From Micromonospora acroterricola (lineage in GTDB: Bacteria > Actinomycetota > Actinomycetes > Mycobacteriales > Micromonosporaceae): 64,000 bases of DNA. The notes beneath the pieces were generated by a model. The model made no database searches and had not been told where the DNA came from. It saw nothing but the letters and a program-made list of their open reading frames with translations. Made by a program: the position numbers and the translations under genes. Positions 1 through 64,000 of this stretch are shown one piece after another (position 1 is the stretch's first letter; every line of letters begins with the position of its first letter). The DNA lies in contig NZ_QGKR01000149.1 in the NCBI RefSeq assembly GCF_003172955.1, positions 62,001-126,000 on the forward strand, in the 5' to 3' direction.

Positions 1-2
1 GC

Positions 3-1025
<1,023 letters not shown>

Positions 1026-1051
1026 CCCCGACCAATTCCTGACACCGCACC

Positions 1052-1083
1052 TGTGGCGCGGCGGCCTCGGCCGCCGCGCCACA
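1052..1083. terminator. Strong hairpin between convergent xylanase and kinase genes
   Basis: Perfect inverted repeat: TGTGGCGCGGCGGCC at 1052-1066 pairs with its complement at 1069-1083, leaving about a 4-nt loop (CTCG). It lies 27 nt after the xylanase stop and before the end of the opposite-strand kinase gene, so it can end transcripts from both sides. There is no U-tract, as is usual in actinomycetes. Confidence 0.75.
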
Positions 1084-1206
1084 CCGGGTCCGCACAAGCC
1101 CGGCACCATCCCCGGCCGGCGGGCCGGCGATCCTCAGGCCGGATCCGCCCGGGGCACGCGCCGAGGCAGGCGCCGCTGTCCGCGACGTGGCCTGCGCCAG
1201 CGTCGA

Positions 1207-2664
1207 CTAGCCCCGGGGCGTTGCGGTCCCTCCGGCTGCCGATTCCTCGACCGTTGGCTCCGCCGTCGGGCCCTCCGTCGGCTCCTCCGTCGGCTCCTCG
1301 GTCGGCTCCACGGTCGGTGCCACCGTCGTATCGTCCGTCGGCGCTACCGTCGGTTCCGGGGAGGCGCTCTCCGACGTGGTGGGACCGGGTGCGCCCACAC
1401 TGCTCCCGCCGGACGGCGTGGGCCGGGCTGTCGTCCTCTCCCCTGCCGACCGGGTGGCCGTCGGGGCAGGAGATCCGGGCGCCCGCACCGGCACACTGGC
1501 AGAACCGCGGGTTTCCGGCTCGCCGCCACCGCCGCCAGGGCCGGGTCCAGGTCCAGGGCCAGGTCCAGGTCCGTCCTGAGATGGCGACACGGCAGGGGGG
1601 ACCGCGGGGGGCACCGACGGTCGCCCGGTCGGGCCGGGCATCATCCCGGTGGGATCAGCGAGCACCAGGACGGCACCGGCGGCGGCCAACGATCCGAGAA
1701 GCACCGCGAGCGTCGTACGGTGACGACTGACGGCCCGGCTCCGCGCACCGCCGACGGTCGACCGCCGGGTCGCCAGGAGCGCGGTTCGCGCCCCGGCGGA
1801 GGTCGCCCCGGTAGCGGCCTTCACCTGCCCGTCGGACGAGTCCGCGAGGGCCTGCGCCGCGGCGGCCATGGCCGCCGCCGTCGGGAACCGGTCAGCGGGC
1901 TCCTTGGCCATCGCGGTGGCCACCAACTGCCGCACCTCCGCCGGGACGCCTTCGGGCAGCGGCGGCGGGTTCTCTTCGAGGTGCTGCAGCGCCACGGCGA
2001 CGGCGTTGTCACCCTGGTACGGGGGTCGACCGGCGAGGCAGTGGTAGATGACGGCACCCAGCGCGTAGATGTCGATCGCCGAGGTGGTCTCGTTCCTGGA
2101 CACCTGCTCGGGTGCCATGTACAGGGCCGTGCCGACGACCTGGTTCGTTCCGGTCAGGCTCGCCGCCTCCTGGGTGACGGCAACACCGAAGTCAACGAGT
2201 ACGACGTGCCCGTCGGGCTCGATGATCAGATTGTTGGGCTTGACGTCACGGTGCACCACGCCGGCGTCGTGCGCGGCCTGCAGGGCGCGGGCGGTCTGCG
2301 CGGCGATCGACAGCGTCTCGGCGACGTCCAGTTGGCCGACCTCGGCGATCCGCTCCGACAGGGGCTGGCCCTGCACGCATTCCATCACGATGTAGGCGAG
2401 GACCGGCGCTCCGTGCCGGGACATCTCGCCGTAGTCGTAGACCTGGGCGACACCCGGGTGGCGCAGTGCCGCCATCGCGCGTGCCTCGCGGCGGAACCGT
2501 TCGCCGAAGCCCGCGTCGGTGACCAGTCGGGGGTGCAGCATCTTGACGGCCACGCAGCGGTCCAGCGTTTCGTCGACCGCCCGCCACACATCGCCCATAC
2601 CGCCACTGGCGATGCTTTCGGCCAGACGGTAACGGTCTCCGACGAGTTGCCCCACACTCGGCAT
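1207..2664 (-). CDS. Transmembrane Ser/Thr protein kinase (PknB-type)
   Basis: 485-residue Hanks-type kinase. The N-terminal catalytic domain spans about residues 10-270, with the glycine-rich loop IASGGMGDVW, ATP-binding Lys41 (VAVKML), the HRDVKPNN catalytic loop (Asp140) and DFG (Asp158). A basic juxtamembrane stretch leads to one transmembrane helix at about 319-336. The C-terminal ~150 residues are predicted extracellular and low-complexity: a Gly-Pro run and PTEE/EPT repeats, with no PASTA domain. The family phosphorylates Ser/Thr on regulators or transporters; the ligand and substrate here are unknown. ATG at 2664. The oxidoreductase at 2858 is divergent. Confidence 0.92.
   Translation of the reverse strand: MPSVGQLVGDRYRLAESIASGGMGDVWRAVDETLDRCVAVKMLHPRLVTDAGFGERFRREARAMAALRHPGVAQVYDYGEMSRHGAPVLAYIVMECVQGQPLSERIAEVGQLDVAETLSIAAQTARALQAAHDAGVVHRDVKPNNLIIEPDGHVVLVDFGVAVTQEAASLTGTNQVVGTALYMAPEQVSRNETTSAIDIYALGAVIYHCLAGRPPYQGDNAVAVALQHLEENPPPLPEGVPAEVRQLVATAMAKEPADRFPTAAAMAAAAQALADSSDGQVKAATGATSAGARTALLATRRSTVGGARSRAVSRHRTTLAVLLGSLAAAGAVLVLADPTGMMPGPTGRPSVPPAVPPAVSPSQDGPGPGPGPGPGPGGGGGEPETRGSASVPVRAPGSPAPTATRSAGERTTARPTPSGGSSVGAPGPTTSESASPEPTVAPTDDTTVAPTVEPTEEPTEEPTEGPTAEPTVEESAAGGTATPRG
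1262..1320. repeat. Tandem 12-nt repeat coding the acidic Pro/Thr tail of the kinase
   Basis: Near-perfect 12-nt units (CGTCGGCTCCTC type) encode the alternating EPTE repeats of the kinase tail. A second short repeat at about 1537-1575 (6-nt units) encodes its Gly-Pro run. Such tracts may vary in length between strains. Confidence 0.6.
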
Positions 2665-2857
2665 GAAACTTCCGGTACCCCGTACTCGCCGATCTCAAGC
2701 ACGCCGGCACCAGGGGTGGCCCGGACCCGGCGCCCGGCGCACTCGTCGTTCGTCGATCCTGCCACTCGGCACATGCGCGGCGGCGGCTTCGGCGGGATCG
2801 GTCCACCGGGGTGCCACCGCGGCCTACGCTGCCCCGGGTACGAGGAGCGGGGACGTG

Positions 2858-3745
2858 ATGAATCAGGTACGGCAGGTGGCGGTACTCGGGCTCGGCGGCA
2901 TGGGCGCGCCGATGGCCGCGAACATCCTTCGGGCAGGTCTGCCGACGGTCGTCTGGAACCGGCGCCCGGAGCCCGCCCGCCGACTCGGTGAGCAGGGCGC
3001 GGACGTGGCCGGAAGCCCGGCCGACGCGGTGCGCCGAGCCGACGTGGTGGTGACGATGGTGACCGACGCGGACGCGGTCCGGTCCATCGCCACGGACCAG
3101 GGCATGCTGGCCGCGATGGCGCAGGGCGCGGTGTGGGCCCAGATGAGCACCATCGGCGTCACCGAGACCGAGCGCCTCGCCCGGCTGGTCGCCTCGAAAC
3201 GTCCCGACGTGGTCATGGTGGACGCCCCGGTCGCGGGCAGCCGTGGCCCGGCCGAGCAGGGCCAGCTCGTCGTCCTCGCCTCCGGACCGGAGCAGGTCCG
3301 GGACCAGGTCGCACCGGTCTTCGACGCGGTCGGACACCGTACCGTCTGGGTCGGGCCGGCCGGCGCCGGTTCCCGGCTGAAGCTGGTCAACAACCTGCTG
3401 CTCGCCTTCGTCGCCGAAGGGCTCGCCGACGCCGTCGCGCTCGGCGAAACCCTGGGCCTGGATCGCGCGGCGACCCTGGCAGCCCTGAAGGGAAGCCCGC
3501 TCGTCTCGCCCTGGGCCGCCGAGAAGCTGGAGCGGATCGGCCGCGACGACTACACCGCGCAGTATCCCCTCGCGCTGGCTCTCAAGGACGTCAACCTGGC
3601 ACTGCGCGAAGTCGGAGCCGGTCAGCTCCCCGCCGCCGAAGCTCTGGCCGCGGAGTGGCAGTGGGTGGTGGATCAAGGGCTCGGCTCCGAGGATCTGACG
3701 GTGGTCACCCAGGCCCTGTCCCGGTTGGGCGAATCACCCCTCTAG
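2858..3745 (+). CDS. 3-hydroxyisobutyrate dehydrogenase family NAD(P)-dependent reductase
   Basis: 295-residue beta-hydroxyacid dehydrogenase. It has an N-terminal Rossmann fold with GLGGMGAPMA, a substrate-binding loop DAPVAGSRGPAE, and the catalytic Lys in LKLVNNLLLA at the start of the all-helical C-terminal domain. The family reversibly oxidises small 3-hydroxy acids or reduces glyoxylate/succinic semialdehyde-type substrates; the exact substrate cannot be read from sequence. ATG at 2858 is chosen because GAGGAG lies just upstream and the Rossmann strand begins within 10 residues. The frame is open further upstream, but that part overlaps the kinase start and looks non-coding. Confidence 0.88.
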   Translation: MNQVRQVAVLGLGGMGAPMAANILRAGLPTVVWNRRPEPARRLGEQGADVAGSPADAVRRADVVVTMVTDADAVRSIATDQGMLAAMAQGAVWAQMSTIGVTETERLARLVASKRPDVVMVDAPVAGSRGPAEQGQLVVLASGPEQVRDQVAPVFDAVGHRTVWVGPAGAGSRLKLVNNLLLAFVAEGLADAVALGETLGLDRAATLAALKGSPLVSPWAAEKLERIGRDDYTAQYPLALALKDVNLALREVGAGQLPAAEALAAEWQWVVDQGLGSEDLTVVTQALSRLGESPL

Positions 3746-3806
3746 TACGCCGGCCCTCGTCACAACGGCTTCCACCAGGTGTATCGGGCGGCGCTATCGT
3801 CGGGGA

Positions 3807-4373
3807 ATGCCGGTGCCGTCGCGACGGGTGGTCAGCGCGGAGCGTGTCGTCCAGGGCGGGTGTGTGTTCTTCCTCCGTAACGCCACTCTCGACATGAACG
3901 CGCTCGCCGACAGCCTTTCGGTCAGCCGAGCCACGCTCTACCGGGTGGTGCACAGCCGCGACCGGCTGCTCGGTGACGTGCTCTGGCGCCTCGCGGAGCG
4001 GCTCCTCACCCGAGCCTGTGCCGAGACCGCCGCCACCGGCGTCGAGGGGGTGCTCGAGACGACCCGTCGGTTCGCCGTCGGGGTCCGCCAGGCTCGGCCG
4101 TTCCGGGCCTTCCTGCGCGCCGAGCCGGCGACGGCCGCGCGGGTGCTGTTCACGCCGGCCGGCGGCGTGCACGCCCGGGTCGTCGATGCGCAGAAGGGCA
4201 TTCTGGTCGCCGCGGCCGGCGACCCCACCTGGTCGCCGGCCGATCTCGACGGCGCCGCGTTCCTGTACGTGCGAATCGTCGAGTCCATGCTGTACGCGGA
4301 GCTGATCCATGGGCGGCGGGCCGATCCCGCCACCGCGGAACGTGCCGCCCGGGCGGTGCTCGAAGCGTGCTGA
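3807..4373 (+). CDS. QsdR/TetR-like transcriptional regulator
   Basis: 188 residues. A short N-terminal helix-turn-helix (MNALADSLSVSRATLYRVVHSRDRLL) is followed by an all-helical ligand-binding half, as in QsdR-type TetR regulators. It lies 61 nt downstream of the dehydrogenase on the same strand, so the two could be cotranscribed. The target and ligand are unknown. The N-terminal extension before the HTH is short, and the first in-frame ATG with an open upstream region is used. Confidence 0.8.
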   Translation: MPVPSRRVVSAERVVQGGCVFFLRNATLDMNALADSLSVSRATLYRVVHSRDRLLGDVLWRLAERLLTRACAETAATGVEGVLETTRRFAVGVRQARPFRAFLRAEPATAARVLFTPAGGVHARVVDAQKGILVAAAGDPTWSPADLDGAAFLYVRIVESMLYAELIHGRRADPATAERAARAVLEAC

Positions 4374-4476
4374 GCGGCGGCTGCGACAGCCGTCTCAGCT
4401 CTCCGCCGCCCGGTTCCGACGCCATTGAAGACCGTTTATGGTACGGCCAGGAAGTCGTCGTGAAGGAGTTCTCGCC

Positions 4477-5883
4477 ATGACACGTCCACCGCGTACCGCC
4501 GCCCTCGCCGCCGCTCTGGTCACCACCCTGGTCGCCACGCTGCTCGCCTCGACACCGGCGGGCGCTGCCGCACCCGGTGAGCGGGAGCCGATCGCCCGCG
4601 CCGCGGTTCGCGGTCCGATCCCGGGCACGGTGCCGGGCGACCCGCTCGCTGAGCGGCTGGCCGACACCTACCCCTTCTTCTCGACGCCGTCCGATCTGGC
4701 CGCCAAGGGCTACGTCGAGGAGGAGTTCTATCTCTCCGGTGTCGCCGACGGCTGGGACACCGCCGGCAACCAGGTCGCCACCGACGTGGCGTACCAGACC
4801 CGGCTGGTCGTGCGCCGGCCTGCCGACCCGCGCCGGTTCAACGGCGTCGCCCTGGTGGAGTGGCAGAACGTCACGGCGGGGTACGACCTGGACGCGCTCT
4901 GGAACGCCGAGTCGACGATCCGCGCCGGCGACGCCTGGATCGGTGTCTCCGCCCAGCGGGTCGGTGTCGACCAGCTCCGGGGCTGGAGCCCGACCCGGTA
5001 CGGCGGGCTCGACGTCACCGGCGGGGGACGGTACGTCGGCGACCAGCTCTCGTACGACATCTTCGCCCAGGCCGGCAGGGCCGTCGCCGACCCGCGGGGG
5101 GTCTCGCCGCTGGGCCGGCTGCGCGCCCGCACCGTGCTGGCCATCGGCGCCTCGCAGTCGGCCGGCCGGATGACGGTCTACTACGACCGGGTCCTGCCCC
5201 AGGTGCAGCCGGTGTTCGACGGGTACGGCTTCATCGTGGGCTCCGCGCCCACCCGGGTCGGCGACGAGCCGGTGTTCCAGGTGCTGTCGGAGACCGACGT
5301 GCGCACGCCGGTCCGCCCGGCCGACACCGACCGGTTCCGCCGGTGGGAGGTGGCCGGCGCGGCACACAGCGGCCAGAACGGCCAGGTCTACCGGGCGCCG
5401 ATCCAGGAGCGCGACCTGGGCGCCGCCCCGGTCTACACCTGCGCCCGGCCGCCGTTCAGCCGCGTGCCGATGCAGCACGTGACCGCCGCCGCGTACGCCC
5501 ACCTGGTGCGCTGGGTGGAGCGGGGTACTCCGCCGCCGACCGCGCCGCCGCTGGTGTTCAACCCGGATGGCACGAAGGCCCGTGACGCCCACGGCCTGGC
5601 CCGCGGCGGGATCCGGCTGTCGCAGGTCGCCGTGCCGACCGCGCTGAACACCGGCGACAACGCCGGCGAGTCGTTCTGCGTGCTGTTCGGCACCTATCAG
5701 CCGTTCGACGAGGCCACCCTGGACCAGCTCTACCGGACCCACGCCGGCTACGTGGCCCGCGTGGTGACCGCCGACGTCCGCAATGTCGCCGCCGGCTACC
5801 TCCAACCGGCCGACGCCGCCGAGAATCTCCGCGAGGCACTTCGCGCCGACGTGGGACGCCACGGCGGCACCCGCCGCCCGTGA
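4477..5883 (+). CDS. Secreted alpha/beta-hydrolase domain protein (Abhydrolase_10-like)
   Basis: 468-residue exported hydrolase. ATG 4477 has a good ribosome site (GAAGGAG) and begins a Sec-type signal peptide (MTRPPRTAALAAALVTTLV...) with cleavage near STPAGAAA; an ATG 39 nt upstream lacks such a site. The core has a nucleophile region AIGASQSAGRM (GxSxS rather than the classic GxSxG) and a late His in the AAHSGQ segment, typical of the large actinobacterial family annotated only as alpha/beta hydrolase domain-containing protein. It is probably an esterase; the substrate is unknown. Confidence 0.83.
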   Translation: MTRPPRTAALAAALVTTLVATLLASTPAGAAAPGEREPIARAAVRGPIPGTVPGDPLAERLADTYPFFSTPSDLAAKGYVEEEFYLSGVADGWDTAGNQVATDVAYQTRLVVRRPADPRRFNGVALVEWQNVTAGYDLDALWNAESTIRAGDAWIGVSAQRVGVDQLRGWSPTRYGGLDVTGGGRYVGDQLSYDIFAQAGRAVADPRGVSPLGRLRARTVLAIGASQSAGRMTVYYDRVLPQVQPVFDGYGFIVGSAPTRVGDEPVFQVLSETDVRTPVRPADTDRFRRWEVAGAAHSGQNGQVYRAPIQERDLGAAPVYTCARPPFSRVPMQHVTAAAYAHLVRWVERGTPPPTAPPLVFNPDGTKARDAHGLARGGIRLSQVAVPTALNTGDNAGESFCVLFGTYQPFDEATLDQLYRTHAGYVARVVTADVRNVAAGYLQPADAAENLREALRADVGRHGGTRRP

Positions 5884-6269
5884 GCAACTGGTACGCCGGC
5901 GCACCCCGCTGACCCGGGTCCTCCGGGCGTCGGGACAGAAGCTGCCCATCGTCGGGCTCCCTCCCCCATCCGGTCGGCGATCATCCGCCTCGTGGGCACC
6001 GTCCTACCGGCGGTGGTATCTCGGCGAGCACGCCGCACCGCACAGTCCGGTGACTTATGGTGAAAAACCGGCGCGGCCACCGTCGTCCGAGGTGCGACGC
6101 GGGCGTCCCCGATCAGGGCCGTCGACCTTCACGTTGTCGAGGCGAAGGACGGACCGATGACCGAGGGAACATCGCGGCGCCACGTACCGGTGGCCCGACA
6201 CCGCCGTACGACAGCTGACGCCGGAACAGGCGCCTTTCCGGTGGTCGGCGCGCGCCGCGTCCACCACTG
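5884..6269. other. Intergenic region without a supportable gene
   Basis: About 386 nt separate the hydrolase from the next membrane protein. Short open frames on both strands have arginine-rich shadow-type translations and no ribosome site. A somewhat AT-richer stretch around 6050-6070 could hold a promoter for the downstream genes. Nothing else is recognised. Confidence 0.5.
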
Positions 6270-6746
6270 ATGGACTGGGCCGGATGGGCGTTGTTCGGGT
6301 TGGTCGCCACCGCGGCGCTCACCGCGGCGCAGATCACTGCTCAACTGGCCGGCCTCACCCGCCTCGACTTTCCCCTGGTGCTCGGGACCCTCGTCACCGA
6401 GGATCCCGACCGGGCCCGCGTCTTCGGGTTCTTCATCCACCTCTGCGCCGGTCAGGGTTTCGCCCTCGGCTACGCGGCCACGTTCGCCCTGCTCAACCGT
6501 GCCACCTGGTGGATCGGGGCACTGCTCGGGACCGTCCACGTCGGGATCGCGCTGACGGTGCTCCTGCCGCTGCTGCCGGGTGTCCACCCGCGCATGGCCT
6601 CCCAGCGGGCGGGCCCGGCCAGCACGGCCGTGCTGGAGCCGCCCGGCCTGTTCGGCGTCAACTACGGCATCCAGACTCCCGTGGTCGCGGCTGTTGTCCA
6701 CGTCATCTACGGGGTGGTCCTCGGGCTGCTGCTTCAGGCAGCTTGA
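6270..6746 (+). CDS. Small integral membrane protein, function unknown
   Basis: 158 residues with four likely transmembrane helices (about 5-27, 48-66, 74-100 and 134-155). The polar loop LTRLDFPLVLGTLVTEDPDR lies between helices 1 and 2. The ATG overlaps an upstream stop (TGATGG). It sits 34 nt before the GH15 gene and is probably cotranscribed with it. I do not recognise a characterised family; similar short proteins occur in actinobacteria. Confidence 0.7.
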   Translation: MDWAGWALFGLVATAALTAAQITAQLAGLTRLDFPLVLGTLVTEDPDRARVFGFFIHLCAGQGFALGYAATFALLNRATWWIGALLGTVHVGIALTVLLPLLPGVHPRMASQRAGPASTAVLEPPGLFGVNYGIQTPVVAAVVHVIYGVVLGLLLQAA

Positions 6747-6780
6747 CCCTCGTCCGACGACTCGTCAGGAAGCGATCTCC

Positions 6781-8598
6781 ATGACCAGCGGATCCGACAC
6801 GAGGTGTCCCCGGCCGTCAGCGCCGATCAGCGACTACGGGCTGTTGAGTGACACACGTACCGCCGCCCTGGTCGCCGGAGACGGCGGGATCGACTGGTTC
6901 TGCGTGCCCCGCTTCGACGGCGAGCCCCTGTTCGGCCGGCTGATCGGGGGCCCGGACGCGGGAACGTTCCGGGTGGGCCCGGCCGGACCGGCCACGGTCG
7001 TCGAGCGGCGCTACCGGCAGCACACCGCCACCCTGGAGACGACATGGGCGGTAGGCGGCAGCCGGCTCACCCTCACCGAGGCCATGGTGGCCGAGGTCAG
7101 CGGACGCCTGCTGCCCACGACACTGATCGTGCGGCGGCTGTCGACCGAGGAATCGGCGGTCGACGCCGTCGTCGAGTTCGATCCCCGCCTCGGCGTGCGG
7201 CACCGCCGGCCCCGGGTCCACCACCGGCACCCCGCCGTGATGTGTCAGTGGGGGTCGCTCGCGGTCTCTCTGGGCTGCGCGCCCAACCTCACCATCGAAC
7301 CAGGTCGGCCCGCCCTAATCACGGTCACGCCGGGCCGGCCCGTCACCCTGGTGCTGGCCGTGGCCTACCGCGAACCGCTGATCCACGTCGAGCCGGCATG
7401 GGCCTGGGAACTGCTCACCGAGGACGAGGACCGCTGGCGGGCCTGGAGCGCCGAGATCGACGGCTCGCTGCCTTTCCGGGACCACGTCGTACGAAGCCTG
7501 CTGACCCTGCGGCTGCTGACCTACTCGCCGTCGCGAGCGCCGGTGGCCGCACCCACGACGTCGCTGCCCGAAGATCCGGGCGGGGCACGGAACTGGGACT
7601 ACCGCTACGTCTGGCCTCGTGACGCCAGCATCGGCGTCAGCGCGTTCCTCAGCGTCGGCAAACTCGACGAGGCCCGCGGTTTCCTCGCGTGGCTGCTGCA
7701 CGCCACCCGGCTCCAGCGGCCACGCCTGCCGGCGCTGCTCACCCTCCACGGCCGTGACGTACCCGCAGAGCGGGAACTTCCCGGCTGGCCCGGGTATCTC
7801 GGCAGCGTGCCGGTACGGATCGGCAACGATGCCGCCGCCCAGCACCAGCTCGACGGCTACGGCTGGCTGATCGACGCCGCCTGGACGTTCGTGCAGGCTG
7901 GGCAGCGCCTCTACACCGAAGCGTGGCGGGCGGTGCGCGGCTTCGCCGATGTGGTCGCCCGTTGCTGGCAGGAGCCCGACGCCGGCATCTGGGAGGTCCG
8001 CCAAACTGCCCAACACGTCCATTCGAAGCTCATGGGCTGGCTCGCTCTGGACCGGGCCCTGCGCATCGCCGACACTCATCCCCTGCCGAACCGCCAACGC
8101 CGACTCTGGCGGGAAGCACGAGATGCCATCGCCGCCGAGGTCCGGGCATCGGGCTTCAACCCGGCAACGGGCAGCTACGTCCGCGCCTACGGCTCGGCGG
8201 ACCTGGACGCGGCCCTGCTCATCCTGCCGCTGCTGGAGATGGACAGCGCCGAGTCGCCCCGGGTGCACGGCACCATCGACGCCGTCCGGGACGGGCTGTC
8301 CGCCGGCGGTCCGCTGCTCTATCGCTATCCGCCGGGACGTGACGGTCTCCCCGGCACCGAAGGCGCGTTTCTGCCCTGCTCGTTCTGGCTGGTTCAGGCC
8401 CTCGCCCGCACCGGGCGCCGCGTCGAGGCGATCGAGATGTTCCAGACCATGCTCAGCCACGCCAGCCCACTCGGCCTCTACGCGGAAGAGCTCGACCCCG
8501 CGACCGGCGCCCAGTTCGGCAACTACCCCCAGACGCTCACCCACGCGGCGCTCGTCCAGGCCGCACTCGCCATCCGGGACGCACCCGTCGACCCGTGA
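6781..8598 (+). CDS. Glycoside hydrolase family 15 protein (glucoamylase/trehalase-like)
   Basis: 605 residues. The N-terminal beta-sandwich region begins PISDYGLLSDTRTAALVAGDGGIDWFCVPRFD, the hallmark of bacterial GH15 proteins. The (alpha/alpha)6 barrel starts near GARNWDYRYVWPRDASI and ends with EELDPATGAQFGNYPQ, carrying the late catalytic-region Glu. The family hydrolyses alpha-glucosidic bonds in malto-oligosaccharides or trehalose. ATG 6781 is chosen because GGAAG precedes it and conserved sequence begins soon after; the open frame upstream overlaps the membrane gene. No signal peptide, so it is cytoplasmic. Confidence 0.9.
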   Translation: MTSGSDTRCPRPSAPISDYGLLSDTRTAALVAGDGGIDWFCVPRFDGEPLFGRLIGGPDAGTFRVGPAGPATVVERRYRQHTATLETTWAVGGSRLTLTEAMVAEVSGRLLPTTLIVRRLSTEESAVDAVVEFDPRLGVRHRRPRVHHRHPAVMCQWGSLAVSLGCAPNLTIEPGRPALITVTPGRPVTLVLAVAYREPLIHVEPAWAWELLTEDEDRWRAWSAEIDGSLPFRDHVVRSLLTLRLLTYSPSRAPVAAPTTSLPEDPGGARNWDYRYVWPRDASIGVSAFLSVGKLDEARGFLAWLLHATRLQRPRLPALLTLHGRDVPAERELPGWPGYLGSVPVRIGNDAAAQHQLDGYGWLIDAAWTFVQAGQRLYTEAWRAVRGFADVVARCWQEPDAGIWEVRQTAQHVHSKLMGWLALDRALRIADTHPLPNRQRRLWREARDAIAAEVRASGFNPATGSYVRAYGSADLDAALLILPLLEMDSAESPRVHGTIDAVRDGLSAGGPLLYRYPPGRDGLPGTEGAFLPCSFWLVQALARTGRRVEAIEMFQTMLSHASPLGLYAEELDPATGAQFGNYPQTLTHAALVQAALAIRDAPVDP

Positions 8599-8615
8599 CG
8601 CCGGGTGCGACCAGC

Positions 8616-9599
8616 TCAGACGGTGATGACGACCTTCGCCCGCGCGTGCTCACCTTCGAGGTACCGCATGGCTCGGGGCACCTCGTGGAGCGGGTAGGTC
8701 CGGTCGATGACCGGGGTGAGGCGGCCGGCTTCGGCGTGGGCACGGAGCGTGTCGAGGTGCTGCCGGCCGGGTGCCGTCGTGAGGATGACGATGCGGTGTC
8801 GGACGAAGGGTGCCAGCAACCGACCGCGCGCGATGAGCCCGACCGGTCCGATGAGGCTGCCGCCGCGGTAGACGCCGCCGCCGGAGAGCACCAGCGTTCC
8901 GCTCGGGGTCAGCACCCGCCGGAGCGCGGTGAGTGAGCGGTTGCCGACCAGGTCGAACACGACGTCGAAGCGGCGGGTGTCGTGGGCGAAGTCGTCGCGG
9001 GTGTAGTCCACGACGTGGTCGGCGCCGAGGGAGCGGACCAGGTCGACGTTGCGGGTGCTGCACACCCCGGTCACGGTCGCGCCGATCACCTTGGCCAGCT
9101 GGACGGCCAGAGTTCCGACGCCGCCGGAGGCGCCGTTGACGAGGACGTGGTGGCCCGACTCGACCCGCCCGACGTCGCACAGTCCCATGAGCGCGGTGAT
9201 ACCGGCCAGGGGTAGGGCCGCCGCCTGCTGCGGCGTCAGGTTCGCCGGCATCGGCGCGACCAGAGCGTCGGGCACGCACACGTACTCGGCGAACGCGCCG
9301 TTGGCGTCGCCGAGGTCGCCGAAGACGGCGTCGCCCGGGCGCACCTGTCGAACGTGGGTGCCGACGGCCTCGACCCGGCCGGCGAAGTCGCGGCCGCGAA
9401 TGCGCGCCCGGGGCCTCGACCGGCCCATGGTCAACCGCGCCATCCGGGGGTCGCCACGCATGACATGCCAGTCGTACGCGTTGAGCGCGGCGGCCTCGAC
9501 CCGCACGAGCACCTCGTCGGCGGCGGGCACCGGCACCTCGACGTCTGCGATCTTGAGGGTGTCCGGGGGGCCGTATCGGTCTTGGACGATCGCCTTCAT
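8616..9599 (-). CDS. Zinc-less MDR alcohol dehydrogenase/quinone oxidoreductase-like protein
   Basis: 327-residue NAD(P)-dependent medium-chain reductase. It has a GroES-like N-terminal half (YDWHVMRGDPR..., GRDFAGRVEAVG) and a Rossmann half with NGASGGVGTLAVQLAK. No structural-zinc cysteine cluster is present, which fits the quinone-oxidoreductase subgroup. The start MKAIVQ at 9599 has GGGGAGAG upstream; the in-frame ATG 15 nt earlier is less likely. Two copies of a 17-bp palindrome separate it from a divergent TetR gene, so it is probably repressed by that protein and induced by a small electrophilic or aromatic ligand. Confidence 0.88.
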   Translation of the reverse strand: MKAIVQDRYGPPDTLKIADVEVPVPAADEVLVRVEAAALNAYDWHVMRGDPRMARLTMGRSRPRARIRGRDFAGRVEAVGTHVRQVRPGDAVFGDLGDANGAFAEYVCVPDALVAPMPANLTPQQAAALPLAGITALMGLCDVGRVESGHHVLVNGASGGVGTLAVQLAKVIGATVTGVCSTRNVDLVRSLGADHVVDYTRDDFAHDTRRFDVVFDLVGNRSLTALRRVLTPSGTLVLSGGGVYRGGSLIGPVGLIARGRLLAPFVRHRIVILTTAPGRQHLDTLRAHAEAGRLTPVIDRTYPLHEVPRAMRYLEGEHARAKVVITV

Positions 9600-9615
9600 C
9601 TGCTCTCCCCTCATT

Positions 9616-9664
9616 GGTGTACGCCGTACACCTCATGAGGGAATATAGGTGTACGCCGTACACC
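9616..9664. promoter_or_regulatory. Twin TetR operator palindromes
   Basis: Two identical copies of GGTGTACGCCGTACACC at 9616-9632 and 9648-9664. Each is a perfect dyad around a central base. The copies lie 32 bp (three helix turns) apart in the 112-bp gap between the divergent oxidoreductase and TetR genes, the expected place for an autoregulating repressor. Confidence 0.85.
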
Positions 9665-9711
9665 TGTCAAGAGGATTATGGTTCACCCACCGCCGGAGGA
9701 CGAGGAGTGAG

Positions 9712-10455
9712 ATGGCTGAGCAGGCTGAGACGCTGCGCCGGACGCCGCTGAGCAGGGACCGGATCCTGCGCGCCGCCGTGGCGCTCGCCGACGGGGCCGG
9801 GATCGAGTCCCTCAGCATGCGCAACCTCGCTCAGGATCTCGGCGTCGTGCCGATGGCCCTCTACAAGCACGTGGCGAACAAGGACGAACTGCTCGAAGGC
9901 ATGATCGACTTGGTCGTCGGTGAGATCGATCCGCCCACGCCGGACACCGACTGGAAGCACGGGGTCCGCCAACGCATCCTCTCGGCGCGGCAGGTGCTCC
10001 AGCGCCACCCCTGGGCACCGCTGGCGATCGAGTCGCGGAACATGGCGACGCCGGCGATCCTGTCCTACCTCGACTCGATGATCGGGACGTTTCGCGCCGG
10101 CGGATTCTCCGTCGACCTCGCGCACCACGTGATGCACGCGATGGGCAGCCGGATCCTGGGCTTCAGCCAGGAACTGTTCGACGCCTCCCGGCGCGCCGGC
10201 CGGTCCGGCACGACCAACCCGGACCCACCGACGGCCCTGCCGCCGGAGATCGCGGCCAGGTTCCCGCACGTGGCGGAGATCGCCATGGCGGCGTCCCACG
10301 ACGACACGTCCGTCCTGGGACAGGGCTGTGACGACCAGTTCGAGTTCGAGTTCGCGATGGACCTGCTTCTGAACGGCATCGAACGACTGCAACAGCAGGG
10401 CTGGACATCGTCACCCGGCCGCCGCGAAACGTCAGCCGCAAGCCATGACGCTTGA
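9712..10455 (+). CDS. TetR/AcrR family regulator with TetR_C-type ligand domain
   Basis: 247 residues. The N-terminal HTH contains LSMRNLAQDLGVVPMALYKHVANKDELL, and the C-terminal ligand domain resembles that of the tetracycline-repressor class (TetR_C). ATG 9712 follows GGACGAGGAG; a GTG upstream lies inside the operator and is rejected. It is divergent from the MDR reductase with paired palindromic operators between them. The likely role is a repressor of itself and the reductase, released by a ligand that cannot be read from the sequence. Confidence 0.9.
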   Translation: MAEQAETLRRTPLSRDRILRAAVALADGAGIESLSMRNLAQDLGVVPMALYKHVANKDELLEGMIDLVVGEIDPPTPDTDWKHGVRQRILSARQVLQRHPWAPLAIESRNMATPAILSYLDSMIGTFRAGGFSVDLAHHVMHAMGSRILGFSQELFDASRRAGRSGTTNPDPPTALPPEIAARFPHVAEIAMAASHDDTSVLGQGCDDQFEFEFAMDLLLNGIERLQQQGWTSSPGRRETSAASHDA

Positions 10456-10480
10456 CCAGAACGTTCTACCGACCCAAACG

Positions 10481-12094
10481 TCAGCCGGCGGGGTCGACGA
10501 GGACGCCGGGGTTGAGGATCCAGGACGGGTCGAGCGCGTTCTTGGCGGCCCGCAGCGCGAGGGCGACCGGGTCCGGACGCTGCCGGTCGTACCACGGTCG
10601 GTGGTCGCGGCCGACGGCGTGGTGGTGGGTGATGGTACCGCCGGCGGCGAGCAGAGCGTCGGAGACGGCATGCTTGATCTGGTCCCACTGGGCGAGAGTG
10701 GCGCCCCAGCGGCCGGTGGCGTACACGCCGAAGTAGGGGGCCGGGCCGTCCGGGTAGACATGCGTGAAGCGGCAGGTCACCACGCCGGTCGCGGCGACGG
10801 CCCGGAGCGCGTCGCCGGCCGCGTCGAGCACGGCGGTACGCATGGCGGGGAATCGGTCCCACGTGCAGGCGGTCTCGAACGTCTCCACGATCATCGACCG
10901 GGCGGCGAGCGCGTCACGCTGGTACGGCATCCGCATAAACGCTGACCGCCAGGCGTCGGCGGCGGCGGTCCGCTGCCGTGGGCCGGCGGAGTCGTCGCTG
11001 CGGGATGGCTCCGGCAGGGTGCCCCCGTGGTCGCGGCACAGCTCGACGGCGCGGTCCAGCCACGGTGTGACCGGATGGTCGGCGGACTCGAATCCCAGGA
11101 CGAGCACGCCGCCGGTGGTGGCGGCGCCGGCGTTGAGGAGCGCCTCCGCCGGGTCGAGCAGCCGGCAGTTGCTCGGGTGCAGACCGGACTGGGCGATGGC
11201 CCGGGTGGCGGTGACCGCCTCGTCGTAGTCGGTGAAGTGCACCGTGGCGCCCGCCCGCCAGCGGGGCCGGTCCTGCAGCCTCATCCACGCCTCGGTGATG
11301 ACGCCGAGCACGCCCTCCGAGCCGAGGAACAGGCGGTCCGGGGACGGCCCGGCGCCGGAGCCGGGCAGCCGGCGCGACTGGCTGGTGCCCGCCGGGGTGA
11401 CGACCCGCATCGACTCCACCAGGTCGTCGATGTGGGTGAGGAGGGTGGCGTAGTGACCGCCGGCGCGGGTGGCCAACCAGCCGCCCAGGGTGGAGAACTC
11501 GAACGACTGCGGGAAGTGCCGCAGTGTGAGGTCGTACCTCCGGAGCTGGTCCTCCAGCGCCGGGCCGAACACGCCGGCCTGGATGCGGGCCGCCCGGCTG
11601 GTCCGGTCCACCTCCAGCACCAGGTCGAGGCGCCCGAGGTCGAGACTGACCGCCGCGGGGTACGCGTCACCCAGGCGCGGCTCCACGCCGCCGACCACCG
11701 ACGAGCCGCCGCCATAGGGGATGACCGCGATGTCCCGTTCCGCGCACCAGTCCAGCACGTCGACGACGTCCCGCTCGGTCACCGGCCGGACCACCAGGTC
11801 CGGCGGGTCGTGGACATCCCCGTGCAGATTGCGGACGACGTCCCGGAACGCCTTGCCGTGGGTGTGCGCCGCCCGGTCCGCCAGGTCCGTCGAGCACAGC
11901 CGGGCGAGCGACGTTGGCGGATCGACCCGGGGTGGGCGCAAGCCGAGCTCGGCCACCGGCGGCGCGACGTGCTCGGTCAGGTCGCTGCCGGGAAGCAGAG
12001 TACGCACCCGGTCCGTCAACGCCGTGGCCTCCGCGCCGGTCACCGCGTCCTCGACGTGCCCCCAGCCCCACCACGAACGGTGTTTCCCGGCCAC
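10481..12094 (-). CDS. FAD-binding oxidase, alkyldihydroxyacetone-phosphate-synthase-like
   Basis: 537-residue PCMH-type flavoprotein. The FAD-binding half contains IPYGGGSSVVGG, and the C-terminal half contains HHHAVGRDHRPWY, resembling the His-rich active-site motif of alkyl-DHAP synthases. The segment FSTLGGWLATRAGGHYATLLTHIDDLVESMRVV is also typical. In eukaryotes this enzyme makes the ether bond of plasmalogens. In actinobacteria the substrate is untested, and other FAD-linked 2-hydroxyacid oxidations are possible. No partner ether-lipid gene lies alongside. It converges on the TetR gene with a 25-nt gap. Confidence 0.82.
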   Translation of the reverse strand: MAGKHRSWWGWGHVEDAVTGAEATALTDRVRTLLPGSDLTEHVAPPVAELGLRPPRVDPPTSLARLCSTDLADRAAHTHGKAFRDVVRNLHGDVHDPPDLVVRPVTERDVVDVLDWCAERDIAVIPYGGGSSVVGGVEPRLGDAYPAAVSLDLGRLDLVLEVDRTSRAARIQAGVFGPALEDQLRRYDLTLRHFPQSFEFSTLGGWLATRAGGHYATLLTHIDDLVESMRVVTPAGTSQSRRLPGSGAGPSPDRLFLGSEGVLGVITEAWMRLQDRPRWRAGATVHFTDYDEAVTATRAIAQSGLHPSNCRLLDPAEALLNAGAATTGGVLVLGFESADHPVTPWLDRAVELCRDHGGTLPEPSRSDDSAGPRQRTAAADAWRSAFMRMPYQRDALAARSMIVETFETACTWDRFPAMRTAVLDAAGDALRAVAATGVVTCRFTHVYPDGPAPYFGVYATGRWGATLAQWDQIKHAVSDALLAAGGTITHHHAVGRDHRPWYDRQRPDPVALALRAAKNALDPSWILNPGVLVDPAG

Positions 12095-12236
12095 GCGGCC
12101 TCCCCGCCGTCACGATCGCTAGTCCTACTCGCCGGTAACGTACTAGACGGCCGGCGTCGCGTCGATGTACGGGAACTCGGTCGTGGCCACCTTCCGTCGT
12201 AGGCTGCGTCTCGAACGTGATGGACGGGAGGCTGAA

Positions 12237-12923
12237 ATGGCCGAGACGACGCTGAGCGAGACATCGGTGGCCCAGGTGATGGCCGAGCTGGCCGACCTGG
12301 AGGACCCGAAGACACGCGAGGTGAACGAGAAACACGGTGACGATCACGGTGTGCACCTCGGCAAGCTGCGCGCGCTCGCGAAGCGGTTGAAGACGCAGCA
12401 GGAGCTCGCCTGCCAGCTCTGGCAGACGGATGACACCGCGGCGAGACTCCTGGCGATTCTGATCTGCCGCCCGAAGGCGTTCGAGCGTGACGAGTTGGAC
12501 GTCATGGTGCGCGAGGCGCACACACCCAAGGTGCACGACTGGCTCGTGAACTACGTGGTGAAGAAGAACCCGCACTCCGAAGGGCTGCGCCTGACCTGGT
12601 TCGCCGACCCGGACCCGGTGGTCGCGAGTGCCGGCTGGGCGCTGACCACCGAACGCGTGGCGAAGAAGCCCGAGGGCCTCGACCTGCCCGGGCTGCTCGA
12701 CGTCATCGAGGCGGAGATGAAGGACGCCCCGGACCGGCTGCAGTGGGCGATGAACCACTGCCTCGCTCAGATCGGGATCGAGCACGCCGAGCACCGCGCC
12801 CGCGCGATCGACATCGGCCAGCGCTTGGGAGTGCTCAGGGACTACCCGACCTCCCCGGGCTGCACGTCTCCGTTCGCGCCCATCTGGATCAGCGAGATGG
12901 TGCGCCGACAGCACGACAGGTAG
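12237..12923 (+). CDS. DNA alkylation repair protein (AlkD-like HEAT repeat)
   Basis: 228 residues of alternating helices matching the AlkD-like family (PF08713 type). It has the motif QQELACQLWQTDDTAARLLAI and the later TWFADPDPVVASAGWAL. AlkC/AlkD enzymes flip and excise alkylated bases, but many actinobacterial members are uncharacterised and may lack glycosylase activity. ATG 12237 has GGGAGG upstream; an earlier in-frame ATG at 12165 is less likely. It is divergent from the flavoprotein gene. Confidence 0.82.
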   Translation: MAETTLSETSVAQVMAELADLEDPKTREVNEKHGDDHGVHLGKLRALAKRLKTQQELACQLWQTDDTAARLLAILICRPKAFERDELDVMVREAHTPKVHDWLVNYVVKKNPHSEGLRLTWFADPDPVVASAGWALTTERVAKKPEGLDLPGLLDVIEAEMKDAPDRLQWAMNHCLAQIGIEHAEHRARAIDIGQRLGVLRDYPTSPGCTSPFAPIWISEMVRRQHDR

Positions 12924-12961
12924 GAAGCCCCACAACTCGTCGCCGTCCGGAGCGGGATCAA

Positions 12962-13048
12962 ATGCGGATGAGCACGGCCGTCGGCGCTGCTACCGTGGCC
13001 GTCATGGCACGAGGTATCTGGTCGCAGAAGGTCCGCTCCGCCCGCTGA
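12962..13048 (+). CDS. Leader peptide upstream of ABC-F gene
   Basis: 28-codon open frame with a GGAG ribosome site, ending in [14 protein letters not shown]; a shorter start at 13004 would give only these 14 residues. It lies 100 nt ahead of the ABC-F start, and the intervening RNA can form several hairpins. Many ABC-F antibiotic-resistance genes of Gram-positives are induced by ribosome stalling on such uORFs. A role here is inference from position and structure. Confidence 0.55.
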
Positions 13049-13144
13049 CGGCGGCGCCTTCCTTCTGCTGAGTTCGCGCTCGCCGTCCCGGTTCCCGCCG
13101 GGCGGCCGCCTGCTGCTGCCCGGCTCCACTGCGAGCTGCGGAGC
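13047..13144 (+). promoter_or_regulatory. Possible attenuator between leader peptide and ABC-F gene
   Basis: Three potential stems follow the leader stop: GACGGCG (13047-13053) with CGCCGTC (13081-13087); CCCGG (13087-13091) with CCGGG (13098-13102); and GCTCC (13123-13127) with GGAGC (13140-13144). The last covers the GGAG ribosome site of the TTG start at 13149. Stems one and two share a base and would compete. Confidence 0.4.
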
Positions 13145-13148
13145 ACCG

Positions 13149-14837
<1,689 letters not shown>

Positions 14838-14884
14838 CGGTGAGCGTCAACGTCGGGGACGGTCCGTACCGCGCCAGAGCGCGC

Positions 14885-14916
14885 GGGCCCGCCGGGATGG
14901 TGATCCCGGCGGGCCC
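14885..14916. terminator. Bidirectional hairpin terminator
   Basis: A 14-bp perfect stem: GGGCCCGCCGGGAT at 14885-14898 pairs with 14903-14916, loop GGTG. It lies between the convergent ABC-F gene (ends 14837) and the secreted hydrolase (ends 14940), so it can serve both. Confidence 0.85.
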
Positions 14917-14939
14917 CTCCGGCGCGACCGGTTACCGCG

Positions 14940-16976
14940 TCACGGGCAGGGCGTCCGCGCGCAGACGTCGATGACCTTGCCGGTGAGCAGGAACACCGCC
15001 TTCTGTTTCTGGGCCCCGGCCTGGGCGCGCGGGAACTCGTGCGGATCGTCGCCGTACTCCGGCCCGGCGGGGGCGAGGTTGGTCGGCGGTGGCGCGTACG
15101 CGGCGCCGCTGTTCCAGATCACGATCGCCGAGCCGGTGTACGGGTAGCTGCGGATCGGCGCGATGCCCCAGTACGGCCGCACGTCCAGGGACCAGCCGTC
15201 GGCGAGCGCGGGGGTGTGCAGGCGTGCGCCGATGGTGCGCGCCTGGACCTCCGCCGCGGCGGGCGAGACCTGCTGGTCGCCGAAGGCCACGTGCATCAGC
15301 ACCTGGTGTGCCGGGGTGCCCGGCAACGGCCGGTCGGTCATGTGCTGGGCGTACCCGTTGGCCTCGGACCGGTCCCACAACATCTGCAGCAGCGCGAGGA
15401 TGAGCTGCTGGTCGGCCTTGTCGGGGTAGTAGCCGTCCATGATCGTCTGGAACGGGGCGAAGTCCACGCTGCGTTGCAGCAGCGTGGAGTAGTTCATCGC
15501 GGGCACGCCGAGCACCGACCGGGTCCAGTCCTGGGCGATGGCGGTGAGCGCGCCGCCGTTGATGCCGCCCTGGCTGTTGCCGTCGTAGTGCAGCCCGCCG
15601 GCCACGTTGATCAGGGGCCGTGCGGTGGCGTCCCGGAACGCCGGGTGGGCGGCGAAGCCGCCCGGGTGGATCATCGCGCGGCCGAGGAACAGGAAGTTCA
15701 GGTAGCTCTGCTGCAACCGGTCCACCACGGCGGGGAAGGAACTGAGGTCGGTGAAGGAGCCGGCCACGTAGGGGACGTCGGCGGCGGCCATGCCGATCCA
15801 GCTGGTCGCGCAGAAGGTGAAGTCGTACGTGTTCGACATCGTCTTGACGTTGCCAGCGTTGATCTCGGTCGGCCTGCCGAGCAGGCCGTGGCCGTAGAGC
15901 GAGAGGTGCGCCGGTTTCGCGGCGGAGGCACTGCGCGGGATGTTGCAGACGAAGTCCGCCGCCACCGTCGCGCCGGACGGCGTGGGCAGGGCGTTCGGCG
16001 TCGGTGGGGTGCCGCCGCCGGGCGGCCCGTAGTGCAGCCGGGAGCCGGGCCCGCCGTCGCCGGTCAGATAGGACGGCACGCCGATGGTGCCGGTGACCTG
16101 CCGGGCGATCAGCGGCTCCTGCTCCGGTGGGTAGTCGGTCACCTGGGTGACGGTGAACGACGGTGCGGCCCGCCGGAGGGCGGCGAACGCGCCGTCGCGG
16201 ATGGCCAGCATCCGCCCGGTCAGACCCTGTCGGCTGGCCACGGTGAAGTCCCAGGCCAGGTAGAGGCTGTGTCGCTTGACGCCGGCCCTGGTCAGGTCGG
16301 CGATGATCCGCTTCATTTGCGGCACGCGACTGTCCCGATGGCCGAGGCCGGCACCGGTCACGTACGCCGTGAACGCCTTCGGCGCCGGGATCAGCTTCCC
16401 GTTGCGGTCGCGCAGGCCGCGCAGGCCGACGACGTACCGTGTTCCTTCGGTCAGCGCCACCGCGGGCCGGATGATCAACAGCTGCCGGTCGGGCTGGTCG
16501 GCGGCGTGCGCGTCCAACTCGGCCCAGTACGGCGTGCGCTTGCCGGTCCGGGCGTTGAGCAGCACGACCGGCGCGTCCGGCGCCAGGGAGCGGCCGATGT
16601 CGGTGACCGGCGCGATCCCGGTCGCCTTGGCGTCGAGGCCGGGCACGCGCACCAGGATCGGCGAACCGGGACTGAACCCGTCCTGCCGGTTCCATTCCGT
16701 CGGGTCGATCGGGGTCCCCTGCACGTTGGCGGGCATCGCGGAGGCCGCGAAGCGCACCCGCTTGCCGGTCGGGCTGGTCCGGTCCGGCACGGTGAAGTAG
16801 TCGTTCGGGAACGGCAGCAGGCAGGCCGTCGGGTCGATCGGGTCGCAGGCCCGGTGCCCGGCCGGTGCGGAAGCCGCGGGCGGTGCCGCGGCGGCCGCCG
16901 GGCCGAGCAGGACGGCGCCCGCGGTCACCAGCACGGACACGGCGAGACGGAGCCGTCTGGAGGTGGTCACACGCAT
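14940..16976 (-). CDS. Large secreted alpha/beta hydrolase, probable lipase/esterase
   Basis: 678 residues. ATG 16976 follows CGAAGGAG directly and begins a signal peptide (MRVTTSRRLRLAVSVLVTAG..., cleavage near AAAAAPP). The opening mature segment CDPIDPTACLLPFPNDYFTVPD resembles the N-terminal domain of bacterial virulence-factor lipases (PF12262 type). A late GNSQGG nucleophile elbow lies inside GLHYDGNSQGGINGG. The C-terminus has a Cys pair (VCARTPC). It is probably an extracellular esterase or lipase. Family naming is tentative; the secreted hydrolase call is firm. Confidence 0.78.
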   Translation of the reverse strand: MRVTTSRRLRLAVSVLVTAGAVLLGPAAAAAPPAASAPAGHRACDPIDPTACLLPFPNDYFTVPDRTSPTGKRVRFAASAMPANVQGTPIDPTEWNRQDGFSPGSPILVRVPGLDAKATGIAPVTDIGRSLAPDAPVVLLNARTGKRTPYWAELDAHAADQPDRQLLIIRPAVALTEGTRYVVGLRGLRDRNGKLIPAPKAFTAYVTGAGLGHRDSRVPQMKRIIADLTRAGVKRHSLYLAWDFTVASRQGLTGRMLAIRDGAFAALRRAAPSFTVTQVTDYPPEQEPLIARQVTGTIGVPSYLTGDGGPGSRLHYGPPGGGTPPTPNALPTPSGATVAADFVCNIPRSASAAKPAHLSLYGHGLLGRPTEINAGNVKTMSNTYDFTFCATSWIGMAAADVPYVAGSFTDLSSFPAVVDRLQQSYLNFLFLGRAMIHPGGFAAHPAFRDATARPLINVAGGLHYDGNSQGGINGGALTAIAQDWTRSVLGVPAMNYSTLLQRSVDFAPFQTIMDGYYPDKADQQLILALLQMLWDRSEANGYAQHMTDRPLPGTPAHQVLMHVAFGDQQVSPAAAEVQARTIGARLHTPALADGWSLDVRPYWGIAPIRSYPYTGSAIVIWNSGAAYAPPPTNLAPAGPEYGDDPHEFPRAQAGAQKQKAVFLLTGKVIDVCARTPCP

Positions 16977-17111
16977 CTCCTTCGACGCTGGACGGTGAAT
17001 CGACGCAGGGGCCGCCGGTGGTGGGTGGGCGGTGCTGTTCTTCCTACGCTCGTGAATGGATCTCGGCAAGAGCCGCTGCCGGGCCGCGACGCCCTGGCCA
17101 GACGAACGTGG

Positions 17112-17195
17112 GCGCACGTCATCCCACTCGGCAAGCCCTGGCGCGACGGCTACGTCGAGTCGTTCACCAGCCGCGTCCGCGACGAATGCCGGCGC
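17112..17195 (+). pseudogene. Fragment of IS3-family transposase (integrase core C-terminus)
   Basis: Translates as IPLGKPWRDGYVESFTSRVR then DEC, clearly the rve core segment of IS3-type transposases (consensus: PGSPWENGYVESFNGKLRDE). Only about 28 codons are recognisable. Upstream and downstream the frame loses similarity, there is no start codon, and no terminal inverted repeats were seen. It is an insertion-sequence scrap ending right beside the HTH/coiled-coil gene at 17213. Confidence 0.72.
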
Positions 17196-17212
17196 CCGGC
17201 GCCGTCCGGTCG

Positions 17213-18283
17213 TCAGCTGAAGAGGTTCTGGTCGTCGTCGAGCATCCAGTTGTACTCAGGTCCCCGTTTGCCACCGTGACCCGGCTGCCGAGGTTCCTGG
17301 GAATCGGCTACCGGGGGCCGGGACGAGGCCGGAGTATCGGCTACCGGAGGTCGGGACGAGGGCGACGGTGGGTTCGACGCTCGGGAGTCGAGCCCCTGAA
17401 ACCGCTCACGGATTTCGATCATGTCCCGCTGCAGGCCGATGATCTGGTTGCGGAGTCGTCGCTGAGCCTCGTCGGACTCCTGCCGGTAGCGATCGAGTTC
17501 GTGGTAGCGCCTGTCAGCGACGTCGCGCGCTTCGGCGAGATCCACACGTGTCTGCAACTCGCGCTGCTCGAGCTCCTCGTGCTCGCGCTTCTTCTGCTCA
17601 AGAGCCGCTTGGCTGAAGTTCGCCTCTTCGTGGGCGTTGCGTACGCGTCGCTCAAGCGACTCAGCAGTCTCCTCGGCGATGCGGACGCGCTCCTGAAGCG
17701 TGGAGACCAGCCCGTCGAGTTCCTGCTTCGTCTGACGGATGAGGTCGTGAGCCGACTGAAGGGTGGTGTAGTCCCTCTGGATCGAATCGAGTTGGCCCTG
17801 GAGGACGGCAACTTGATCACGAAGCCGGGCGGAGAGCGCCTCACCGCGTTCGAAGCTCTCCTGAAGCCGGGCGATCTCCTGCTGCAGCAGCATGACCTGA
17901 GTGGTGGGGTCACGAGCCTCTTCCGGTGAGGAGATCGCGTCCTCCACCGTCGCCCCATCGACGATCAGCTTTCCGGTATAGCGAGGCGGTCGTTCCTCGT
18001 GCACCGAGTAGTAGATGCCGGCAAGGCGTTCGACCTGGTGGTCGCGCCAGCCCTCCTCGGCGTCATCCGGCGCGCAGTGATCGAGAACCCATTCAACGAG
18101 CTGCCATTTGGGCGTGCCGTCGAGCTGGCGACTGATCGTCTTGTACGGATCTGATCTCTTGGTAGCTTCCTGAACCTTGTCCGCCAGGCGCCGCATCGAG
18201 CCGTACCCCTTGCCATGGCGACTCTCCATGAGCTCGCGGAGCGCCTTGCTCAAGGGATTGGCGGACCGCCTCAGGGTGTTCAC
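17213..18283 (-). CDS. HTH plus long coiled-coil protein, function unknown
   Basis: 356 residues. The N-terminal ~75 residues (LSKALRELMESRHGKGYGSMRRLADKVQEAT...) look like a divergent XRE/HTH-type helical domain. Residues about 125-295 are a continuous heptad-rich coiled coil, very rich in E, Q, R and L. The tail is disordered, with a duplicated SRPPVAD motif, ending MLDDDQNLFS. GTG start at 18283; no clear ribosome site. It lies beside a transposase scrap and is visibly less GC-rich than its neighbours, suggesting acquired DNA. I do not recognise a named family; a DNA-bound scaffold or regulator is conceivable. Confidence 0.75.
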   Translation of the reverse strand: MNTLRRSANPLSKALRELMESRHGKGYGSMRRLADKVQEATKRSDPYKTISRQLDGTPKWQLVEWVLDHCAPDDAEEGWRDHQVERLAGIYYSVHEERPPRYTGKLIVDGATVEDAISSPEEARDPTTQVMLLQQEIARLQESFERGEALSARLRDQVAVLQGQLDSIQRDYTTLQSAHDLIRQTKQELDGLVSTLQERVRIAEETAESLERRVRNAHEEANFSQAALEQKKREHEELEQRELQTRVDLAEARDVADRRYHELDRYRQESDEAQRRLRNQIIGLQRDMIEIRERFQGLDSRASNPPSPSSRPPVADTPASSRPPVADSQEPRQPGHGGKRGPEYNWMLDDDQNLFS

Positions 18284-18323
18284 GACCGTATGTCTACAGG
18301 GGCGATCCGGATGAAGGCAGTCA

Positions 18324-18457
18324 ACTTCCGGCTACAAGGAAGTGTGTGTGCGCATCGATCAGCGCATAAGGGACAACATCCATCCTCTGGGGAAGTTGAC
18401 GCCGACGAGGCGCTGACCAGCTGGACGACAAGCAGCACTTCCCGACAGAGAGAAGTG
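18324..18457. promoter_or_regulatory. Two copies of a 21-bp inverted-repeat motif (operator candidate)
   Basis: Copies at 18324-18344 and 18437-18457 share ACTTCC at one end and GAAGTG at the other with the same spacing (15 of 21 bases identical). Each forms an interrupted dyad ACTTC...GAAGT. They lie 41 and 154 bp upstream of the HTH/coiled-coil gene start, which fits binding sites for a dimeric regulator, perhaps that protein itself. Confidence 0.5.
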
Positions 18458-18704
18458 AGTCCTTCTCAGAATTCCGGGCACGGGGAATACGGCCGTCATG
18501 ATCAGGTGGGTGGGATCGCCGACAACGAGGTTCTGACAGGTCAACGACGAGACCGAGGCGAAATTCTCGATCATCCCACTGCGGGGAACTTCCGACCTGG
18601 GCTCCGGGCGCCGGGAAGTCCGCATCCACGAACTTGCACGTCTACTGGAGATCCACTCGACATGGTGCCATTTTTACGCTGACGCAATCACGTCGGCAAG
18701 GTTC

Positions 18705-18749
18705 AGGGGCGTCTACCGCTTCGCGCTCACGATCGAGGTAGACGCCCCT
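18705..18749. terminator. 13-bp perfect hairpin ahead of the small membrane-protein gene
   Basis: AGGGGCGTCTACC at 18705-18717 pairs exactly with GGTAGACGCCCCT at 18737-18749 across a 19-nt loop. It ends 24 nt before the ATG at 18774, so it is either a terminator for upstream transcription or a structured 5' leader. Confidence 0.6.
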
Positions 18750-18773
18750 CCTGGAACCCCGAGGGGGACCCAC

Positions 18774-19196
18774 ATGGCCAGTATGGCGGAACCACCTGCC
18801 GGCACAGAAGACCTGTCGCCTCGCGACTCGGTGTCGGGTCGGAACACGCCGGTCCAGCGCAGCAGCGGCACCTGGGCCGCGGTTGCCACTGTCGTTCTGG
18901 TGCTCGGCGGTGCTGCCGGGCTCCTGCTGACCGGTCACACCCTGCAGGAATCGCTGATCGGTGCGGGCGGTCTCGCCCTCATCGGCGGCCAGGTCGCGCG
19001 GCGCATCGTCGCCGACGCCGGTCCGCTGCCCACGATCGTCGTGGCATTCGCCGTCACCGCGTTCGGCGCGGTGATCTACCTGCAGGGCGCCACTCTCACG
19101 GAGGCCGTCGCGAGCGCCGGCATCGGCGGGTTCGCCGCTGGCGAGATCGCCGCTCGCATGTTCGGCACTGATCCGCGGCCGCAGCGGAGGGTGTAG
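18774..19196 (+). CDS. Small membrane protein, hypothetical
   Basis: 140 residues. A polar N-terminal ~35 residues is followed by two or three hydrophobic helices (about 36-56, 58-75 and 84-103) and a small-residue-rich region (ATLTEAVASAGIGGFAAGEIAARMFG). ATG 18774 has a clear GAGGGGG ribosome site. The gene stands alone after a strong hairpin. Size and topology recall small holin-like or membrane-stress proteins, but no family is recognised and no function is proposed. Confidence 0.65.
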   Translation: MASMAEPPAGTEDLSPRDSVSGRNTPVQRSSGTWAAVATVVLVLGGAAGLLLTGHTLQESLIGAGGLALIGGQVARRIVADAGPLPTIVVAFAVTAFGAVIYLQGATLTEAVASAGIGGFAAGEIAARMFGTDPRPQRRV

Positions 19197-19538
19197 CGCC
19201 GGTGAGCACCGGGTCGGCTTTGTCCCCTGCCGTCGCACCACGACGGAGCGCCGGAGCCGGCCCGGGCCCGCTTTTCAAGGCTGATCGTCACCGACCCATG
19301 TGGACCTGACCGGCGCCCGTAGACCCGCGCCGGTCGTCGCGCTGCGCCCCGGGCCCGAGGTCGTGCAACGGACGTCCGCGGGTCGGCGCCGACGCGAGCG
19401 CGTCAAGGTCGCGTACGTCCGGGACGAGAGCCCGAGCGACGCCTTGGCGGCGTCGTCACATCCTCGCTCCCCACGGGCGGCAAGTGACAGGAGTCGCCGC
19501 GCCTCGTCGGCGGCAGAGGTCGCGCATATAGTCACGCG
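19197..19538. other. Intergenic region without a supportable gene
   Basis: 342 nt between the small membrane protein and the methyltransferase. A short plus-strand frame (19300-19542) translates to an Arg/Ala-rich sequence overlapping the methyltransferase start, and looks non-coding. No strong hairpin or repeat seen. Confidence 0.5.
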
Positions 19539-20186
19539 GTGAACCTGGACCAGGTCCGGCAGGCGTACACGTCCGTCGCGGATCTCTACATCAAGCTGTT
19601 CGGCACGAGCCAGCAGGTACATGCCGACGACCTCGCGTTCATCGGGCGGCATCTGGCGGGCCGATCCGGCAGGGTCCTCGATCTGGGCTGCGGGCCCGGC
19701 CACATCACCGGTCACCTTCGCTCGTTGGGCGTCGACGCAGCGGGGATCGACATGGTCCCCGAGTTCATCGCCCATGCGCAGGCGGCCCACCCAGACGTTG
19801 AGTTCCACCTCGGGTCGATGGAAAGCCTCGTTGTCGCCAACCACTCCGTCGCCGGCATTCTGGCCTGGTACTCGCTGATCCACCTACCGCCGCAGAACCT
19901 CGACGGGGTGCTCACCGAGTTCCGGCTGGCCATGGCCCCGTCCGGAACGTTGGTGCTGGGCTTCTTCGACGGCGACGAGGTCGCGGCCTTCGACCACAAG
20001 GTCACGACCGCCTATCGCTGGCCCGTCGACGAGATCTCCGAGCGACTGACGCGCGCGGGCTTCACCGAGGTCGAGCGCCTGCAACGGCCCAGCGACGGCA
20101 CTCATCGGCCGCTGGCCGCCATCGCGGCAATCGCAACCAGCCCGGAATGCGGCGACGGCGCGGGAGATGGCCGCGTGGCGCTGTGA
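19539..20186 (+). CDS. Class I SAM-dependent methyltransferase
   Basis: 215 residues with the SAM-binding motif I VLDLGCGPGHITGHL, an acidic motif II (AAGIDMVPEF), and the motif-IV-like stretch GILAWYSLIHLPPQNL. It matches generic Methyltransf_25/11-type enzymes acting on small molecules. GTG start at 19539; the ribosome site is weak. The substrate cannot be deduced; neighbours give no pathway. It converges on the small gene at 20197. Confidence 0.85.
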   Translation: MNLDQVRQAYTSVADLYIKLFGTSQQVHADDLAFIGRHLAGRSGRVLDLGCGPGHITGHLRSLGVDAAGIDMVPEFIAHAQAAHPDVEFHLGSMESLVVANHSVAGILAWYSLIHLPPQNLDGVLTEFRLAMAPSGTLVLGFFDGDEVAAFDHKVTTAYRWPVDEISERLTRAGFTEVERLQRPSDGTHRPLAAIAAIATSPECGDGAGDGRVAL

Positions 20187-20196
20187 CCTGGCTGGC

Positions 20197-20556
20197 CTAC
20201 CGCAGCCAGCGCAGTGCGGCTTCGGCAGTGTCCTCAGGGCTGCTGTTGAAGGCGATGGCGGCCCGGGGAGCATGCTGCCGAACAAGGTTGACCACCTTCT
20301 CGAAGAACTCGAGCAGCGGCTCATGCTTGCGGATACCACCCCCCACCACCACGCAGGCGTAGTCCCTCCCGGTCAACGCCTCGACAATCGTCCCCTCGGC
20401 GTTCTCGTCGGGTACCACCAGGCACATGTCCGCCTCGATGCCATGATCACCGAAACGAGCCTGACCGCGTGCGATCGCCGCTACGACCGGCTCAGGGTCC
20501 CAGCCAGGGATCCGGACGGGATCGAGACCGATCACCAGCACTCGCCCCAGTGCCAT
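20197..20556 (-). CDS. Conserved hypothetical protein (about 119 aa)
   Basis: 119 residues, alpha/beta in character, beginning MALGRVLVIGLDPVRIPGWDP with a good ribosome site (AGGGGAGA). It contains CVVVGGGIRKHEPLLEFFEKVVNLV. The pattern of beta strand, glycine turn and helix suggests a small Rossmann-like or receiver-like fold, and similar short proteins are widespread in bacteria as uncharacterised genes. No catalytic motif is assigned. Confidence 0.75.
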   Translation of the reverse strand: MALGRVLVIGLDPVRIPGWDPEPVVAAIARGQARFGDHGIEADMCLVVPDENAEGTIVEALTGRDYACVVVGGGIRKHEPLLEFFEKVVNLVRQHAPRAAIAFNSSPEDTAEAALRWLR

Positions 20557-20698
20557 ACATCTCCCCTTGTTGGACGGAAGGGTCTGGCCGTGTCACACGT
20601 CCCGATGCTGCCACAGGCGGTACCAGACGTGCTCGATTCCCGGCCGCCGCCAGCGGACAGGTGCCCGGCGCCAGCGACAGGGACCGGGCGCGCGACCC

Positions 20699-21868
20699 TC
20701 AGCGGCGGCAGCGCCACACCAGCGGCCGGTACACCTCGTTCTCGTAGACGGCGCCGACAACGGTCAGACCGTCGTCGCTGATCCCGTTGGCCGTGTATGT
20801 GCCCGCCTCGGTCGCGCGGACCTCGGGCCGGCCCGGCAACCGGCGGGACGTGCCGTCCGGGGCGACGACCAGCGGGGCACCGTCGCCGACCAGCAGGTCG
20901 CCGTTGCTGGCGATCCCGGTCGCCCCCGGGAACGGCAGCACGCTCACCGCCCCGGTCGTGAGATTCCACCGTACCGGCAGCATCTGCACGGCACCGCCCT
21001 GCTGGGCGCCGGGGACCATGCCGATCGCCCATTCGCCGTGCGCCGAGTCGACCGAGGCGCGCGGGTAGCCGTCGGGCACCGCCAGCGCCGCCCCGCTGCC
21101 CTGCGGCGTCCACCGGTAGGGCAGTTGGCCCATCGCGCCGACGACCGTGCCGTCCTCGGTGATCCCGGTCGCGGCGGATCCCGGCTGGCCGACCAGCCGG
21201 TACTCCTGCGGGCGGTCCGCCGACCACAGCACGGCATGGTGCGAGTCGCCCGCTCCGGTGGCGGTGCCGGCGATGTCGCCCCGGCCGTTGACCGCGTGCA
21301 CGATGACCGCGTCGTAGCCGGGCGGGGTGGCCAGGAAACGCAGTCTCCCATCCCGGTAGACCCAGCCGGTGCCGTCGCCGTTGGTGCCGACCACGTCGCC
21401 GCCAGCGTTGACCGCGGCCGCGTGCCGCGCGCTGGCCGGCAGGAGGCCTGCCCGGCCGTTGGTCCACAGCACGACCCGCCCGTCCTCCTGCCCGGTGCCG
21501 ACGTCGCCGACGATGTACCGCCCGGTGGGGTCGACGCTGTTCGCCACCGCGACCGGACCGTCGACCGGCTGCGGCAACCACGACGCTTCGCAGGTGACCG
21601 GCGGGCCCGGCGCGGTCGACACGGTCCCGGCCGGTGACGTCGCGAGGGCCGGCGTGGGCGGAGCCGGCCGGCCGGCGGCCCCACCGAGCTGGACGGCGCC
21701 CACGACGCCGATCCCGGCCAGCGCCGTCACCGCAGCGATGCCCCCAACGCGGCGGCGCTGGCGGCGACGCCGACCGTCGCGGATCGCGCGGCCCACGTCG
21801 ACCCGCGGCTCGGGAACCGGCGCCGATTGCAGCAGTGCGGCGATTCGCTGGTCATCCAACGTGGTCAT
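20699..21868 (-). CDS. Membrane-anchored beta-propeller-like protein, possible anti-sigma partner
   Basis: 389 residues. A ~40-residue Arg-rich cytoplasmic N-terminus (MTTLDDQRIAALLQSAPVPEP) leads to one transmembrane helix (about 42-62) and a long extracellular domain. That domain has repeating motifs such as VNAGGDVVGTNGDGTGW and ITEDGTVVGAMG, as in HAF-repeat/propeller proteins. Its ATG overlaps the sigma-factor stop (ATGA), so the two are translationally coupled. By analogy with ECF sigma/anti-sigma pairs, the N-terminus may bind the sigma factor and the outer domain sense a signal; no ZAS zinc motif is visible. Confidence 0.78.
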   Translation of the reverse strand: MTTLDDQRIAALLQSAPVPEPRVDVGRAIRDGRRRRQRRRVGGIAAVTALAGIGVVGAVQLGGAAGRPAPPTPALATSPAGTVSTAPGPPVTCEASWLPQPVDGPVAVANSVDPTGRYIVGDVGTGQEDGRVVLWTNGRAGLLPASARHAAAVNAGGDVVGTNGDGTGWVYRDGRLRFLATPPGYDAVIVHAVNGRGDIAGTATGAGDSHHAVLWSADRPQEYRLVGQPGSAATGITEDGTVVGAMGQLPYRWTPQGSGAALAVPDGYPRASVDSAHGEWAIGMVPGAQQGGAVQMLPVRWNLTTGAVSVLPFPGATGIASNGDLLVGDGAPLVVAPDGTSRRLPGRPEVRATEAGTYTANGISDDGLTVVGAVYENEVYRPLVWRCRR

Positions 21869-22377
21869 CTCGGATTCCTCCCGGACGTCTCGGTAATGTC
21901 GAGCACCTGGCGGACCGCCACCAGTGCCCGAGCCGTCTGCGACTTCACGTTGCCTTCGGAGCAGCCCATCGCGGCGGCCGTGTCGGCCAGCGACAGATCG
22001 CACAGGAACCGCAGGACCAGTACGGTGCGCTGGCCGCGGGGAAGGTGGGCGAGCGCGGCGAGCAGGCTGTCCCGCTCGGCCAGCCCGTCGTGCGGCGTGA
22101 CGGGCGAGCGCTCCGGCTCCGGCATCGCCCCCAGCAGCCGGACCTTCGCCCAGCTCAACCGCTTCTCGTCGACGAGCTTGTGCACCAGCATCCGGTGCAC
22201 GTACGCGTCGACGTTGTCGGCCCGACTGACCCGGCGCCAGTTCACGTACAGCGCCGTGATCGTCTGCTGCACCACGTCGTCGGCCAGGTGGGCGTCGCCG
22301 CACATCAGGAACGCGGTCCGATGCAGGCTCGGCAGTCTCGCGGAGACGTACTCCACGAACTCACGCTCGGCATCCAC
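21865..22377 (-). CDS. SigE-family (ECF-type) RNA polymerase sigma factor
   Basis: 170 residues. Region 2 includes FVEYVSARLPSLHRTAFLMCGDAHLADDVVQQT. Region 4 includes LAALAHLPRGQRTVLVLRFLCDLSLADTAAAMGCSEGNVKSQTARAL. The size and the START-like FVEYV opening fit the actinobacterial SigE family. GTG 22377 is chosen (AAGGGAG upstream, and homologues begin here); the longer frame adds a Pro-rich stretch and is rejected. Cotranscribed with the membrane partner downstream, which probably controls it. Confidence 0.9.
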   Translation of the reverse strand: MDAEREFVEYVSARLPSLHRTAFLMCGDAHLADDVVQQTITALYVNWRRVSRADNVDAYVHRMLVHKLVDEKRLSWAKVRLLGAMPEPERSPVTPHDGLAERDSLLAALAHLPRGQRTVLVLRFLCDLSLADTAAAMGCSEGNVKSQTARALVAVRQVLDITETSGRNPR

Positions 22378-22517
22378 CAATGGGGACTCCCTTCTCCGCA
22401 AGCTCGACGGGTCCGGAGGACCGTCAGGTTGCGTCAACGCCGAAGTTCGGCAGGGTGCAGGTGCGCCCAGGTGAGCGGGCAGTTGGTCCGGAGGTGCGGG
22501 TGGTGGAGGATAGGTGA

Positions 22518-23324
22518 ATGCGTGTGCGGGCTCGTAACAACGTGGTGGTGGCCGGTCGTGAGGGCGGTCCCACCGTTGTGCTCGCACACGGGTTCGGCTG
22601 CGATCAGCACATGTGGCGCCACGTCGCTGCAGAAATCGGACAATGGGCCCAAGTGGTGTTGTTCGACCACGTCGGATCAGGCAAGGCTGATCCGACGGCC
22701 TGGGACGCCGACCGGTACGCCTCCCTGGACGGGTACGCCGACGATGTGCTGAGCATCTGCGCGGACCTGGACCTCCAGCAGCCGATCTTCGTCGGGCACT
22801 CGGTCAGTTCGAGCATCGGAGTGCTGGCGGCGAACCGCGAGCCGGATCGCTTCTCCGCGCTTGTCCTGGTCACCCCGTCACCGTGCTACATCGATGACGG
22901 TAGCTACCGAGGCGGTTTCACTCGCGATGACATCGACGAGTTGCTCGAGTCACTCGACAGCAACTACCTCGGCTGGTCGTCGAGCATGGCACCCGTGATC
23001 ATGGGCAATCCGGAGCGGCCGGAGCTGGGTGAGGAGCTGACAGCAAGCTTCTGCCGAACGGATCCCGCGATGGCGCAGGTGTTCGCCCGCGCCACGTTCC
23101 TGTCCGACAACCGTGCCGACCTCGCCGCGGTGAGCGTGCCAACCCTGATCCTGCAATGTGCCCGGGACGCCATCGCGCCGCCTGAAGTCGGCGCGTTCGT
23201 GCACGCGCAGATCGCCGGAAGTCGGCTGGTCACCCTGGACGCGACCGGGCACTGCCCGCAGTTGAGCGCGCCGGAGGCCACGGCCGCGGCGATCACGTCG
23301 TTCATCACGGCCGTCCACCGATGA
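22518..23324 (+). CDS. rsbQ: RsbQ-like alpha/beta hydrolase
   Basis: 268 residues, a single alpha/beta-hydrolase domain. Nucleophile Ser95 in FVGHSVSSSI, Asp217 in CARDAIAPPE and His245 in DATGHCPQLSAP match the order and spacing of Bacillus RsbQ and its plant relatives KAI2/D14. ATG 22518 follows GGAGGATAGGTGA. Its stop overlaps the start of a PAS-SpoIIE phosphatase (ATGA), the same pairing as rsbQ-rsbP. In Bacillus, RsbQ is needed for RsbP to sense energy stress, presumably by supplying or hydrolysing a small molecule. The gene symbol is by homology and context. Confidence 0.85.
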   Translation: MRVRARNNVVVAGREGGPTVVLAHGFGCDQHMWRHVAAEIGQWAQVVLFDHVGSGKADPTAWDADRYASLDGYADDVLSICADLDLQQPIFVGHSVSSSIGVLAANREPDRFSALVLVTPSPCYIDDGSYRGGFTRDDIDELLESLDSNYLGWSSSMAPVIMGNPERPELGEELTASFCRTDPAMAQVFARATFLSDNRADLAAVSVPTLILQCARDAIAPPEVGAFVHAQIAGSRLVTLDATGHCPQLSAPEATAAAITSFITAVHR

Positions 23325-24580
23325 CCGCCACTGCCGGGCGTGATTCATACGCTCCGGGTCCGAGCGATGACGGGAGCGCCCGGCCGGGCGAAGTGGGGTT
23401 CCCTGCCTTGCTGGAAGACAACCTCGAAGACCTGTACGAGAACGTGCCCTGCGGGCACCTGTCCACCCTCCTGGACGGCACCATCGCGAAGATCAACGGC
23501 ACCCTGCTGGCATGGCTCGGCTACCGCCGCGAGGAGCTCGTCGGCCGGCGCCGCTTCAGCGACCTTCTGACCGGCGGGGGCCGGATTTACCACGAGACTC
23601 ACTTCGCACCGATACTGGCCATGCTGGGCGAGGTCGGCGGTGTCTCCCTCGAGCTTCGCACCAAGGACGGCTCCCGTATGCCGGTCCTCGTCACCTCTGT
23701 CGTCAAGGCAGGCAGCGAAGGTCAACCCCAACTCATCCGTACGGCCATCTTCGACGCCAGAATGCGCCGCGCCTACGAACGGGAGCTCCTCAACGCCCGC
23801 AGAGCCGCGGAACGCGAGGACGAGCGACTACGGCAACTCGTCAGCAAACTGCAACGCAGTCTGCTTCCCGCCGTGCTGCAAACCCCGCCCGGACTGGAAA
23901 GCGCCGCGTACTACCGGATGGCCTCCACGGACGAGGTCGGCGGCGACTTCTACGACCTGTTCCCCCTCGACGACGGCCGCTGGGGATTCTTTCTCGGCGA
24001 TGTCAGCGGCAAGGGCGTCGAAGCGGCAGCCGTCACGGCCCTGGCCCGCTACACGCTGCGCGCCGCAGCCGTCTACAACCCGGACCCTGCCGCCGCGCTG
24101 CACAACCTCAACACCGTCCTCTGGCAGGAATACCGCGAGGACGCGCGCTACTGCACTGTCGTGTTCGGCATCCTCACACCCACACCGGCTGGCGGCGGGT
24201 TCACCGCGGTCATCGCCAGCGGCGGGCACCCCGAGCCACTGCTGCTGCGGGCCGATGGTTCCGTCCACTACCTGTCCACGAAGGGCCGCATCGTGGGGGC
24301 CTTCCCGACCTCCCAATACACCAACACGACCGTCATAGCGGACCCCGGCGACACGTTGCTCCTCTACAGCGACGGACTCACCGAGGCTCGTCCTGCCAGC
24401 AGCGAGACCGCCGATGGCCGTTTCGGGACGGCGGCCCTCGCCCGATTCGCCACCCATCTGGCACCTACCAACGCCGCCGACGCCGTCGCCGCCATCACCG
24501 ATCTGCTCGGCACCTTCGGCGCCGGGCTCACCGACGACACCGCTGTCATGGCCATCGGCGCCCCACCCAGCCGGCCCTGA
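23321..24580 (+). CDS. rsbP: PAS domain-containing PP2C/SpoIIE phosphatase (RsbP-like)
   Basis: 419 residues. An N-terminal PAS domain at about 35-150 (ENVPCGHLSTLLDGTIAKINGTLLAWLGY...) is followed by a coiled linker (about 148-180) and a SpoIIE-type PPM phosphatase. The phosphatase has metal-binding Asp residues in EVGGDFYDLF, FFLGDVSGKG, LLLYSDGLTE and LTDDTAVMAI. It dephosphorylates an anti-anti-sigma (RsbV/STAS) protein in the Bacillus model. No STAS or RsbW-like kinase gene lies nearby, so its target is elsewhere. Translationally coupled to the RsbQ-like gene. Confidence 0.88.
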   Translation: MTATAGRDSYAPGPSDDGSARPGEVGFPALLEDNLEDLYENVPCGHLSTLLDGTIAKINGTLLAWLGYRREELVGRRRFSDLLTGGGRIYHETHFAPILAMLGEVGGVSLELRTKDGSRMPVLVTSVVKAGSEGQPQLIRTAIFDARMRRAYERELLNARRAAEREDERLRQLVSKLQRSLLPAVLQTPPGLESAAYYRMASTDEVGGDFYDLFPLDDGRWGFFLGDVSGKGVEAAAVTALARYTLRAAAVYNPDPAAALHNLNTVLWQEYREDARYCTVVFGILTPTPAGGGFTAVIASGGHPEPLLLRADGSVHYLSTKGRIVGAFPTSQYTNTTVIADPGDTLLLYSDGLTEARPASSETADGRFGTAALARFATHLAPTNAADAVAAITDLLGTFGAGLTDDTAVMAIGAPPSRP

Positions 24581-24807
24581 CCGGCCCTCTGCCGTAACGG
24601 CGCTCTCGCGGGTGTCCGGCTCAGCCAGGCGGGTCTCGCCGGCGGCACTACCCCGTCCGACGCTTCGTACCACGCATCGCGCATCTTCCATCGCGCGCAC
24701 ACGCCGTGCCGGCACCGTGCGCCCCACGAACGACAAACGGCCCTGCCCTGACGGGAGGGACCGTGGCGCTCGCGTCGACCTCGGGGGGATACCGCCCCGA
24801 GTTGCGC

Positions 24808-25110
24808 TCAGCCCTGCTGGCGGCGCCCATTGTGTCGAAGGGCCTCTTCGAGTTGGTCCTCAAGAATGATGATCCGGCAGGCCGACGCCAAGTCGGTGCC
24901 CTGATCGCACATCTCCCGGGCTCGTGCGGCCAGGCGAAGTTGGTAGCGGGAGTAGCGGCGGTGCCCTCCACTCGAGCGCTGCGGGTCGATCAGTTTCGCC
25001 TCGCCGAGCCGGCGCAGGAACTCCTGCGAGCAGCCGACGATCTCGGCGGCGCGGCCCATCGTGTAGGCGGGGTAGTCCTCGTCGTCGAGCATGTCGCTGG
25101 GTTGAGCCAT
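24808..25110 (-). CDS. Small MerR-type helix-turn-helix protein
   Basis: 100 residues. YTMGRAAEIVGCSQEFLRRLGEAKLIDPQRSSGGHRRYSRYQLRLAARAREM is the MerR-type winged HTH, followed by a short dimer helix and no effector domain. Such stand-alone MerR-like proteins are common in actinomycetes, with unknown targets. It begins 17 nt after a 13-bp hairpin that separates it from a small upstream gene on the same strand. Confidence 0.82.
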   Translation of the reverse strand: MAQPSDMLDDEDYPAYTMGRAAEIVGCSQEFLRRLGEAKLIDPQRSSGGHRRYSRYQLRLAARAREMCDQGTDLASACRIIILEDQLEEALRHNGRRQQG

Positions 25111-25126
25111 GAAACCTCCATCACGA

Positions 25127-25156
25127 GGGCCCCGGTGCTCGAAAGCACCGGGGCCC
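25127..25156 (-). terminator. 13-bp hairpin with CGAA loop
   Basis: GGGCCCCGGTGCT (25127-25139) pairs perfectly with AGCACCGGGGCCC (25144-25156). It sits just 3' of the small minus-strand frame ending at 25181 and just 5' of the MerR-like gene, so it most likely ends the small gene's transcript. Confidence 0.8.
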
Positions 25157-25180
25157 AGGGTTGTGGGTCAGGAACACCAT

Positions 25181-25420
25181 CTACCGACAGAACGTCGGCT
25201 TGTCGTATCCGCACCAGCCCTCAGTGAAGGCTTCGGGTGCGAGGATCGCATAAGCGTGACCGGAGACCACCTCTCGTTCGATGGAAACTGCGGTGTCCGC
25301 GCCCAGCGCACGAATGCGGCCGGCAGCGGGCGATCCAACGGTGTAATGCCCTCCCTTGCCTCTGACTTCCTCTGTCGTGTCCGTGCTGTCCGTCGGCGTC
25401 CGAGCCCCACGCGACTTCAT
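25181..25420 (-). CDS. Small hypothetical protein with Cys-containing C-terminal tail
   Basis: 79 residues: a hydrophilic N-terminus, a middle segment VSGHAYAILAPEAF, and a compact aromatic/cysteine tail GWCGYDKPTFCR. A strong hairpin follows 24 nt after the stop, consistent with a real short transcript. The GGAGGG upstream is about 22 nt from the ATG, too far for an ideal ribosome site, so the start is uncertain. No homologue is recognised. The tail could suggest a processed peptide, but no modifying or export genes lie next to it. Confidence 0.45.
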   Translation of the reverse strand: MKSRGARTPTDSTDTTEEVRGKGGHYTVGSPAAGRIRALGADTAVSIEREVVSGHAYAILAPEAFTEGWCGYDKPTFCR

Positions 25421-26042
25421 GGCCCTGACGCGTACGACGAACCCTCCTTACCTCGGGTGCAGCCCTGAACCAGCATCGGCCCCACCCGCTGTCACACCCG
25501 GTCGCGCATCACGTCCGGTTACCACTGACAACTATTCGTGCGTACTACCTGGCTGCGGCAAACCTCTGCCGCCGAACCGAGCAGGGCCAGCAGCTTCCTG
25601 GCTCCACCCCGTCGCCCTCGTGCGGGGCGGTGACGTCAGCGTTCTTGCTAACTTCGTTCTCGACCCCAGGAACGTTAGCCGACGGCGGCGAGGATATCTA
25701 GCGCTTCGCACAAAGATTTTCTGTGCGGACGCACCTCGGCTGCCCGCGGCCCGGTCGGTCAACACCTCAGCCCGGCAGACGTCTCGGCAGCCGGCGGCGG
25801 CCAGGGCGGCCCGGAGCAGCAGCGGTCTTACCGACGGCCGGCTCCTCCACCGGCCGCCACAGGGCAGGCACACGACACGATTCGCGGCAGCGACCGTCAC
25901 GGCGAGAGCGAGCCGGTCTGGTGTAGACGGCGTGACATCACCGTCTGGGGACTCCCCCGGACTCGGGGCGGTTCAACCTCCCATGATCGGGACCAAACGG
26001 TTGCTCCGTCCGACCATGCGCACGTCGCGAGGCGGCGCCCGT
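25421..26042. other. Long intergenic region with no convincing gene
   Basis: 622 nt between the small gene at 25181-25420 and methionine aminopeptidase. The minus-strand frame 25532-25900 is Arg/Ala-rich and resembles no protein. Base composition is mixed, with a lower-GC stretch near 25630-25730 that includes the dyad GCTAAC...GTTAGC. It may hold promoters or a degraded gene; nothing firmer can be said. Confidence 0.5.
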
Positions 26043-26867
26043 TCAGGACCTCGCGGCCGCCTGTCCGCTGCGGTTGCCCGGCCTGGTGCCGTGCCCGGGG
26101 CGGGAGGTCAGCACCCGGGGGCCGGCGTCGGTGATCGCGACGGTGTGCTCGGAGTGGGCCGTGCGCGAGCCGTCCGCGGACCGGATCGTCCATCCGTCGT
26201 CATCAAATTTGATCTTGTCGGTGCTGCGGCAGAACCACGGCTCGATCGCGACCGTCAGGCCGGGCTTGAGCTTCATGCCCCGGCCGGCGCGGCCGTCGTT
26301 GGGCACGTGGGGGGCCTCATGCATGGTGCGGCCGATGCCGTGCCCGCCGAATTCGCCGTTGACCCGGTAGCCGTAGCGGCGGGCGACCCCGCCGATGGCG
26401 GCGGAGATGTCGCCGAGCTGATTGCCCGGCCGCGCCGCGTCGATCCCGGCCTCCAGCGCGACCTCGGTGGCCTCGATCAGCTTCAGGTCATCCGGGGTGG
26501 GGGTGCCGATGATGACGGACAGCGCCGAGTCGGCGACCCAGCCGTCGATCCCGACCGCCATGTCGATGCTCAGCAGGTCACCGTCGCGCAGGGCGTAGTG
26601 GTGCGGCAGGCCGTGCAGCACCGCGTCGTTGACCGAGAGGCACAGGACGTTGCGGAACGGGCCGCGGCCGAACGACGGCGTGTAGTCCCAGTAGCAGGAC
26701 TCGGCGCCACGCTCCTTGATCCGGCGACGCGCGTGGTGCTCGAGGTCCATCAGGTTGACCCCGACGGCGGCGACCTCACGCAGCTCCGTCAGCAGCTCGC
26801 CGACGAACTGGCCGGCCACGGCCATCCGGTCAATCTCCTCGGCGGACTTCAGTTCGATCACGATCAA
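26043..26867 (-). CDS. map: Type I methionine aminopeptidase
   Basis: 274-residue pita-bread metallopeptidase that removes the initiator Met. Metal ligands are all present: Asp102 (SIDMAVG), Asp113 (VADSAL), His176 (GGHGIGR), Glu209 (AIEPWF) and Glu240 (AHSEHT); the substrate-site His is in DAVLHG. It lacks the N-terminal zinc-ribbon/SH3-type extension of some actinobacterial MetAPs. It stands alone, not in a ribosomal-protein operon, and is divergent from a small HTH gene with a short palindrome between them. It may be an accessory copy rather than the housekeeping enzyme. Confidence 0.92.
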   Translation of the reverse strand: MIVIELKSAEEIDRMAVAGQFVGELLTELREVAAVGVNLMDLEHHARRRIKERGAESCYWDYTPSFGRGPFRNVLCLSVNDAVLHGLPHHYALRDGDLLSIDMAVGIDGWVADSALSVIIGTPTPDDLKLIEATEVALEAGIDAARPGNQLGDISAAIGGVARRYGYRVNGEFGGHGIGRTMHEAPHVPNDGRAGRGMKLKPGLTVAIEPWFCRSTDKIKFDDDGWTIRSADGSRTAHSEHTVAITDAGPRVLTSRPGHGTRPGNRSGQAAARS

Positions 26868-26884
26868 CCTTCCCTCTCCGGTGC

Positions 26885-26898
26885 GGTATATTTATACC
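26885..26898. promoter_or_regulatory. Palindrome in map/HTH divergent promoter
   Basis: GGTATA-TT-TATACC at 26885-26898, an AT-rich dyad in very GC-rich DNA, in the 94-bp gap between the divergent aminopeptidase and HTH genes. It is a likely operator (or overlapping -10 element) for the HTH protein. Confidence 0.6.
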
Positions 26899-26961
26899 AC
26901 GCTGATCGGCGCGCCGGCCGGGTTGCGCTGCCGGTCCGAGAAGGCGGACTATCCTGCTGAC

Positions 26962-27228
26962 ATGGTTCGCCCACCGCTCACACCTGAACAGATCGCCGCG
27001 GGGCAACGTCTCGGGGCGGCGCTTCGGGTCGCGCGAGGCGGTCGCAGCATCGTCGAGGTGGCCCTGGCGGCCGGCATCTCGCCGGAGACGCTGCGCAAGA
27101 TCGAGGTGGGCCGGCTCCCGGCACCCGCGTTCGGCACCGTGGTCTGCCTCAGCGAGGTCCTCGGCGTCGCACTCAGCGACCTGGCCGAGGTGTGGCTGGC
27201 CGACCTGCGCGTCCGCGAAGCGTCCTGA
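26962..27228 (+). CDS. Small XRE-type helix-turn-helix regulator
   Basis: 88 residues, essentially one XRE/Cro-like domain: LGAALRVARGGRSIVEVALAAGISPETLRKIEVGRLPAPAF. The recognition helix lies around SPETLRKIEVG. ATG 26962; the ribosome site is weak. Divergent from map with the GGTATA/TATACC dyad between them, so it probably regulates map and itself. Pairing of a tiny HTH protein with a stand-alone aminopeptidase is seen in other actinobacteria; the signal is not known. Confidence 0.82.
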   Translation: MVRPPLTPEQIAAGQRLGAALRVARGGRSIVEVALAAGISPETLRKIEVGRLPAPAFGTVVCLSEVLGVALSDLAEVWLADLRVREAS

Positions 27229-27348
27229 GGACCTGTTCACCTGACCGACGCCCGGTGGGTGTTGATCGATCGGCGGGCAGGTGGGCTGAGCTCCGCGGTT
27301 CCGCAGGTGGCACGCCGCCGACCAGGCGATGCGTGAATGGCCCTGATT

Positions 27349-27370
27349 CTTCACTCCGATGTCACCCCGC
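27349..27370 (+). promoter_or_regulatory. PHO-box-like direct repeat upstream of phosphatase
   Basis: Two abutting 11-nt units, CTTCACTCCGA and TGTCACCCCGC. They share the TCACyCCG core and 11-nt periodicity of actinobacterial PhoP boxes (consensus based on GTTCACC). They lie 85 bp before the PhoX-type phosphatase start. Confidence 0.45.
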
Positions 27371-27454
27371 GACCCCATGGGTGACGTGTCGGTGTCCGTC
27401 CGCGGGAGTTGGCTGTCAGTCGTCGCACTTGTCCTGACCAGGAGCTGATTCCAC

Positions 27455-28909
27455 GTGCCTTCCTCTCGTCGCACCTTCCTCGCGGGCGGCGCCGCCGCCG
27501 GCGTAGGCCTCGCCGTCGCCGGCGGCTTGCCGTCCCTGGCTCAGGCCAGCCCCGGCCGGCCTCACCCGCCGGTCAAGGCCGGCAACGTGCCCTTCCCGCC
27601 GCTCGTGGATGACCCCGACGGCATCCTGGCCCTGCCCGAGGGCTTCCGCTACACCGTGGTCACCCGGACCGGCGTCACCCGGCTCGACCGCGGCCAGGGC
27701 GTGACCCCGGCCGACCACGACGGCATGGCCGTCTACGACGCCGGCCACGGCCGGTACCACCTGATCCAGAACCACGAGATCGACCCGGGCGCCGAGTTCG
27801 GCGTACCGCACATCAAGGGAACGGTCTACGACTCGGGCGCCGTCGACGCCGGCGGTTGCACCGTGATCAAGACTGACCGTGCGGGCCGGAACCTGGGTGA
27901 GTTCGTCGCCCTCTCCGGCACCGTCGCCAACTGCGCCGGCGGGCCGACCCCCTGGGGGACCTGGCTCACCTGCGAGGAGACCGAGGACCGGGCCGGCGAC
28001 GCGTGGGAAGAGGACGGCCGGACCGGCGTCTTCCAGAAGGATCACGGCTACGTCTTCGAGGCCTGGGCTGACGGCAGCGCCGACCCGAGGCCGATCAAGT
28101 GCCTGGGCCGCTACTCGCACGAGGCCCTGGCGGTCGACAAGGACCGCACCAGGATCTACCTCTCCGAGGACGCCGACGGGCCCAACGGCCTCTTCTACCG
28201 CTGGACGGCGCCACGCGGCGTCAAGCTGGGTCCCGGCGTGCTCACCGGCCTCGCGCCGAACGCCGGCGTCCTCGCCGCGATGCAGATCATCATGGACGAC
28301 GGCTCGGTGCTGCCGGACGTCGCCTACCTGACCTCCGCACAGCTGGGCCGCCCCTTCCCCGTACGGTGGATCGAGGTGCCTGACCGCGACGCGCGCAACA
28401 AGCCCGTGCGCGAGCAGTTCGCCGATGGCCAGGTCACCCGCGGACGCAAGTTCGAGGGCGTGTGGGGCACGGACGAGGGTGTGTACGTGGTCAACTCCTA
28501 CGCCTGGGACGACGGTGACCTGCCGGCGGACGCGGCTCCGCACGATGGCATGGTCTGGTTCTACAACTACAAGACCCAGACCATCCAGCTGGTGACGTAC
28601 TTCCCGCACCAGACCGCCTCCGAGGAGGGGACGCCGGTCAAGTACAACGACCTCACCTTCGACGGCCCCGACAACGTGACCGTCACCCCGTGGGGAAGCC
28701 TGGTGCTCGCCGAGGACGGCGCGGGCGCTTCCCACGTACTCAGCGCGATCCCGGGCGGCCCAACGTACGCGATCGCCCGCAACCAGCTCAACGACTCGGA
28801 GTTCTGCGGGCCGACCTTCACCGCCGACGGCACGGTGCTCTTCGTCAACATGCAGGATCCCGGCCTCACCCTGGCCATCACCGGCCCGTGGGAGAAGTAC
28901 CTGGGCTGA
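27455..28909 (+). CDS. Tat-exported PhoX-type phosphatase (DUF839)
   Basis: 484 residues. The start is GTG 27455 with CAGGAG upstream. A twin-arginine signal (SSRRTFLAGG followed by a hydrophobic run, cleavage near AQAS) is followed by the PhoX/DUF839 domain: LPEGFRYTVVTRTG, DHDGMAVYD, NHEI, CEETED and YSHEALAVDKDRTRIYLSEDA. PhoX enzymes are calcium/iron-dependent alkaline phosphatases that release phosphate outside the cell. A PHO-box-like repeat upstream suggests induction under phosphate limitation, and a strong hairpin follows the gene. Not every DUF839 protein has been shown to be a phosphatase. Confidence 0.87.
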   Translation: MPSSRRTFLAGGAAAGVGLAVAGGLPSLAQASPGRPHPPVKAGNVPFPPLVDDPDGILALPEGFRYTVVTRTGVTRLDRGQGVTPADHDGMAVYDAGHGRYHLIQNHEIDPGAEFGVPHIKGTVYDSGAVDAGGCTVIKTDRAGRNLGEFVALSGTVANCAGGPTPWGTWLTCEETEDRAGDAWEEDGRTGVFQKDHGYVFEAWADGSADPRPIKCLGRYSHEALAVDKDRTRIYLSEDADGPNGLFYRWTAPRGVKLGPGVLTGLAPNAGVLAAMQIIMDDGSVLPDVAYLTSAQLGRPFPVRWIEVPDRDARNKPVREQFADGQVTRGRKFEGVWGTDEGVYVVNSYAWDDGDLPADAAPHDGMVWFYNYKTQTIQLVTYFPHQTASEEGTPVKYNDLTFDGPDNVTVTPWGSLVLAEDGAGASHVLSAIPGGPTYAIARNQLNDSEFCGPTFTADGTVLFVNMQDPGLTLAITGPWEKYLG

Positions 28910-28995
28910 CAGCGCCCGACCGCCGGTGGGAGTCACCTGCTGTGACGATCCCCTGCTGAACGAGTCTTGGCACCGTACGCCCTCCGCGCGACCCC

Positions 28996-29026
28996 GGGGC
29001 GGGCTCGGCCGCACCGAGCCCGCCCC
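28996..29026. terminator. 13-bp hairpin after PhoX-type gene
   Basis: GGGGCGGGCTCGG (28996-29008) pairs with CCGAGCCCGCCCC (29014-29026), loop CCGCA. It lies between the phosphatase and the convergent OsmC gene and can serve both. Confidence 0.82.
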
Positions 29027-29084
29027 GCCAACCCCACTCGATCCTGATCACGAGCCGTGACAGGTCTCAGGACGCCCCGGGGTC

Positions 29085-29528
29085 TCAGGCCTCGGTGGCC
29101 TCTGCGGCTTCGACAATTGAGACGGCAGTGCCGAGTTCGACGGTACGGGAGACGGTGCAGAGTCGTTCGTGCGACTGCCGCAGCGACCGGGGCAGCGCCT
29201 CGCGCGCCCTGTCGCCGTCCGCGCCCACCGGGAACGTCACGGTGAACTCGACCCTGAGGTTCTGCATCCGGTTCCCTTCGGCCTCGTCCCGGATCTTGTC
29301 GCCAGTGACGTTGACGGAGAACTGGGTCGGCTCGGCGCGGCGGCTGGTGATGTGGTCAACGTCTACCGCCGTGCAGCCGCCGATGGCAGCCAGAAGCAGC
29401 TCCACCGGAGTGAAGCTGGTGTCCTCGCCCGTGCCCATCGACAGCGATCCGCCGCGGACATTCCGTGCGCGATAGTTCCCCACGCTGGTGCGCTCGATCT
29501 CCACCGAGCGGAAAGTGTCGTCACTCAT
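29085..29528 (-). CDS. OsmC family peroxide-detoxification-type protein
   Basis: 147 residues of the OsmC/YhfA fold. The start is MSDDTFRSVEIERTS; the longer open frame upstream is not conserved-looking. It has the first redox Cys in ELLLAAIGGCTAVDV and the second in SHERLCTVSRTVE. OsmC proteins reduce organic hydroperoxides through this cysteine pair. There is no strong ribosome site. It stands between a terminator hairpin and a VOC gene on the same strand, with which it may share transcription. Confidence 0.85.
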   Translation of the reverse strand: MSDDTFRSVEIERTSVGNYRARNVRGGSLSMGTGEDTSFTPVELLLAAIGGCTAVDVDHITSRRAEPTQFSVNVTGDKIRDEAEGNRMQNLRVEFTVTFPVGADGDRAREALPRSLRQSHERLCTVSRTVELGTAVSIVEAAEATEA

Positions 29529-29629
29529 GACAGGAAAACTACCCAGGCCCCCCCGGCCCTCGATCCACCGGCCTGGCCGGCCCATTCTCAATGGTCGAAA
29601 CCACCAGCCGACCCGTTCTCGAAAGTAAT

Positions 29630-30028
29630 TCAGACGTCGGCTTCGAGGGCGAAGGTATTGCCGTCCGGGTCGTGGAACCATGCGATACGTCCACCGCCGG
29701 CCCGCGCAGTGATCCCCTTCGCGTCGTGTTCGATCTGGTCGTAGCGGACCATCTCGACGCCAGCCGAGACGAGCTCGTCAACGATCTGGTCGATGTCATC
29801 GACGTACCACGTCGCCAGTGTCGCCGGGGTCTTCCCGGCGGTGACCGACTGGTACACGTTCAGCGCCGGTCCGCCACCAGAACCATAGACGCGGCTGCCG
29901 TCGGCGATGGTGGCGCTGGGGCCGGACCGCAGCACCTGTAGGCCCAGTTTGCCCTCGTAGAACTCGACCGCCGTTCGTATGTCGGACACCGCGATCGAAG
30001 TCCTGAGGTGATGAGCGCTCAGAGGCAT
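29630..30028 (-). CDS. VOC (glyoxalase/bleomycin-resistance/dioxygenase) family protein
   Basis: 132 residues with the paired beta-alpha-beta-beta-beta modules of the VOC superfamily: TSIAVSDIRTAVEFYEGKLGLQVLRSG at the N-terminus and IAWFHDPDGNTFALEADV at the C-terminus. Members include metal-dependent lyases, dioxygenases and drug-binding resistance proteins, and sequence alone does not decide between them. ATG 30028 with GGGAAAG upstream. It is divergent from the rph gene; the rifamycin-associated element lies between them, 136 bp from this start. Confidence 0.83.
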   Translation of the reverse strand: MPLSAHHLRTSIAVSDIRTAVEFYEGKLGLQVLRSGPSATIADGSRVYGSGGGPALNVYQSVTAGKTPATLATWYVDDIDQIVDELVSAGVEMVRYDQIEHDAKGITARAGGGRIAWFHDPDGNTFALEADV

Positions 30029-30163
30029 GAACCACTTTCCCACACGCGAGCGACGTGCCAGCCACGACGCTGGCTGACCGTGCCTGATCGAAGAGAAGAA
30101 CCTCAATCCGCAGCGGGAAAACAGCAACGGGAAACCTTCCCACTTTAACGTATATCGCACCGG

Positions 30164-30182
30164 GGGGCTTGCCGCAAGACCC
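30164..30182. promoter_or_regulatory. Rifamycin-associated element (RAE) upstream of rph
   Basis: GGGGCTTGCCGCAAGACCC is a 19-bp dyad (GGGGCTTGC / GCAAGMCCC, one mismatch). It matches the rifamycin-associated element known in actinomycetes upstream of rifamycin-inactivating genes such as rph, arr and rox. An AT-rich promoter-like stretch (TTTAACGTATAT) lies directly before it. It is 317 bp before the rph ATG. Confidence 0.85.
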
Positions 30183-30498
30183 GGGAGTTGCCGCAGAATC
30201 GTCGGCCGGAGCCAGGAACGGACGAAGAATTGGGACACTACGTGCAGATGTTGTTGTCGACCTGTCAGAGGCCCGCCGACGTCGAGCCGCTGGTGACGTC
30301 GGGGGTGCGATTGTGGCCCACCGGCGCGGAGATGCGGGCGTTCACGCCGCCCATCCGGGCGGAGCGGCCGGCCGCCAGTCGGAGGGAAAGGCACGGACGG
30401 ATGGGGACGCCCCCAGGAGGTTCGACCGAGCTGGAGACGCCGGTGATCCACCGGGCTGGTGCAGTGCAGCGGAGGACGGCCGTCTCGGAGGTGTCGCG
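30183..30498 (+). other. Long leader region between RAE and rph
   Basis: 316 nt without a recognisable gene. A TTG-initiated frame (30188-30502) runs through it and ends in an ATGA overlap with rph. Its translation is low-complexity and shadow-like, so it may be fortuitous or a translated leader. The region is probably the rph 5' UTR. Confidence 0.45.
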
Positions 30499-33096
30499 AT
30501 GATCGAGCAGTACGTGTTGAGTCTCCAAGAGGTCGACGATGTGCAGGTCGCGATCGTCGGCGGCAAGGGCGCGCACCTGGGGGCGTTGTCGCGAATCGAC
30601 GGCATTCGCGTGCCGGCTGGCTTCTGCGTGACGACGGACGCCTTCCGGCGGATCATGGCCGAGGCGCCGTCGATCGAGGATCGGCTCGATCAGCTGTCGC
30701 GCCTGAACCCGGACGACCGGGAGGCGGTCCGCACGCTCAGTGCGGAGATCCGCCGGACCATCGAAGGGACCGTCCTCCCCGACGACGTGGCGGCGGCGAT
30801 CACCCGGGCTCTCATCCCGCTCGGTGAACGAGCTGCCTACGCCGTCCGATCCAGCGCGACGGCGGAGGACCTGCCGACGGCGTCCTTCGCCGGCCAGCAG
30901 GACACGTACCTGAACGTCGTGGGGCCGACGGCGATCCTCCAGCACGTCAGCCGGTGCTGGGCCTCGCTCTTCACCGAGCGGGCCGTGACCTACCGTCAGC
31001 GCAACGGCATCGACCACCGTACGGTCCACATGGCCGTGGTCGTGCAGCAGATGGTCTTCCCGGACGCGGCCGGCATCCTGTTCACCGCCGATCCCGTCAC
31101 GGGCAACCGGACGGTCGCCACCGTGGACGCCAGTTTCGGCCTCGGCGAGGCTCTGGTCTCCGGACTGGTGAATCCGGACGCCTACCGGGTGCGGGGCGAT
31201 CAGATCATCGATAGAGCGATCGCCGCCAAACAGCGTGCCATCCACGCCCTGCCGGCCGGCGGGACGCGGGAACAGACGATCGACCCGCGGCGGCAGGAGC
31301 AGCCGGCGCTGACGGATCCACAGGTCATACGGCTGGTGCAGCTGGGACGGCGGATCGAAGCCCACTTCGGCCACCCGCAGGACATCGAATGGTGCCTCGT
31401 CGACGATGACTTCCAGATCGTCCAGAGCCGGCCAATCACCACGCTGTTCCCCATCCCCGAGACCGGCGACGGAGACAACCACGTCTACGTCTCCGTCGGT
31501 CACCAGCAGATGATGACCGACGCCATGAAGCCACTGGGCGTCTCCATGTGGCAGCTGACGGCCATGGCGCCGATGCACGAGGCCGGCGGGAGGCTGTTCG
31601 TCGACGTCACCCGGCGCCTGGCCTCGCCCGCGAGCCGCGCCGGCCTCCTGGAGGTGGTGGGAAGGGGCGATCCGTTGATCAGGGACGCGCTGGAGAGCGT
31701 CCTCGACCGCGGCGACTTCGTCCCGTCGCTCCCGGAGGCTGGTCCCGCCGGGCCGCCGGCCAGCGGCGCGTCCGCCCCGATCGAGACCGATCCGGCCATC
31801 GTCACCGAGCTGGTCGAGCGGAGCCAGGCCTCCATCGCCGCCCTGCGGCGCGACATCGCGACGTTGACCGGGCCTGCGCTGTTCGACTTCCTGCTGGAGG
31901 CCTTCCAGGAGCACAAGCGACTCCTCGGTGATCCCTTGAGCATGCAGGCGATCATGGCGGGGATGGAGGCCACCTGGTGGCTCAACGACCAGCTGCAGGA
32001 ATGGCTGGGCGAGAAGAACGCGGCCGACACCCTCACGCTGTCCGCCCCCGGCAACGTCACGTCGGAGATGGGACTGGCGCTGCTCGACGTCGCCGACGTG
32101 ATCCGCCCGCACCCCGAGGTGGTGGCATTCCTGCAGGGCGTCGAGGACGACGGCTTCCTTGACGAGCTGCCGAAGCTCGCGGGTGGGACCGACGCGCGCG
32201 ACGCCATCGAGGCCTACCTCGACCGATACGGCCTGCGCTGCGTCGGCGAGATCGACATCACGAGGCCGCGCTGGAGCGAACGCCCCAGCACACTCGTGCC
32301 CCTGATCCTCGACAACATCAAGCTCTTCGAGCCGGGCGCCGCCGAGCGGCGCTTCGAGCAGGGGCGACAGCAGGCGCAGAAGAAGCAAGAAGACCTGCTG
32401 GAACGCCTGCGGGCCCTGCCGGACGGGCAGCAGAAAGCCGACGAGACCAAGCGGATGATCGACCGGGTCCGGACCTTCATCGGCTACCGGGAGTACCCGA
32501 AGTACGCCATCGTCGGCCGCTACTTCGTCTACAAGCAGGCCCTGCTGAAGGAGGCCGAGCGCCTCGTGCAGGCCGCCGTGCTTCGTGAGACGGACGACAT
32601 CTTCTACCTCACGTTCCAGGAGCTGCACGACGTCGCGCGCACGAACCATGCGGATGATCAGCTCATCCACCGGCGGAGGGAGGCGTTCAGGTCGTACCAG
32701 ATGCTCAGCCCGCCCAGGGTGCTCACGTCGGAAGGTGAGGGCATCGCCGGGGCGTACCGACGTGACGACGTGCCGACCGGCGCGCTGGTCGGCCTCCCGG
32801 TTTCCGTTGGGACCGTCGAGGGGCGGGCTCGCGTCATCCTGGACATGGCCGAGGCCGATCTCGAACCAGGCGACATCCTGGTCACCGCCTTCACCGACCC
32901 GAGCTGGTCACCCCTGTTCGTCGCGATTGAGGGGCTGGTGACGGAGGTGGGCGGCCTCATGACCCACGGGGCGGTGATCGCCCGGGAGTACGGCTTGCCC
33001 GCCGTCGTCGGTGTGGAGCACGCGACCAGGCTGATCCGGGACGGGCAGCGGATCCGCGTGCACGGCGCCGACGGATACGTCGAGATCCTGCCGTGA
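30499..33096 (+). CDS. rph: Rifampin phosphotransferase
   Basis: 865 residues. An N-terminal ATP-grasp domain (about 1-325; GGKGAHLGALSRIDGIRVPAGF, AVRSSATAEDLPTASFAGQQDTYLN) is followed by a rifampin-binding domain (about 326-755; VYVSVGHQQMMTDAMKPLG, IGYREYPKYAIVGRYF). The swivelling C-terminal domain has the catalytic His823 in LMTHGAVIAREYGLPAVVGV. Length and motifs match Listeria-type Rph closely, not PEP synthase. The enzyme uses ATP to phosphorylate a hydroxyl of the rifamycin ansa bridge, giving AMP and phosphate. ATG 30499 has GGAGGTG. An RAE upstream supports rifamycin-responsive expression. Confidence 0.95.
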   Translation: MIEQYVLSLQEVDDVQVAIVGGKGAHLGALSRIDGIRVPAGFCVTTDAFRRIMAEAPSIEDRLDQLSRLNPDDREAVRTLSAEIRRTIEGTVLPDDVAAAITRALIPLGERAAYAVRSSATAEDLPTASFAGQQDTYLNVVGPTAILQHVSRCWASLFTERAVTYRQRNGIDHRTVHMAVVVQQMVFPDAAGILFTADPVTGNRTVATVDASFGLGEALVSGLVNPDAYRVRGDQIIDRAIAAKQRAIHALPAGGTREQTIDPRRQEQPALTDPQVIRLVQLGRRIEAHFGHPQDIEWCLVDDDFQIVQSRPITTLFPIPETGDGDNHVYVSVGHQQMMTDAMKPLGVSMWQLTAMAPMHEAGGRLFVDVTRRLASPASRAGLLEVVGRGDPLIRDALESVLDRGDFVPSLPEAGPAGPPASGASAPIETDPAIVTELVERSQASIAALRRDIATLTGPALFDFLLEAFQEHKRLLGDPLSMQAIMAGMEATWWLNDQLQEWLGEKNAADTLTLSAPGNVTSEMGLALLDVADVIRPHPEVVAFLQGVEDDGFLDELPKLAGGTDARDAIEAYLDRYGLRCVGEIDITRPRWSERPSTLVPLILDNIKLFEPGAAERRFEQGRQQAQKKQEDLLERLRALPDGQQKADETKRMIDRVRTFIGYREYPKYAIVGRYFVYKQALLKEAERLVQAAVLRETDDIFYLTFQELHDVARTNHADDQLIHRRREAFRSYQMLSPPRVLTSEGEGIAGAYRRDDVPTGALVGLPVSVGTVEGRARVILDMAEADLEPGDILVTAFTDPSWSPLFVAIEGLVTEVGGLMTHGAVIAREYGLPAVVGVEHATRLIRDGQRIRVHGADGYVEILP

Positions 33097-33164
33097 CCGA
33101 CCAGGCGCGGAGAGGGCCTTCAGTAGCTCCGGCCACGCAACGCTGAGCCGGGTCCGTCGGGGAG

Positions 33165-33203
33165 GTCGCCATGCACAAGGGCCTGACCGGAGTGCATGGC
33201 GAC
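33165..33203. terminator. 12-bp hairpin between rph and HIT gene
   Basis: GTCGCCATGCAC (33165-33176) pairs with GTGCATGGCGAC (33192-33203) across a 15-nt loop. It sits between the convergent rph and HIT-like genes. Confidence 0.7.
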
Positions 33204-33221
33204 TACCAACGGCGCAGCCGG

Positions 33222-33845
33222 TCAGGCGGCCGGTTCCCTGGTGGGCGACCGGCGGCCTCCGTGGGACGCGACCAACGCGTCCGCCACGATGTCCGCGTCA
33301 GCTTCTGCGACGTCCGCTGGGTACTCCGGCAGCAGGTCGTCCCAGACGACCAGCCACGATCCGAACAGTTGGGCCTGCCCCTCGGGCCGAGCGAAGAACC
33401 AGACGTGCAGGTGGGCGCCGCCATCTCCGATGCGGTAGACGTGCGCCCGCGAGATGTGCGGCAGCGCCTGCACGTGGCGAACGATGCGAGTGCTCAACAG
33501 CCCAAGCTCGGCGGCGAGTTCGTCAGGTAGGTCCGCCATGTCGTAGTGGTCGCGCGGGTGCAGCATGAGCACCAGCGGGACGCCCACTCCCTGAATCCGG
33601 GTCAGCCGCCAGTGATCGTTGAACCAGATCCCTTCGTCCCGGTCGCGGCAGGCGTTGCAGTCCGACGGATCCTCGCCGTGCCGCGCGGGCTCCGGGAGCA
33701 CCGGCGGGCGCAACGGCGCTACGCGCAGTCCGTCCGGCTCGAAGGGACTGATCTCCCATCCCGTCATGCGAGCCAACGGGAGTCTTCGCTCGCTGTCCGA
33801 GACGGCGACTACGCGGTCATAGAACTCGTCCGGTCGCAAGGCCAT
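33222..33845 (-). CDS. HIT-like protein
   Basis: 207 residues. A CxxC (DCNACRDRDEG), the segment PLVLMLHPRDHYDMADLPDELAAELG, and GAHLHVWFFARPEGQ, which carries the His-x-His core of the histidine-triad fold. HIT proteins hydrolyse or transfer nucleotides from dinucleotide or AMP-conjugate substrates. The third His of the triad is not clear here (HVWFF instead of HVHV), so activity is uncertain. Start MALRPDEFYD at 33845; an open stretch upstream lacks conserved features. Confidence 0.75.
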   Translation of the reverse strand: MALRPDEFYDRVVAVSDSERRLPLARMTGWEISPFEPDGLRVAPLRPPVLPEPARHGEDPSDCNACRDRDEGIWFNDHWRLTRIQGVGVPLVLMLHPRDHYDMADLPDELAAELGLLSTRIVRHVQALPHISRAHVYRIGDGGAHLHVWFFARPEGQAQLFGSWLVVWDDLLPEYPADVAEADADIVADALVASHGGRRSPTREPAA

Positions 33846-34063
33846 GCGGGGAAGACTAGTACGACAGGATGCCAAGTGATCCACAGCCCCGTTGTGGCTG
33901 CCAGTAAACGGCTGCGGGAGGTGGTGGAGCACGTGACCGTGATTTCGGCCTGTCCCGATATCAGTGGTTCCTGGCCGGACGAAGGCGGCGGGGTACGACG
34001 ATTGGTGGGCAACATGGAGGTCAGATAAACGGTCCGCACACACTTCCCGGAAGGTCGGAGATC

Positions 34064-34702
34064 GTGCCAGAGGTCATTGCGGGGTTGGAGATTCCTGAGA
34101 CGGCGGCGGTCGCCGAAGCGACCAGGCGCATCCAGGAGACAACCAGCCCTCCCATCTACCACCACTCCCGAAGGGTCTTCTTCTTCAGCCTCATCCACGC
34201 CCAGAAGCTCGGCGTGAAACCCGACCCGGAGCTGCTCTACATCGCGGCCATGTTCCACGACAGCGGCCTCCTGACCCCCTTTTCCGACGTCGAGCAGCGC
34301 TTCGAAGTCGACGGCGCCGACCACGCCCGCACGTTCCTCCTCGACCGGGGTTTCCCGACGGCCGCCGCCCAGACCGTCTGGACGGCGATCGCGCTGCACA
34401 CCACACCCGGCATCCCCGACCGAATGGCCCCCGAAATCGCGACCACCTACCTCGGCGTCCTGACCGACGTACTCGGCCTGGGCCTCGACGGACTGGAACA
34501 CGACCAGCTCGACGAAATCCTCGCCGCCCACCCCCGAGGCGACTTCAAAAACGAGTTCCTTCGAGCCTCCGTCGAGGGACTCAGGAACCGCCCCGACACC
34601 ACGAACGGCACCGTGAACTCCGACATACTCGAACACTTCATCCCCGGCTTCCAGCGCGTGACGACCGTCCAGCGCATCGTCGGCTCGCCCTGGCCGAGCT
34701 GA
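34064..34702 (+). CDS. HD domain-containing metal-dependent hydrolase
   Basis: 212 residues. HD-domain metal ligands are seen in IYHHSRRVFFF, IAAMFHDSGL (the HD doublet) and AIALHTTPGIP, an arrangement like that of cyanamide-hydratase-type HD proteins. GTG start with GGTCGGAG upstream. It is followed after 51 nt by an NADP-dependent oxidoreductase on the same strand, probably one operon. HD enzymes are phosphohydrolases or hydratases; the substrate is not deducible. Confidence 0.82.
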   Translation: MPEVIAGLEIPETAAVAEATRRIQETTSPPIYHHSRRVFFFSLIHAQKLGVKPDPELLYIAAMFHDSGLLTPFSDVEQRFEVDGADHARTFLLDRGFPTAAAQTVWTAIALHTTPGIPDRMAPEIATTYLGVLTDVLGLGLDGLEHDQLDEILAAHPRGDFKNEFLRASVEGLRNRPDTTNGTVNSDILEHFIPGFQRVTTVQRIVGSPWPS

Positions 34703-34753
34703 TCGGACAGTTCCCGAGCCACGCCGACGGACGTTCCTGGAAAGGATCTGAGC

Positions 34754-35692
34754 ATGCGAGCGATCACCGTGCGAGACCGTGACGCGGGTGTCAGCGGACT
34801 CACCCTGACCGACATGCCGTACCCCCACGCCGCGGAAAACGACGTCATCGTGCGCGTGCACGCCGCAGGCTTCACCCCCGGAGAGCTCGACTGGCCGGCA
34901 ACGTGGTCCGATCGCGCCGGTCGCGACCGGGCACCCAGCATCCCCGGGCACGAGCTGTCCGGAGTTGTCGTCGAGCTGGGGTACGGGACCACCGGCCTCA
35001 CCGTGGGCCAGCGGGTGTTCGGCCTGACCGACTGGGCCCGCAACGGATCCCTGGCCGAATACACCGCGGTGGAGGCTCGCAACCTCGCCCCCCTCGCGGT
35101 CGACATCGAGCACGCCGTGGCCGCCGCGCTGCCCATTTCCGGACTGACCGCATGGCAGGGACTGTTCGACCACGCTCACCTCACGACCGGCCAGACCGTC
35201 CTCGTTCACGGCGCCGCGGGCGGTGTCGGCTCGATCGCCGTTCAACTCGCGTGTGAGGTGGGCGCCCGCGTTATCGGCACCGGCCGAGCCGACGACCGTG
35301 ACGTCGCGCTCAGCCTCGGCGCGCAGACCTTCCTCGACCTGGACGCCGACGATCTGCAGCAGGCCGGCGAGGTGGACGTGGTGTTCGACGTCATCGGCGG
35401 CGACGTCCTCGAGCGATCGGCCGAACTGGTACGCCCGGGCGGCACCCTCGTCACCATCGCGATGCCACCTACCGTGCGGCCCAAGGACGGGCGAGCCATC
35501 TTTTTCGTCGTCGAACCTGATCGCGCGCGGCTGACCGACCTCGCCCAGCGCCTCCGGACCGGACGGCTCAACCCCATCGTCGGCGCCGTGCGACCGCTTG
35601 CCGAAACGGCCTCCGCGTTCGCCCGTCGCCCCCGGACGGCCGGCAAGACGATCATTCAGGTCGTGGACGAAGAAGGAGGGCAGCACTCGTGA
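34754..35692 (+). CDS. MDR-family NADP-dependent oxidoreductase (quinone reductase-like)
   Basis: 312 residues. GroES-like N-terminal half (PGHELSGVVVELGYG) and a nucleotide-binding motif HGAAGGVGSIAVQLA. No zinc-binding Cys cluster. The C-terminus has the NPIVGAVRPLAET segment of QOR-type enzymes. ATG follows AAAGGATCTGAGC. Cotranscription with the HD protein is likely. It probably reduces quinones or enones with NADPH; the physiological substrate is unknown. Confidence 0.88.
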   Translation: MRAITVRDRDAGVSGLTLTDMPYPHAAENDVIVRVHAAGFTPGELDWPATWSDRAGRDRAPSIPGHELSGVVVELGYGTTGLTVGQRVFGLTDWARNGSLAEYTAVEARNLAPLAVDIEHAVAAALPISGLTAWQGLFDHAHLTTGQTVLVHGAAGGVGSIAVQLACEVGARVIGTGRADDRDVALSLGAQTFLDLDADDLQQAGEVDVVFDVIGGDVLERSAELVRPGGTLVTIAMPPTVRPKDGRAIFFVVEPDRARLTDLAQRLRTGRLNPIVGAVRPLAETASAFARRPRTAGKTIIQVVDEEGGQHS

Positions 35693-35843
35693 TCCGCGTG
35701 CTCATGGCCCCACCACCGACACGCGTGGGGTGACGTCCGGGAGGCGAGGCGTACGCCGTCGGGGAAGAACGTCACGAGTCGTTCCCGTATCGTCGTGCGC
35801 CCCGGCGACCTCAGGGTCGCGGCGGCCCTATGGACCCGGCGCG

Positions 35844-36857
35844 TTATCCATCCGCGGGAACCAGCTGCGCCCCTGGCGCCGGCGGGGGCACGTCCGCGTC
35901 GATCGTCAGAAAAAGGCTCCGGGTCGCCGGGTCCTCCCCCACCCGAACCGCAGCGATCGGCACCTCGGCGGCAGCGTCCACCAGCCGCGCCGGTTCCCCG
36001 TCACGGATCTCACCATCGAGGCGGCCCAGTAGCCGCAGACCCACACCGTCCACCCGGGCCTCGACCACCTCGAACCGCCATCGCGGCACCGTTCGGCCCG
36101 CTGCGCGCGGTCGATACTCCCGGCTACCCGATGGACTTCGAGCGACCCGGGCACCGAACGCCAGGTCGACCTCCCGCAGCTCGTTCAGCGACGTGTCCTG
36201 CATGTGCCGCAACGCGTGCCGGGCCAGACACATCCGTACGCCGTGCCGGATCACCCACATCCCATCGCCCCAACCCTCCGCCGGATCCACGAGATCACTG
36301 ACGAGCGTGTCGACGTCGCCCGTCGCACCCACCGTCCGCAATGCCGCCGCAACCACCGTGCGGGCATCGGCTGGCACCACTCCGTCGCCCATGAACGGCA
36401 ACGCCAGCAACAGGCGCTGCTCGCGGCTCAGCGCGGGATCGGGCATGTCCGCCAGCGCCCGCAGTTCTTCCCAGCACAGCCCTGGCCCGTAGAACTCGCC
36501 CAACCCGGCGATCCGGACAGCCGACCCGCCGAGATCCGAAGTGACCAGCACGTCGAGCCCGCCATCGTCGGCCATGTTGCGATTGACGATGCGTAGCCAC
36601 CGCCACCACTTCCCACGCGCCGGTGTCAGCCGCACCGACAACACCGGCCACTGCGCGCCGTCCAGCAGCGTTCGCTCCATGTCGAGACGTGCGGACTCGG
36701 GCACCTCGAACGCCGCCGACGTGTCGTACACCGCTCCGCCCATGTAGGCGAGGTACACCGGCCAGAAACCAGGCCGCTCAAGCAGCACATTGCCGTCGAC
36801 AAGCCGCCCGCCGTCCGGCGGCTCGTATCCGTGGATCACCAACTCCCCGTCGAACAT
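35844..36857 (-). CDS. Uncharacterised protein
   Basis: 337 residues from MFDGELVIHGYEPPDGG (ATG 36857 with AGGA ten bases upstream; a start 27 nt earlier is possible). The N-terminal part is beta-rich and aromatic (RPGFWPVYLAYMGGAVYD), the middle is helical (LSREQRLLLALPFMGDGVVPADARTVVAAAL), and the C-terminus is beta-rich. No signal peptide, membrane segment or catalytic motif. I do not recognise a family. The neighbours are unrelated enzymes on the other strand. Confidence 0.72.
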   Translation of the reverse strand: MFDGELVIHGYEPPDGGRLVDGNVLLERPGFWPVYLAYMGGAVYDTSAAFEVPESARLDMERTLLDGAQWPVLSVRLTPARGKWWRWLRIVNRNMADDGGLDVLVTSDLGGSAVRIAGLGEFYGPGLCWEELRALADMPDPALSREQRLLLALPFMGDGVVPADARTVVAAALRTVGATGDVDTLVSDLVDPAEGWGDGMWVIRHGVRMCLARHALRHMQDTSLNELREVDLAFGARVARSPSGSREYRPRAAGRTVPRWRFEVVEARVDGVGLRLLGRLDGEIRDGEPARLVDAAAEVPIAAVRVGEDPATRSLFLTIDADVPPPAPGAQLVPADG

Positions 36858-36990
36858 GGCCGCCATCCTGGCAGAGGGAGCCACGCGGCGGGGCGCCGCG
36901 GTAGGACGTCGACCGGCGGCCCCAGCGCTCGCCAGTCATCTGCGGGATACTGGTCGCCACCTACCTCGTTCTTCGGGTCGTGGCCACACA

Positions 36991-38529
36991 ATGAGCGTCG
37001 TTCCGGTAGTGATCGTCGGCGCGGGCCCCACCGGGCTCACCGCCGCGACGCTGCTCGCCCAGCACGGCGTGGAGTGCCTGATCCTCGACCGGTGGGAGTC
37101 GGCCTATCCCCTGCCCCGCGCCGTCGCCCTCGACGACGAGGTCCACCGCATCCTGGCGCGCCTCGGGCTCCGGGACGAGTTCGCCGCCATCGCCAGGCCA
37201 CACCGGGGCCTTCGACTCGTCGACCGCAGGATGCGGGTGCTGGCCGAGTTTCAGCGCGACGTGGCGCCGGGCCGGCACGGCTACCCCCAGGGGAGCATGT
37301 TCGACCAGCCGGAGCTGGAGGAGATCCTCCGTCGGAATCTCACGAAGTACCGCAACGCCACCCTGCGCGGCAGCACCGAGGTAACCACGCTGACGCAGGA
37401 CGCCGACGGCGTACGGCTCGACGTCACCGACACGGCCACCGGCGAGCACCAGGTCGTCCGCGCGGCGTACGTGCTGGGTTGCGACGGCGCCAACAGCCTG
37501 ACGAGGGCCGCGATCGGCGCCAGCATGCAGGACCTGGGGTTCACGCAACGCTGGCTCGTGGTCGATGTGGTCACCACGGCCGAACTCGGCCAGTGGGAGG
37601 GTGTGCACCAGCTCTCCGACCCGGTGCGCGCCGGCACGTACATGCGGATCGGGAAGACCCGCTACCGCTGGGAGTTCCGGCTGGCGCCCGGTGAGACCGC
37701 CGACGACTTCCGCGACATGACCCAGCTGCATCCGTTGATCTCGCCATGGACGGGGACCGTCCCCGCCGGGGAGCTGAAGGTGGTCCGTGCGGCCGAATAC
37801 ACCTTTCGCGCGCAGGTCGCCGACCGGTGGCGCGACCGCCGGGTGTTCCTGCTCGGCGACGCCGCCCACCTCACCCCGCCGTTCATCGGTCAGGGATTGG
37901 GTGCCGGGCTGCGCGACGCGATGAACGTCGCCTGGAAACTCGCCGGCGTGCTCGACGGGTCCCTGCCCGAGACCGTGCTCGGCACCTACCAGATCGAACG
38001 CAAGCACCACACCCGCGCCATGATCAGGCTGGCGACGGTGATCGGCACCGCGATGACGGCCGGCGGCAGAGTGGGCGACATCATCCGCCGCGTGGTGGCG
38101 CCACGCCTGCATCTTGTGCCTGGCCTCACGGCCCTGGCCACGGACAGTGAGACACCCGCGCTGCGCCGATCTCCTCTGGTGCTGCGGCCACGTCTGCGCC
38201 GCGCCCTCGCCGGTCGACTGTGCCCGAACGCCATCCTCGACGGCGAGCGCCGCCTCGACGACGTATCCGCGGGGCGTTTCGCGGTCGTGACGTCCACCGA
38301 GCCGCCCCCCGCCCCAAGGGCAGACATCGAACGGTGCGGAGCAGTGTTCATCACTGCGCGACCCGGAAGCGCACTGCACCGATGGCTGAGAAACGGGCGC
38401 GCCCACGCGGCAGTCGTCCGCCCGGACGGCGCCGTCCTCAGTGCCGGCCGCGACCTTTCGACGGTCTCTGCCATCCTGCGCGGGTGCAGAGGGAACCTCT
38501 CCCGCCCGGCGGCCGGCACCGGCGGGTAG
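36991..38529 (+). CDS. FAD-dependent aromatic hydroxylase (MhpA-like class A monooxygenase)
   Basis: 512 residues. FAD motif VVIVGAGPTGLTAATLLAQHGVECLILDR, the DG motif VLGCDGANSLTR, and the GD motif VFLLGDAAHLTPPFIGQGLGAGLRDAMN followed by NVAWKLAGVL. The opening matches 3-(3-hydroxyphenyl)propionate hydroxylases and related polyketide hydroxylases, with a thioredoxin-like C-terminal segment. It inserts oxygen into a phenolic ring using NAD(P)H. No ring-cleavage genes are adjacent, so the substrate is unknown. ATG 36991; the open frame upstream overlaps the divergent gene and is not used. Confidence 0.88.
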   Translation: MSVVPVVIVGAGPTGLTAATLLAQHGVECLILDRWESAYPLPRAVALDDEVHRILARLGLRDEFAAIARPHRGLRLVDRRMRVLAEFQRDVAPGRHGYPQGSMFDQPELEEILRRNLTKYRNATLRGSTEVTTLTQDADGVRLDVTDTATGEHQVVRAAYVLGCDGANSLTRAAIGASMQDLGFTQRWLVVDVVTTAELGQWEGVHQLSDPVRAGTYMRIGKTRYRWEFRLAPGETADDFRDMTQLHPLISPWTGTVPAGELKVVRAAEYTFRAQVADRWRDRRVFLLGDAAHLTPPFIGQGLGAGLRDAMNVAWKLAGVLDGSLPETVLGTYQIERKHHTRAMIRLATVIGTAMTAGGRVGDIIRRVVAPRLHLVPGLTALATDSETPALRRSPLVLRPRLRRALAGRLCPNAILDGERRLDDVSAGRFAVVTSTEPPPAPRADIERCGAVFITARPGSALHRWLRNGRAHAAVVRPDGAVLSAGRDLSTVSAILRGCRGNLSRPAAGTGG

Positions 38530-38645
38530 CCCCGTCAGACATCAGCGGTGGGCCAGGGATACAGCCCATCGATGGCCCGGCTGTGACACCGGGTACTCGG
38601 CCACGCCCCGTAGCGCGGTCGGTGGCCTGAGTGGACGTCCGCGCA

Positions 38646-39143
38646 CTACTCGTTGATGAGCTGCTCTCGAAGAATGTCCGCGTGCCCACAGTGCTGGGCG
38701 AGCTCGCGCAGCACGTGGAGATACACCCACCGCAGTGGAAGCGGGCCCCGCCGGTGCCCGTGAAGGATGTCGTCCAGACCCAGGGAGGACGTCGCACGGC
38801 GTGATGCTTCGCAGGCTTCACGGTGTGCCTGCTGGACGGTGGCGATCGTGTCGTCGTCATCGAGGATGAACGACTCTTCTGACGACGCAGGAATGCCGAT
38901 CTCAGCTCGCGACCGGCACGTGACGGCTTCGTCGAACCAGACCTTCTCGACGAAAGTCGCGTGCTTCACCAGACCCAGCAGCGTGGTCCGGGAGGCCACC
39001 AACGATCGGCGCACCTGTTCCTCTGTCAGCCCGTCCAAGCAGCCATTGAGCGCGCTGCGATGCTCGTCGAGGAACGCCTCGAACTGGGCATGGGCTGGCT
39101 GCGCGACCACCTGGTCGGCGAAGGTAGGCGGGTAGGAAGGCAT
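38646..39143 (-). CDS. DinB/DUF664 family protein
   Basis: 165 residues of four-helix DinB type: LRRSALNGCLDGLTEEQ-like opening, then TTLLGLVKHATFVEKVWF with a metal-site His, and VLRELAQHCGHADILREQL with the two C-terminal His ligands. The DinB-like metal-binding superfamily includes mycothiol- and bacillithiol-dependent transferases. Actinobacterial DUF664 members are mostly untested, though mycothiol use is plausible. Start MPSYPPTFADQ at 39143; a longer frame upstream is rejected. Confidence 0.82.
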   Translation of the reverse strand: MPSYPPTFADQVVAQPAHAQFEAFLDEHRSALNGCLDGLTEEQVRRSLVASRTTLLGLVKHATFVEKVWFDEAVTCRSRAEIGIPASSEESFILDDDDTIATVQQAHREACEASRRATSSLGLDDILHGHRRGPLPLRWVYLHVLRELAQHCGHADILREQLINE

Positions 39144-39326
39144 GGGCGAAGCATTCCAGACCGTCGCCCATGGGCAACGACCGAAGTTCCCCACGTTGCG
39201 CTGTACGAGGCCGGGGAGCACATCACGGCTGGCGCAGGACGTTCAGTCGGGTGCCCAACCTCCCGGGTCTCCCAGCGCGTGCGCGGGTCCGCCGTGCGCG
39301 CGTAGCCACTTGGCTGGCAGTGGCAC

Positions 39327-40235
39327 TCACGCCAGTTCGGCGATCACTGCCCGGACCATTCGGCGGCCGTGCTCGGCCATGCGCGGAAAGGTGTGCCGGT
39401 AGTAGTCGATGCCGGTCAGCGACGGTGCGAGGGCCCAGCCGCAGGCGCGGCGCCAGGTGGCGTCGTCGTACTCGATCGCCTCCCGGTAGGCCTTCCGGGC
39501 CGCGCCGGTGAAGGTCCACAGCGCCGGAGCCACGTCCGGCGCCGGATCGCCGACACCGAGCGCGCCGAAATCGATGACCGCGGCCAGTCGGCCGCTGTCG
39601 GTGATCAGGTTGCCCGGCTGCAGATCACCGTGGATCCATACGGGGTCCCGGTCCCATTCAGGAGCAGCCAGGCAGCCGTCCCAGGCCGCCTCGGCCGCGG
39701 TCACATCGAAGCCGTCGTCATGCTCCGCGAGCCGGGGCAGCACACGGCGGACGCTCTCATCGGCGTGGAGCAGGGCGGATCCGCGGGAACCCGGTGGCTT
39801 GAGCGGACCGCTGGCCGGATCCACCCTGTGCAGAGCGCGAACGAAGGCTGCCACATCGCGGGCCAGGAGTACGTCGTCGCAGCCAAGCCGGGGAGGCGTG
39901 TTTCCCACGACCCACGGCACCACGGTCCACCGCCACGGGTACCCCGCGCCCGGCCCACCCAGGTGAAGCGGAACGGGAATCCGCACAGGCAGGTGGGGCG
40001 CCAGCAGGGGCAGCCACCGCGCATCAGAATCGGCCTGGTCGACCGCCGAGGCGATCTTGGGCATACGGGCGACGAGTTCGTTGCCGATCCGAAAGAGTAC
40101 GTGGTCGGTGCCCTCCCACTCGTCAGGTAGGGGCGTCACGGGAAGGTCGGCCCACTGCGGGCACTGGGCCGCCACCAGGCGGCGCACCTGCCCGGCGGTG
40201 GCGCGGACCTCGTCATCGTGGATGCGCACGGCTGG
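39327..40235 (-). CDS. Aminoglycoside phosphotransferase (APH) family protein
   Basis: 302 residues from GTG 40235 (an in-frame GTG 9 nt later is equally possible; no clear ribosome site). It has a kinase-like fold: N-lobe LFRIGNELVARMPK with the ATP-binding Lys, catalytic loop WIHGDLQPGNLI and metal-binding Asp in AVIDFGALGVGDPAPDVAPAL. The family includes antibiotic kinases and many metabolite kinases; this subgroup is usually annotated only as phosphotransferase. Resistance is possible but not shown. Confidence 0.82.
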   Translation of the reverse strand, partial: PAVRIHDDEVRATAGQVRRLVAAQCPQWADLPVTPLPDEWEGTDHVLFRIGNELVARMPKIASAVDQADSDARWLPLLAPHLPVRIPVPLHLGGPGAGYPWRWTVVPWVVGNTPPRLGCDDVLLARDVAAFVRALHRVDPASGPLKPPGSRGSALLHADESVRRVLPRLAEHDDGFDVTAAEAAWDGCLAAPEWDRDPVWIHGDLQPGNLITDSGRLAAVIDFGALGVGDPAPDVAPALWTFTGAARKAYREAIEYDDATWRRACGWALAPSLTGIDYYRHTFPRMAEHGRRMVRAVIAELA

Positions 40236-40457
40236 CACGGTAATGCGGTCAGGCGGTGTGGTGCCAACCCATTGGGTGCCCGCACCGACGCATCGAAGGA
40301 CTACGGCGCCGACCGTGTCGGATCTCCCCGATCGCGTGGTGAAGGTGCCCGATCCTGCCACTGCTGCCAGATCCCGTCGTCAGCGTCGTTCGGCACCAGA
40401 AGGACGGGCTCGCGACGCTGAACAGAAGCCGCCCCACCACACGCCTCGAGTTCGGCG

Positions 40458-41153
40458 CTATCCCTGAGCGGCGACGAGGAACATCGGCACGACGACGAAG
40501 ATCCGGTTCGCGCGGGCGCGCTCGGCCTGCTCGGCGAGCCAGCTCTCCTCGTCGGTGATCCGTCGCAGCAGGGCGAGCGCGGTGTCGTCGGTGAACACCG
40601 CGGTGTGTACCTCGACGACCGGGTCGGTGAACCCGGCGTCGAGCAGCAGGTTGCGATACCTACGGGCAACGCGCGGCGACGGGAGCGAATCCGCCTTGGC
40701 GTGGACCAGCCGGCGGGTGGCTTCCGGCTCGTCCGAGTCGATGGCGATCATGTCCCAGTCCTGGCCGAGCAGCACGGCCCGGCCGCCCGGCGCGAGCACC
40801 CGGCGGGCCTCGGCCACGGCTCGCGCCGGGTCGTCGAGCATGTGCAACACCTTGTCCGCCCGGTAGTAGGTGACCGAGCCGGTCTCGAGGGGCAGCTCGC
40901 AGGCGTCGCCGACATGAAACTCGCCGGCCGGCCAGCGCTCCCGGGCCACGGCGATCACCTCGGGGTCGTGGTCGACACCGACCGCGTGGGCCCCGCGCTC
41001 CGCCAGCTCGGCGACCGCGCGGCCACTGCCGCAGCCGGCGTCGACCACGGTTTGGCCGGTGAGGTCGCCGAGCAACTCGTAGGAACGTGCGCGCAGCTCG
41101 ACGGCCGCGGACTCTCTCTCCACGGCGTCGAGGACAGCAAGAAGACTGGACAT
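40458..41153 (-). CDS. Class I SAM-dependent methyltransferase
   Basis: 231 residues from ATG 41153 (MSSLLAVLDAVERES); in-frame ATGs at 41162 and 41183 are alternatives. SAM motif VVDAGCGSGRAVAELAERG, acidic VGVDHDPEV, and YYRADKVLHMLDDPARAVAEARRVLAPGGRAVLL typical of Methyltransf_11/25. It is divergent from a MerR regulator with a 20-bp dyad between the starts. MerR family members usually activate such a neighbour in response to a small molecule. Methyl acceptor unknown. Confidence 0.86.
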   Translation of the reverse strand: MSSLLAVLDAVERESAAVELRARSYELLGDLTGQTVVDAGCGSGRAVAELAERGAHAVGVDHDPEVIAVARERWPAGEFHVGDACELPLETGSVTYYRADKVLHMLDDPARAVAEARRVLAPGGRAVLLGQDWDMIAIDSDEPEATRRLVHAKADSLPSPRVARRYRNLLLDAGFTDPVVEVHTAVFTDDTALALLRRITDEESWLAEQAERARANRIFVVVPMFLVAAQG

Positions 41154-41168
41154 GCCCGCCATGGTCGG

Positions 41169-41188
41169 ACTTAATGTCGACATGAAGT
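41169..41188. promoter_or_regulatory. MerR-type operator between divergent genes
   Basis: ACTTAATGTCGACATGAAGT is a 20-bp dyad with a single mismatched pair and a perfect 10-bp core ATGTCGACAT. It overlaps the first possible start codons of both the methyltransferase and the MerR gene, implying leaderless or very short-leader transcripts. Confidence 0.6.
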
Positions 41189-41607
41189 CAAGACCGATGA
41201 CGATCGGCGAGGTGGCCGACCATTTCGGCCTGCCGGCACACGTGCTGCGGCACTGGGAGTCGGTGGGCCTGCTCTCCCCCGCCCGAGTCCAGGGCGACCG
41301 CCGCCGCTACACCCGCGACGACCTGTTCCGAGTGGCGTCGATCGTGCGCGCGAAGCAGGCCGGCCTGCCACTGCCGGACATCCGGGCGTTCCTCGCCGCG
41401 CGCGACCCGGCCGCCCGCAAGGACGTGCTGCGCCGCAACCACCGCGCGTTGCAGGACAGGATGGCCGCGCTGCGGTCGGCGCTCGATCTGCTGGAGGCCG
41501 GGCTGGACTGCTCGCATGAGGACATCGCGACCTGCCCGAACTACCGCGCCCATCTCGCGGAGCTGGTGGACGTTACGGGCAACGGCCCCCGGGCGCCCTC
41601 CCGTTGA
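41182..41607 (+). CDS. MerR family transcriptional regulator
   Basis: 141 residues from ATG 41182 (ATG 41197 gives the classic MTIGEVADHFGLPAHVLRHWESVGLLSP opening and may be the true start). The winged HTH is followed by a long dimerisation helix (ALQDRMAALRSALDLLEAGLDC) and a short C-terminal segment with CSHEDIATCPNYRAHL, two cysteines in the usual effector position. A metal or thiol-reactive signal is possible. Divergent from the methyltransferase with a dyad between. Confidence 0.87.
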   Translation: MKSRPMTIGEVADHFGLPAHVLRHWESVGLLSPARVQGDRRRYTRDDLFRVASIVRAKQAGLPLPDIRAFLAARDPAARKDVLRRNHRALQDRMAALRSALDLLEAGLDCSHEDIATCPNYRAHLAELVDVTGNGPRAPSR

Positions 41608-41648
41608 CATGAGAACGGGCGCGGGCTGGCCGCTGGGCCACACCCCGA

Positions 41649-42056
41649 TCAGCTAGGAGACGCATCTCCGTCCACGTCCGGGTTGGCCGGCTGCTGTTCC
41701 GGCCAGAACGGCCACTCCTCGAACGACCGGCAACGTCCGTCGTCGGCGAACCGCATCACCCACAGGTCGCGGTACTCCTGGTCGACCGGGTCGCCGTAGC
41801 GGACCTCCTGGCGCGACACCGCGGTGTCGCCGTCGACCGCGACGATCTCCCTGGTCATCTGAAACACCTCGTCGGGGCCTCTGCGCTGCGCCTCCCACAT
41901 CCGGGCGATGGCCGGCAGGCCGACGACGGGCGTCCAGTACGGCCCCTGCTGGTAGCTCGCATCCTCGGTGAAGAGCGTGACCAGCCCGGCGGTGCCCGGC
42001 GTCCGCCAAGCCTGCTCGTAGGCGGCGAGCCAATCGTCGACGTGCTTCCTGTCCAT
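41649..42056 (-). CDS. SnoaL-like/NTF2-fold protein
   Basis: 135 residues (MDRKHVDDWLAAYEQAWRTPGTAGLVTLFTEDASYQQGPY...), the alpha+beta cone of the NTF2/SnoaL superfamily. It has the typical helix followed by a curved sheet (EYRDLWVMRFADDGRCRSFEEWPFWPE). Members are polyketide cyclases, isomerases or small-molecule-binding proteins; none is indicated here. ATG 42056 has AGGGTGG upstream; a GTG nine bases earlier is possible. Confidence 0.83.
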   Translation of the reverse strand: MDRKHVDDWLAAYEQAWRTPGTAGLVTLFTEDASYQQGPYWTPVVGLPAIARMWEAQRRGPDEVFQMTREIVAVDGDTAVSRQEVRYGDPVDQEYRDLWVMRFADDGRCRSFEEWPFWPEQQPANPDVDGDASPS

Positions 42057-42207
42057 GGATACCACCCTGCCATTGGGCCGGCGGCAGGCGGCGGGGATCG
42101 GCGCGCTCCACCCGGAGCGGTGGGTAGCTGGCGTCGCGCCACGGCTGCGAGAATGCGCTACGGCGGCCGGGTGGCGCGGCCGGCGTTGCCGGAGGGTGGA
42201 TCAGTCC

Positions 42208-42468
42208 GTGGACGATGGCTCGCTGGACCTGGACCCGGATGGCCTCCTCCAGGTCGCGCGCGGCATCGGCGACCTCGTGGACCTGCTGCTCTCGGTTGAG
42301 CCCCTTGTCGGCAGCGGAGAGGAGAGCCTGGTGTCCTGGGCCGACGAGTTGCCTCGTATCGGCGCGGAGCTTCGCCAGATCGAGGAACTCCTCCGGGAGG
42401 TCACCCGCTCGGTCACGGCGACCGACGACGAGCTGGCGACGCGGCTCGCCCAGCACGGTGACGCATGA
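42208..42468 (+). CDS. Small helical protein resembling ESX/EspC-type secretion substrates
   Basis: 86 residues from GTG 42208 with a strong GGAGGG site. LDPDGLLQVARGIGDLVDLLLSVE followed by a second long helix (ELRQIEELLREVTRSVTATDDELATRL) gives a helix-turn-helix hairpin of WXG100/EspC size, and the VDxDxL-type opening is EspC-like. No canonical WxG turn is seen. Its stop overlaps the next gene's start (ATGA). Both genes face the caspase-EccC gene tail to tail, which supports a type VII-related role (inference). Confidence 0.68.
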   Translation: MDDGSLDLDPDGLLQVARGIGDLVDLLLSVEPLVGSGEESLVSWADELPRIGAELRQIEELLREVTRSVTATDDELATRLAQHGDA

Positions 42469-42971
42469 CGGAGAGACCGGTGTCGTACGCCCGGCTGGTG
42501 GCCGACGCGCCCGGGTCCGGGCCGGACGACGGCGAGCGGTGGGCGCAGGCGGCCAGCACGGCCCGGGACAGCGTTGCCGAGTTGGGCCGGCTGCACCGGC
42601 TTCTCGACGGGCACTGGCGCGCCGGACGCGACCGGGAACAGGTCGGGGAGCTGCTGCGTCGGCTGACCCGCCGGCTCGATGAGGCGCAGGACGCCTACGC
42701 GGCGATCGCCGCAACACTGGCCGACCGCGGCCATGAGCTTGCCCACGCACGTGAGCTGGTCCTCCAGGTGACCCACGAGGCGCGCCTCGTGGGGCTCGTG
42801 GTCACGCCGGAGGGCGAGGTCGTGTCGCCGTCCGGCTCGGCGCCGATGGCGGTGCGGGCCGTCGCGCACCGGCTGACGGCCCGCGTGGCGGAGGCGTTGG
42901 CGCGCGCGGCGGCGGCGCAGCGGAGAGCGGCCGCGGAGGTGGCCGCCCTACCGCCACCCAACCTGTGGTGA
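42465..42971 (+). CDS. Helical partner protein beside caspase-EccC gene
   Basis: 168 residues, almost all helical: RWAQAASTARDSVAELGRLHRLLDGHW, then REQVGELLRRLTRRLDEAQDAYAAIAATLADRGHELAHA, a short beta-like VVTPEGEVVSPSG, and an Ala/Arg-rich C-terminal helix. The two-helix core resembles WXG/PPE-type hairpins, with a possible degenerate turn HWRAG. Translationally coupled to the EspC-like gene. The stop is only 17 nt from the end of the convergent caspase-EccC gene. The function is unknown; a type VII substrate or adaptor is inferred from context. Confidence 0.65.
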   Translation: MTERPVSYARLVADAPGSGPDDGERWAQAASTARDSVAELGRLHRLLDGHWRAGRDREQVGELLRRLTRRLDEAQDAYAAIAATLADRGHELAHARELVLQVTHEARLVGLVVTPEGEVVSPSGSAPMAVRAVAHRLTARVAEALARAAAAQRRAAAEVAALPPPNLW

Positions 42972-42988
42972 GAGTCGATCCGGGCGGG

Positions 42989-45900
42989 TCACTCGGGCTC
43001 GACCCAGGCGGTCTGGATGACCTGTTGGCCGTCGCGGCGGCGCACCAGCACTCCCCGACCGGGCGGCTGTGGGCTCGGCCGCAGATTTCCGGCGATGGCG
43101 CCCTCCTCCCGGTTGCCGGACATCAGCAGGACGGGCGTCTCGAGTTCGCGTAGCCGTTGCAGGATCGGCTCGTACAGGGCACGGGCGATGCCGCCGACGC
43201 GGCGGGTGACGATCAGGTGCAGGCCGATGTCACGGGCCTGCGGCAGCAGCTCGTGCAGCGCGCTGAGCGGGTTGTTGCCACCGGAGGCGACCAGGTCGTA
43301 GTCGTCGACCAAGATATACAGCTCGGGGCCCTTCCACCAGCTGCGATCCCGCAGCTGAGCGGCAGTGACCTCCGGCCCGGGCAGCCGATTCTGCATGGCG
43401 GTCCGGATCGACATCAGCCCCTGGCTGAACGCCCCGTTCGACGAGGCGTAGTCGAGCAGGTGCTCCCCCTCCACCGCGCCCAGCAGGCTCCGCCGGTAGT
43501 CCGCGATGACCAGCCGGGCCTGCGCCGGGGTGTGCCTGGCCACGATCTGGCGGGCGATCATCCGCAGCACGTTGGTCTTGCCGCACTCCGCGTCTCCGAA
43601 CACCGTCAGATGCGGATCCGCGGCCAGATCCAGGTAGACCGGAGCCAGTGCCGTCTCGTTGACCCCGATCGGCAGACCTGGCGCGTCACGGTCCGCCACC
43701 CGGTCGAGTTCCGCGACGGAGAGCTGGCGCGGCAGCAGCCGCACCTTCGGCGCCGGAGGGCCGGGCCAGTTCTCCGCTACCTGCCCGGCCAGCGCGACCG
43801 ACGCCTCATTCAGGTCATCGATGTCCCGGCGGCCGTCGATCCGCGAGATGGCGGTCAGGAAGTGCAGCTTGTCGCGGGTCAGGCCGCGACCGGGTGACTT
43901 CTCCGGCACGTTCACGGCCGAGCGGCGGTCAATCTCCGATTCGCCCGGGTCGCCGAGGCGCAGCTCCAGCTTGGTGCCGAGCACATCCCGCATGGTCATC
44001 CGCACCTCCGCCCAGCGGACCGCGGTGAGCACCACGTGCACGCCGAAGCCGAGGCCCCGGTTGGCCAACATGGTGATTGTCTGCTCCAGCTCCTCGTACT
44101 CCTGGCGCACGGTGGTCCAGCCGTCCACCACGAGGAAGACGTCACCGAACGGGTCGTCGGCGAACTCACCAGCGGCCCGGCGACGGCGGTAGCCGACCAC
44201 CGAGTCGATGCCGTGCTGGGCGAAGCGGGCCTCCCGGTCGTCCAGAACCGCCACCACCTCGGCCACTGTCCGGCGCACCGCCTCGGCGTCGCGCCGCCCC
44301 GCCACGCCCGACACGTGCGGCAGCCCCTCCAGGCTGCGCAGCGAGCCACCACCGAAGTCCAGGCAGAAGAACTGCACCTCCCGCGGGGTGTGGGTCAGGG
44401 CCAGCGACGCGATCAACGACCGCAGCATGGTGCTCTTGCCGCTCAGCGCCGTACCCACGATCACCACGTTGCCGCCCGCACCGCCCAGCTCGACCATCAT
44501 CGGGTCACGGCGCTGCTCGTACGGCCGGTCCACCACACCCACCGGCACCGTCAACCGACCCCGGTCCGGTCCGCTCGCACTGCACAAACCGAACTCCGGA
44601 TGCACCGCCAACGGCCCCAGCAAATCGTCCAGGGGTGGCGGGTCGGCCAGCGGCGGTAGCCACACCTGGTGCGCCGGCCGGCCGCGGCCACGTAGCCGGT
44701 CCACCAGGACGTCCAGGACCGTACCGCCGACCCAGGCGTCTCCCTGGGGGGTGTCGGACCCGGCGTCGTCCTGAACGGGCAGGCGGGACACGTGAGCGGC
44801 CCGGAACCGGGTCATCGTCGAGTTGCCGACCTTCAGGTAACCGTGCCCTGGCGCGTTGGGCAGCTCGTACGCGTACGGCACGCCGAGCACGATCCGGCTC
44901 TCCACGGCCGAAAAGGTCCGCAGACCGACCCGGTACGACAGGTGCGTGTCCAGCCCACGCAGCCTGCCCTCCTCCAGCCGCTGCGAGGCCAGCAACAGGT
45001 GCACCCCCAGCGACCGGCCCACCCGGCCGATCATCACGAACAGGTCGATGAAGTCGGGCTTCGCCGCCAACAACTCCGAGAACTCATCACAGATGATCAT
45101 GAGGCTCGGCATCGGCTCCAGCGGCTGACCCGCCGCCCGCGCCTTCTCGTAGTCGTAGCGCGACACGTAGTTCCCCGCCGCCCGCAGCATTTCCTGCCGC
45201 CGGTTCAGCTCACCGGCCAGCGCGTCGCGCATCCGGTCCACCAGCGGCAACTCGTCCGCCAGATTCGTGATCACCGCACTGGTGTGTGGCAACGCGTCCA
45301 ACGACGCGAACGTCGCCCCGCCCTTGAAGTCCACCAGGACGAAGTTCAACTCCTCCGACGAGTGCCGTGCCGCCAGCGCGGCGACCACGGTACGCAGCAG
45401 CTCGCTCTTGCCCGACCCGGTGGCGCCGATGACGAGGCCGTGCGGGCCCATGCCACCCTGGGCCGACTCCTTGAGGTCGAGCAGGACGGGTTGACCGCCC
45501 AACTCGAAGCCGATGGGCACCCGCAGGTGCGTGGCGCCCAGCGGCGTCACGGCCCCGTCGAAGGTCATGAGCGCCTGGTGGTCGGCGAAGCCGAGCACCT
45601 CCAACGCCTCGTCCCTGGTCGCGCCGGCCAGGTCCCCCGCACCGGCCCTCGGGGGTGCCGGCAGGCCCCACGCCTCCGCGATCATCGAGATCATCGCGGT
45701 CGCCCCGTCGGGCACCACCTCGTCGAACTCCGACTCGAGATCCGGGTCGACGTCGGTCACCGTCAGCTCCGGCAGAGCGATCCGGAACGTCCGCCGGCCC
45801 TGGATGGCCCAGCCGGGCATGGACAGTGGCAGCCGAGCGGCATGGTCCGGATCGACCATGGAGTCCGCGGGCTGCGACAGCCGGGTCTCGATCCGCAGCT

Positions 45901-47338
45901 GCGGCAGCTCGGTCAGCTCCTCGGGGATCGTCCGCCAGCTCCGGTCGAGCACGGCGAGGTGGAACCCGTACCCCAGGCCCCGGTTCGCCAACTCGACGAC
46001 CCGGCTGGTGAAGCCGTCCAGCAGCATGGCGAAGTCCTGCCAGCGGTCCACCACCAGGAACACGTCCGGGTACGGCCCGCCCTGCAGCTGGTGTCGCCGC
46101 GCGCGCAGGCTCGCGGGTGACTCCAGCTCGTGGTCCCGAAAGAGCCGCTTGCGCCGCAGCACGTCGTCCTCGAGCCGGGTCAGCAGCTTGCCCAGCTCTT
46201 CGACCTCGTCGTCGCCCAACACCGTCTGTACGTGCGGCAGTCGCCGCATCGGTCCCAACCAGTTGCCACCCGACTCCAGGCAGTGGAACACCACCTCGTC
46301 GGCGGAGTGGGTGAGCGCAAGACCCCCGATTATCGTGCGCAACAAGGTCGTCTTGCCCATCCCGGCCCGTCCCACGATGAGCAGATGCCCCTCCGAGGAC
46401 GCCAGGTCCAGCGACACCGGCTCACCGGAGCGCTGATCGACACGCTCGCTGCGGCCGACCGGCACCTTGAGCAGTCCCCGCTGCCGCCACTCGACCGCGC
46501 ACAGCTTCAGGTCGTCGACGGCCTTCAGTGGGCCGAGCAGGTCACCGAGCCGCGGATCCCGCTGGTCCCGCTGCCCACGCGGCCGGTGGTGCCCGTCCCG
46601 GGACAACGCGACGTGCACCTCACTGCTCGCCCGGCCGAACTGGCAGGGCGACTGCTCGGTGGTGCGCTTCGGCAACTCCAGCTGCACGTACCGCCACAGG
46701 TCCTCCGGGGTGATCCGGCCCCGGCCGGTCAGGTCGGCCGCCCCGGTGCTCAGGCCCTGGATGACCGTCTCCGTGAACGCGGACCGCTGCCGCGGCGTGG
46801 CCGCGGTGGCCGGCTGGCCGTCGCCGGCCCGCTCCACCGAGTTCGTTGCGGTGATGACGTACCGGCCGTCGCCTGCCTTCAGCTCCCCGTCCAGGTTGAG
46901 CTCGGCCGGCGACTTGGACTGCTCGAACGCGCCGCTGTAGCAGCAGTCGAGCAGGATGATCGAGCTGGCCGCCGGTGACTCGTCGAGCAGCTCGTGGACG
47001 AACGACGCCGAGATCGCCGTCGACGACAGGTACTTGGCCTCGGTGTTGGCGACCGCCAGGTAGAACCGGCCCTTGGGGCCGCGGCGGATCCCGTGGCCGG
47101 AGAAGTAGAGCAGGATGAGGTCTTCCGGGCCGGCGCCGCGCAGCATCATCTCGATGTTGCGCTCGACCGAGCTCTTCGACTCGTTCTCCAGCAGGATCGT
47201 CCGGTCGAACGCCCCGATGTCCGCGTCGGCGAGCAGGCTCTGCAGATCCCGGGCCTCCTCGCGCGGGGCATAGAGGTCAGCCAGCGACTGGTCGATGTAG
47301 CGGTCGTTGGCGATGAGCAGGGCCAGTCGCTGTCCCAC
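42989..47338 (-). CDS. Caspase-like protease fused to EccC-type FtsK/SpoIIIE ATPase chain
   Basis: About 1449 residues. Residues 1-245 form a caspase (C14) domain with His82 (YFSGHGIRRG) and Cys133 (LLDCCYSGAF). Four FtsK/EccC-type modules follow. Module 0 has GRAGMGKTT near 322. Module 1 is fully canonical: GATGSGKS near 637, Walker B IICDEFSE near 747, LASQR. Module 2 has GTALSGKS near 961 and module 3 has GDAECGKT near 1247; their Walker B regions (FLVVDG, ILVDDYD) lack the catalytic DE pair. Canonical EccC has the same 0-1-2-3 order behind two membrane helices; here a caspase replaces them, and no membrane segment is visible. GTG 47338 with GGGAG; 3 nt after the EACC1-like gene. Confidence 0.92.
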   Translation of the reverse strand: MGQRLALLIANDRYIDQSLADLYAPREEARDLQSLLADADIGAFDRTILLENESKSSVERNIEMMLRGAGPEDLILLYFSGHGIRRGPKGRFYLAVANTEAKYLSSTAISASFVHELLDESPAASSIILLDCCYSGAFEQSKSPAELNLDGELKAGDGRYVITATNSVERAGDGQPATAATPRQRSAFTETVIQGLSTGAADLTGRGRITPEDLWRYVQLELPKRTTEQSPCQFGRASSEVHVALSRDGHHRPRGQRDQRDPRLGDLLGPLKAVDDLKLCAVEWRQRGLLKVPVGRSERVDQRSGEPVSLDLASSEGHLLIVGRAGMGKTTLLRTIIGGLALTHSADEVVFHCLESGGNWLGPMRRLPHVQTVLGDDEVEELGKLLTRLEDDVLRRKRLFRDHELESPASLRARRHQLQGGPYPDVFLVVDRWQDFAMLLDGFTSRVVELANRGLGYGFHLAVLDRSWRTIPEELTELPQLRIETRLSQPADSMVDPDHAARLPLSMPGWAIQGRRTFRIALPELTVTDVDPDLESEFDEVVPDGATAMISMIAEAWGLPAPPRAGAGDLAGATRDEALEVLGFADHQALMTFDGAVTPLGATHLRVPIGFELGGQPVLLDLKESAQGGMGPHGLVIGATGSGKSELLRTVVAALAARHSSEELNFVLVDFKGGATFASLDALPHTSAVITNLADELPLVDRMRDALAGELNRRQEMLRAAGNYVSRYDYEKARAAGQPLEPMPSLMIICDEFSELLAAKPDFIDLFVMIGRVGRSLGVHLLLASQRLEEGRLRGLDTHLSYRVGLRTFSAVESRIVLGVPYAYELPNAPGHGYLKVGNSTMTRFRAAHVSRLPVQDDAGSDTPQGDAWVGGTVLDVLVDRLRGRGRPAHQVWLPPLADPPPLDDLLGPLAVHPEFGLCSASGPDRGRLTVPVGVVDRPYEQRRDPMMVELGGAGGNVVIVGTALSGKSTMLRSLIASLALTHTPREVQFFCLDFGGGSLRSLEGLPHVSGVAGRRDAEAVRRTVAEVVAVLDDREARFAQHGIDSVVGYRRRRAAGEFADDPFGDVFLVVDGWTTVRQEYEELEQTITMLANRGLGFGVHVVLTAVRWAEVRMTMRDVLGTKLELRLGDPGESEIDRRSAVNVPEKSPGRGLTRDKLHFLTAISRIDGRRDIDDLNEASVALAGQVAENWPGPPAPKVRLLPRQLSVAELDRVADRDAPGLPIGVNETALAPVYLDLAADPHLTVFGDAECGKTNVLRMIARQIVARHTPAQARLVIADYRRSLLGAVEGEHLLDYASSNGAFSQGLMSIRTAMQNRLPGPEVTAAQLRDRSWWKGPELYILVDDYDLVASGGNNPLSALHELLPQARDIGLHLIVTRRVGGIARALYEPILQRLRELETPVLLMSGNREEGAIAGNLRPSPQPPGRGVLVRRRDGQQVIQTAWVEPE

Positions 47339-47341
47339 GGC

Positions 47342-47806
47342 TCACGCTCCCGTGCCGCCCGAGCGGGGCCGGGGAGCCGGAGGCGGGGCAGCCTGCTCCC
47401 CGGAGGACGACGGGAGGGCCGACCCGGACGGGACGGACGTCTCGATCAGGCGCGCCAACCCGGCGACGAGCGTGGGATCGTCGATCCGGGTGCTGCCGGT
47501 GATGACCAGCTCGGTGTCGCCGCGGCGGATGCGGATCGACCGCGTCCTGGTCCGCTCGGCGTACGCGATGGCGATCTGGGCGATGGCCCGCATCGTGGTG
47601 GCCGAGAAGAGGCCGCCCACCGCCAGCATGCCGAGCTCCCACGCCTGCACGGACTTGCTCCCGTGCCCCGGGTCCGCGGCGGCGACGGACGTGACCTGTA
47701 GCCGGGCCATCGTCCGCAGGTCGTCACCGAGCCCCTGCGTGAGGGCGTCGAGTCGCTCGCCGCCGATCGGTTGCTCCGGTTCGACCACCAACACCAGTTC
47801 CGGCAT
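47342..47806 (-). CDS. EACC1-like protein (effector-associated constant component)
   Basis: 154 residues. An N-terminal alpha/beta part (LVLVVEPEQPIGGERLDALTQGLGDDLRTMARLQVTSV) is followed by a hydrophobic helical segment (AWELGMLAVGGLFSATTMRAIAQIAIAYAERTRT) and SIRIRRGDTELVITGSTRIDDPTLVAGL. The order of beta-alpha, hydrophobic helix and closing beta hairpin matches EACC1, known from comparative genomics as a recurrent partner of caspase-type conflict effectors. The tail is Pro/Ser-rich. ATG has AAGGGGTG upstream. It is first in a two-gene operon with the caspase-EccC fusion. Confidence 0.8.
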   Translation of the reverse strand: MPELVLVVEPEQPIGGERLDALTQGLGDDLRTMARLQVTSVAAADPGHGSKSVQAWELGMLAVGGLFSATTMRAIAQIAIAYAERTRTRSIRIRRGDTELVITGSTRIDDPTLVAGLARLIETSVPSGSALPSSSGEQAAPPPAPRPRSGGTGA

Positions 47807-48106
47807 CGTCACCCCTTCACGTTCGGTGTCCACATTCAACACCACCGGGTCACGGGTACGTGCCGTCCAGCGGCCGATCCACCACGTGCAGCAGCGCAGT
47901 CGTCGGCGCGTGCTGCGTGGCGTGGGCTCCACCTCTCCCGTACGGGTGCGGCGGATGGCAGCCGTCCCGGCTCCGGTGATCGTGCGTATTCTCAACAGGC
48001 CGCCGGGACGACGACCAGGCCGCCTCCGATCCGGCAGGTGCGACGGGGTGGCCCGGCAGCGGCGGGGCCGTGCGCGCCCCTGGGAGCAGGGGAAGGCGGT
48101 CCACGG
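47807..48106. other. Divergent promoter region of EACC1 operon and LysR gene
   Basis: 300 nt between two divergently read genes. No gene is supportable. No strong dyad was found by eye; an AT-richer stretch (TGCGTATTCTCAACA) near 47984-47998 could contribute to a promoter. Any joint control of the two units is untested. Confidence 0.5.
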
Positions 48107-49123
48107 ATGTTCAACACGGCGCGCCTGCAGGTGGTGCTGGAGATCGCCCGGCACGGGACCATCGTCGCCGCCGCCGAGCAGCTCCGGCTCAGCCCGTCCG
48201 CCGTCTCCCACCAGCTCGCCACGCTGGAGCAGGAGGCTGGCGTGGCGCTGGTGGACCGGGGGCCGCGCAGCCTGCGGCTCACCGTGGCGGGCCAGCGCCT
48301 GGCCGACTACGCGCAGCAGATCATGGATCTGATGTCGGCCGCACGCGACGAGCTGTCCGCCCACGGGGAGGGCCGGCGGGGTCTGCTGCGGATCGGCTTC
48401 TTCGCCACCGCCGGCACGGAGCTGCTGCCGCGCGCCCTGTCCAGCTTCACCGCCAACCACCCTCAGGTCGAGTTGGCGTTGATCCTGGGGCAACCGTCCG
48501 ACCTGCTCCCCCGCCTCAACCAGGGCGAGCTTGACCTCGTGGTGGTGTTCGACCATCCGCTGAGTCCCACCCCGGAGATTTCCTCCGCGACGGTCTCCTG
48601 GCTGATGGTTGATCCACAACTGGTGGTGCTCCCGGCCGGCCACCCCCTGGCCGGACGGCGGCTGCGGCTCACCGACCTGGCCGAGGAGCCGTGGATCACC
48701 ACGCTCGGTGTGCAGGGCGAGGTCTCCGTGCTGGAGTTGGCGGCGCGCGCCGAGGGATTCCAGCCCCGGATCCGCTGCCGCAGCGACCACTACGAGGTGG
48801 TGCTGGGCCTGGTCCGGGCCGGTGTCGGCGTCGCGTTGGTGCCGTCGCTGGGTCTGCGCGACCCCAGCGAGGTGGCGGTCCAGCCGCTCGCCCACGCCAA
48901 CCTGCACCGGGAGATCGGGGTGGCGCTGCGCCCCGGCAACCCGAACCCGGTGGTCGGCAGCTTCGTGGACCGGCTGACCGACGCCGCGGCGGGGCTCAGT
49001 CAGGAGCTGGTGGAGCGGTGGCCCGGGGTGCCGGCGAGCCGGTCGACGGCCGTGCCCCACCGCCGCAGCTCCCCCACCGCGGCTCGCTCCGCGCCGGACG
49101 GGAACGCCGCGACCACGGCGTAG
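48107..49123 (+). CDS. LysR family transcriptional regulator
   Basis: 338 residues. The N-terminal winged HTH MFNTARLQVVLEIARHGTIVAAAEQLRLSPSAVSHQLATLE is followed by a periplasmic-binding-like effector domain (GLLRIGFFATAGTELLPRAL..., LDLVVVFDHPL, GLVRAGVGVALVP). ATG 48107 follows GGGGAAGG. It is about 35 residues longer than usual; the extra Arg/Ser-rich tail overlaps the 3' end of the opposite beta-lactamase-like gene by 124 bp. It may control the amino-acid transporter operon that converges on it. Confidence 0.88.
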   Translation: MFNTARLQVVLEIARHGTIVAAAEQLRLSPSAVSHQLATLEQEAGVALVDRGPRSLRLTVAGQRLADYAQQIMDLMSAARDELSAHGEGRRGLLRIGFFATAGTELLPRALSSFTANHPQVELALILGQPSDLLPRLNQGELDLVVVFDHPLSPTPEISSATVSWLMVDPQLVVLPAGHPLAGRRLRLTDLAEEPWITTLGVQGEVSVLELAARAEGFQPRIRCRSDHYEVVLGLVRAGVGVALVPSLGLRDPSEVAVQPLAHANLHREIGVALRPGNPNPVVGSFVDRLTDAAAGLSQELVERWPGVPASRSTAVPHRRSSPTAARSAPDGNAATTA

Positions 49124-49803
49124 ACGACGGTGTGCCGGCCGACGACGATGCCGGCGTCGGCGCGTACGCCGGTGTCGGTTCCGGTCTTGTTCATCACCTG
49201 GACGCCGGCGACCGACCAGGGGTCGTGGCGGATGGTGTCGGCGACGAGCGTGCGGTCGGTGTTCCGGGCGAGCCACCCGCGCAGCAGTCCGGACGCCCGC
49301 CGGCCCTGCCAGGTCCCGGTCGCCACGTCCGCGAGGAAGGCGCAGAGGTCGTGGGCGGTGCCGGTCGCGAACGTCGGTGGTACGTCGGGGCCGCGGGCGG
49401 CCCGGATCCGGTCGTGCACCGTGGTGTCCCGAAGTCCGCTACGGCGGGCCAGCTCCTGAACGGCGTCGAGCGTCACCAGCCGCAGCAGGGCGTTCGTGGC
49501 CGCGTTGTCGCTCACCGCGGCGACCGCGGTGGTGAGGTCGGCGACGGTCCACCGTTGCGGGGAGAGCAGGCCGAGCAGGCCGGTTCCGCCGAGCGCCCGG
49601 TCGTCGTCGAGCAGGTCGACCGGCTGGTCGGGGGCGAGGGTGCCGTCGGCGAGGCGGCGGGCCACCTCGCCGAGCAGCAGCAGCTTGCCGACGCTGGCGA
49701 GCGGCAGGACCCGGTCCGGGTCGCGCGAGAGCGTCCGCCGGTCGTCCAGCCGTCGCACCATCCCACCGACGCGCGTGGGGGCGGCCGGGTCGTCGGCGGT
49801 CAC
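49000..49803 (-). CDS. Class A beta-lactamase-fold serine hydrolase
   Basis: 267 residues with SVGK (Ser37-Lys40), SDN (98-100) and KTG (206-208), the three conserved elements of class A enzymes. No Glu166 (ExxLN) motif is evident and there is no signal peptide, so it is probably a cytoplasmic serine hydrolase rather than a drug-degrading beta-lactamase. Its GTG overlaps the stop of the D-aminoacylase (GTGA). Last gene of a five-gene operon. The 3' end overlaps the LysR gene on the other strand. Confidence 0.85.
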   Translation of the reverse strand: MTADDPAAPTRVGGMVRRLDDRRTLSRDPDRVLPLASVGKLLLLGEVARRLADGTLAPDQPVDLLDDDRALGGTGLLGLLSPQRWTVADLTTAVAAVSDNAATNALLRLVTLDAVQELARRSGLRDTTVHDRIRAARGPDVPPTFATGTAHDLCAFLADVATGTWQGRRASGLLRGWLARNTDRTLVADTIRHDPWSVAGVQVMNKTGTDTGVRADAGIVVGRHTVVYAVVAAFPSGAERAAVGELRRWGTAVDRLAGTPGHRSTSS

Positions 49804-51419
49804 GTCCGCCCCGGCGTGGCGAGCGCGCGATCCGGTACGGCCAGCACCCGACCCGGTCGGGCGTCGGTGGCCCGGTCGCCGTCCACGACGACCCGGCCGT
49901 CGACCACGACGTGGTGGACGCCCCGTGGTGGCGTGAGCGGGTTGTCGTAGGTCGCGCCGTCGGCTGCCTGTGCGGGGTCGAGGACGACCAGGTCCGCCGC
50001 GTGCCCGTCGGCGAGCAGACCCCGCCCGGCCAGGCCGAAGCGGCGGGCGGGCATCCCGGTCATCTTGTGCACGGCCTCGGTCAGGCTCAGCAGGCCCACG
50101 TCACGGACGTAGTGGCCGAGCACCCGGGCGAAGCTGCCCGCCCAGCGCGGGTGGGGACGCCCGGGCTTGGGCACGCCGTCGGAGCAGACCATCGCCAGCG
50201 GGCTGGCGAGTACGCGCCGCACGTCGTCCTCCCGCATCGAGTGGCTGAGGATGGTCACGTTGCCGGCCTCGGCCGCGAGCAGATCGCTGACGCGGTCGAC
50301 GGGGTCGACGCCGCGGGCGGCGGCGAGGTCCGCGATGGTGCGCCCCTCGACGTCCGGGCTGGTCGGGGCGGACGCAACCCTGATCAGGTCCCAGCCGCCG
50401 TTGCCGACGGTGTTCTCCCAGCCGGGCAGCCCGGAGGCCAGGTCGGCGCGGATGCGGTCCCGGACCGCCGCCTCCCGGACGGCGGTGAGCATCGCCGGCA
50501 CGCCGTCGGCGATGACCCAGGGCGGGAGCAGGGCGTGCAGGGCGGTGCTGCCCGCGGTGTACGGGTAGACGTCGCAGAGGACGTCCAGCCCTTCGGCCCG
50601 CGCGCGTTCGAGTCGGGCCAGGGTGCGGACCGTGGCGCCCCAGGAGCGTCGCCCGGCCGTCTTGTGGTGCGAGACCTGCAGTGCCGCCCCGGCTGCGGTG
50701 GCGATCTCGATCGCCTCCTCCAGCGCCGACTCGACCTGCGACATCTCGTCGCGCAGGTGCGTCACGTACGGCTTGCCGTGCGCGGCGGCGACCCGGGCGA
50801 GCGCGATGACCTCGTCGGTGCCCGCGTTGACCCCGGGCGAGTAGATCAGCCCGGTGGAGAGGCCGGCCGCGCCGGCGGTGAGCGAGTCGTCGAGCAGCCG
50901 GCACATGCGCCGGAGCTCGTCGGCGGTGGCCCGCCGCTGGGCGAAGCCGAGGACCGCGGCGCGGAGCGTGCCGTGGCCCACCAGGGCGGCGAGGTGGTTG
51001 CGCCGGGCCGCGCCCTGCGCGGTGGCGAACTCCGCGAAGGACGCGTACGTCGCCGCGGGCGGGCCGAACGTCGCGGCGACCAGGTCCCGCACCGCCTCCG
51101 CGCGTCCCGTCGGGACCGGGAAGGGACTGATCCCGCAGTTGCCGCAGATCTCGGTGGTGACGCCCTGGCGCAGCGGCGCGAGGCGCAGCGCCTCTCGCTG
51201 CTCGTCGTCGCCGGCGAGCAGGTCGGAGTGGGTGTGCACGTCGATGAAGCCGGGGGTGACGACCAGGCCGCCCGCGTCGACGACCGTGGCGGCGGCGCTG
51301 CGGCTGCCCGGTGGCAGCAGCAGCAACCGGCCGTCCCGCACGCCCACGTCGGCGCTGCGGGCGGGCGAGCCGCTGCCGTCGATGATCTCCCCGCCGGTGA
51401 CCAGCAGGTCCAGCTCCAT
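49800..51419 (-). CDS. N-acyl-D-amino-acid deacylase (amidohydrolase superfamily)
   Basis: 539 residues. TIM-barrel amidohydrolase: GFIDVHTHSDLL (HxH metal site), GVTTEICGNCGISPFPV with the bridging Cys typical of D-aminoacylases, YVTHLRDE, LQVSHHKTAG, and the late Asp in MVCSDGVPKPGRPHPR. It removes acyl groups from N-acyl-D-amino acids. ATG 51419 overlaps the upstream ATPase stop (TGATG). Together with the amino-acid importer it suggests uptake and use of D-amino-acid conjugates. Confidence 0.9.
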   Translation of the reverse strand: MELDLLVTGGEIIDGSGSPARSADVGVRDGRLLLLPPGSRSAAATVVDAGGLVVTPGFIDVHTHSDLLAGDDEQREALRLAPLRQGVTTEICGNCGISPFPVPTGRAEAVRDLVAATFGPPAATYASFAEFATAQGAARRNHLAALVGHGTLRAAVLGFAQRRATADELRRMCRLLDDSLTAGAAGLSTGLIYSPGVNAGTDEVIALARVAAAHGKPYVTHLRDEMSQVESALEEAIEIATAAGAALQVSHHKTAGRRSWGATVRTLARLERARAEGLDVLCDVYPYTAGSTALHALLPPWVIADGVPAMLTAVREAAVRDRIRADLASGLPGWENTVGNGGWDLIRVASAPTSPDVEGRTIADLAAARGVDPVDRVSDLLAAEAGNVTILSHSMREDDVRRVLASPLAMVCSDGVPKPGRPHPRWAGSFARVLGHYVRDVGLLSLTEAVHKMTGMPARRFGLAGRGLLADGHAADLVVLDPAQAADGATYDNPLTPPRGVHHVVVDGRVVVDGDRATDARPGRVLAVPDRALATPGRT

Positions 51420-52183
51420 CACAGCACCTTGGACAGGAACGCGCGGGTCCGTTCGTGCGCCGGCGCGGCGAGAACCTCCCGGGGCGGGCCCTCCTCGATG
51501 ATCAGGCCGTCGTCCATGAAGACCAGGTGGTCGCCGACCTCGCGGGCGAACCCCATCTCGTGGGTCACCACGATCATCGTCATGCCGCTGGCCGCGAGGT
51601 CCTTCATCACCTCGAGCACCTCGCCGACCAGTTCGGGATCGAGCGCCGAGGTCGGCTCGTCGAAGAGCATCAGCTTCGGAGACATCGCCAGGGACCGCGC
51701 GATGGCCACCCGCTGCTGCTGTCCGCCGGAGAGCTGCGCCGGGTAGTGGTGCGCCCGGTCGGCGAGCCCGACCCGGTCGAGCAGGTCACCGGCACGCTTG
51801 CGGGCGTCGGCCACCCGGACGCCCTTCACGGCGACCAGGCCCTCCATCACGTTGCCCAGCGCGGTGCGGTGCGGGAAGAGGTGGAACCGCTGGAACACCA
51901 TGCCGATCGACTCGCGCTGCCGGCGCAGGCGGGCGTCCGGCAGCGGTCGCAGCCGCCCGCCGCGCTCCTCGTACCCGATCAGTTCGCCGTCGACGTGGAT
52001 CCGGCCGGCCTGCGGCTCCTCCAGGTGGTTGAGGCAGCGCAGCAGGGTGGACTTGCCGGAGCCGGAGGGCCCGACCACGCAGACCACCTGGCCGCGCTCG
52101 ATGACCAGGTCGATGCCGCGCAGCACCTCGAGGTGGCCGAAGCTCTTGCGTACCTGCTGGCACCGCACCATCGGCGGGGTCAT
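51419..52183 (-). CDS. Polar amino-acid ABC transporter ATP-binding protein (GlnQ/HisP-type)
   Basis: 254 residues with GPSGSGKST (Walker A), QLSGGQQQR (signature), [13 protein letters not shown] (Walker B) and the switch His in [28 protein letters not shown] is typical of the polar amino-acid subfamily. ATG overlaps the permease stop (ATGA). Peripheral membrane ATPase energising import. Confidence 0.93.
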
Positions 52184-53148
52184 CGCGCGGTCCCGGTGAA
52201 CCGCAGGTTGCGGCCGATGCGTCCGCGCAGCGTGCCGGGGACGGTGGTCCCGAAGCCCCGGCTGAACCGGCGTTCCAGGAAGTACTGGCCGATGGTGGCG
52301 ACCGTGGTGAGGACCAGGTACCAGATGGACGCGACGATGAGCAGGGCGATCACCTCGAAGTTGGTCAGGTAGAGCCGCTGGGCGACGGTGAGCAGGTCGG
52401 CGCCGGCGATCACCGAGACCAGCGAGGTGGTCTTGAGCATCGAGATGAACTGGTTGCCGGTGGGCGGGACGATGATCCGCATCGCCTGCGGCAGCACCAC
52501 CCGTCTCATGATCTTCGCGCGGGACATGCCGAGGGCCGCGGCGGCCTCCTGCTGGCCGGGATCGACGGCGCGGAGTCCGGCACGGACGATCTCGCTCATG
52601 TAGGCGCCCTCGTTGATGCTGAGCCCGAGCAGCGCCGCCACGAAGCCCGTGACGAGGGCGTTCGTCTCCCAGGTCACCAGCTTCGGGCCGCCGAACGGCA
52701 CGCCGAGACCGATCTCCGGGAAGATCAGCGCAATGTTGAACCAGAAGATCAGCTGGACCAGCAGTGGCGTGCCCCGGAAGAACCAGACGTAGGCCGTGGC
52801 GCCGGTGCGCAGGATCCGGCTCTCGGAGATCTGCATCAGGGCCACCACCACGCCGAGGACCACGCCGATCAGCATCGACGCGACCGTCAGCTGGATGGTG
52901 ACCCACAGCCCTTCGAGGATGACGCTGTCGAACTGGTAGTCGACGACGATGTCCCAGTGCAGGTTGGGGTTGACGGCGATGGACCAGCCCAGCCAGACCA
53001 GGACGAGTGCGACCACGCCGGCGGCCAGCCACCGCCCCGGTCGGACGGGGTGACTGATCCGGTTGGCCTGCGGGGTGTCCGGCCCTGCGGGCGCCGGGTC
53101 CGCGGCGCGTACCCGCTGGTCAGTCGTACGGTCCACGGGCGTGCTCAC
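52180..53148 (-). CDS. Polar amino-acid ABC transporter permease (HisM/GlnP-type)
   Basis: 322 residues. Hydrophilic Pro-rich N-terminus, then helices beginning [20 protein letters not shown] and [23 protein letters not shown]. The EAA-type loop contacting the ATPase is [22 protein letters not shown]. One permease gene implies a homodimer. The GTG start overlaps the binding-protein stop (GTGA). Confidence 0.92.
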
Positions 53149-54032
53149 TTCTGGTCGTTGACGATGGCCGCCTGGATGGCGCTGCCCGTCACGCCCCACT
53201 TCTCCAGGATCTTCGTGTACTCGCCGCTGTCGATCAGCTCCTGGAGCGCCCGCTGCACCGCGTCGCGCAGCTGGCTGTCCTTCTTGTCGATCGCGATGCC
53301 CCACGGGCCGGCCTCGTACTGGGCCTCCAGCACCTCGTACTTGCCGCTCTCCTGGGCGAGCATCTTGGCGACCGGGTAGTCGACGATGGTGGCGACGGCC
53401 CGGCCGGCATCGATCTGGAGCAGGCCGGTGGGCGCGTCCTCGCTCTGCGAGATCGTCATCTTCTTGGCGCACGTGGCGTTCTGCCCCTCGCCGATGGCGA
53501 GGTTGGAGCTGCCCTTGGCCAGAACGACGGCACGGCCGCACAGGTCGGCGAGGTCCTTGACGCCTGCGGGGTTGCCCTTGGCCACCATGACCGAGCCACC
53601 GGCCTGGAAGTAGTCGACGAAGTCGACCGCCTTGCGCCGCTCCTCGGTGTCGCTCATCGAGGACATCGCGAGGTCCCAGCGGTCGGCCTGCAGGCCGGGG
53701 ATGAGACCGGGGAAGCTGGCGTTGGTCATTTCCAGCTTGAGGCCGAGCCGCCCGGCGATGGCCTCGGCCAGTTCCGGGTCGACGCCGGTCAGGTCCTGTG
53801 TGCCCTGCTTGTACATCTCCATCGGCGGGTAGCCCTCGGCGGTGGCGACCCGGAGGGCGCCCTTCGCCTTGATGGTGGCGGGCACGAGGTCGGCGGCCTT
53901 CGCGTCGGCGGCGACGGAGGCCGCGCCGCCGGGCTGCGGCGTCTGCCCGCTCGTCGAGCGGCCACAACCCGTTGCCGCGATCGAGATGGTGACGAGACCG
54001 ATGACGACGTGGAGCGCACGCTTCCTGAGCAC
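53145..54032 (-). CDS. Amino-acid-binding lipoprotein (SBP_bac_3)
   Basis: 295 residues. A signal peptide with a lipobox ending ATGC (Cys23) anchors it outside the membrane. The periplasmic-binding fold has GALRVATAEGYPPMEMY, GVDPELAEAIAGRLGLKLEM and DLAMSSMSDTEERRKAVDFVDYF, typical of family 3. GTG 54032 follows AGGAGG. First gene of the operon: binding protein, permease, ATPase, D-aminoacylase, beta-lactamase fold. The ligand is probably a polar or modified amino acid. Confidence 0.93.
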   Translation of the reverse strand: MLRKRALHVVIGLVTISIAATGCGRSTSGQTPQPGGAASVAADAKAADLVPATIKAKGALRVATAEGYPPMEMYKQGTQDLTGVDPELAEAIAGRLGLKLEMTNASFPGLIPGLQADRWDLAMSSMSDTEERRKAVDFVDYFQAGGSVMVAKGNPAGVKDLADLCGRAVVLAKGSSNLAIGEGQNATCAKKMTISQSEDAPTGLLQIDAGRAVATIVDYPVAKMLAQESGKYEVLEAQYEAGPWGIAIDKKDSQLRDAVQRALQELIDSGEYTKILEKWGVTGSAIQAAIVNDQK

Positions 54033-54103
54033 GGCAAACCTCCTGGCTGGGCGACTGGCGGGACCCTATCCGGGATCAGCCAGCGTGAACAGCCTGAGTG
54101 CTC

Positions 54104-54116
54104 TGCATGGTATGCA
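54104..54116. promoter_or_regulatory. Palindrome in promoter region of transporter operon
   Basis: TGCAT-GGT-ATGCA, a 13-bp dyad 72 bp before the binding-protein start, in the only AT-rich stretch of the gap. A candidate operator; the regulator is unknown. Confidence 0.4.
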
Positions 54117-54290
54117 TCAAGAAAATCGGGGCTGGGTCGGCTCCAGGTGCGGCCTCGCGAGGTCCGCCGGAAACGTCCAGGGCCATGACCGTCACCTGAC
54201 GCGGACGTGGCGTCACCGTCGCGGAACCATCTCGCACGTAGCGATGTGTGGCTGCCGCGCCAGCCGCGCGGCACGGCAGCCACACGAGCG

Positions 54291-54620
54291 TCACCGGTTG
54301 TGCTTCTCCTGGCACGGCACGCAGAAGCGAGCGTGCGGGAGAACCTCAAGCCTCTCGGCCGGGATGTCTCGACGGCACTTCTCACAGGCACCGTAGGTGC
54401 CGTCGCTGATCCGGTTGAGCGCACCGGTGATCTGCTCGATGTTGCGGCGGGTGGACACCAGCAGCGCGGCCTGGTTGTGGGCCTCGCCGGGGTCGCCGGT
54501 GTCCGCGTTGAGCTCGGTCAGTTCCCGCAGCCGAGCCGTCTGTGTGGCGAAGTCGTCCGCCAGGGACGCTCGCAGGTCAGCCAGCCAACCCTGGTCGACA
54601 GTACGATGATCGACGCTCAT
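54291..54620 (-). CDS. TraR/DksA family zinc-finger protein
   Basis: 109 residues. A long N-terminal helical hairpin (WLADLRASLADDFATQTARLRELTELNADTG) leads to a C4 zinc finger, CEKC...CVPC, in YGACEKCRRDIPAERLEVLPHARFCVPCQE. These proteins bind the RNA polymerase secondary channel or act in stress responses. Some actinobacterial relatives tune transcription without ppGpp. ATG 54620 with AAAGGCAG. A terminator-like hairpin lies only 26-60 nt upstream on the same strand. Confidence 0.88.
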   Translation of the reverse strand: MSVDHRTVDQGWLADLRASLADDFATQTARLRELTELNADTGDPGEAHNQAALLVSTRRNIEQITGALNRISDGTYGACEKCRRDIPAERLEVLPHARFCVPCQEKHNR

Positions 54621-54975
54621 GGTCTGCCTTTCGAAAAGGACGTGGAAAAGAAAAAGGGCCGAAGCTCGATAGCTTCGCCCTGGCGGTCGTCTGGGATGCA
54701 ACGATTCCGGGGGAGGGCCTCGGCCGGTTCGCGCCGGGCTCGCCAGCCTGTGCGTGGGCGCCATGTGCGGCGCGCGGACGACCGGCACCCGCATGTCGGC
54801 CATCAGGCGGCCCGCCACGCGGACAGCGCCGGGAGCCGCCACCTCAGTGACGGCAGGCGAGCGGAACGTCACCGGCGGCATGCCTCCACCATAGGTTGAT
54901 GGCTGACCTGAAGCCAACGCCCGCAGTGGGGCCTCACTCCGACCACGATCCGCACCGGGGCGTCCGCATCCCTCA
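54621..54975. other. Leader/intergenic region upstream of traR/dksA gene
   Basis: 355 nt. On the minus strand an ATG at 54881 with a GGTGGAGG site opens a frame that runs without a stop through the hairpin into the zinc-finger gene. Its translation has no recognisable domain, so it may be a translated leader or chance. No other gene is supportable. Confidence 0.45.
54646..54680 (-). terminator. Hairpin with T-tract just upstream of traR/dksA gene
   Basis: Reading the minus strand, GGGCGAAGCT-ATCG-AGCTTCGGCCC forms a 10-bp stem with one bulge (54656-54680), followed by TTTTTCTTTT. This is a textbook intrinsic terminator, rare in such GC-rich DNA. It ends 26 nt before the zinc-finger gene's ATG. 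Confidence 0.75.
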
Positions 54976-55446
54976 CTACACGGGGCCCCGACCGGCACCG
55001 CCGATGACGGCCATCATGATCAGGGTGCGTCGCCGCCGCCTGCTCATCAACGCGAAGCAGGCGGTGAGCGCCACCAGGTCCACCTCGGCCCATTCGCCGC
55101 TCACGTCGACGCGGATCGGCCCGCCCGGCCGGCCGGGGAGGCGCACCGCGAGCCGATGACCGTCGCGTACCAGCTCGCCGCCGCGGCGACCGGGCGCCCA
55201 GCGCGCCACCCCGCCGGGCCCCGGCACGTGCGACTGGCGCGGGTCGAGTCGCACCGCTGCCCCGTGCTCGGCCTGGGCGGTGAACCCGATGCGTCGGCGG
55301 TCGGTCGGCGCGACCGTCCAGAGGCCGGTGCCGGTGCGGATCTCGGCGCGGCGCCAGGTCCAACCGGTGCGCAGCGAGGCGCGCGGTCCGGCGGCGGAGT
55401 CGAGGACGTAGGCGCCGTCCTGCTTGCGTACGGTCAGCGTCGTCAT
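54976..55446 (-). CDS. Hypothetical protein with C-terminal membrane segment
   Basis: 156 residues. The first ~115 residues are beta-rich and polar (LTVRKQDGAYVLDSAAGPRASLRTGWTWRRAEIRTG...), resembling a small sensor-like or PH-like sheet. The C-terminus has a hydrophobic stretch (VDLVALTACFALM), basic residues RRRRR, then LIMMAVIGG. Its ATG overlaps the stop of the membrane protein upstream (ATGA). Function unknown. Confidence 0.72.
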   Translation of the reverse strand: MTTLTVRKQDGAYVLDSAAGPRASLRTGWTWRRAEIRTGTGLWTVAPTDRRRIGFTAQAEHGAAVRLDPRQSHVPGPGGVARWAPGRRGGELVRDGHRLAVRLPGRPGGPIRVDVSGEWAEVDLVALTACFALMSRRRRRTLIMMAVIGGAGRGPV

Positions 55447-55844
55447 CGGTTCAGCCCTTCCGGACGCGACCGGCGCAGGCCGAGGATGAGGACGAGGCCG
55501 ACGCTCAGGTGCAGCAGGCCGAGGGTCGCCCTGGCTCCCGCGCCCACGCCGCTCGGCGGCCCGACCAGCAGCGACAGCAGCAGCACCGCGACAGCGATCG
55601 TGGTCCACCAGGTGCGGGCTCGGGCGGTCAGGCGTTCCAGCACTGCGAGCAGCGCCCAGCCGGCCAGCGCCGCGACCGCGGCGGCCACCACGACCGCGGC
55701 CACGGTGATCTGCCGGGTCGAGTTTCCGGAGCCGGCCGCCAGGTCGACGCCGGCCACCGAGTGCAGGATCGTGAACTCCGCCGCCGCCACCAGGATCGCG
55801 CCGGCCGCCACCGCGGCTCGGCGCAGGGGAAGGTTGTTCGTCAT
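55443..55844 (-). CDS. DUF6069-like four-helix membrane protein
   Basis: 133 residues with four hydrophobic helices (about 8-28, 46-68, 82-98, 105-122). The loop VAGVDLAAGSGNSTRQITVAAVVVAA and the segment LAGWALLAVLERLTARAR fit the actinobacterial DUF6069 family. Coupled to the next gene by ATGA. Divergent from a two-component system 130 bp away, which may control it. Confidence 0.78.
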   Translation of the reverse strand: MTNNLPLRRAAVAAGAILVAAAEFTILHSVAGVDLAAGSGNSTRQITVAAVVVAAAVAALAGWALLAVLERLTARARTWWTTIAVAVLLLSLLVGPPSGVGAGARATLGLLHLSVGLVLILGLRRSRPEGLNR

Positions 55845-55974
55845 GCCACGAGTCTGTGGACCGGCCCGGGTCGGGCACGTCGGTCCCGAGGCCGCGGCGG
55901 GTACATCCGACGACGGCGTCGCCTACTACCAAAGGAGGTGGTCCGGGCCGCCGCGAGCCCAGTAGCCTGCCCGA

Positions 55975-57135
55975 GTGGAGGCGGCGACGTGCGAAGTCGG
56001 CCCGCCGCGGGCGTGGCGTTCCGCCTCGGTGGGAGTGACGACCGTGGCGATCGGCGTACTCGTCGCGACCATGCTGTGGGCGGCCACCCGCTCCGGGTCG
56101 ACCGCCCTGCTCCGCACGGATGTCGCGCTGGCGGTGGCCGCCCTGGCCCTCGTCCCGGTGACCATCCGCCGCCCCGAGGTCGGTGGTGTGCTGGCCGGCC
56201 TGCTGGTGGCGCTGTCGCCGGTGGTCACCCCGGTGGCGAGCTTCGCGGTGCTGTTCACCGCCCGCAGCCGCCCGTTCCGGCAGGCCTCGACGGTGACGGT
56301 GGTCGGGGTGGTCGGCGAGGCGGTGCAGGCGGTCTGGCGGCCGATGCCCAGCCTGCCGTACGGGTGGCGGCTGGTGCTGATGGCGGCCGCGTACGCGGCC
56401 CTGCTGGGCTGGGGCACCTGGGCGCAGGCCCGGCACGCCCTGCTGTCGGCGCTACGGGACCGGGCCTGGCGGGCGGAGCAGGAGCAGGAACGCCGGGTCG
56501 TCGAGGCCCGGGCGGCGGAGCGCACCCGGATCGCGCGGGAGATGCACGACGTGCTGGCCCACCGGCTGTCGCTGCTGGCGGCGGCCGCTGGCGCGATGGA
56601 GTACCGGCCGGACGCGCCACCCGAGCGGCTCAGCGCCGCCGCCGGCGTGATCCGGGCCAGCGCGCACCACGCCCTCGACGAGTTGCGCGAGGTCATCACG
56701 TTGCTGCGCAGCGACGACGCCGAGGCGTCGACGGACGCGCCACCCGGGCAGACCCTCGCCGACCTGCCGCGCCTGGTCGCGGAGGCCCGGGCGGCCGGAC
56801 AGGACATCGAGGTCGACGACCCGCTCAACCCGCCGGTCGAGGTCCCGCCGGCGCTCGGTCGCACCGCGTACCGGATCGCGCAGGAGGCGCTGACCAACGC
56901 CCGCAAGCACGCCGCCGGGCAGCCGGTGATGCTCGCACTCGACGGTGCGCCCGGTGCCGGCCTGAGCATCGCGGTGAGCAACCCGACCACGGCCGACAGC
57001 GGCGCCACCGGTGGCGCCGGGACCGGCCTGATCGGTCTCGCCGAACGGGCCACCCTCACCGGCGGTCGCGTCACCCATCACATCGACGCCTCGGGTCGGT
57101 TCCATCTCACCGCGTGGCTGCCGTGGCCGAGGTGA
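55975..57135 (+). CDS. NarL-type sensor histidine kinase
   Basis: 386 residues. About five transmembrane helices fill residues 17-150 with little extracellular loop. Then a HisKA_3 dimerisation domain (ERTRIAREMHDVLAHRLSLLAAAAG, phospho-His in EMHDVLAH) and a HATPase_c domain (IAQEALTNARKHAAG; GTGLIGLAERATL). GTG 55975 is the longest start and is uncertain. Its stop overlaps the response-regulator start. The signal is probably sensed in or at the membrane. Confidence 0.9.
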   Translation: MEAATCEVGPPRAWRSASVGVTTVAIGVLVATMLWAATRSGSTALLRTDVALAVAALALVPVTIRRPEVGGVLAGLLVALSPVVTPVASFAVLFTARSRPFRQASTVTVVGVVGEAVQAVWRPMPSLPYGWRLVLMAAAYAALLGWGTWAQARHALLSALRDRAWRAEQEQERRVVEARAAERTRIAREMHDVLAHRLSLLAAAAGAMEYRPDAPPERLSAAAGVIRASAHHALDELREVITLLRSDDAEASTDAPPGQTLADLPRLVAEARAAGQDIEVDDPLNPPVEVPPALGRTAYRIAQEALTNARKHAAGQPVMLALDGAPGAGLSIAVSNPTTADSGATGGAGTGLIGLAERATLTGGRVTHHIDASGRFHLTAWLPWPR

Positions 57136-57785
57136 CGGGCCTGGTCCGCGTCGTCATCGTCGACGACGACCCGCTGGTACGGGGAATGCTGACGATGATG
57201 CTCGACGGCGCCGACGGGATCGTGGTCGTGGGCGAGGCAGCCGACGGCGGCGCGGCGATCGCCGCGGTGGACCGGCACATGCCCGACGTGGTGCTGATGG
57301 ACATCCGGATGCCGGGGGTCAACGGCATCACCGCCACCGAACGCCTGCGCCGCCGCCCCCGACCACCCGAGATCATCGTGCTCACCACGTTCGACACCGA
57401 CGAGCACGTGGTGCGGGCCCTGCGGGCCGGCGCCAGCGGCTTCCTGCTCAAGGACACCCCGCCGGAGCGGATCAGCCAGGCCGTCCGTGCCGTCGCGGCC
57501 GGCAACCCGATGCTGTCGCCGGGGGTCACGCGTCGCCTCATGCAGCGGGTGGCGTCCGGCGCCGAGTCCTACGAGCATGCGAGCAACCGGCTGGCCCTGC
57601 TCACGCCCCGCGAACGCGACGTCGTGGTGGCCATCGCGCAGGGACGCTCCAACGCGGAGATCGCCACCGGGTTGCTGATGAGCGTGACCACCGTGAAGGC
57701 CCACGTCTCGCACATCTTGACCAAGCTGGATCTCGACAACCGCACCCAGATCGCCCTGCTCGCCCACGACGGCCGGCTCGTCTGA
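57132..57785 (+). CDS. NarL/FixJ-type response regulator
   Basis: 217 residues. Receiver domain with acidic pocket VVIVDDDPLVR, phospho-Asp in VVLMDIRMPGVNG, switch Thr in IIVLTTFDTDEHV and Lys in FLLKDTPPERI. A LuxR-type HTH follows (LTPRERDVVVAIAQGRSNAEIATGLLMSVTTVKAHVSHILTKL). GTG 57132 overlaps the kinase stop as GTGA. Partner of the upstream kinase; the divergent DUF6069 operon is a likely target. Confidence 0.92.
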   Translation: MTGLVRVVIVDDDPLVRGMLTMMLDGADGIVVVGEAADGGAAIAAVDRHMPDVVLMDIRMPGVNGITATERLRRRPRPPEIIVLTTFDTDEHVVRALRAGASGFLLKDTPPERISQAVRAVAAGNPMLSPGVTRRLMQRVASGAESYEHASNRLALLTPRERDVVVAIAQGRSNAEIATGLLMSVTTVKAHVSHILTKLDLDNRTQIALLAHDGRLV

Positions 57786-58014
57786 CCCGTTCGGCGACGA
57801 CGTTCCGGCCGCGCGACCGCGAGTTCGCATCCGTCGGGACGACGCACGAGCGCCGGACGGCCCTCGGCGCGGTGGGTCGGTGCCACCGCGAATGCACCCA
57901 GGGTGCAGCCCGGGTATCCGAAGTGTCCTTCACGCATTCACGTACGTCGTACTGATTTTCCTTACGATGCAATCGCCCGGTTCGTGGGCGACTGTCGTCG
58001 AGGGAGGACAAGCG

Positions 58015-59376
58015 GTGGGTAACAGGAAATCCAGGTCCGCGATCGTCGCGTGGGCCCTGTCAACCGCGGTCGCGGTGGCAGGGGGCGCGCTCGTCGGCGG
58101 TGCGGCGAACGCCGCCGAGCCCTCCCAGTTCGCCGTGGTCGACGGCGCGATCCGTACGGCAACCGGCACTCCCGTGCCCGCCTCCGGAACACACGCCTCG
58201 CTCTGGGGCAACTCCAGTTACGCCACCACCAGCATCACCGGCTCCGGGCGGGTCCTGATCGGCGCCATCGGTGAGAACTGCCAAGGCTGGCCGACCGTAC
58301 GGGTGACAGTCGACGGTGTCAGCGTCGGCCAGACCACCGTCGTCAGCGCTACCAGCTACGGCACCTACCCGGTCGGCGCCGCGGTCGGCGCCGGTCAGCA
58401 CACCGTGAAGATCCAGTTCATCAACGACTTCCGGGCCGATCCCTGCGACCGCAACGTCCACGTCGCGTACGCGCGGATGGAGACCCCGGGACCCACCGAC
58501 ACGAAGTTCAGCTTCGCCGTCATGCCGGACACCCAACAGGAGGTGCTGAACACCGGCGACTCCCGGTTCCACAACCGCACCAACTGGCTCGTGCAGAACC
58601 GGTCCGCGTTGGACCTACGCTTCGTGGCCTCCTCAGGCGACGTGGTCAACTGGGACACCCCCGACCACTCCCAGTACGTCATCGCCCGCAACGCGATGCG
58701 CCCGATCGAAACCGCCGGCATCCCGTACTCACTGGCGATCGGCAACCACGACACCCAGGCGACCGGCGTCGGCGGCTCCGCCCGCGACCCCGCCCGCACC
58801 CGGGAACTCGTCCGGGACACCACGGTGTTCAACCAGTTCTTCACGGCAGGCCAGTACGGCGCGGTCAAGGGACAGTTCGAGGCCGGCAAGGTCGACAACT
58901 CGTACTCGACCTTCGAGGCCGGCGGAGTGCAGTGGATGGTGCTGACCCTCGAACTCTGGCCCCGGGTCGAGGCTGTCAGCTGGGCCAAGGGCGTCGTCGC
59001 CGCCCACCCGCGGCACAACGTCATCGTCGTCACCCATGACTTCATCGACGGCAACGGCGCCATCGAGCAGAGCGCCTCGTACGGCGCGACCAGCCCGCAG
59101 TACCTCTTCGACAACCTGGTCAAGCAGTACGCCAACATCCGGTTCGTGTTCTCCGGTCACGTCGGCGTCGCCGGGAACCGGGTCGACACCGGCGTCAACG
59201 GGAACAAGATCTACACGTTCCTTCAGACGTTCCACTCCAACACCACGAACCCGGTACGCCTGGTCGAGATCGACACCGCCGCCAACTCCCTGCGCACCTG
59301 GATCTACGCGCCGTACAACAACCAGTCGTTCACCGAGTACGACCGGTCGTTCACCGGAATCGGCGTGGTCCGCTGA
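58015..59376 (+). CDS. Secreted calcineurin-like metallophosphoesterase
   Basis: 453 residues. GTG 58015 has GAGGGAGG upstream and opens a signal peptide (cleavage near ANAAEP). Residues about 30-160 form a beta-sandwich, carbohydrate-module-like domain (ITGSGRVLIGAIGENCQGWPTVRVTVDGVSV). The catalytic part has FAVMPDTQQEV, VASSGDVVNWD, AIGNHDTQ, VVTHDFID and FSGHVGV, the metal-binding motifs of the superfamily. It probably acts outside on a phosphate or sugar-phosphate ester. Confidence 0.88.
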   Translation: MGNRKSRSAIVAWALSTAVAVAGGALVGGAANAAEPSQFAVVDGAIRTATGTPVPASGTHASLWGNSSYATTSITGSGRVLIGAIGENCQGWPTVRVTVDGVSVGQTTVVSATSYGTYPVGAAVGAGQHTVKIQFINDFRADPCDRNVHVAYARMETPGPTDTKFSFAVMPDTQQEVLNTGDSRFHNRTNWLVQNRSALDLRFVASSGDVVNWDTPDHSQYVIARNAMRPIETAGIPYSLAIGNHDTQATGVGGSARDPARTRELVRDTTVFNQFFTAGQYGAVKGQFEAGKVDNSYSTFEAGGVQWMVLTLELWPRVEAVSWAKGVVAAHPRHNVIVVTHDFIDGNGAIEQSASYGATSPQYLFDNLVKQYANIRFVFSGHVGVAGNRVDTGVNGNKIYTFLQTFHSNTTNPVRLVEIDTAANSLRTWIYAPYNNQSFTEYDRSFTGIGVVR

Positions 59377-59397
59377 CAGTTGGGTCGCTGACAAGCT

Positions 59398-59430
59398 TGT
59401 GGCCACGGGAGCGCGTCTCCCGTGGCCACA
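59398..59430 (+). terminator. 14-bp hairpin after metallophosphoesterase gene
   Basis: TGTGGCCACGGGAG (59398-59411) pairs perfectly with CTCCCGTGGCCACA (59417-59430), loop CGCGT, 21 nt after the stop codon. Confidence 0.85.
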
Positions 59431-59484
59431 GGGCCCTACTCCCTGCGGTACAGCCAGTTCATGGACGGGGTCGCCGCCTGCGCG

Positions 59485-59781
59485 TCACTGGGCGGAATTC
59501 GGCGTGTGGGGCCGCCGACCCAGCTGGCGCCAGTCGGTCTCCACGACGTCGACGCCGTAGTGTGCGGCGGCGGCGAGGATGTTCTGGAATGCCAGATCAC
59601 GGTCGTCGTCGTCGACGCCCTGCACCTGATCAAACCGGGCAACGGCGTTCCGGACGTGAGCCGCGTCGGTCAGCGGTTCTTTGCGCTTGCCGGGAAACGC
59701 GAAAACACTCTCCGGCAGCTCGCGCTTGTCTTTCTCGGACAGGCTGCCGTGCTCCTCGTGGGGCTTCCAGGTGGAGGTCAT
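59485..59781 (-). CDS. Small conserved protein (DUF6582-like)
   Basis: 98 residues: LSEKDKRELPESVFAFPGKRKEPLTDAAHVRNAVARFDQVQGVDDDDRDLAFQNILAAAAHYGVDVVETDWRQLG. The ELP..FAFP..RKEPL..A.HVRNA..RF sequence is a widespread motif of small bacterial and phage-associated proteins of unknown function. It is soluble, charged and helical. The ribosome site is weak. Confidence 0.78.
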   Translation of the reverse strand: MTSTWKPHEEHGSLSEKDKRELPESVFAFPGKRKEPLTDAAHVRNAVARFDQVQGVDDDDRDLAFQNILAAAAHYGVDVVETDWRQLGRRPHTPNSAQ

Positions 59782-59916
59782 CGCTCACCAGTACCCACTC
59801 GCCACCCGGCAGCACCCCCACACCGGGTATTTCGACGCGGCCGTTCGCCGAGTCGGATGATCGCAGGACGCACCGCAACATCGTCGAGACCCAGCGGAAC
59901 TGCCCAGCTGTGGGGA

Positions 59917-60576
59917 TCACATGGTCGCGGTGGCGCCGGGCTCAATGAGCTCGTGCCAGGTGATGCCGAGCCGTTCGACATACGGCCGGTAGGTGTCGTA
60001 GCGCTGGCGGACGAAGAAGTCCTTGGCGTAGCCGTCGTGCAGGGGCAGGACGGCCTTCGGTCGAAGCTGGGCGATGAATCCGGCCACGAGGCGCTCGGTC
60101 AGGTACGGGGCCATGACCGGTACAGCGAGCAGGTCGACGCCCTGGTGGGCGAACAGCGCCGGGTGCAGGGAGTCGCCGCAGTGCAGAATGCGGCCATCGA
60201 TGAGGTAGGCCGTGTTGGCGGGCGTCTGATCGGCCAGGACCGGTTCGTGGTCCGCCGGGATCGCCTCGATGCGCATACCGCCGATGTGGTGTTCGCCGGG
60301 GTCGAGCACGGTGACGGTCAGGTCCTGCTCGCGGAGGTGGTCGGCGGTCTGCTGGTTGCCGAGCAGGGGCGCACCGGTGCGCTGCACGATTGCGGCCAGG
60401 GGGTCGGGGTCGGCGTGGTCGAGATGGTGGTGGGTCAGGGCGATCGCGTCGAGCGGGCCGAAGTCGTCGGGGCTGACCAGACCCTCGACGAAGGTGAAAC
60501 GTCCCGGGTCGATGAGTAGCCGGGCGGCGCCGTTGTCGACGAGCAGGCAGGAGTGCAGATACTTCGTGACGCGCAC
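59917..60576 (-). CDS. MBL-fold metal-dependent hydrolase (UlaG-like)
   Basis: 219 residues. MRVTKYLHSCLLVDNGAARLLIDPG opens the metallo-beta-lactamase fold. THHHLDHAD is the HxHxDH metal motif, with further ligands near PADHEP, HCGDSL and LPLHDGY. The YLHSCLLV / LIDPG opening is shared with UlaG-like hydrolases. Substrate unknown. Confidence 0.87.
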   Translation of the reverse strand: MRVTKYLHSCLLVDNGAARLLIDPGRFTFVEGLVSPDDFGPLDAIALTHHHLDHADPDPLAAIVQRTGAPLLGNQQTADHLREQDLTVTVLDPGEHHIGGMRIEAIPADHEPVLADQTPANTAYLIDGRILHCGDSLHPALFAHQGVDLLAVPVMAPYLTERLVAGFIAQLRPKAVLPLHDGYAKDFFVRQRYDTYRPYVERLGITWHELIEPGATATM

Positions 60577-60633
60577 TGCCGCTGGTTACCCGGGCACTGT
60601 CCCGTCATGCCAACCGACGTCGGAGCACGATGG

Positions 60634-61965
60634 TCAGCCGGCAGGCTGTCCGAGGCCAGGCTCGCCCCGCCCGGACTCGGCGCCTTCGGCCTCCTCGGCG
60701 AGCGCTCTGCGGAGCCGGCGCCGCTGCCCTCGGCTGACCGCGAACTCCACCACTGCGGTGACGAGGCAGACGACCGCCAGCCACACCAGGGTCCGTGCGG
60801 CTGAGATCCGGCCGGTGACGGGGAGCATCGCGAGCAGCACCGCCGCCGCGACGAGGCGGGGCCAGACGACCACGCGTACCTGCCGGCTGAGCCGCCACTG
60901 GAAGGCCGCGTGCGCCACGAGGAAGAGCGCAACCCCGCCGTACATGGCGTACCGGCCCAGCGGGTCGAGCGGGTCGCCCTGCCGGTAGGTGTGCGCGGCG
61001 ACAATCAGCGAGGGAGTGTGCTTCAGGCCGAGGGCCAGCAGGATCACCCCGGCAATCATCGGCAGGTGCAGGTAGCTGTAGCCGTCCCGGGCGAGGGCCA
61101 CCCGTCGGGCCGGGCTGGCCTCGCGAAGCGCGTGTTCGCCGACGAGCGCGGAGAGGTCGAAGTAGATCCATTCAAGGGCGCCGGCAACCACGACGGCGAG
61201 CAACGAGGCCACCATCAGACCAGTGGTGTTGGGCAGGTCGGTTCCCGCGATGCCGATCGCGACCAGTACCTCGCCCAGGGACACGATGATGATCAGGCCG
61301 TGCCGTTCCGTCCAGTGGCGCGCGGAGAAGATCGTACGCTCGGAGACCCGCACGGCCATGCCAACTCCGTAGTCCACGGCGACCGCGATCGCCCAGAGCG
61401 CGACCTGACCGATCCGCACCGTGGGCTCGTCGAGCCTGGACCGGGGCAGCAGCGCGGCAGCCAGCAGCAGAGCGGTGGCGACCAGCATCGGAGTGACCAG
61501 CGCGACCCGGTCCCGGCGGCGCAACGCGGGAGAGGCGTACCACCGCAACGCGAGGTACAACACCCGCAAGGTGACGAAGCAGGCGACGAAGACCAGGGGC
61601 GTGTACAGCCCGCCGGGGAGGTCGGTGAACGCCTCTCGTGTGCTGACCGCGAGCGCGAACATCACCGGCGTCACGGCCAACAGCACCAGTCGGGACAGGC
61701 CGTAGTTCGCGCGCACCCGGTTACCGAGCCAGGCGAAGATCGACCAGGACCACCACATCAGGGTCAGGACCAGCAGCCCGTGCAGCACGCCGAGGAAGCT
61801 GTTCTCCGCCGTCATGAGCGTGGTGACCTGAATGAAGGCGAAAACAAAGACCAGGTCGAAGAAGATCTCCTCGGTGGTCACCCGGGTCTTCTCGGTGACC
61901 GGCCGCAGCCCCCGGCGCAGAGGTCGGGCCGGCAGGCCGGGCGCGGTCGCGTCAGGCACGGCCAT
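60634..61965 (-). CDS. Low-temperature-requirement A (LtrA) family membrane protein
   Basis: 443 residues with about ten to twelve hydrophobic helices. It opens with EKTRVTTEEIFFDLVFVFAFIQVTTLM and later has ARHWTERHGLIIIVSLGEVLVAIGIA, both hallmark LtrA segments (PF06772 type). LtrA proteins are polytopic membrane proteins of unknown transport function, named from a cold-sensitive Listeria mutant. ATG 61965. Confidence 0.9.
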   Translation of the reverse strand: MAVPDATAPGLPARPLRRGLRPVTEKTRVTTEEIFFDLVFVFAFIQVTTLMTAENSFLGVLHGLLVLTLMWWSWSIFAWLGNRVRANYGLSRLVLLAVTPVMFALAVSTREAFTDLPGGLYTPLVFVACFVTLRVLYLALRWYASPALRRRDRVALVTPMLVATALLLAAALLPRSRLDEPTVRIGQVALWAIAVAVDYGVGMAVRVSERTIFSARHWTERHGLIIIVSLGEVLVAIGIAGTDLPNTTGLMVASLLAVVVAGALEWIYFDLSALVGEHALREASPARRVALARDGYSYLHLPMIAGVILLALGLKHTPSLIVAAHTYRQGDPLDPLGRYAMYGGVALFLVAHAAFQWRLSRQVRVVVWPRLVAAAVLLAMLPVTGRISAARTLVWLAVVCLVTAVVEFAVSRGQRRRLRRALAEEAEGAESGRGEPGLGQPAG

Positions 61966-62101
61966 CGGGGACGAGCCGGAGTGCCACCGGGACGGTCACT
62001 GCGCCTTTTCGCCATCGGGCCCGCACGGCGCTGCCTTCCCAGCCGCGACGAGGGCAAACGCGCAAGGGCTCCCCAGGTGCCTGCGCCAGCAGGCCGGACG
62101 G

Positions 62102-62284
62102 CTACTCCTCCGGGACGCGCGGCCCAACCTCGCCCCGCCTCAGGTGCTCCGCGTTGCGGTCGGCTTCGCTGTCGGCGTGCGCAGCCCCGGAGGCCGGATC
62201 CGTCGTTCGGCGCCCCTCGGCGTCCTGATACACCTCGCCGGTCTCGAGGGCTCTCTCCTGCTGGCTCTGCTCAGGCGTTGTCAT
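62102..62284 (-). CDS. Small hydrophilic hypothetical protein
   Basis: 60 residues, very polar (MTTPEQSQQERALETGEVYQDAEGRRTTDPASGAAHADSEADRNAEHLRRGEVGP...). Short, disordered, charge-rich proteins of this type are common in actinobacteria. Start at 62284 chosen over a frame 33 nt longer. No family recognised. Confidence 0.55.
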   Translation of the reverse strand: MTTPEQSQQERALETGEVYQDAEGRRTTDPASGAAHADSEADRNAEHLRRGEVGPRVPEE

Positions 62285-62444
62285 GACCGCCCAACTACCC
62301 TCCGGCCGCACCAGCAAACAGCCACCCGGCAGTCCCCGCTGGCACCCCCTCGGCCGGGCGACCCTCCATTGCCGCTCATCGATTCATGGCAAGAACCTTC
62401 GTAGCGCCCACTGCCAACGTTTCTTTCATTGGAGGCAACCTTGG

Positions 62445-64000
62445 TCAGTGGCGCGGCCAGCGGCCGAGGACGGCCGCCGCGCCGCCGCCCCGGCGTTCCG
62501 GCTCGGCCACGGCCACCATCCTGCCGTCGCGGAGGAACTCGATGCCGGTGGCGGCGCCGAGCTCCGTCGTCGGTGTGAGGACGTGTCCCGGCGGCAAGCC
62601 GTCGGCGTACGCGGCGACGAAGGCCGGCTCGGCCTGGGTCGCGGCGCCGTTGCGTTGGGACGCCCGCGGCGCGGCCAGCGCCTCGGGCAGCGCCATGCCG
62701 AGGTCGATCCGGTTGACCAGCGTCTGCAGGACGGTGGTGATGATCGTCGCGCCTCCGGGCGTACCCACGGCCAGGAACGGCCGTCCGTCGGTCAGCACGA
62801 TCGTCGGCGACATGGAGCTGCGCGGCCGTTTGCCCGGCCCCGGCAGGTTGGGGTCGGGCGCGGTGCCCTGGGTCGGGGTGAAGTTGAAGTCGGTCAGCTC
62901 GTTGTTGAGCAGGAAACCCCGATCGGGTACGACCATCCCGTTGCCACCGGTCGCCTCGATGGTCAGCGTGTACTCCACCACGTTGCCCCAGCGGTCGGCG
63001 ACGGTCAGGTTGGTCGTGCCCGTGCGGTCGTCCCGGGTGTCGGCGACAGTCGCCGCCGGGCAGCCGCCGTACGCGCCGTCGGGGACGCCCGGTGCGACCG
63101 GCTTCGGCAGCGCCGCCGCCGAGTCGATCCGGCACGCTCGTTCGGCGGCGTAACCGTCGCTGAGCAGCTCGCGGAGCACCTGGCGCGGGGTGTGGTCGCC
63201 GACGTAGCGGTTCCGGTCGGCGAACGCCAGCGCGCTGGCCTCCAGGTAGTGGTGCATGGCCTGGGTCGCGGTCATCGATCGCAGGTCGAACCGTTCGAGG
63301 ATGTTGAGCGCCTCCCCGACGGCGGTGCCTCCGCTCGACGGGGTCGCCATGCCGTACACCTCGAAGCCGCGGTAGTCCGACCGGGTGGGCGCGGGGAAGC
63401 GGGTGCGGTAGCCGGCGAGGTCCGCCGAGGTCATTCCGGCCGGGCGGATCGGGTACGGCCACGACGCGGCCGGCTGCTCCGCCACCGGTGGGCGCTGCAC
63501 GGTGGCGACCACGTCGCGGCCGACCTCGCCCCGGTAGAACACGTCGGTGCCTCGCCCGGCGATCAGCCGGTAGGTCGAGGCGAGGTCGGGGTTACGGAAG
63601 GTGGCGCCGACCGCCGGCGGCCGGCCGCGCGGCAGGTAGAGCTCGCTGGTGGAGCTGAACTGCCCGAAGGCGGCCTGGTTCTCGGCAATCTGGCCGGCGA
63701 ACGTCTCGTCGACGGTGAAGCCGGCCTCCGCGACCCGCGCGGCGGGCCGGAGCATCTGCGCCAGCGACCGGGTTCCCCAGCGGTCCAGCGCGTCCCGCCA
63801 GGTGAGCAGGGTGCCGGGAACACCGACCGACAGCCCACTGATCCGGGCCTCGTCAAAGGGGTACGGCTGCCCGGTGGCCGGGTCGACGAAGATCGTCTCG
63901 GTCGTCGACGCCGGCGCCGCCTCGCGGCCGTCGATGGTCTGCACCCGACCGGTACGCGTGTCGTAGTAGACGAAGAAGCCACCGCCGCCGATGCCGGCCG
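62445..64000 (-). CDS. ggt: Gamma-glutamyltransferase (5' end outside window)
   Basis: At least 518 codons; the frame stays open to the right edge, where AGIGGGGFFVYYD followed by RTGRVQTIDGREAAP is the N-terminal Ntn-hydrolase landmark of GGT. The start codon and signal peptide therefore lie beyond 64000. It has the autoprocessing Thr nucleophile in DRTGTTNLTVADRWGN, the lid-side segment GMVVPDRGFLLNNELTDF and the oxyanion-region SSMSPTIV. GGT cleaves the gamma-glutamyl bond of glutathione and related compounds. The internal GTG at 63944 is not the start. Confidence 0.92.
   Translation of the reverse strand, partial: AGIGGGGFFVYYDTRTGRVQTIDGREAAPASTTETIFVDPATGQPYPFDEARISGLSVGVPGTLLTWRDALDRWGTRSLAQMLRPAARVAEAGFTVDETFAGQIAENQAAFGQFSSTSELYLPRGRPPAVGATFRNPDLASTYRLIAGRGTDVFYRGEVGRDVVATVQRPPVAEQPAASWPYPIRPAGMTSADLAGYRTRFPAPTRSDYRGFEVYGMATPSSGGTAVGEALNILERFDLRSMTATQAMHHYLEASALAFADRNRYVGDHTPRQVLRELLSDGYAAERACRIDSAAALPKPVAPGVPDGAYGGCPAATVADTRDDRTGTTNLTVADRWGNVVEYTLTIEATGGNGMVVPDRGFLLNNELTDFNFTPTQGTAPDPNLPGPGKRPRSSMSPTIVLTDGRPFLAVGTPGGATIITTVLQTLVNRIDLGMALPEALAAPRASQRNGAATQAEPAFVAAYADGLPPGHVLTPTTELGAATGIEFLRDGRMVAVAEPERRGGGAAAVLGRWPRH

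What the first reader, a model, noticed from the sequence alone, without database searches (positions are those of the whole stretch)
42208..42971. Two coupled small helical genes face the caspase-EccC gene and resemble ESX substrates
An 86-aa EspC-like hairpin and a 168-aa helical protein overlap by ATGA and end 17 nt from the convergent caspase-EccC gene. EccC partners normally are WXG100/EspC-type hairpins. They may be the ligand or inhibitor of the fused motor. Their opposite orientation is unusual and would permit independent control of sensor and trigger.
Basis: inference. Interest (0 to 1): 0.72.

Follow-up and report, generated by a model that had tools for sequence, protein, structure and literature searches.

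The report
Secretion-substrate-like pair beside a caspase-motor gene
Two small overlapping genes look like a protein pair normally exported by the type VII secretion machine, but they carry no toxin or other cargo and were found only beside a gene that fuses a caspase-type protease to that machine's motor, so they may be its dedicated control ligand.

Summary
In detail: P1 (86 aa) and P2 (168 aa) overlap by ATGA and end 17 nt from the convergent caspase-EccC gene. Among 160 Micromonospora genomes 24 have caspase-EccC and 11 have P2; all 11 have the whole pair beside caspase-EccC in the same order and orientation. None of the 136 others has it, one weak match set aside. The other 13 genus loci and 9 of 9 assessable outside loci lack it. 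Both proteins resemble type VII (ESX) substrate pairs: P2 the N-terminal targeting domain of secreted effectors, P1 their EspC-type partner, supported by profiles, gene order, swapped controls and weak but top-ranked PE/PPE fold matches. P2 has no cargo domain. P1 keeps the hydrophobic export-arm pattern but has V or A where relatives' partners mostly have Y or F. The locus is an EACC1-caspase conflict system whose effector part is an ESX motor. Best reading: the pair is a dedicated docking ligand of caspase-EccC. Binding, and whether it activates or restrains, are untested.

The parts
42208..42468 (+). P1, 86 aa, GTG start: EspC/PE-type helical hairpin (predicted helices 10-29 and 39-84)
   Evidence: fold model; hhalign to EspC-type partners
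42412..42447 (+). P1 residues 69-80: export-arm pattern HxxxD/ExxhxxxH (V69, D73, L76, L80); V instead of the Y of YxxxD/E
   Evidence: columns; motif definitions from passages of PMC10765036 and PMC7028111
42465..42971 (+). P2, 168 aa, ATG overlapping the P1 stop: WXG100_2/PPE-like targeting domain without a cargo domain
   Evidence: fold model; hhalign to effector N-terminal domains
42615..42626 (+). P2 W51-x-x-G54, variant of the WxG turn motif, W and G invariant in 11 of 11
   Evidence: same WxxG spacing in 3 of 5 aligned distant relatives
42989..47338 (-). caspase-EccC gene, 1449 aa
46640..47329 (-). EACC1-associated caspase domain (residues 4-233), FSGHG and DCCYSG motifs present
   Evidence: NF047832 159.5 bits over cut-off 140; PF00656 residues 4-233; motifs
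42992..43756 (-). module 4 = EccC ATPase3, holding the substrate-tail pocket (L1295 Y1297 Q1306 S1310 I1311 A1314 M1315 R1318 P1338 L1340)
   Evidence: mapped by reading alignments to MtEccCb1 and T. curvata EccC; PMC6954902 sections 7-9; conservation
47342..47806 (-). EACC1-like gene directly upstream of caspase-EccC (start codon not settled)
   Evidence: PF19953 E 0.0046, 17.4 bits, below cut-off 23.6; homologue upstream in 24 of 24 genus loci

Best explanation
P1 and P2 are a cargo-less ESX-type substrate heterodimer (P1 the EspC/PE-type partner carrying the export arm, P2 the WXG100_2/PPE-type partner carrying the W turn) that has become a dedicated regulatory ligand of the EACC1-caspase-EccC protein. 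Shown: likeness of both genes, as a pair, to ESX substrate pairs; linkage and co-inheritance with caspase-EccC; absence of a cargo domain; an ATPase3 pocket in pair-carrying caspase-EccC that is nearly that of the ESX motors. Inferred: that P1 and P2 dimerise, that the P1 tail docks in module 4, and that docking changes motor assembly and so brings N-terminal caspase domains together (activation) or keeps them apart (restraint). The 0.5 covers both signs; I judge activation or licensing slightly likelier, because most lineages without the pair keep intact caspase motifs.
For: The P1 profile, run on 3239 ORFs of 20 loci, gave 13 hits at E up to 1: 7 are the ORF directly upstream of the P2 relative (7 of 12 such loci, E 1.6e-5 to 0.74), 2 are EspC-type genes of this genome, 3 are P2 relatives and 1 an EccC. 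hhalign: P2 family versus effector N-terminal domains 99.0%, E 4e-18; P1 family versus EspC-type partners 96.7%, E 3.2e-10; swapped comparisons 12.5% and 0.3% (the compared rows had been picked by the same profiles). Family rows match WXG100_2 (6 of 11 P2 rows, best E 1e-5) and EspC (5 of 11 P1 rows, best 9.6e-4). Foldseek ranks PE25 first for P1 and PPE chains first to third for P2. 11 of 11 genomes with the pair have it beside caspase-EccC; 0 of 136 genomes without caspase-EccC have a P2 match that I count (Fisher p 8e-11, genomes not independent). Distances correlate with caspase-EccC: P2 r 0.94, P1 r 0.89. Pocket matches the ESX consensus at 95.5% of positions in 11 carriers versus 74.2% in 12 non-carriers.
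Against: 13 of 24 genus loci and 9 of 9 assessable outside loci lack the pair, so caspase-EccC is kept without it. The pocket signal is modest (51 and 26 of 2000 random position sets as large on exact identity; 587 and 222 of 2000 when conservative changes count), is not corrected for phylogeny and may partly come from gene conversion; G019 lacks the pair but has a perfect pocket. No complex was predicted or measured. Foldseek found no match at E up to 0.001 for either model (best 0.043 and 0.14), and Z about 10 lies under the tool's caution of 13 for helical bundles, tied with unrelated rows. P1 meets the broad export-arm pattern, so export is not excluded.
Confidence: 0.5

Rival explanations
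1. P1-P2 is an ordinary exported ESX substrate pair and caspase-EccC is a soluble accessory motor that feeds it, and perhaps processes it, into the housekeeping ESX channel encoded elsewhere in the genome.
For: Export-arm pattern HxxxD/ExxhxxxH kept in P1; an ESX locus exists (EsxA/B-like, EccC, EccD, EccB over cut-off, EccE-like below it); M2-M4 of caspase-EccC are 84-86% identical to that locus's EccC, and the ATPase3 pocket is the same but for M/L at one place. Caspases are listed among proteases of T7SS polymorphic toxins (PMC3482391, passages).
Against: Position of the Y of YxxxD/E is V or A in 11 of 11, while partners at the 12 opened relative loci have Y in 4, F in 7 and L in 1 (read by eye); no cargo domain; the EccCa model covers only positions 385-670 of 673 in its best of four stretches, so the usual membrane part is not evident.
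Confidence: 0.25
2. The pair is a decayed T7SS effector-plus-partner that lost its toxin domain and persists beside caspase-EccC by history.
For: P2 resembles the N-terminal domain of effectors such as the alpha/beta hydrolase of L123, without the C-terminal part; 4-5 changes of presence on the tree.
Against: P2 ends at a similar place in 10 of 11 members, with about 20 residues more in G078; dN/dS 0.14-0.56; same cargo-less form, order and orientation in 11 of 11, and found nowhere else by the search of 160 genomes.
Confidence: 0.13
3. Sub-case of the best explanation, its odds being part of that 0.5: the pair is an inhibitor (antitoxin-like) that keeps the caspase-EccC motor apart until it is removed.
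For: Separate transcription unit on the opposite strand; linkage to caspase-EccC; a docking partner without cargo is what a pseudosubstrate would look like (inference).
Against: The caspase motifs are intact in 12 of 12 non-carrier genus rows examined, which is hard to reconcile with an essential restraint; the thirteenth, G128, has an early in-frame stop, as loss of a restraint might select.
Confidence: 0.2
4. P1 and P2 are generic helical proteins whose ESX likeness is compositional.
For: Single-sequence Pfam scores are weak; designed helical proteins match the P1 and P2 profiles in the PDB at E about 1e-6.
Against: Reversed controls (6 P2 and 3 P1 rows) give no WXG100_2 or EspC hit, and one WXG100 hit at E 0.2; gene order of both relatives; negative swapped hhalign controls.
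Confidence: 0.03

Closest known systems
PE/PPE heterodimers of ESX systems (PE25-PPE41, PE8-PPE15)
   Same: Small hairpin partner plus a longer helical partner with a W turn; top-ranked though weak fold matches of P1 and P2 respectively
   Different: No match to the Pfam PPE or PE models by window P1 or P2 at E up to 1; tyrosine of YxxxD/E missing; convergent with and linked to a caspase-EccC gene
EspC (PF10824) plus WXG100_2 (PF25547) effector pairs of actinobacterial T7SS
   Same: Same order, small partner first; related domains. This genome has such tandems at C66 (both models over cut-off) and C344 (WXG100_2 over cut-off, EspC only E 0.49)
   Different: P2 has no C-terminal effector domain; the pair was found only at caspase-EccC loci
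EACC1 two-gene conflict systems (Kaur et al. 2020, PMC7159879, System 4)
   Same: 5' EACC1-like gene and 3' gene with an N-terminal EACC1-associated caspase and a variable C-terminal part
   Different: The variable part is a multi-module EccC motor, and in 11 of 24 genus loci a convergent ESX-substrate-like pair is added; neither appears in the passages and section read
EccC-EsxB recognition (PMC6954902)
   Same: ATPase3 pocket, and a partner whose C-terminal helix has spaced hydrophobic residues
   Different: No binding tested; the motor is fused to a caspase and an extra FtsK-like module, and the usual membrane region is not evident

Membership tests
T7SS EspC/PE-type small partner (P1) | Match to PF10824 T7SS_ESX_EspC | tested here: inconclusive
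   Window P1 itself has no hit; 5 of 11 family rows match at E up to 1, best 9.6e-4; reversed controls 0 of 3, but noise hits to other families reach E 0.0028
T7SS EspC/PE-type small partner (P1) | Helix-turn-helix hairpin | tested here: met
   AlphaFold2 pLDDT 80.6, helices 10-29 and 39-84; first Foldseek match PE25, E 0.043, none at E up to 0.001
T7SS EspC/PE-type small partner (P1) | Export-arm pattern HxxxD/ExxhxxxH | tested here: met
   Positions 69/73/76/80 are V(10) or A(1), D/E, L/M/I/V, L/F in 11 of 11
T7SS EspC/PE-type small partner (P1) | Strict YxxxD/E secretion motif | tested here: not met
   No Y at position 69 in 11 of 11. The strict form also fails in 8 of the 12 relatives' partners read by eye: Y 4, F 7, L 1
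WXG100/WXG100_2/PPE-type partner (P2) | Match to Pfam models of the superfamily | tested here: inconclusive
   Window P2: WXG100 E 0.091, below cut-off; 6 of 11 rows match WXG100_2, best E 1e-5, and 3 match WXG100; of 10 relatives scanned 7 match WXG100_2, only L125 over its cut-off, where WXG100 and PPE also pass
WXG100/WXG100_2/PPE-type partner (P2) | W-x-G motif in the turn | tested here: inconclusive
   Strict WxG is not met: W-x-x-G in 11 of 11; 3 of 5 aligned relatives share the WxxG spacing
WXG100/WXG100_2/PPE-type partner (P2) | Long helical bundle of PPE size | tested here: met
   Model pLDDT 81.9; PPE chains are Foldseek rows 1-3 (E 0.14-0.17) and VIA rows 1-6, Z 9.8-10.3 over 146-150 residues, tied with unrelated row 7 and under the helical-bundle caution of 13
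EACC1-caspase two-gene conflict system | N-terminal EACC1-associated caspase with His/Cys motifs | tested here: met
   NF047832 159.5 bits versus cut-off 140; GHG and DCC.SG present in 32 of 32 caspase-EccC rows examined, G128 left out. That these hold the catalytic dyad is recalled
EACC1-caspase two-gene conflict system | 5' EACC1 gene | tested here: inconclusive
   PF19953 17.4 bits, cut-off 23.6; homologue directly upstream in 24 of 24 genus loci and 9 of 10 outside loci by tblastn
EACC1-caspase two-gene conflict system | Role in conflict or cell death | not testable with these tools
   Prediction in PMC7159879; no experiment here
ESX secretion motor (EccC) | EccC ATPase modules | tested here: met
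   TIGR03925 EccCb 1073.6 bits, full length; 1078.9 bits to 4nh0
ESX secretion motor (EccC) | N-terminal membrane part and ESX core genes alongside | tested here: inconclusive
   Best of four EccCa stretches covers profile 385-670 of 673; no transmembrane prediction run; core genes found on contig C347; genes next to the pair were only read from ORF lists

The most novel reading that the evidence does not exclude
Caspase-EccC is an integrated decoy of the cell's ESX motor: its motor modules copy the real one, including by gene conversion in several lineages, and a cargo-less mimic of an ESX substrate pair sets or triggers it, so that proper or improper engagement of type VII substrates switches a caspase. 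This would be a bacterial guard system for a secretion machine.
Probability: 0.22. Interest if true: 0.87.

Novelty: new variant of a known kind. Interest (0 to 1): 0.62.

Why it matters
EACC1-caspase systems are predicted death or defence switches whose triggers are not known from the papers seen here. In this case the effector part is a secretion motor whose natural ligands belong to a known class, and a candidate ligand of that very class sits next door. That makes the trigger question directly testable with two small proteins and one module. It also suggests that secretion-substrate recognition has been reused as a signalling contact.

Tried and rejected
PF22905 (Hydro_N_hd), the only Pfam hit of window P1, found nothing in the own genome, and I dropped it. 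PRTRC_E (NCBIfam, E 0.0029 for P2) was set aside as one sub-threshold match at the level of noise seen with reversed sequences. PADLOC gave no hit for P1 and one at E 0.4 for P2. PDB sequence searches with the two profiles returned designed helical proteins at the top and other unrelated chains below, which warns of helical bias; I therefore leaned on gene order and swapped hhalign controls. A weak P2 hit at G094 (E 0.043) lies antisense to a coding-like ORF; the profiles find no divergent copy in any pair-less locus. Whole-molecule concerted evolution of caspase-EccC with its own ESX motor was tested and is not general: the own ESX EccC ranks first for 2 of 20 genomes; conversion-like similarity is confined to tracts. 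Rows dropped before counts: G153 (E 9.2e-4) and the second hit of G097 (E 1.3e-4); G128 (early stop) from trees and pocket counts; G207 (contig ends inside the gene) from outside-genus counts. Limits: one search scored at most 22 candidates a genome and at most 12, so misses are possible; one search held 10 of the 11 pair genomes (G078 was not drawn).

Full report
What is there. P1 (86 aa) and P2 (168 aa) are read at the stated places, overlap by ATGA and converge on the caspase-EccC gene with 17 nt between the stop codons. The genome (G000) appears to be a Micromonospora: four relatives of P2 found by a separate scan are named M. noduli, M. lupini, M. foliorum and Micromonospora sp. MW-13, and their contigs match genomes that the genome search places in the same genus.

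Distribution. Of 160 genus genomes, 24 have caspase-EccC (593-aa N-terminal query, E up to 1e-60) and 12 have a P2 match at E up to 0.001. I count 11, leaving out G153 (E 9.2e-4, no caspase-EccC). All 11 are among the 24, and in all 11 P1 and P2 lie beside caspase-EccC in the same order and orientation; in G086 the block is split over two contigs, the pair lying next to the last 53 residues of caspase-EccC. Fisher p is 8e-11, treating genomes as independent, which they are not. The remaining 13 genus loci and 9 of 9 assessable outside loci (10 found; G207 is cut by its contig end) have no pair, also by profile search of 6803 ORFs from 34 loci. An EACC1 homologue lies upstream in 24 of 24 genus loci and was found by tblastn in 9 of 10 outside loci. 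Among coding-like flanking ORFs of the pair loci, the families shared next after EACC1 reach 3 genomes. So the four genes look like the unit.

History. On a caspase-EccC tree of 32 rows the pair needs 5 changes, at least 4 of them forced by well supported branches. Distances of P1 and P2 correlate with those of caspase-EccC (r 0.89 and 0.94, Mantel p 0.0001), and the P2 tree repeats the seven-genome clade; its other four rows are unresolved. This suggests joint inheritance with repeated loss, though gains or joint transfer are not excluded. dN/dS was 0.14-0.56 in six comparisons.

What the proteins are. Single-sequence Pfam scores are weak, but across the family WXG100_2 matches 6 of 11 P2 rows (best E 1e-5) and EspC matches 5 of 11 P1 rows (best E 9.6e-4). 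Nine reversed rows give no WXG100_2 or EspC hit; one gives WXG100 at E 0.2, and noise hits to other families reach E 0.0028. The P2 profile, run over 300 family genomes, matches 26: 10 of the pair genomes and 16 outside the genus. In the 12 outside loci opened, the match lies in frames of 315-824 aa, stop to stop. Of 10 scanned with Pfam, 7 match WXG100_2; L123 is an alpha/beta hydrolase; L125 alone passes cut-offs, those of WXG100_2, WXG100 and PPE; L120 and L121 match nothing and L126 only DUF6571. The P1 profile, run on 3239 ORFs of 20 loci, gives 13 hits at E up to 1: 7 are the ORF directly upstream of the P2 relative (7 of 12 such loci), 2 are EspC-type genes of this genome, 3 are P2 relatives themselves and 1 is the ESX EccC. 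Profile-profile comparison gives P2 versus five such effector domains 99.0%, E 4e-18, 153 columns, with the W turn in register, and P1 versus seven EspC-type partners 96.7%, E 3.2e-10; swapped controls give 12.5% and 0.3%. The compared rows had been chosen through, so these two comparisons are not independent evidence; the Pfam matches, the gene order and the folds are. In this genome C66 holds an EspC-then-WXG100_2 tandem with both models over cut-off; C344 holds a weaker one (EspC E 0.49).

Fold. P1 is a hairpin (pLDDT 80.6) and P2 a long helical bundle with a short beta hairpin (pLDDT 81.9). Foldseek over 350,542 PDB chains puts PE25 first for P1 and PPE41, PPE4, PPE41 first to third for P2, but with E-values of 0.043 and 0.14-0.17 and none at or below 0.001. 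VIA rows 1-6 for P2 are PPE chains (Z 9.8-10.3), tied with an unrelated row 7; for P1 ESX proteins are mixed with unrelated coiled coils.

Signals. P1 keeps HxxxD/ExxhxxxH (69/73/76/80) in 11 of 11, counting one A at the first place, but has V (10) or A (1) where YxxxD/E has Y. Partners at the 12 opened relative loci, read by eye, have Y in 4, F in 7 and L in 1, so the strict tyrosine is not universal there either; what P1 lacks is the aromatic residue. P2 has W-x-x-G, not strict W-x-G, in 11 of 11; three of five aligned relatives share that spacing. P2 ends without a cargo domain. Motif definitions come from passages of PMC7028111 and PMC10765036.

The motor. Caspase-EccC has an EACC1-associated caspase over its curated cut-off and a full EccCb match. 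GHG and DCC.SG motifs are present in 32 of 32 rows, G128 left out. Its three C-terminal modules are 84-86% identical to the EccC of the genome's own ESX locus, whose EsxA/B-like, EccD and EccB genes pass their cut-offs, while EccE is below. I mapped the ATPase3 tail pocket from PMC6954902 (abstract and sections 7-9) by reading alignments. Eleven carriers match the ESX pocket, which is invariant in 21 of 21 ESX EccC, at 95.5% of ten positions; 12 non-carriers match at 74.2%. Random position sets reach that difference in 51 of 2000 draws; with only the four carriers outside the seven-genome clade (90.0%) in 26 of 2000. With conservative changes counted as matches the signal fades (587 and 222 of 2000), and it is not corrected for phylogeny. 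DNA windows, examined in the 11 carriers and one non-carrier, show tracts at least as close to the own ESX eccC as to any other genome's in 8 of those 12 (no test of significance), so part of the signal may be gene conversion.

Mechanism. I commit to a dedicated docking ligand of caspase-EccC. Likeness, linkage and lack of cargo are shown. Dimerisation, docking in module 4 and the sign of the effect are inferred. That EsxB binding drives EccC multimerisation is recalled (Rosenberg 2015, not read). Loss of the pair with caspase motifs intact in 12 of 12 non-carrier rows speaks against an essential inhibitor; the early stop in the thirteenth, G128, could speak for one. The odds of the inhibitor reading are part of the 0.5, which the first version did not say.

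Known or new. The EACC1-caspase architecture is published (PMC7159879, passages and section 33 read); PMC8195603 (passages) adds related systems. PMC3482391 (passages) lists caspases among proteases of T7SS toxins. The M. lupini genome paper lists EccC and Esx genes and its main text has no occurrence of 'caspase'. No listing of seven paper searches (open-licence papers only) named a caspase-EccC with an adjacent substrate pair; I saw capped lists of titles and abstract openings, and passages of the papers named, not whole texts.

Noticed in passing
window 42992-45541 (caspase-EccC M2-M4) and homologues; own ESX eccC at L160:3704-7951: Gene-conversion-like tracts: in 8 of 12 genomes examined (clearest in G106, G096, G097, G165) some 40-codon windows of caspase-EccC are over 93% identical to the same genome's ESX eccC and at least as close to it as to any other genome's copy (protein level). 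No significance test was made.
   Followed up: partly
L160:12274-12642 and 12635-13948: The own ESX locus holds an overlapping small-gene/WXG100 pair next to eccB, on the strand opposite to eccC; the small gene matched no family model at E up to 0.05 in Pfam or 0.01 in NCBIfam.
   Followed up: partly
L082 (G128): This caspase-EccC gene has an in-frame TAG after about 52 codons, so it may be broken or misread in a draft assembly.
   Followed up: no
window 45659-46483, minus (residues 286-560 of caspase-EccC): An extra FtsK-like module with an apparently intact Walker A lies between the caspase and the three usual EccC modules; it resembles module 3 (33% over about 300 residues).
   Followed up: no
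L117-L122, L124: Frames of about 330-400 aa in one other genus (g51) carry the P2-like domain with a C-terminal part without Pfam match at E up to 0.01, preceded by small partners with F (six) or Y (L119) at the export-motif position.
   Followed up: partly
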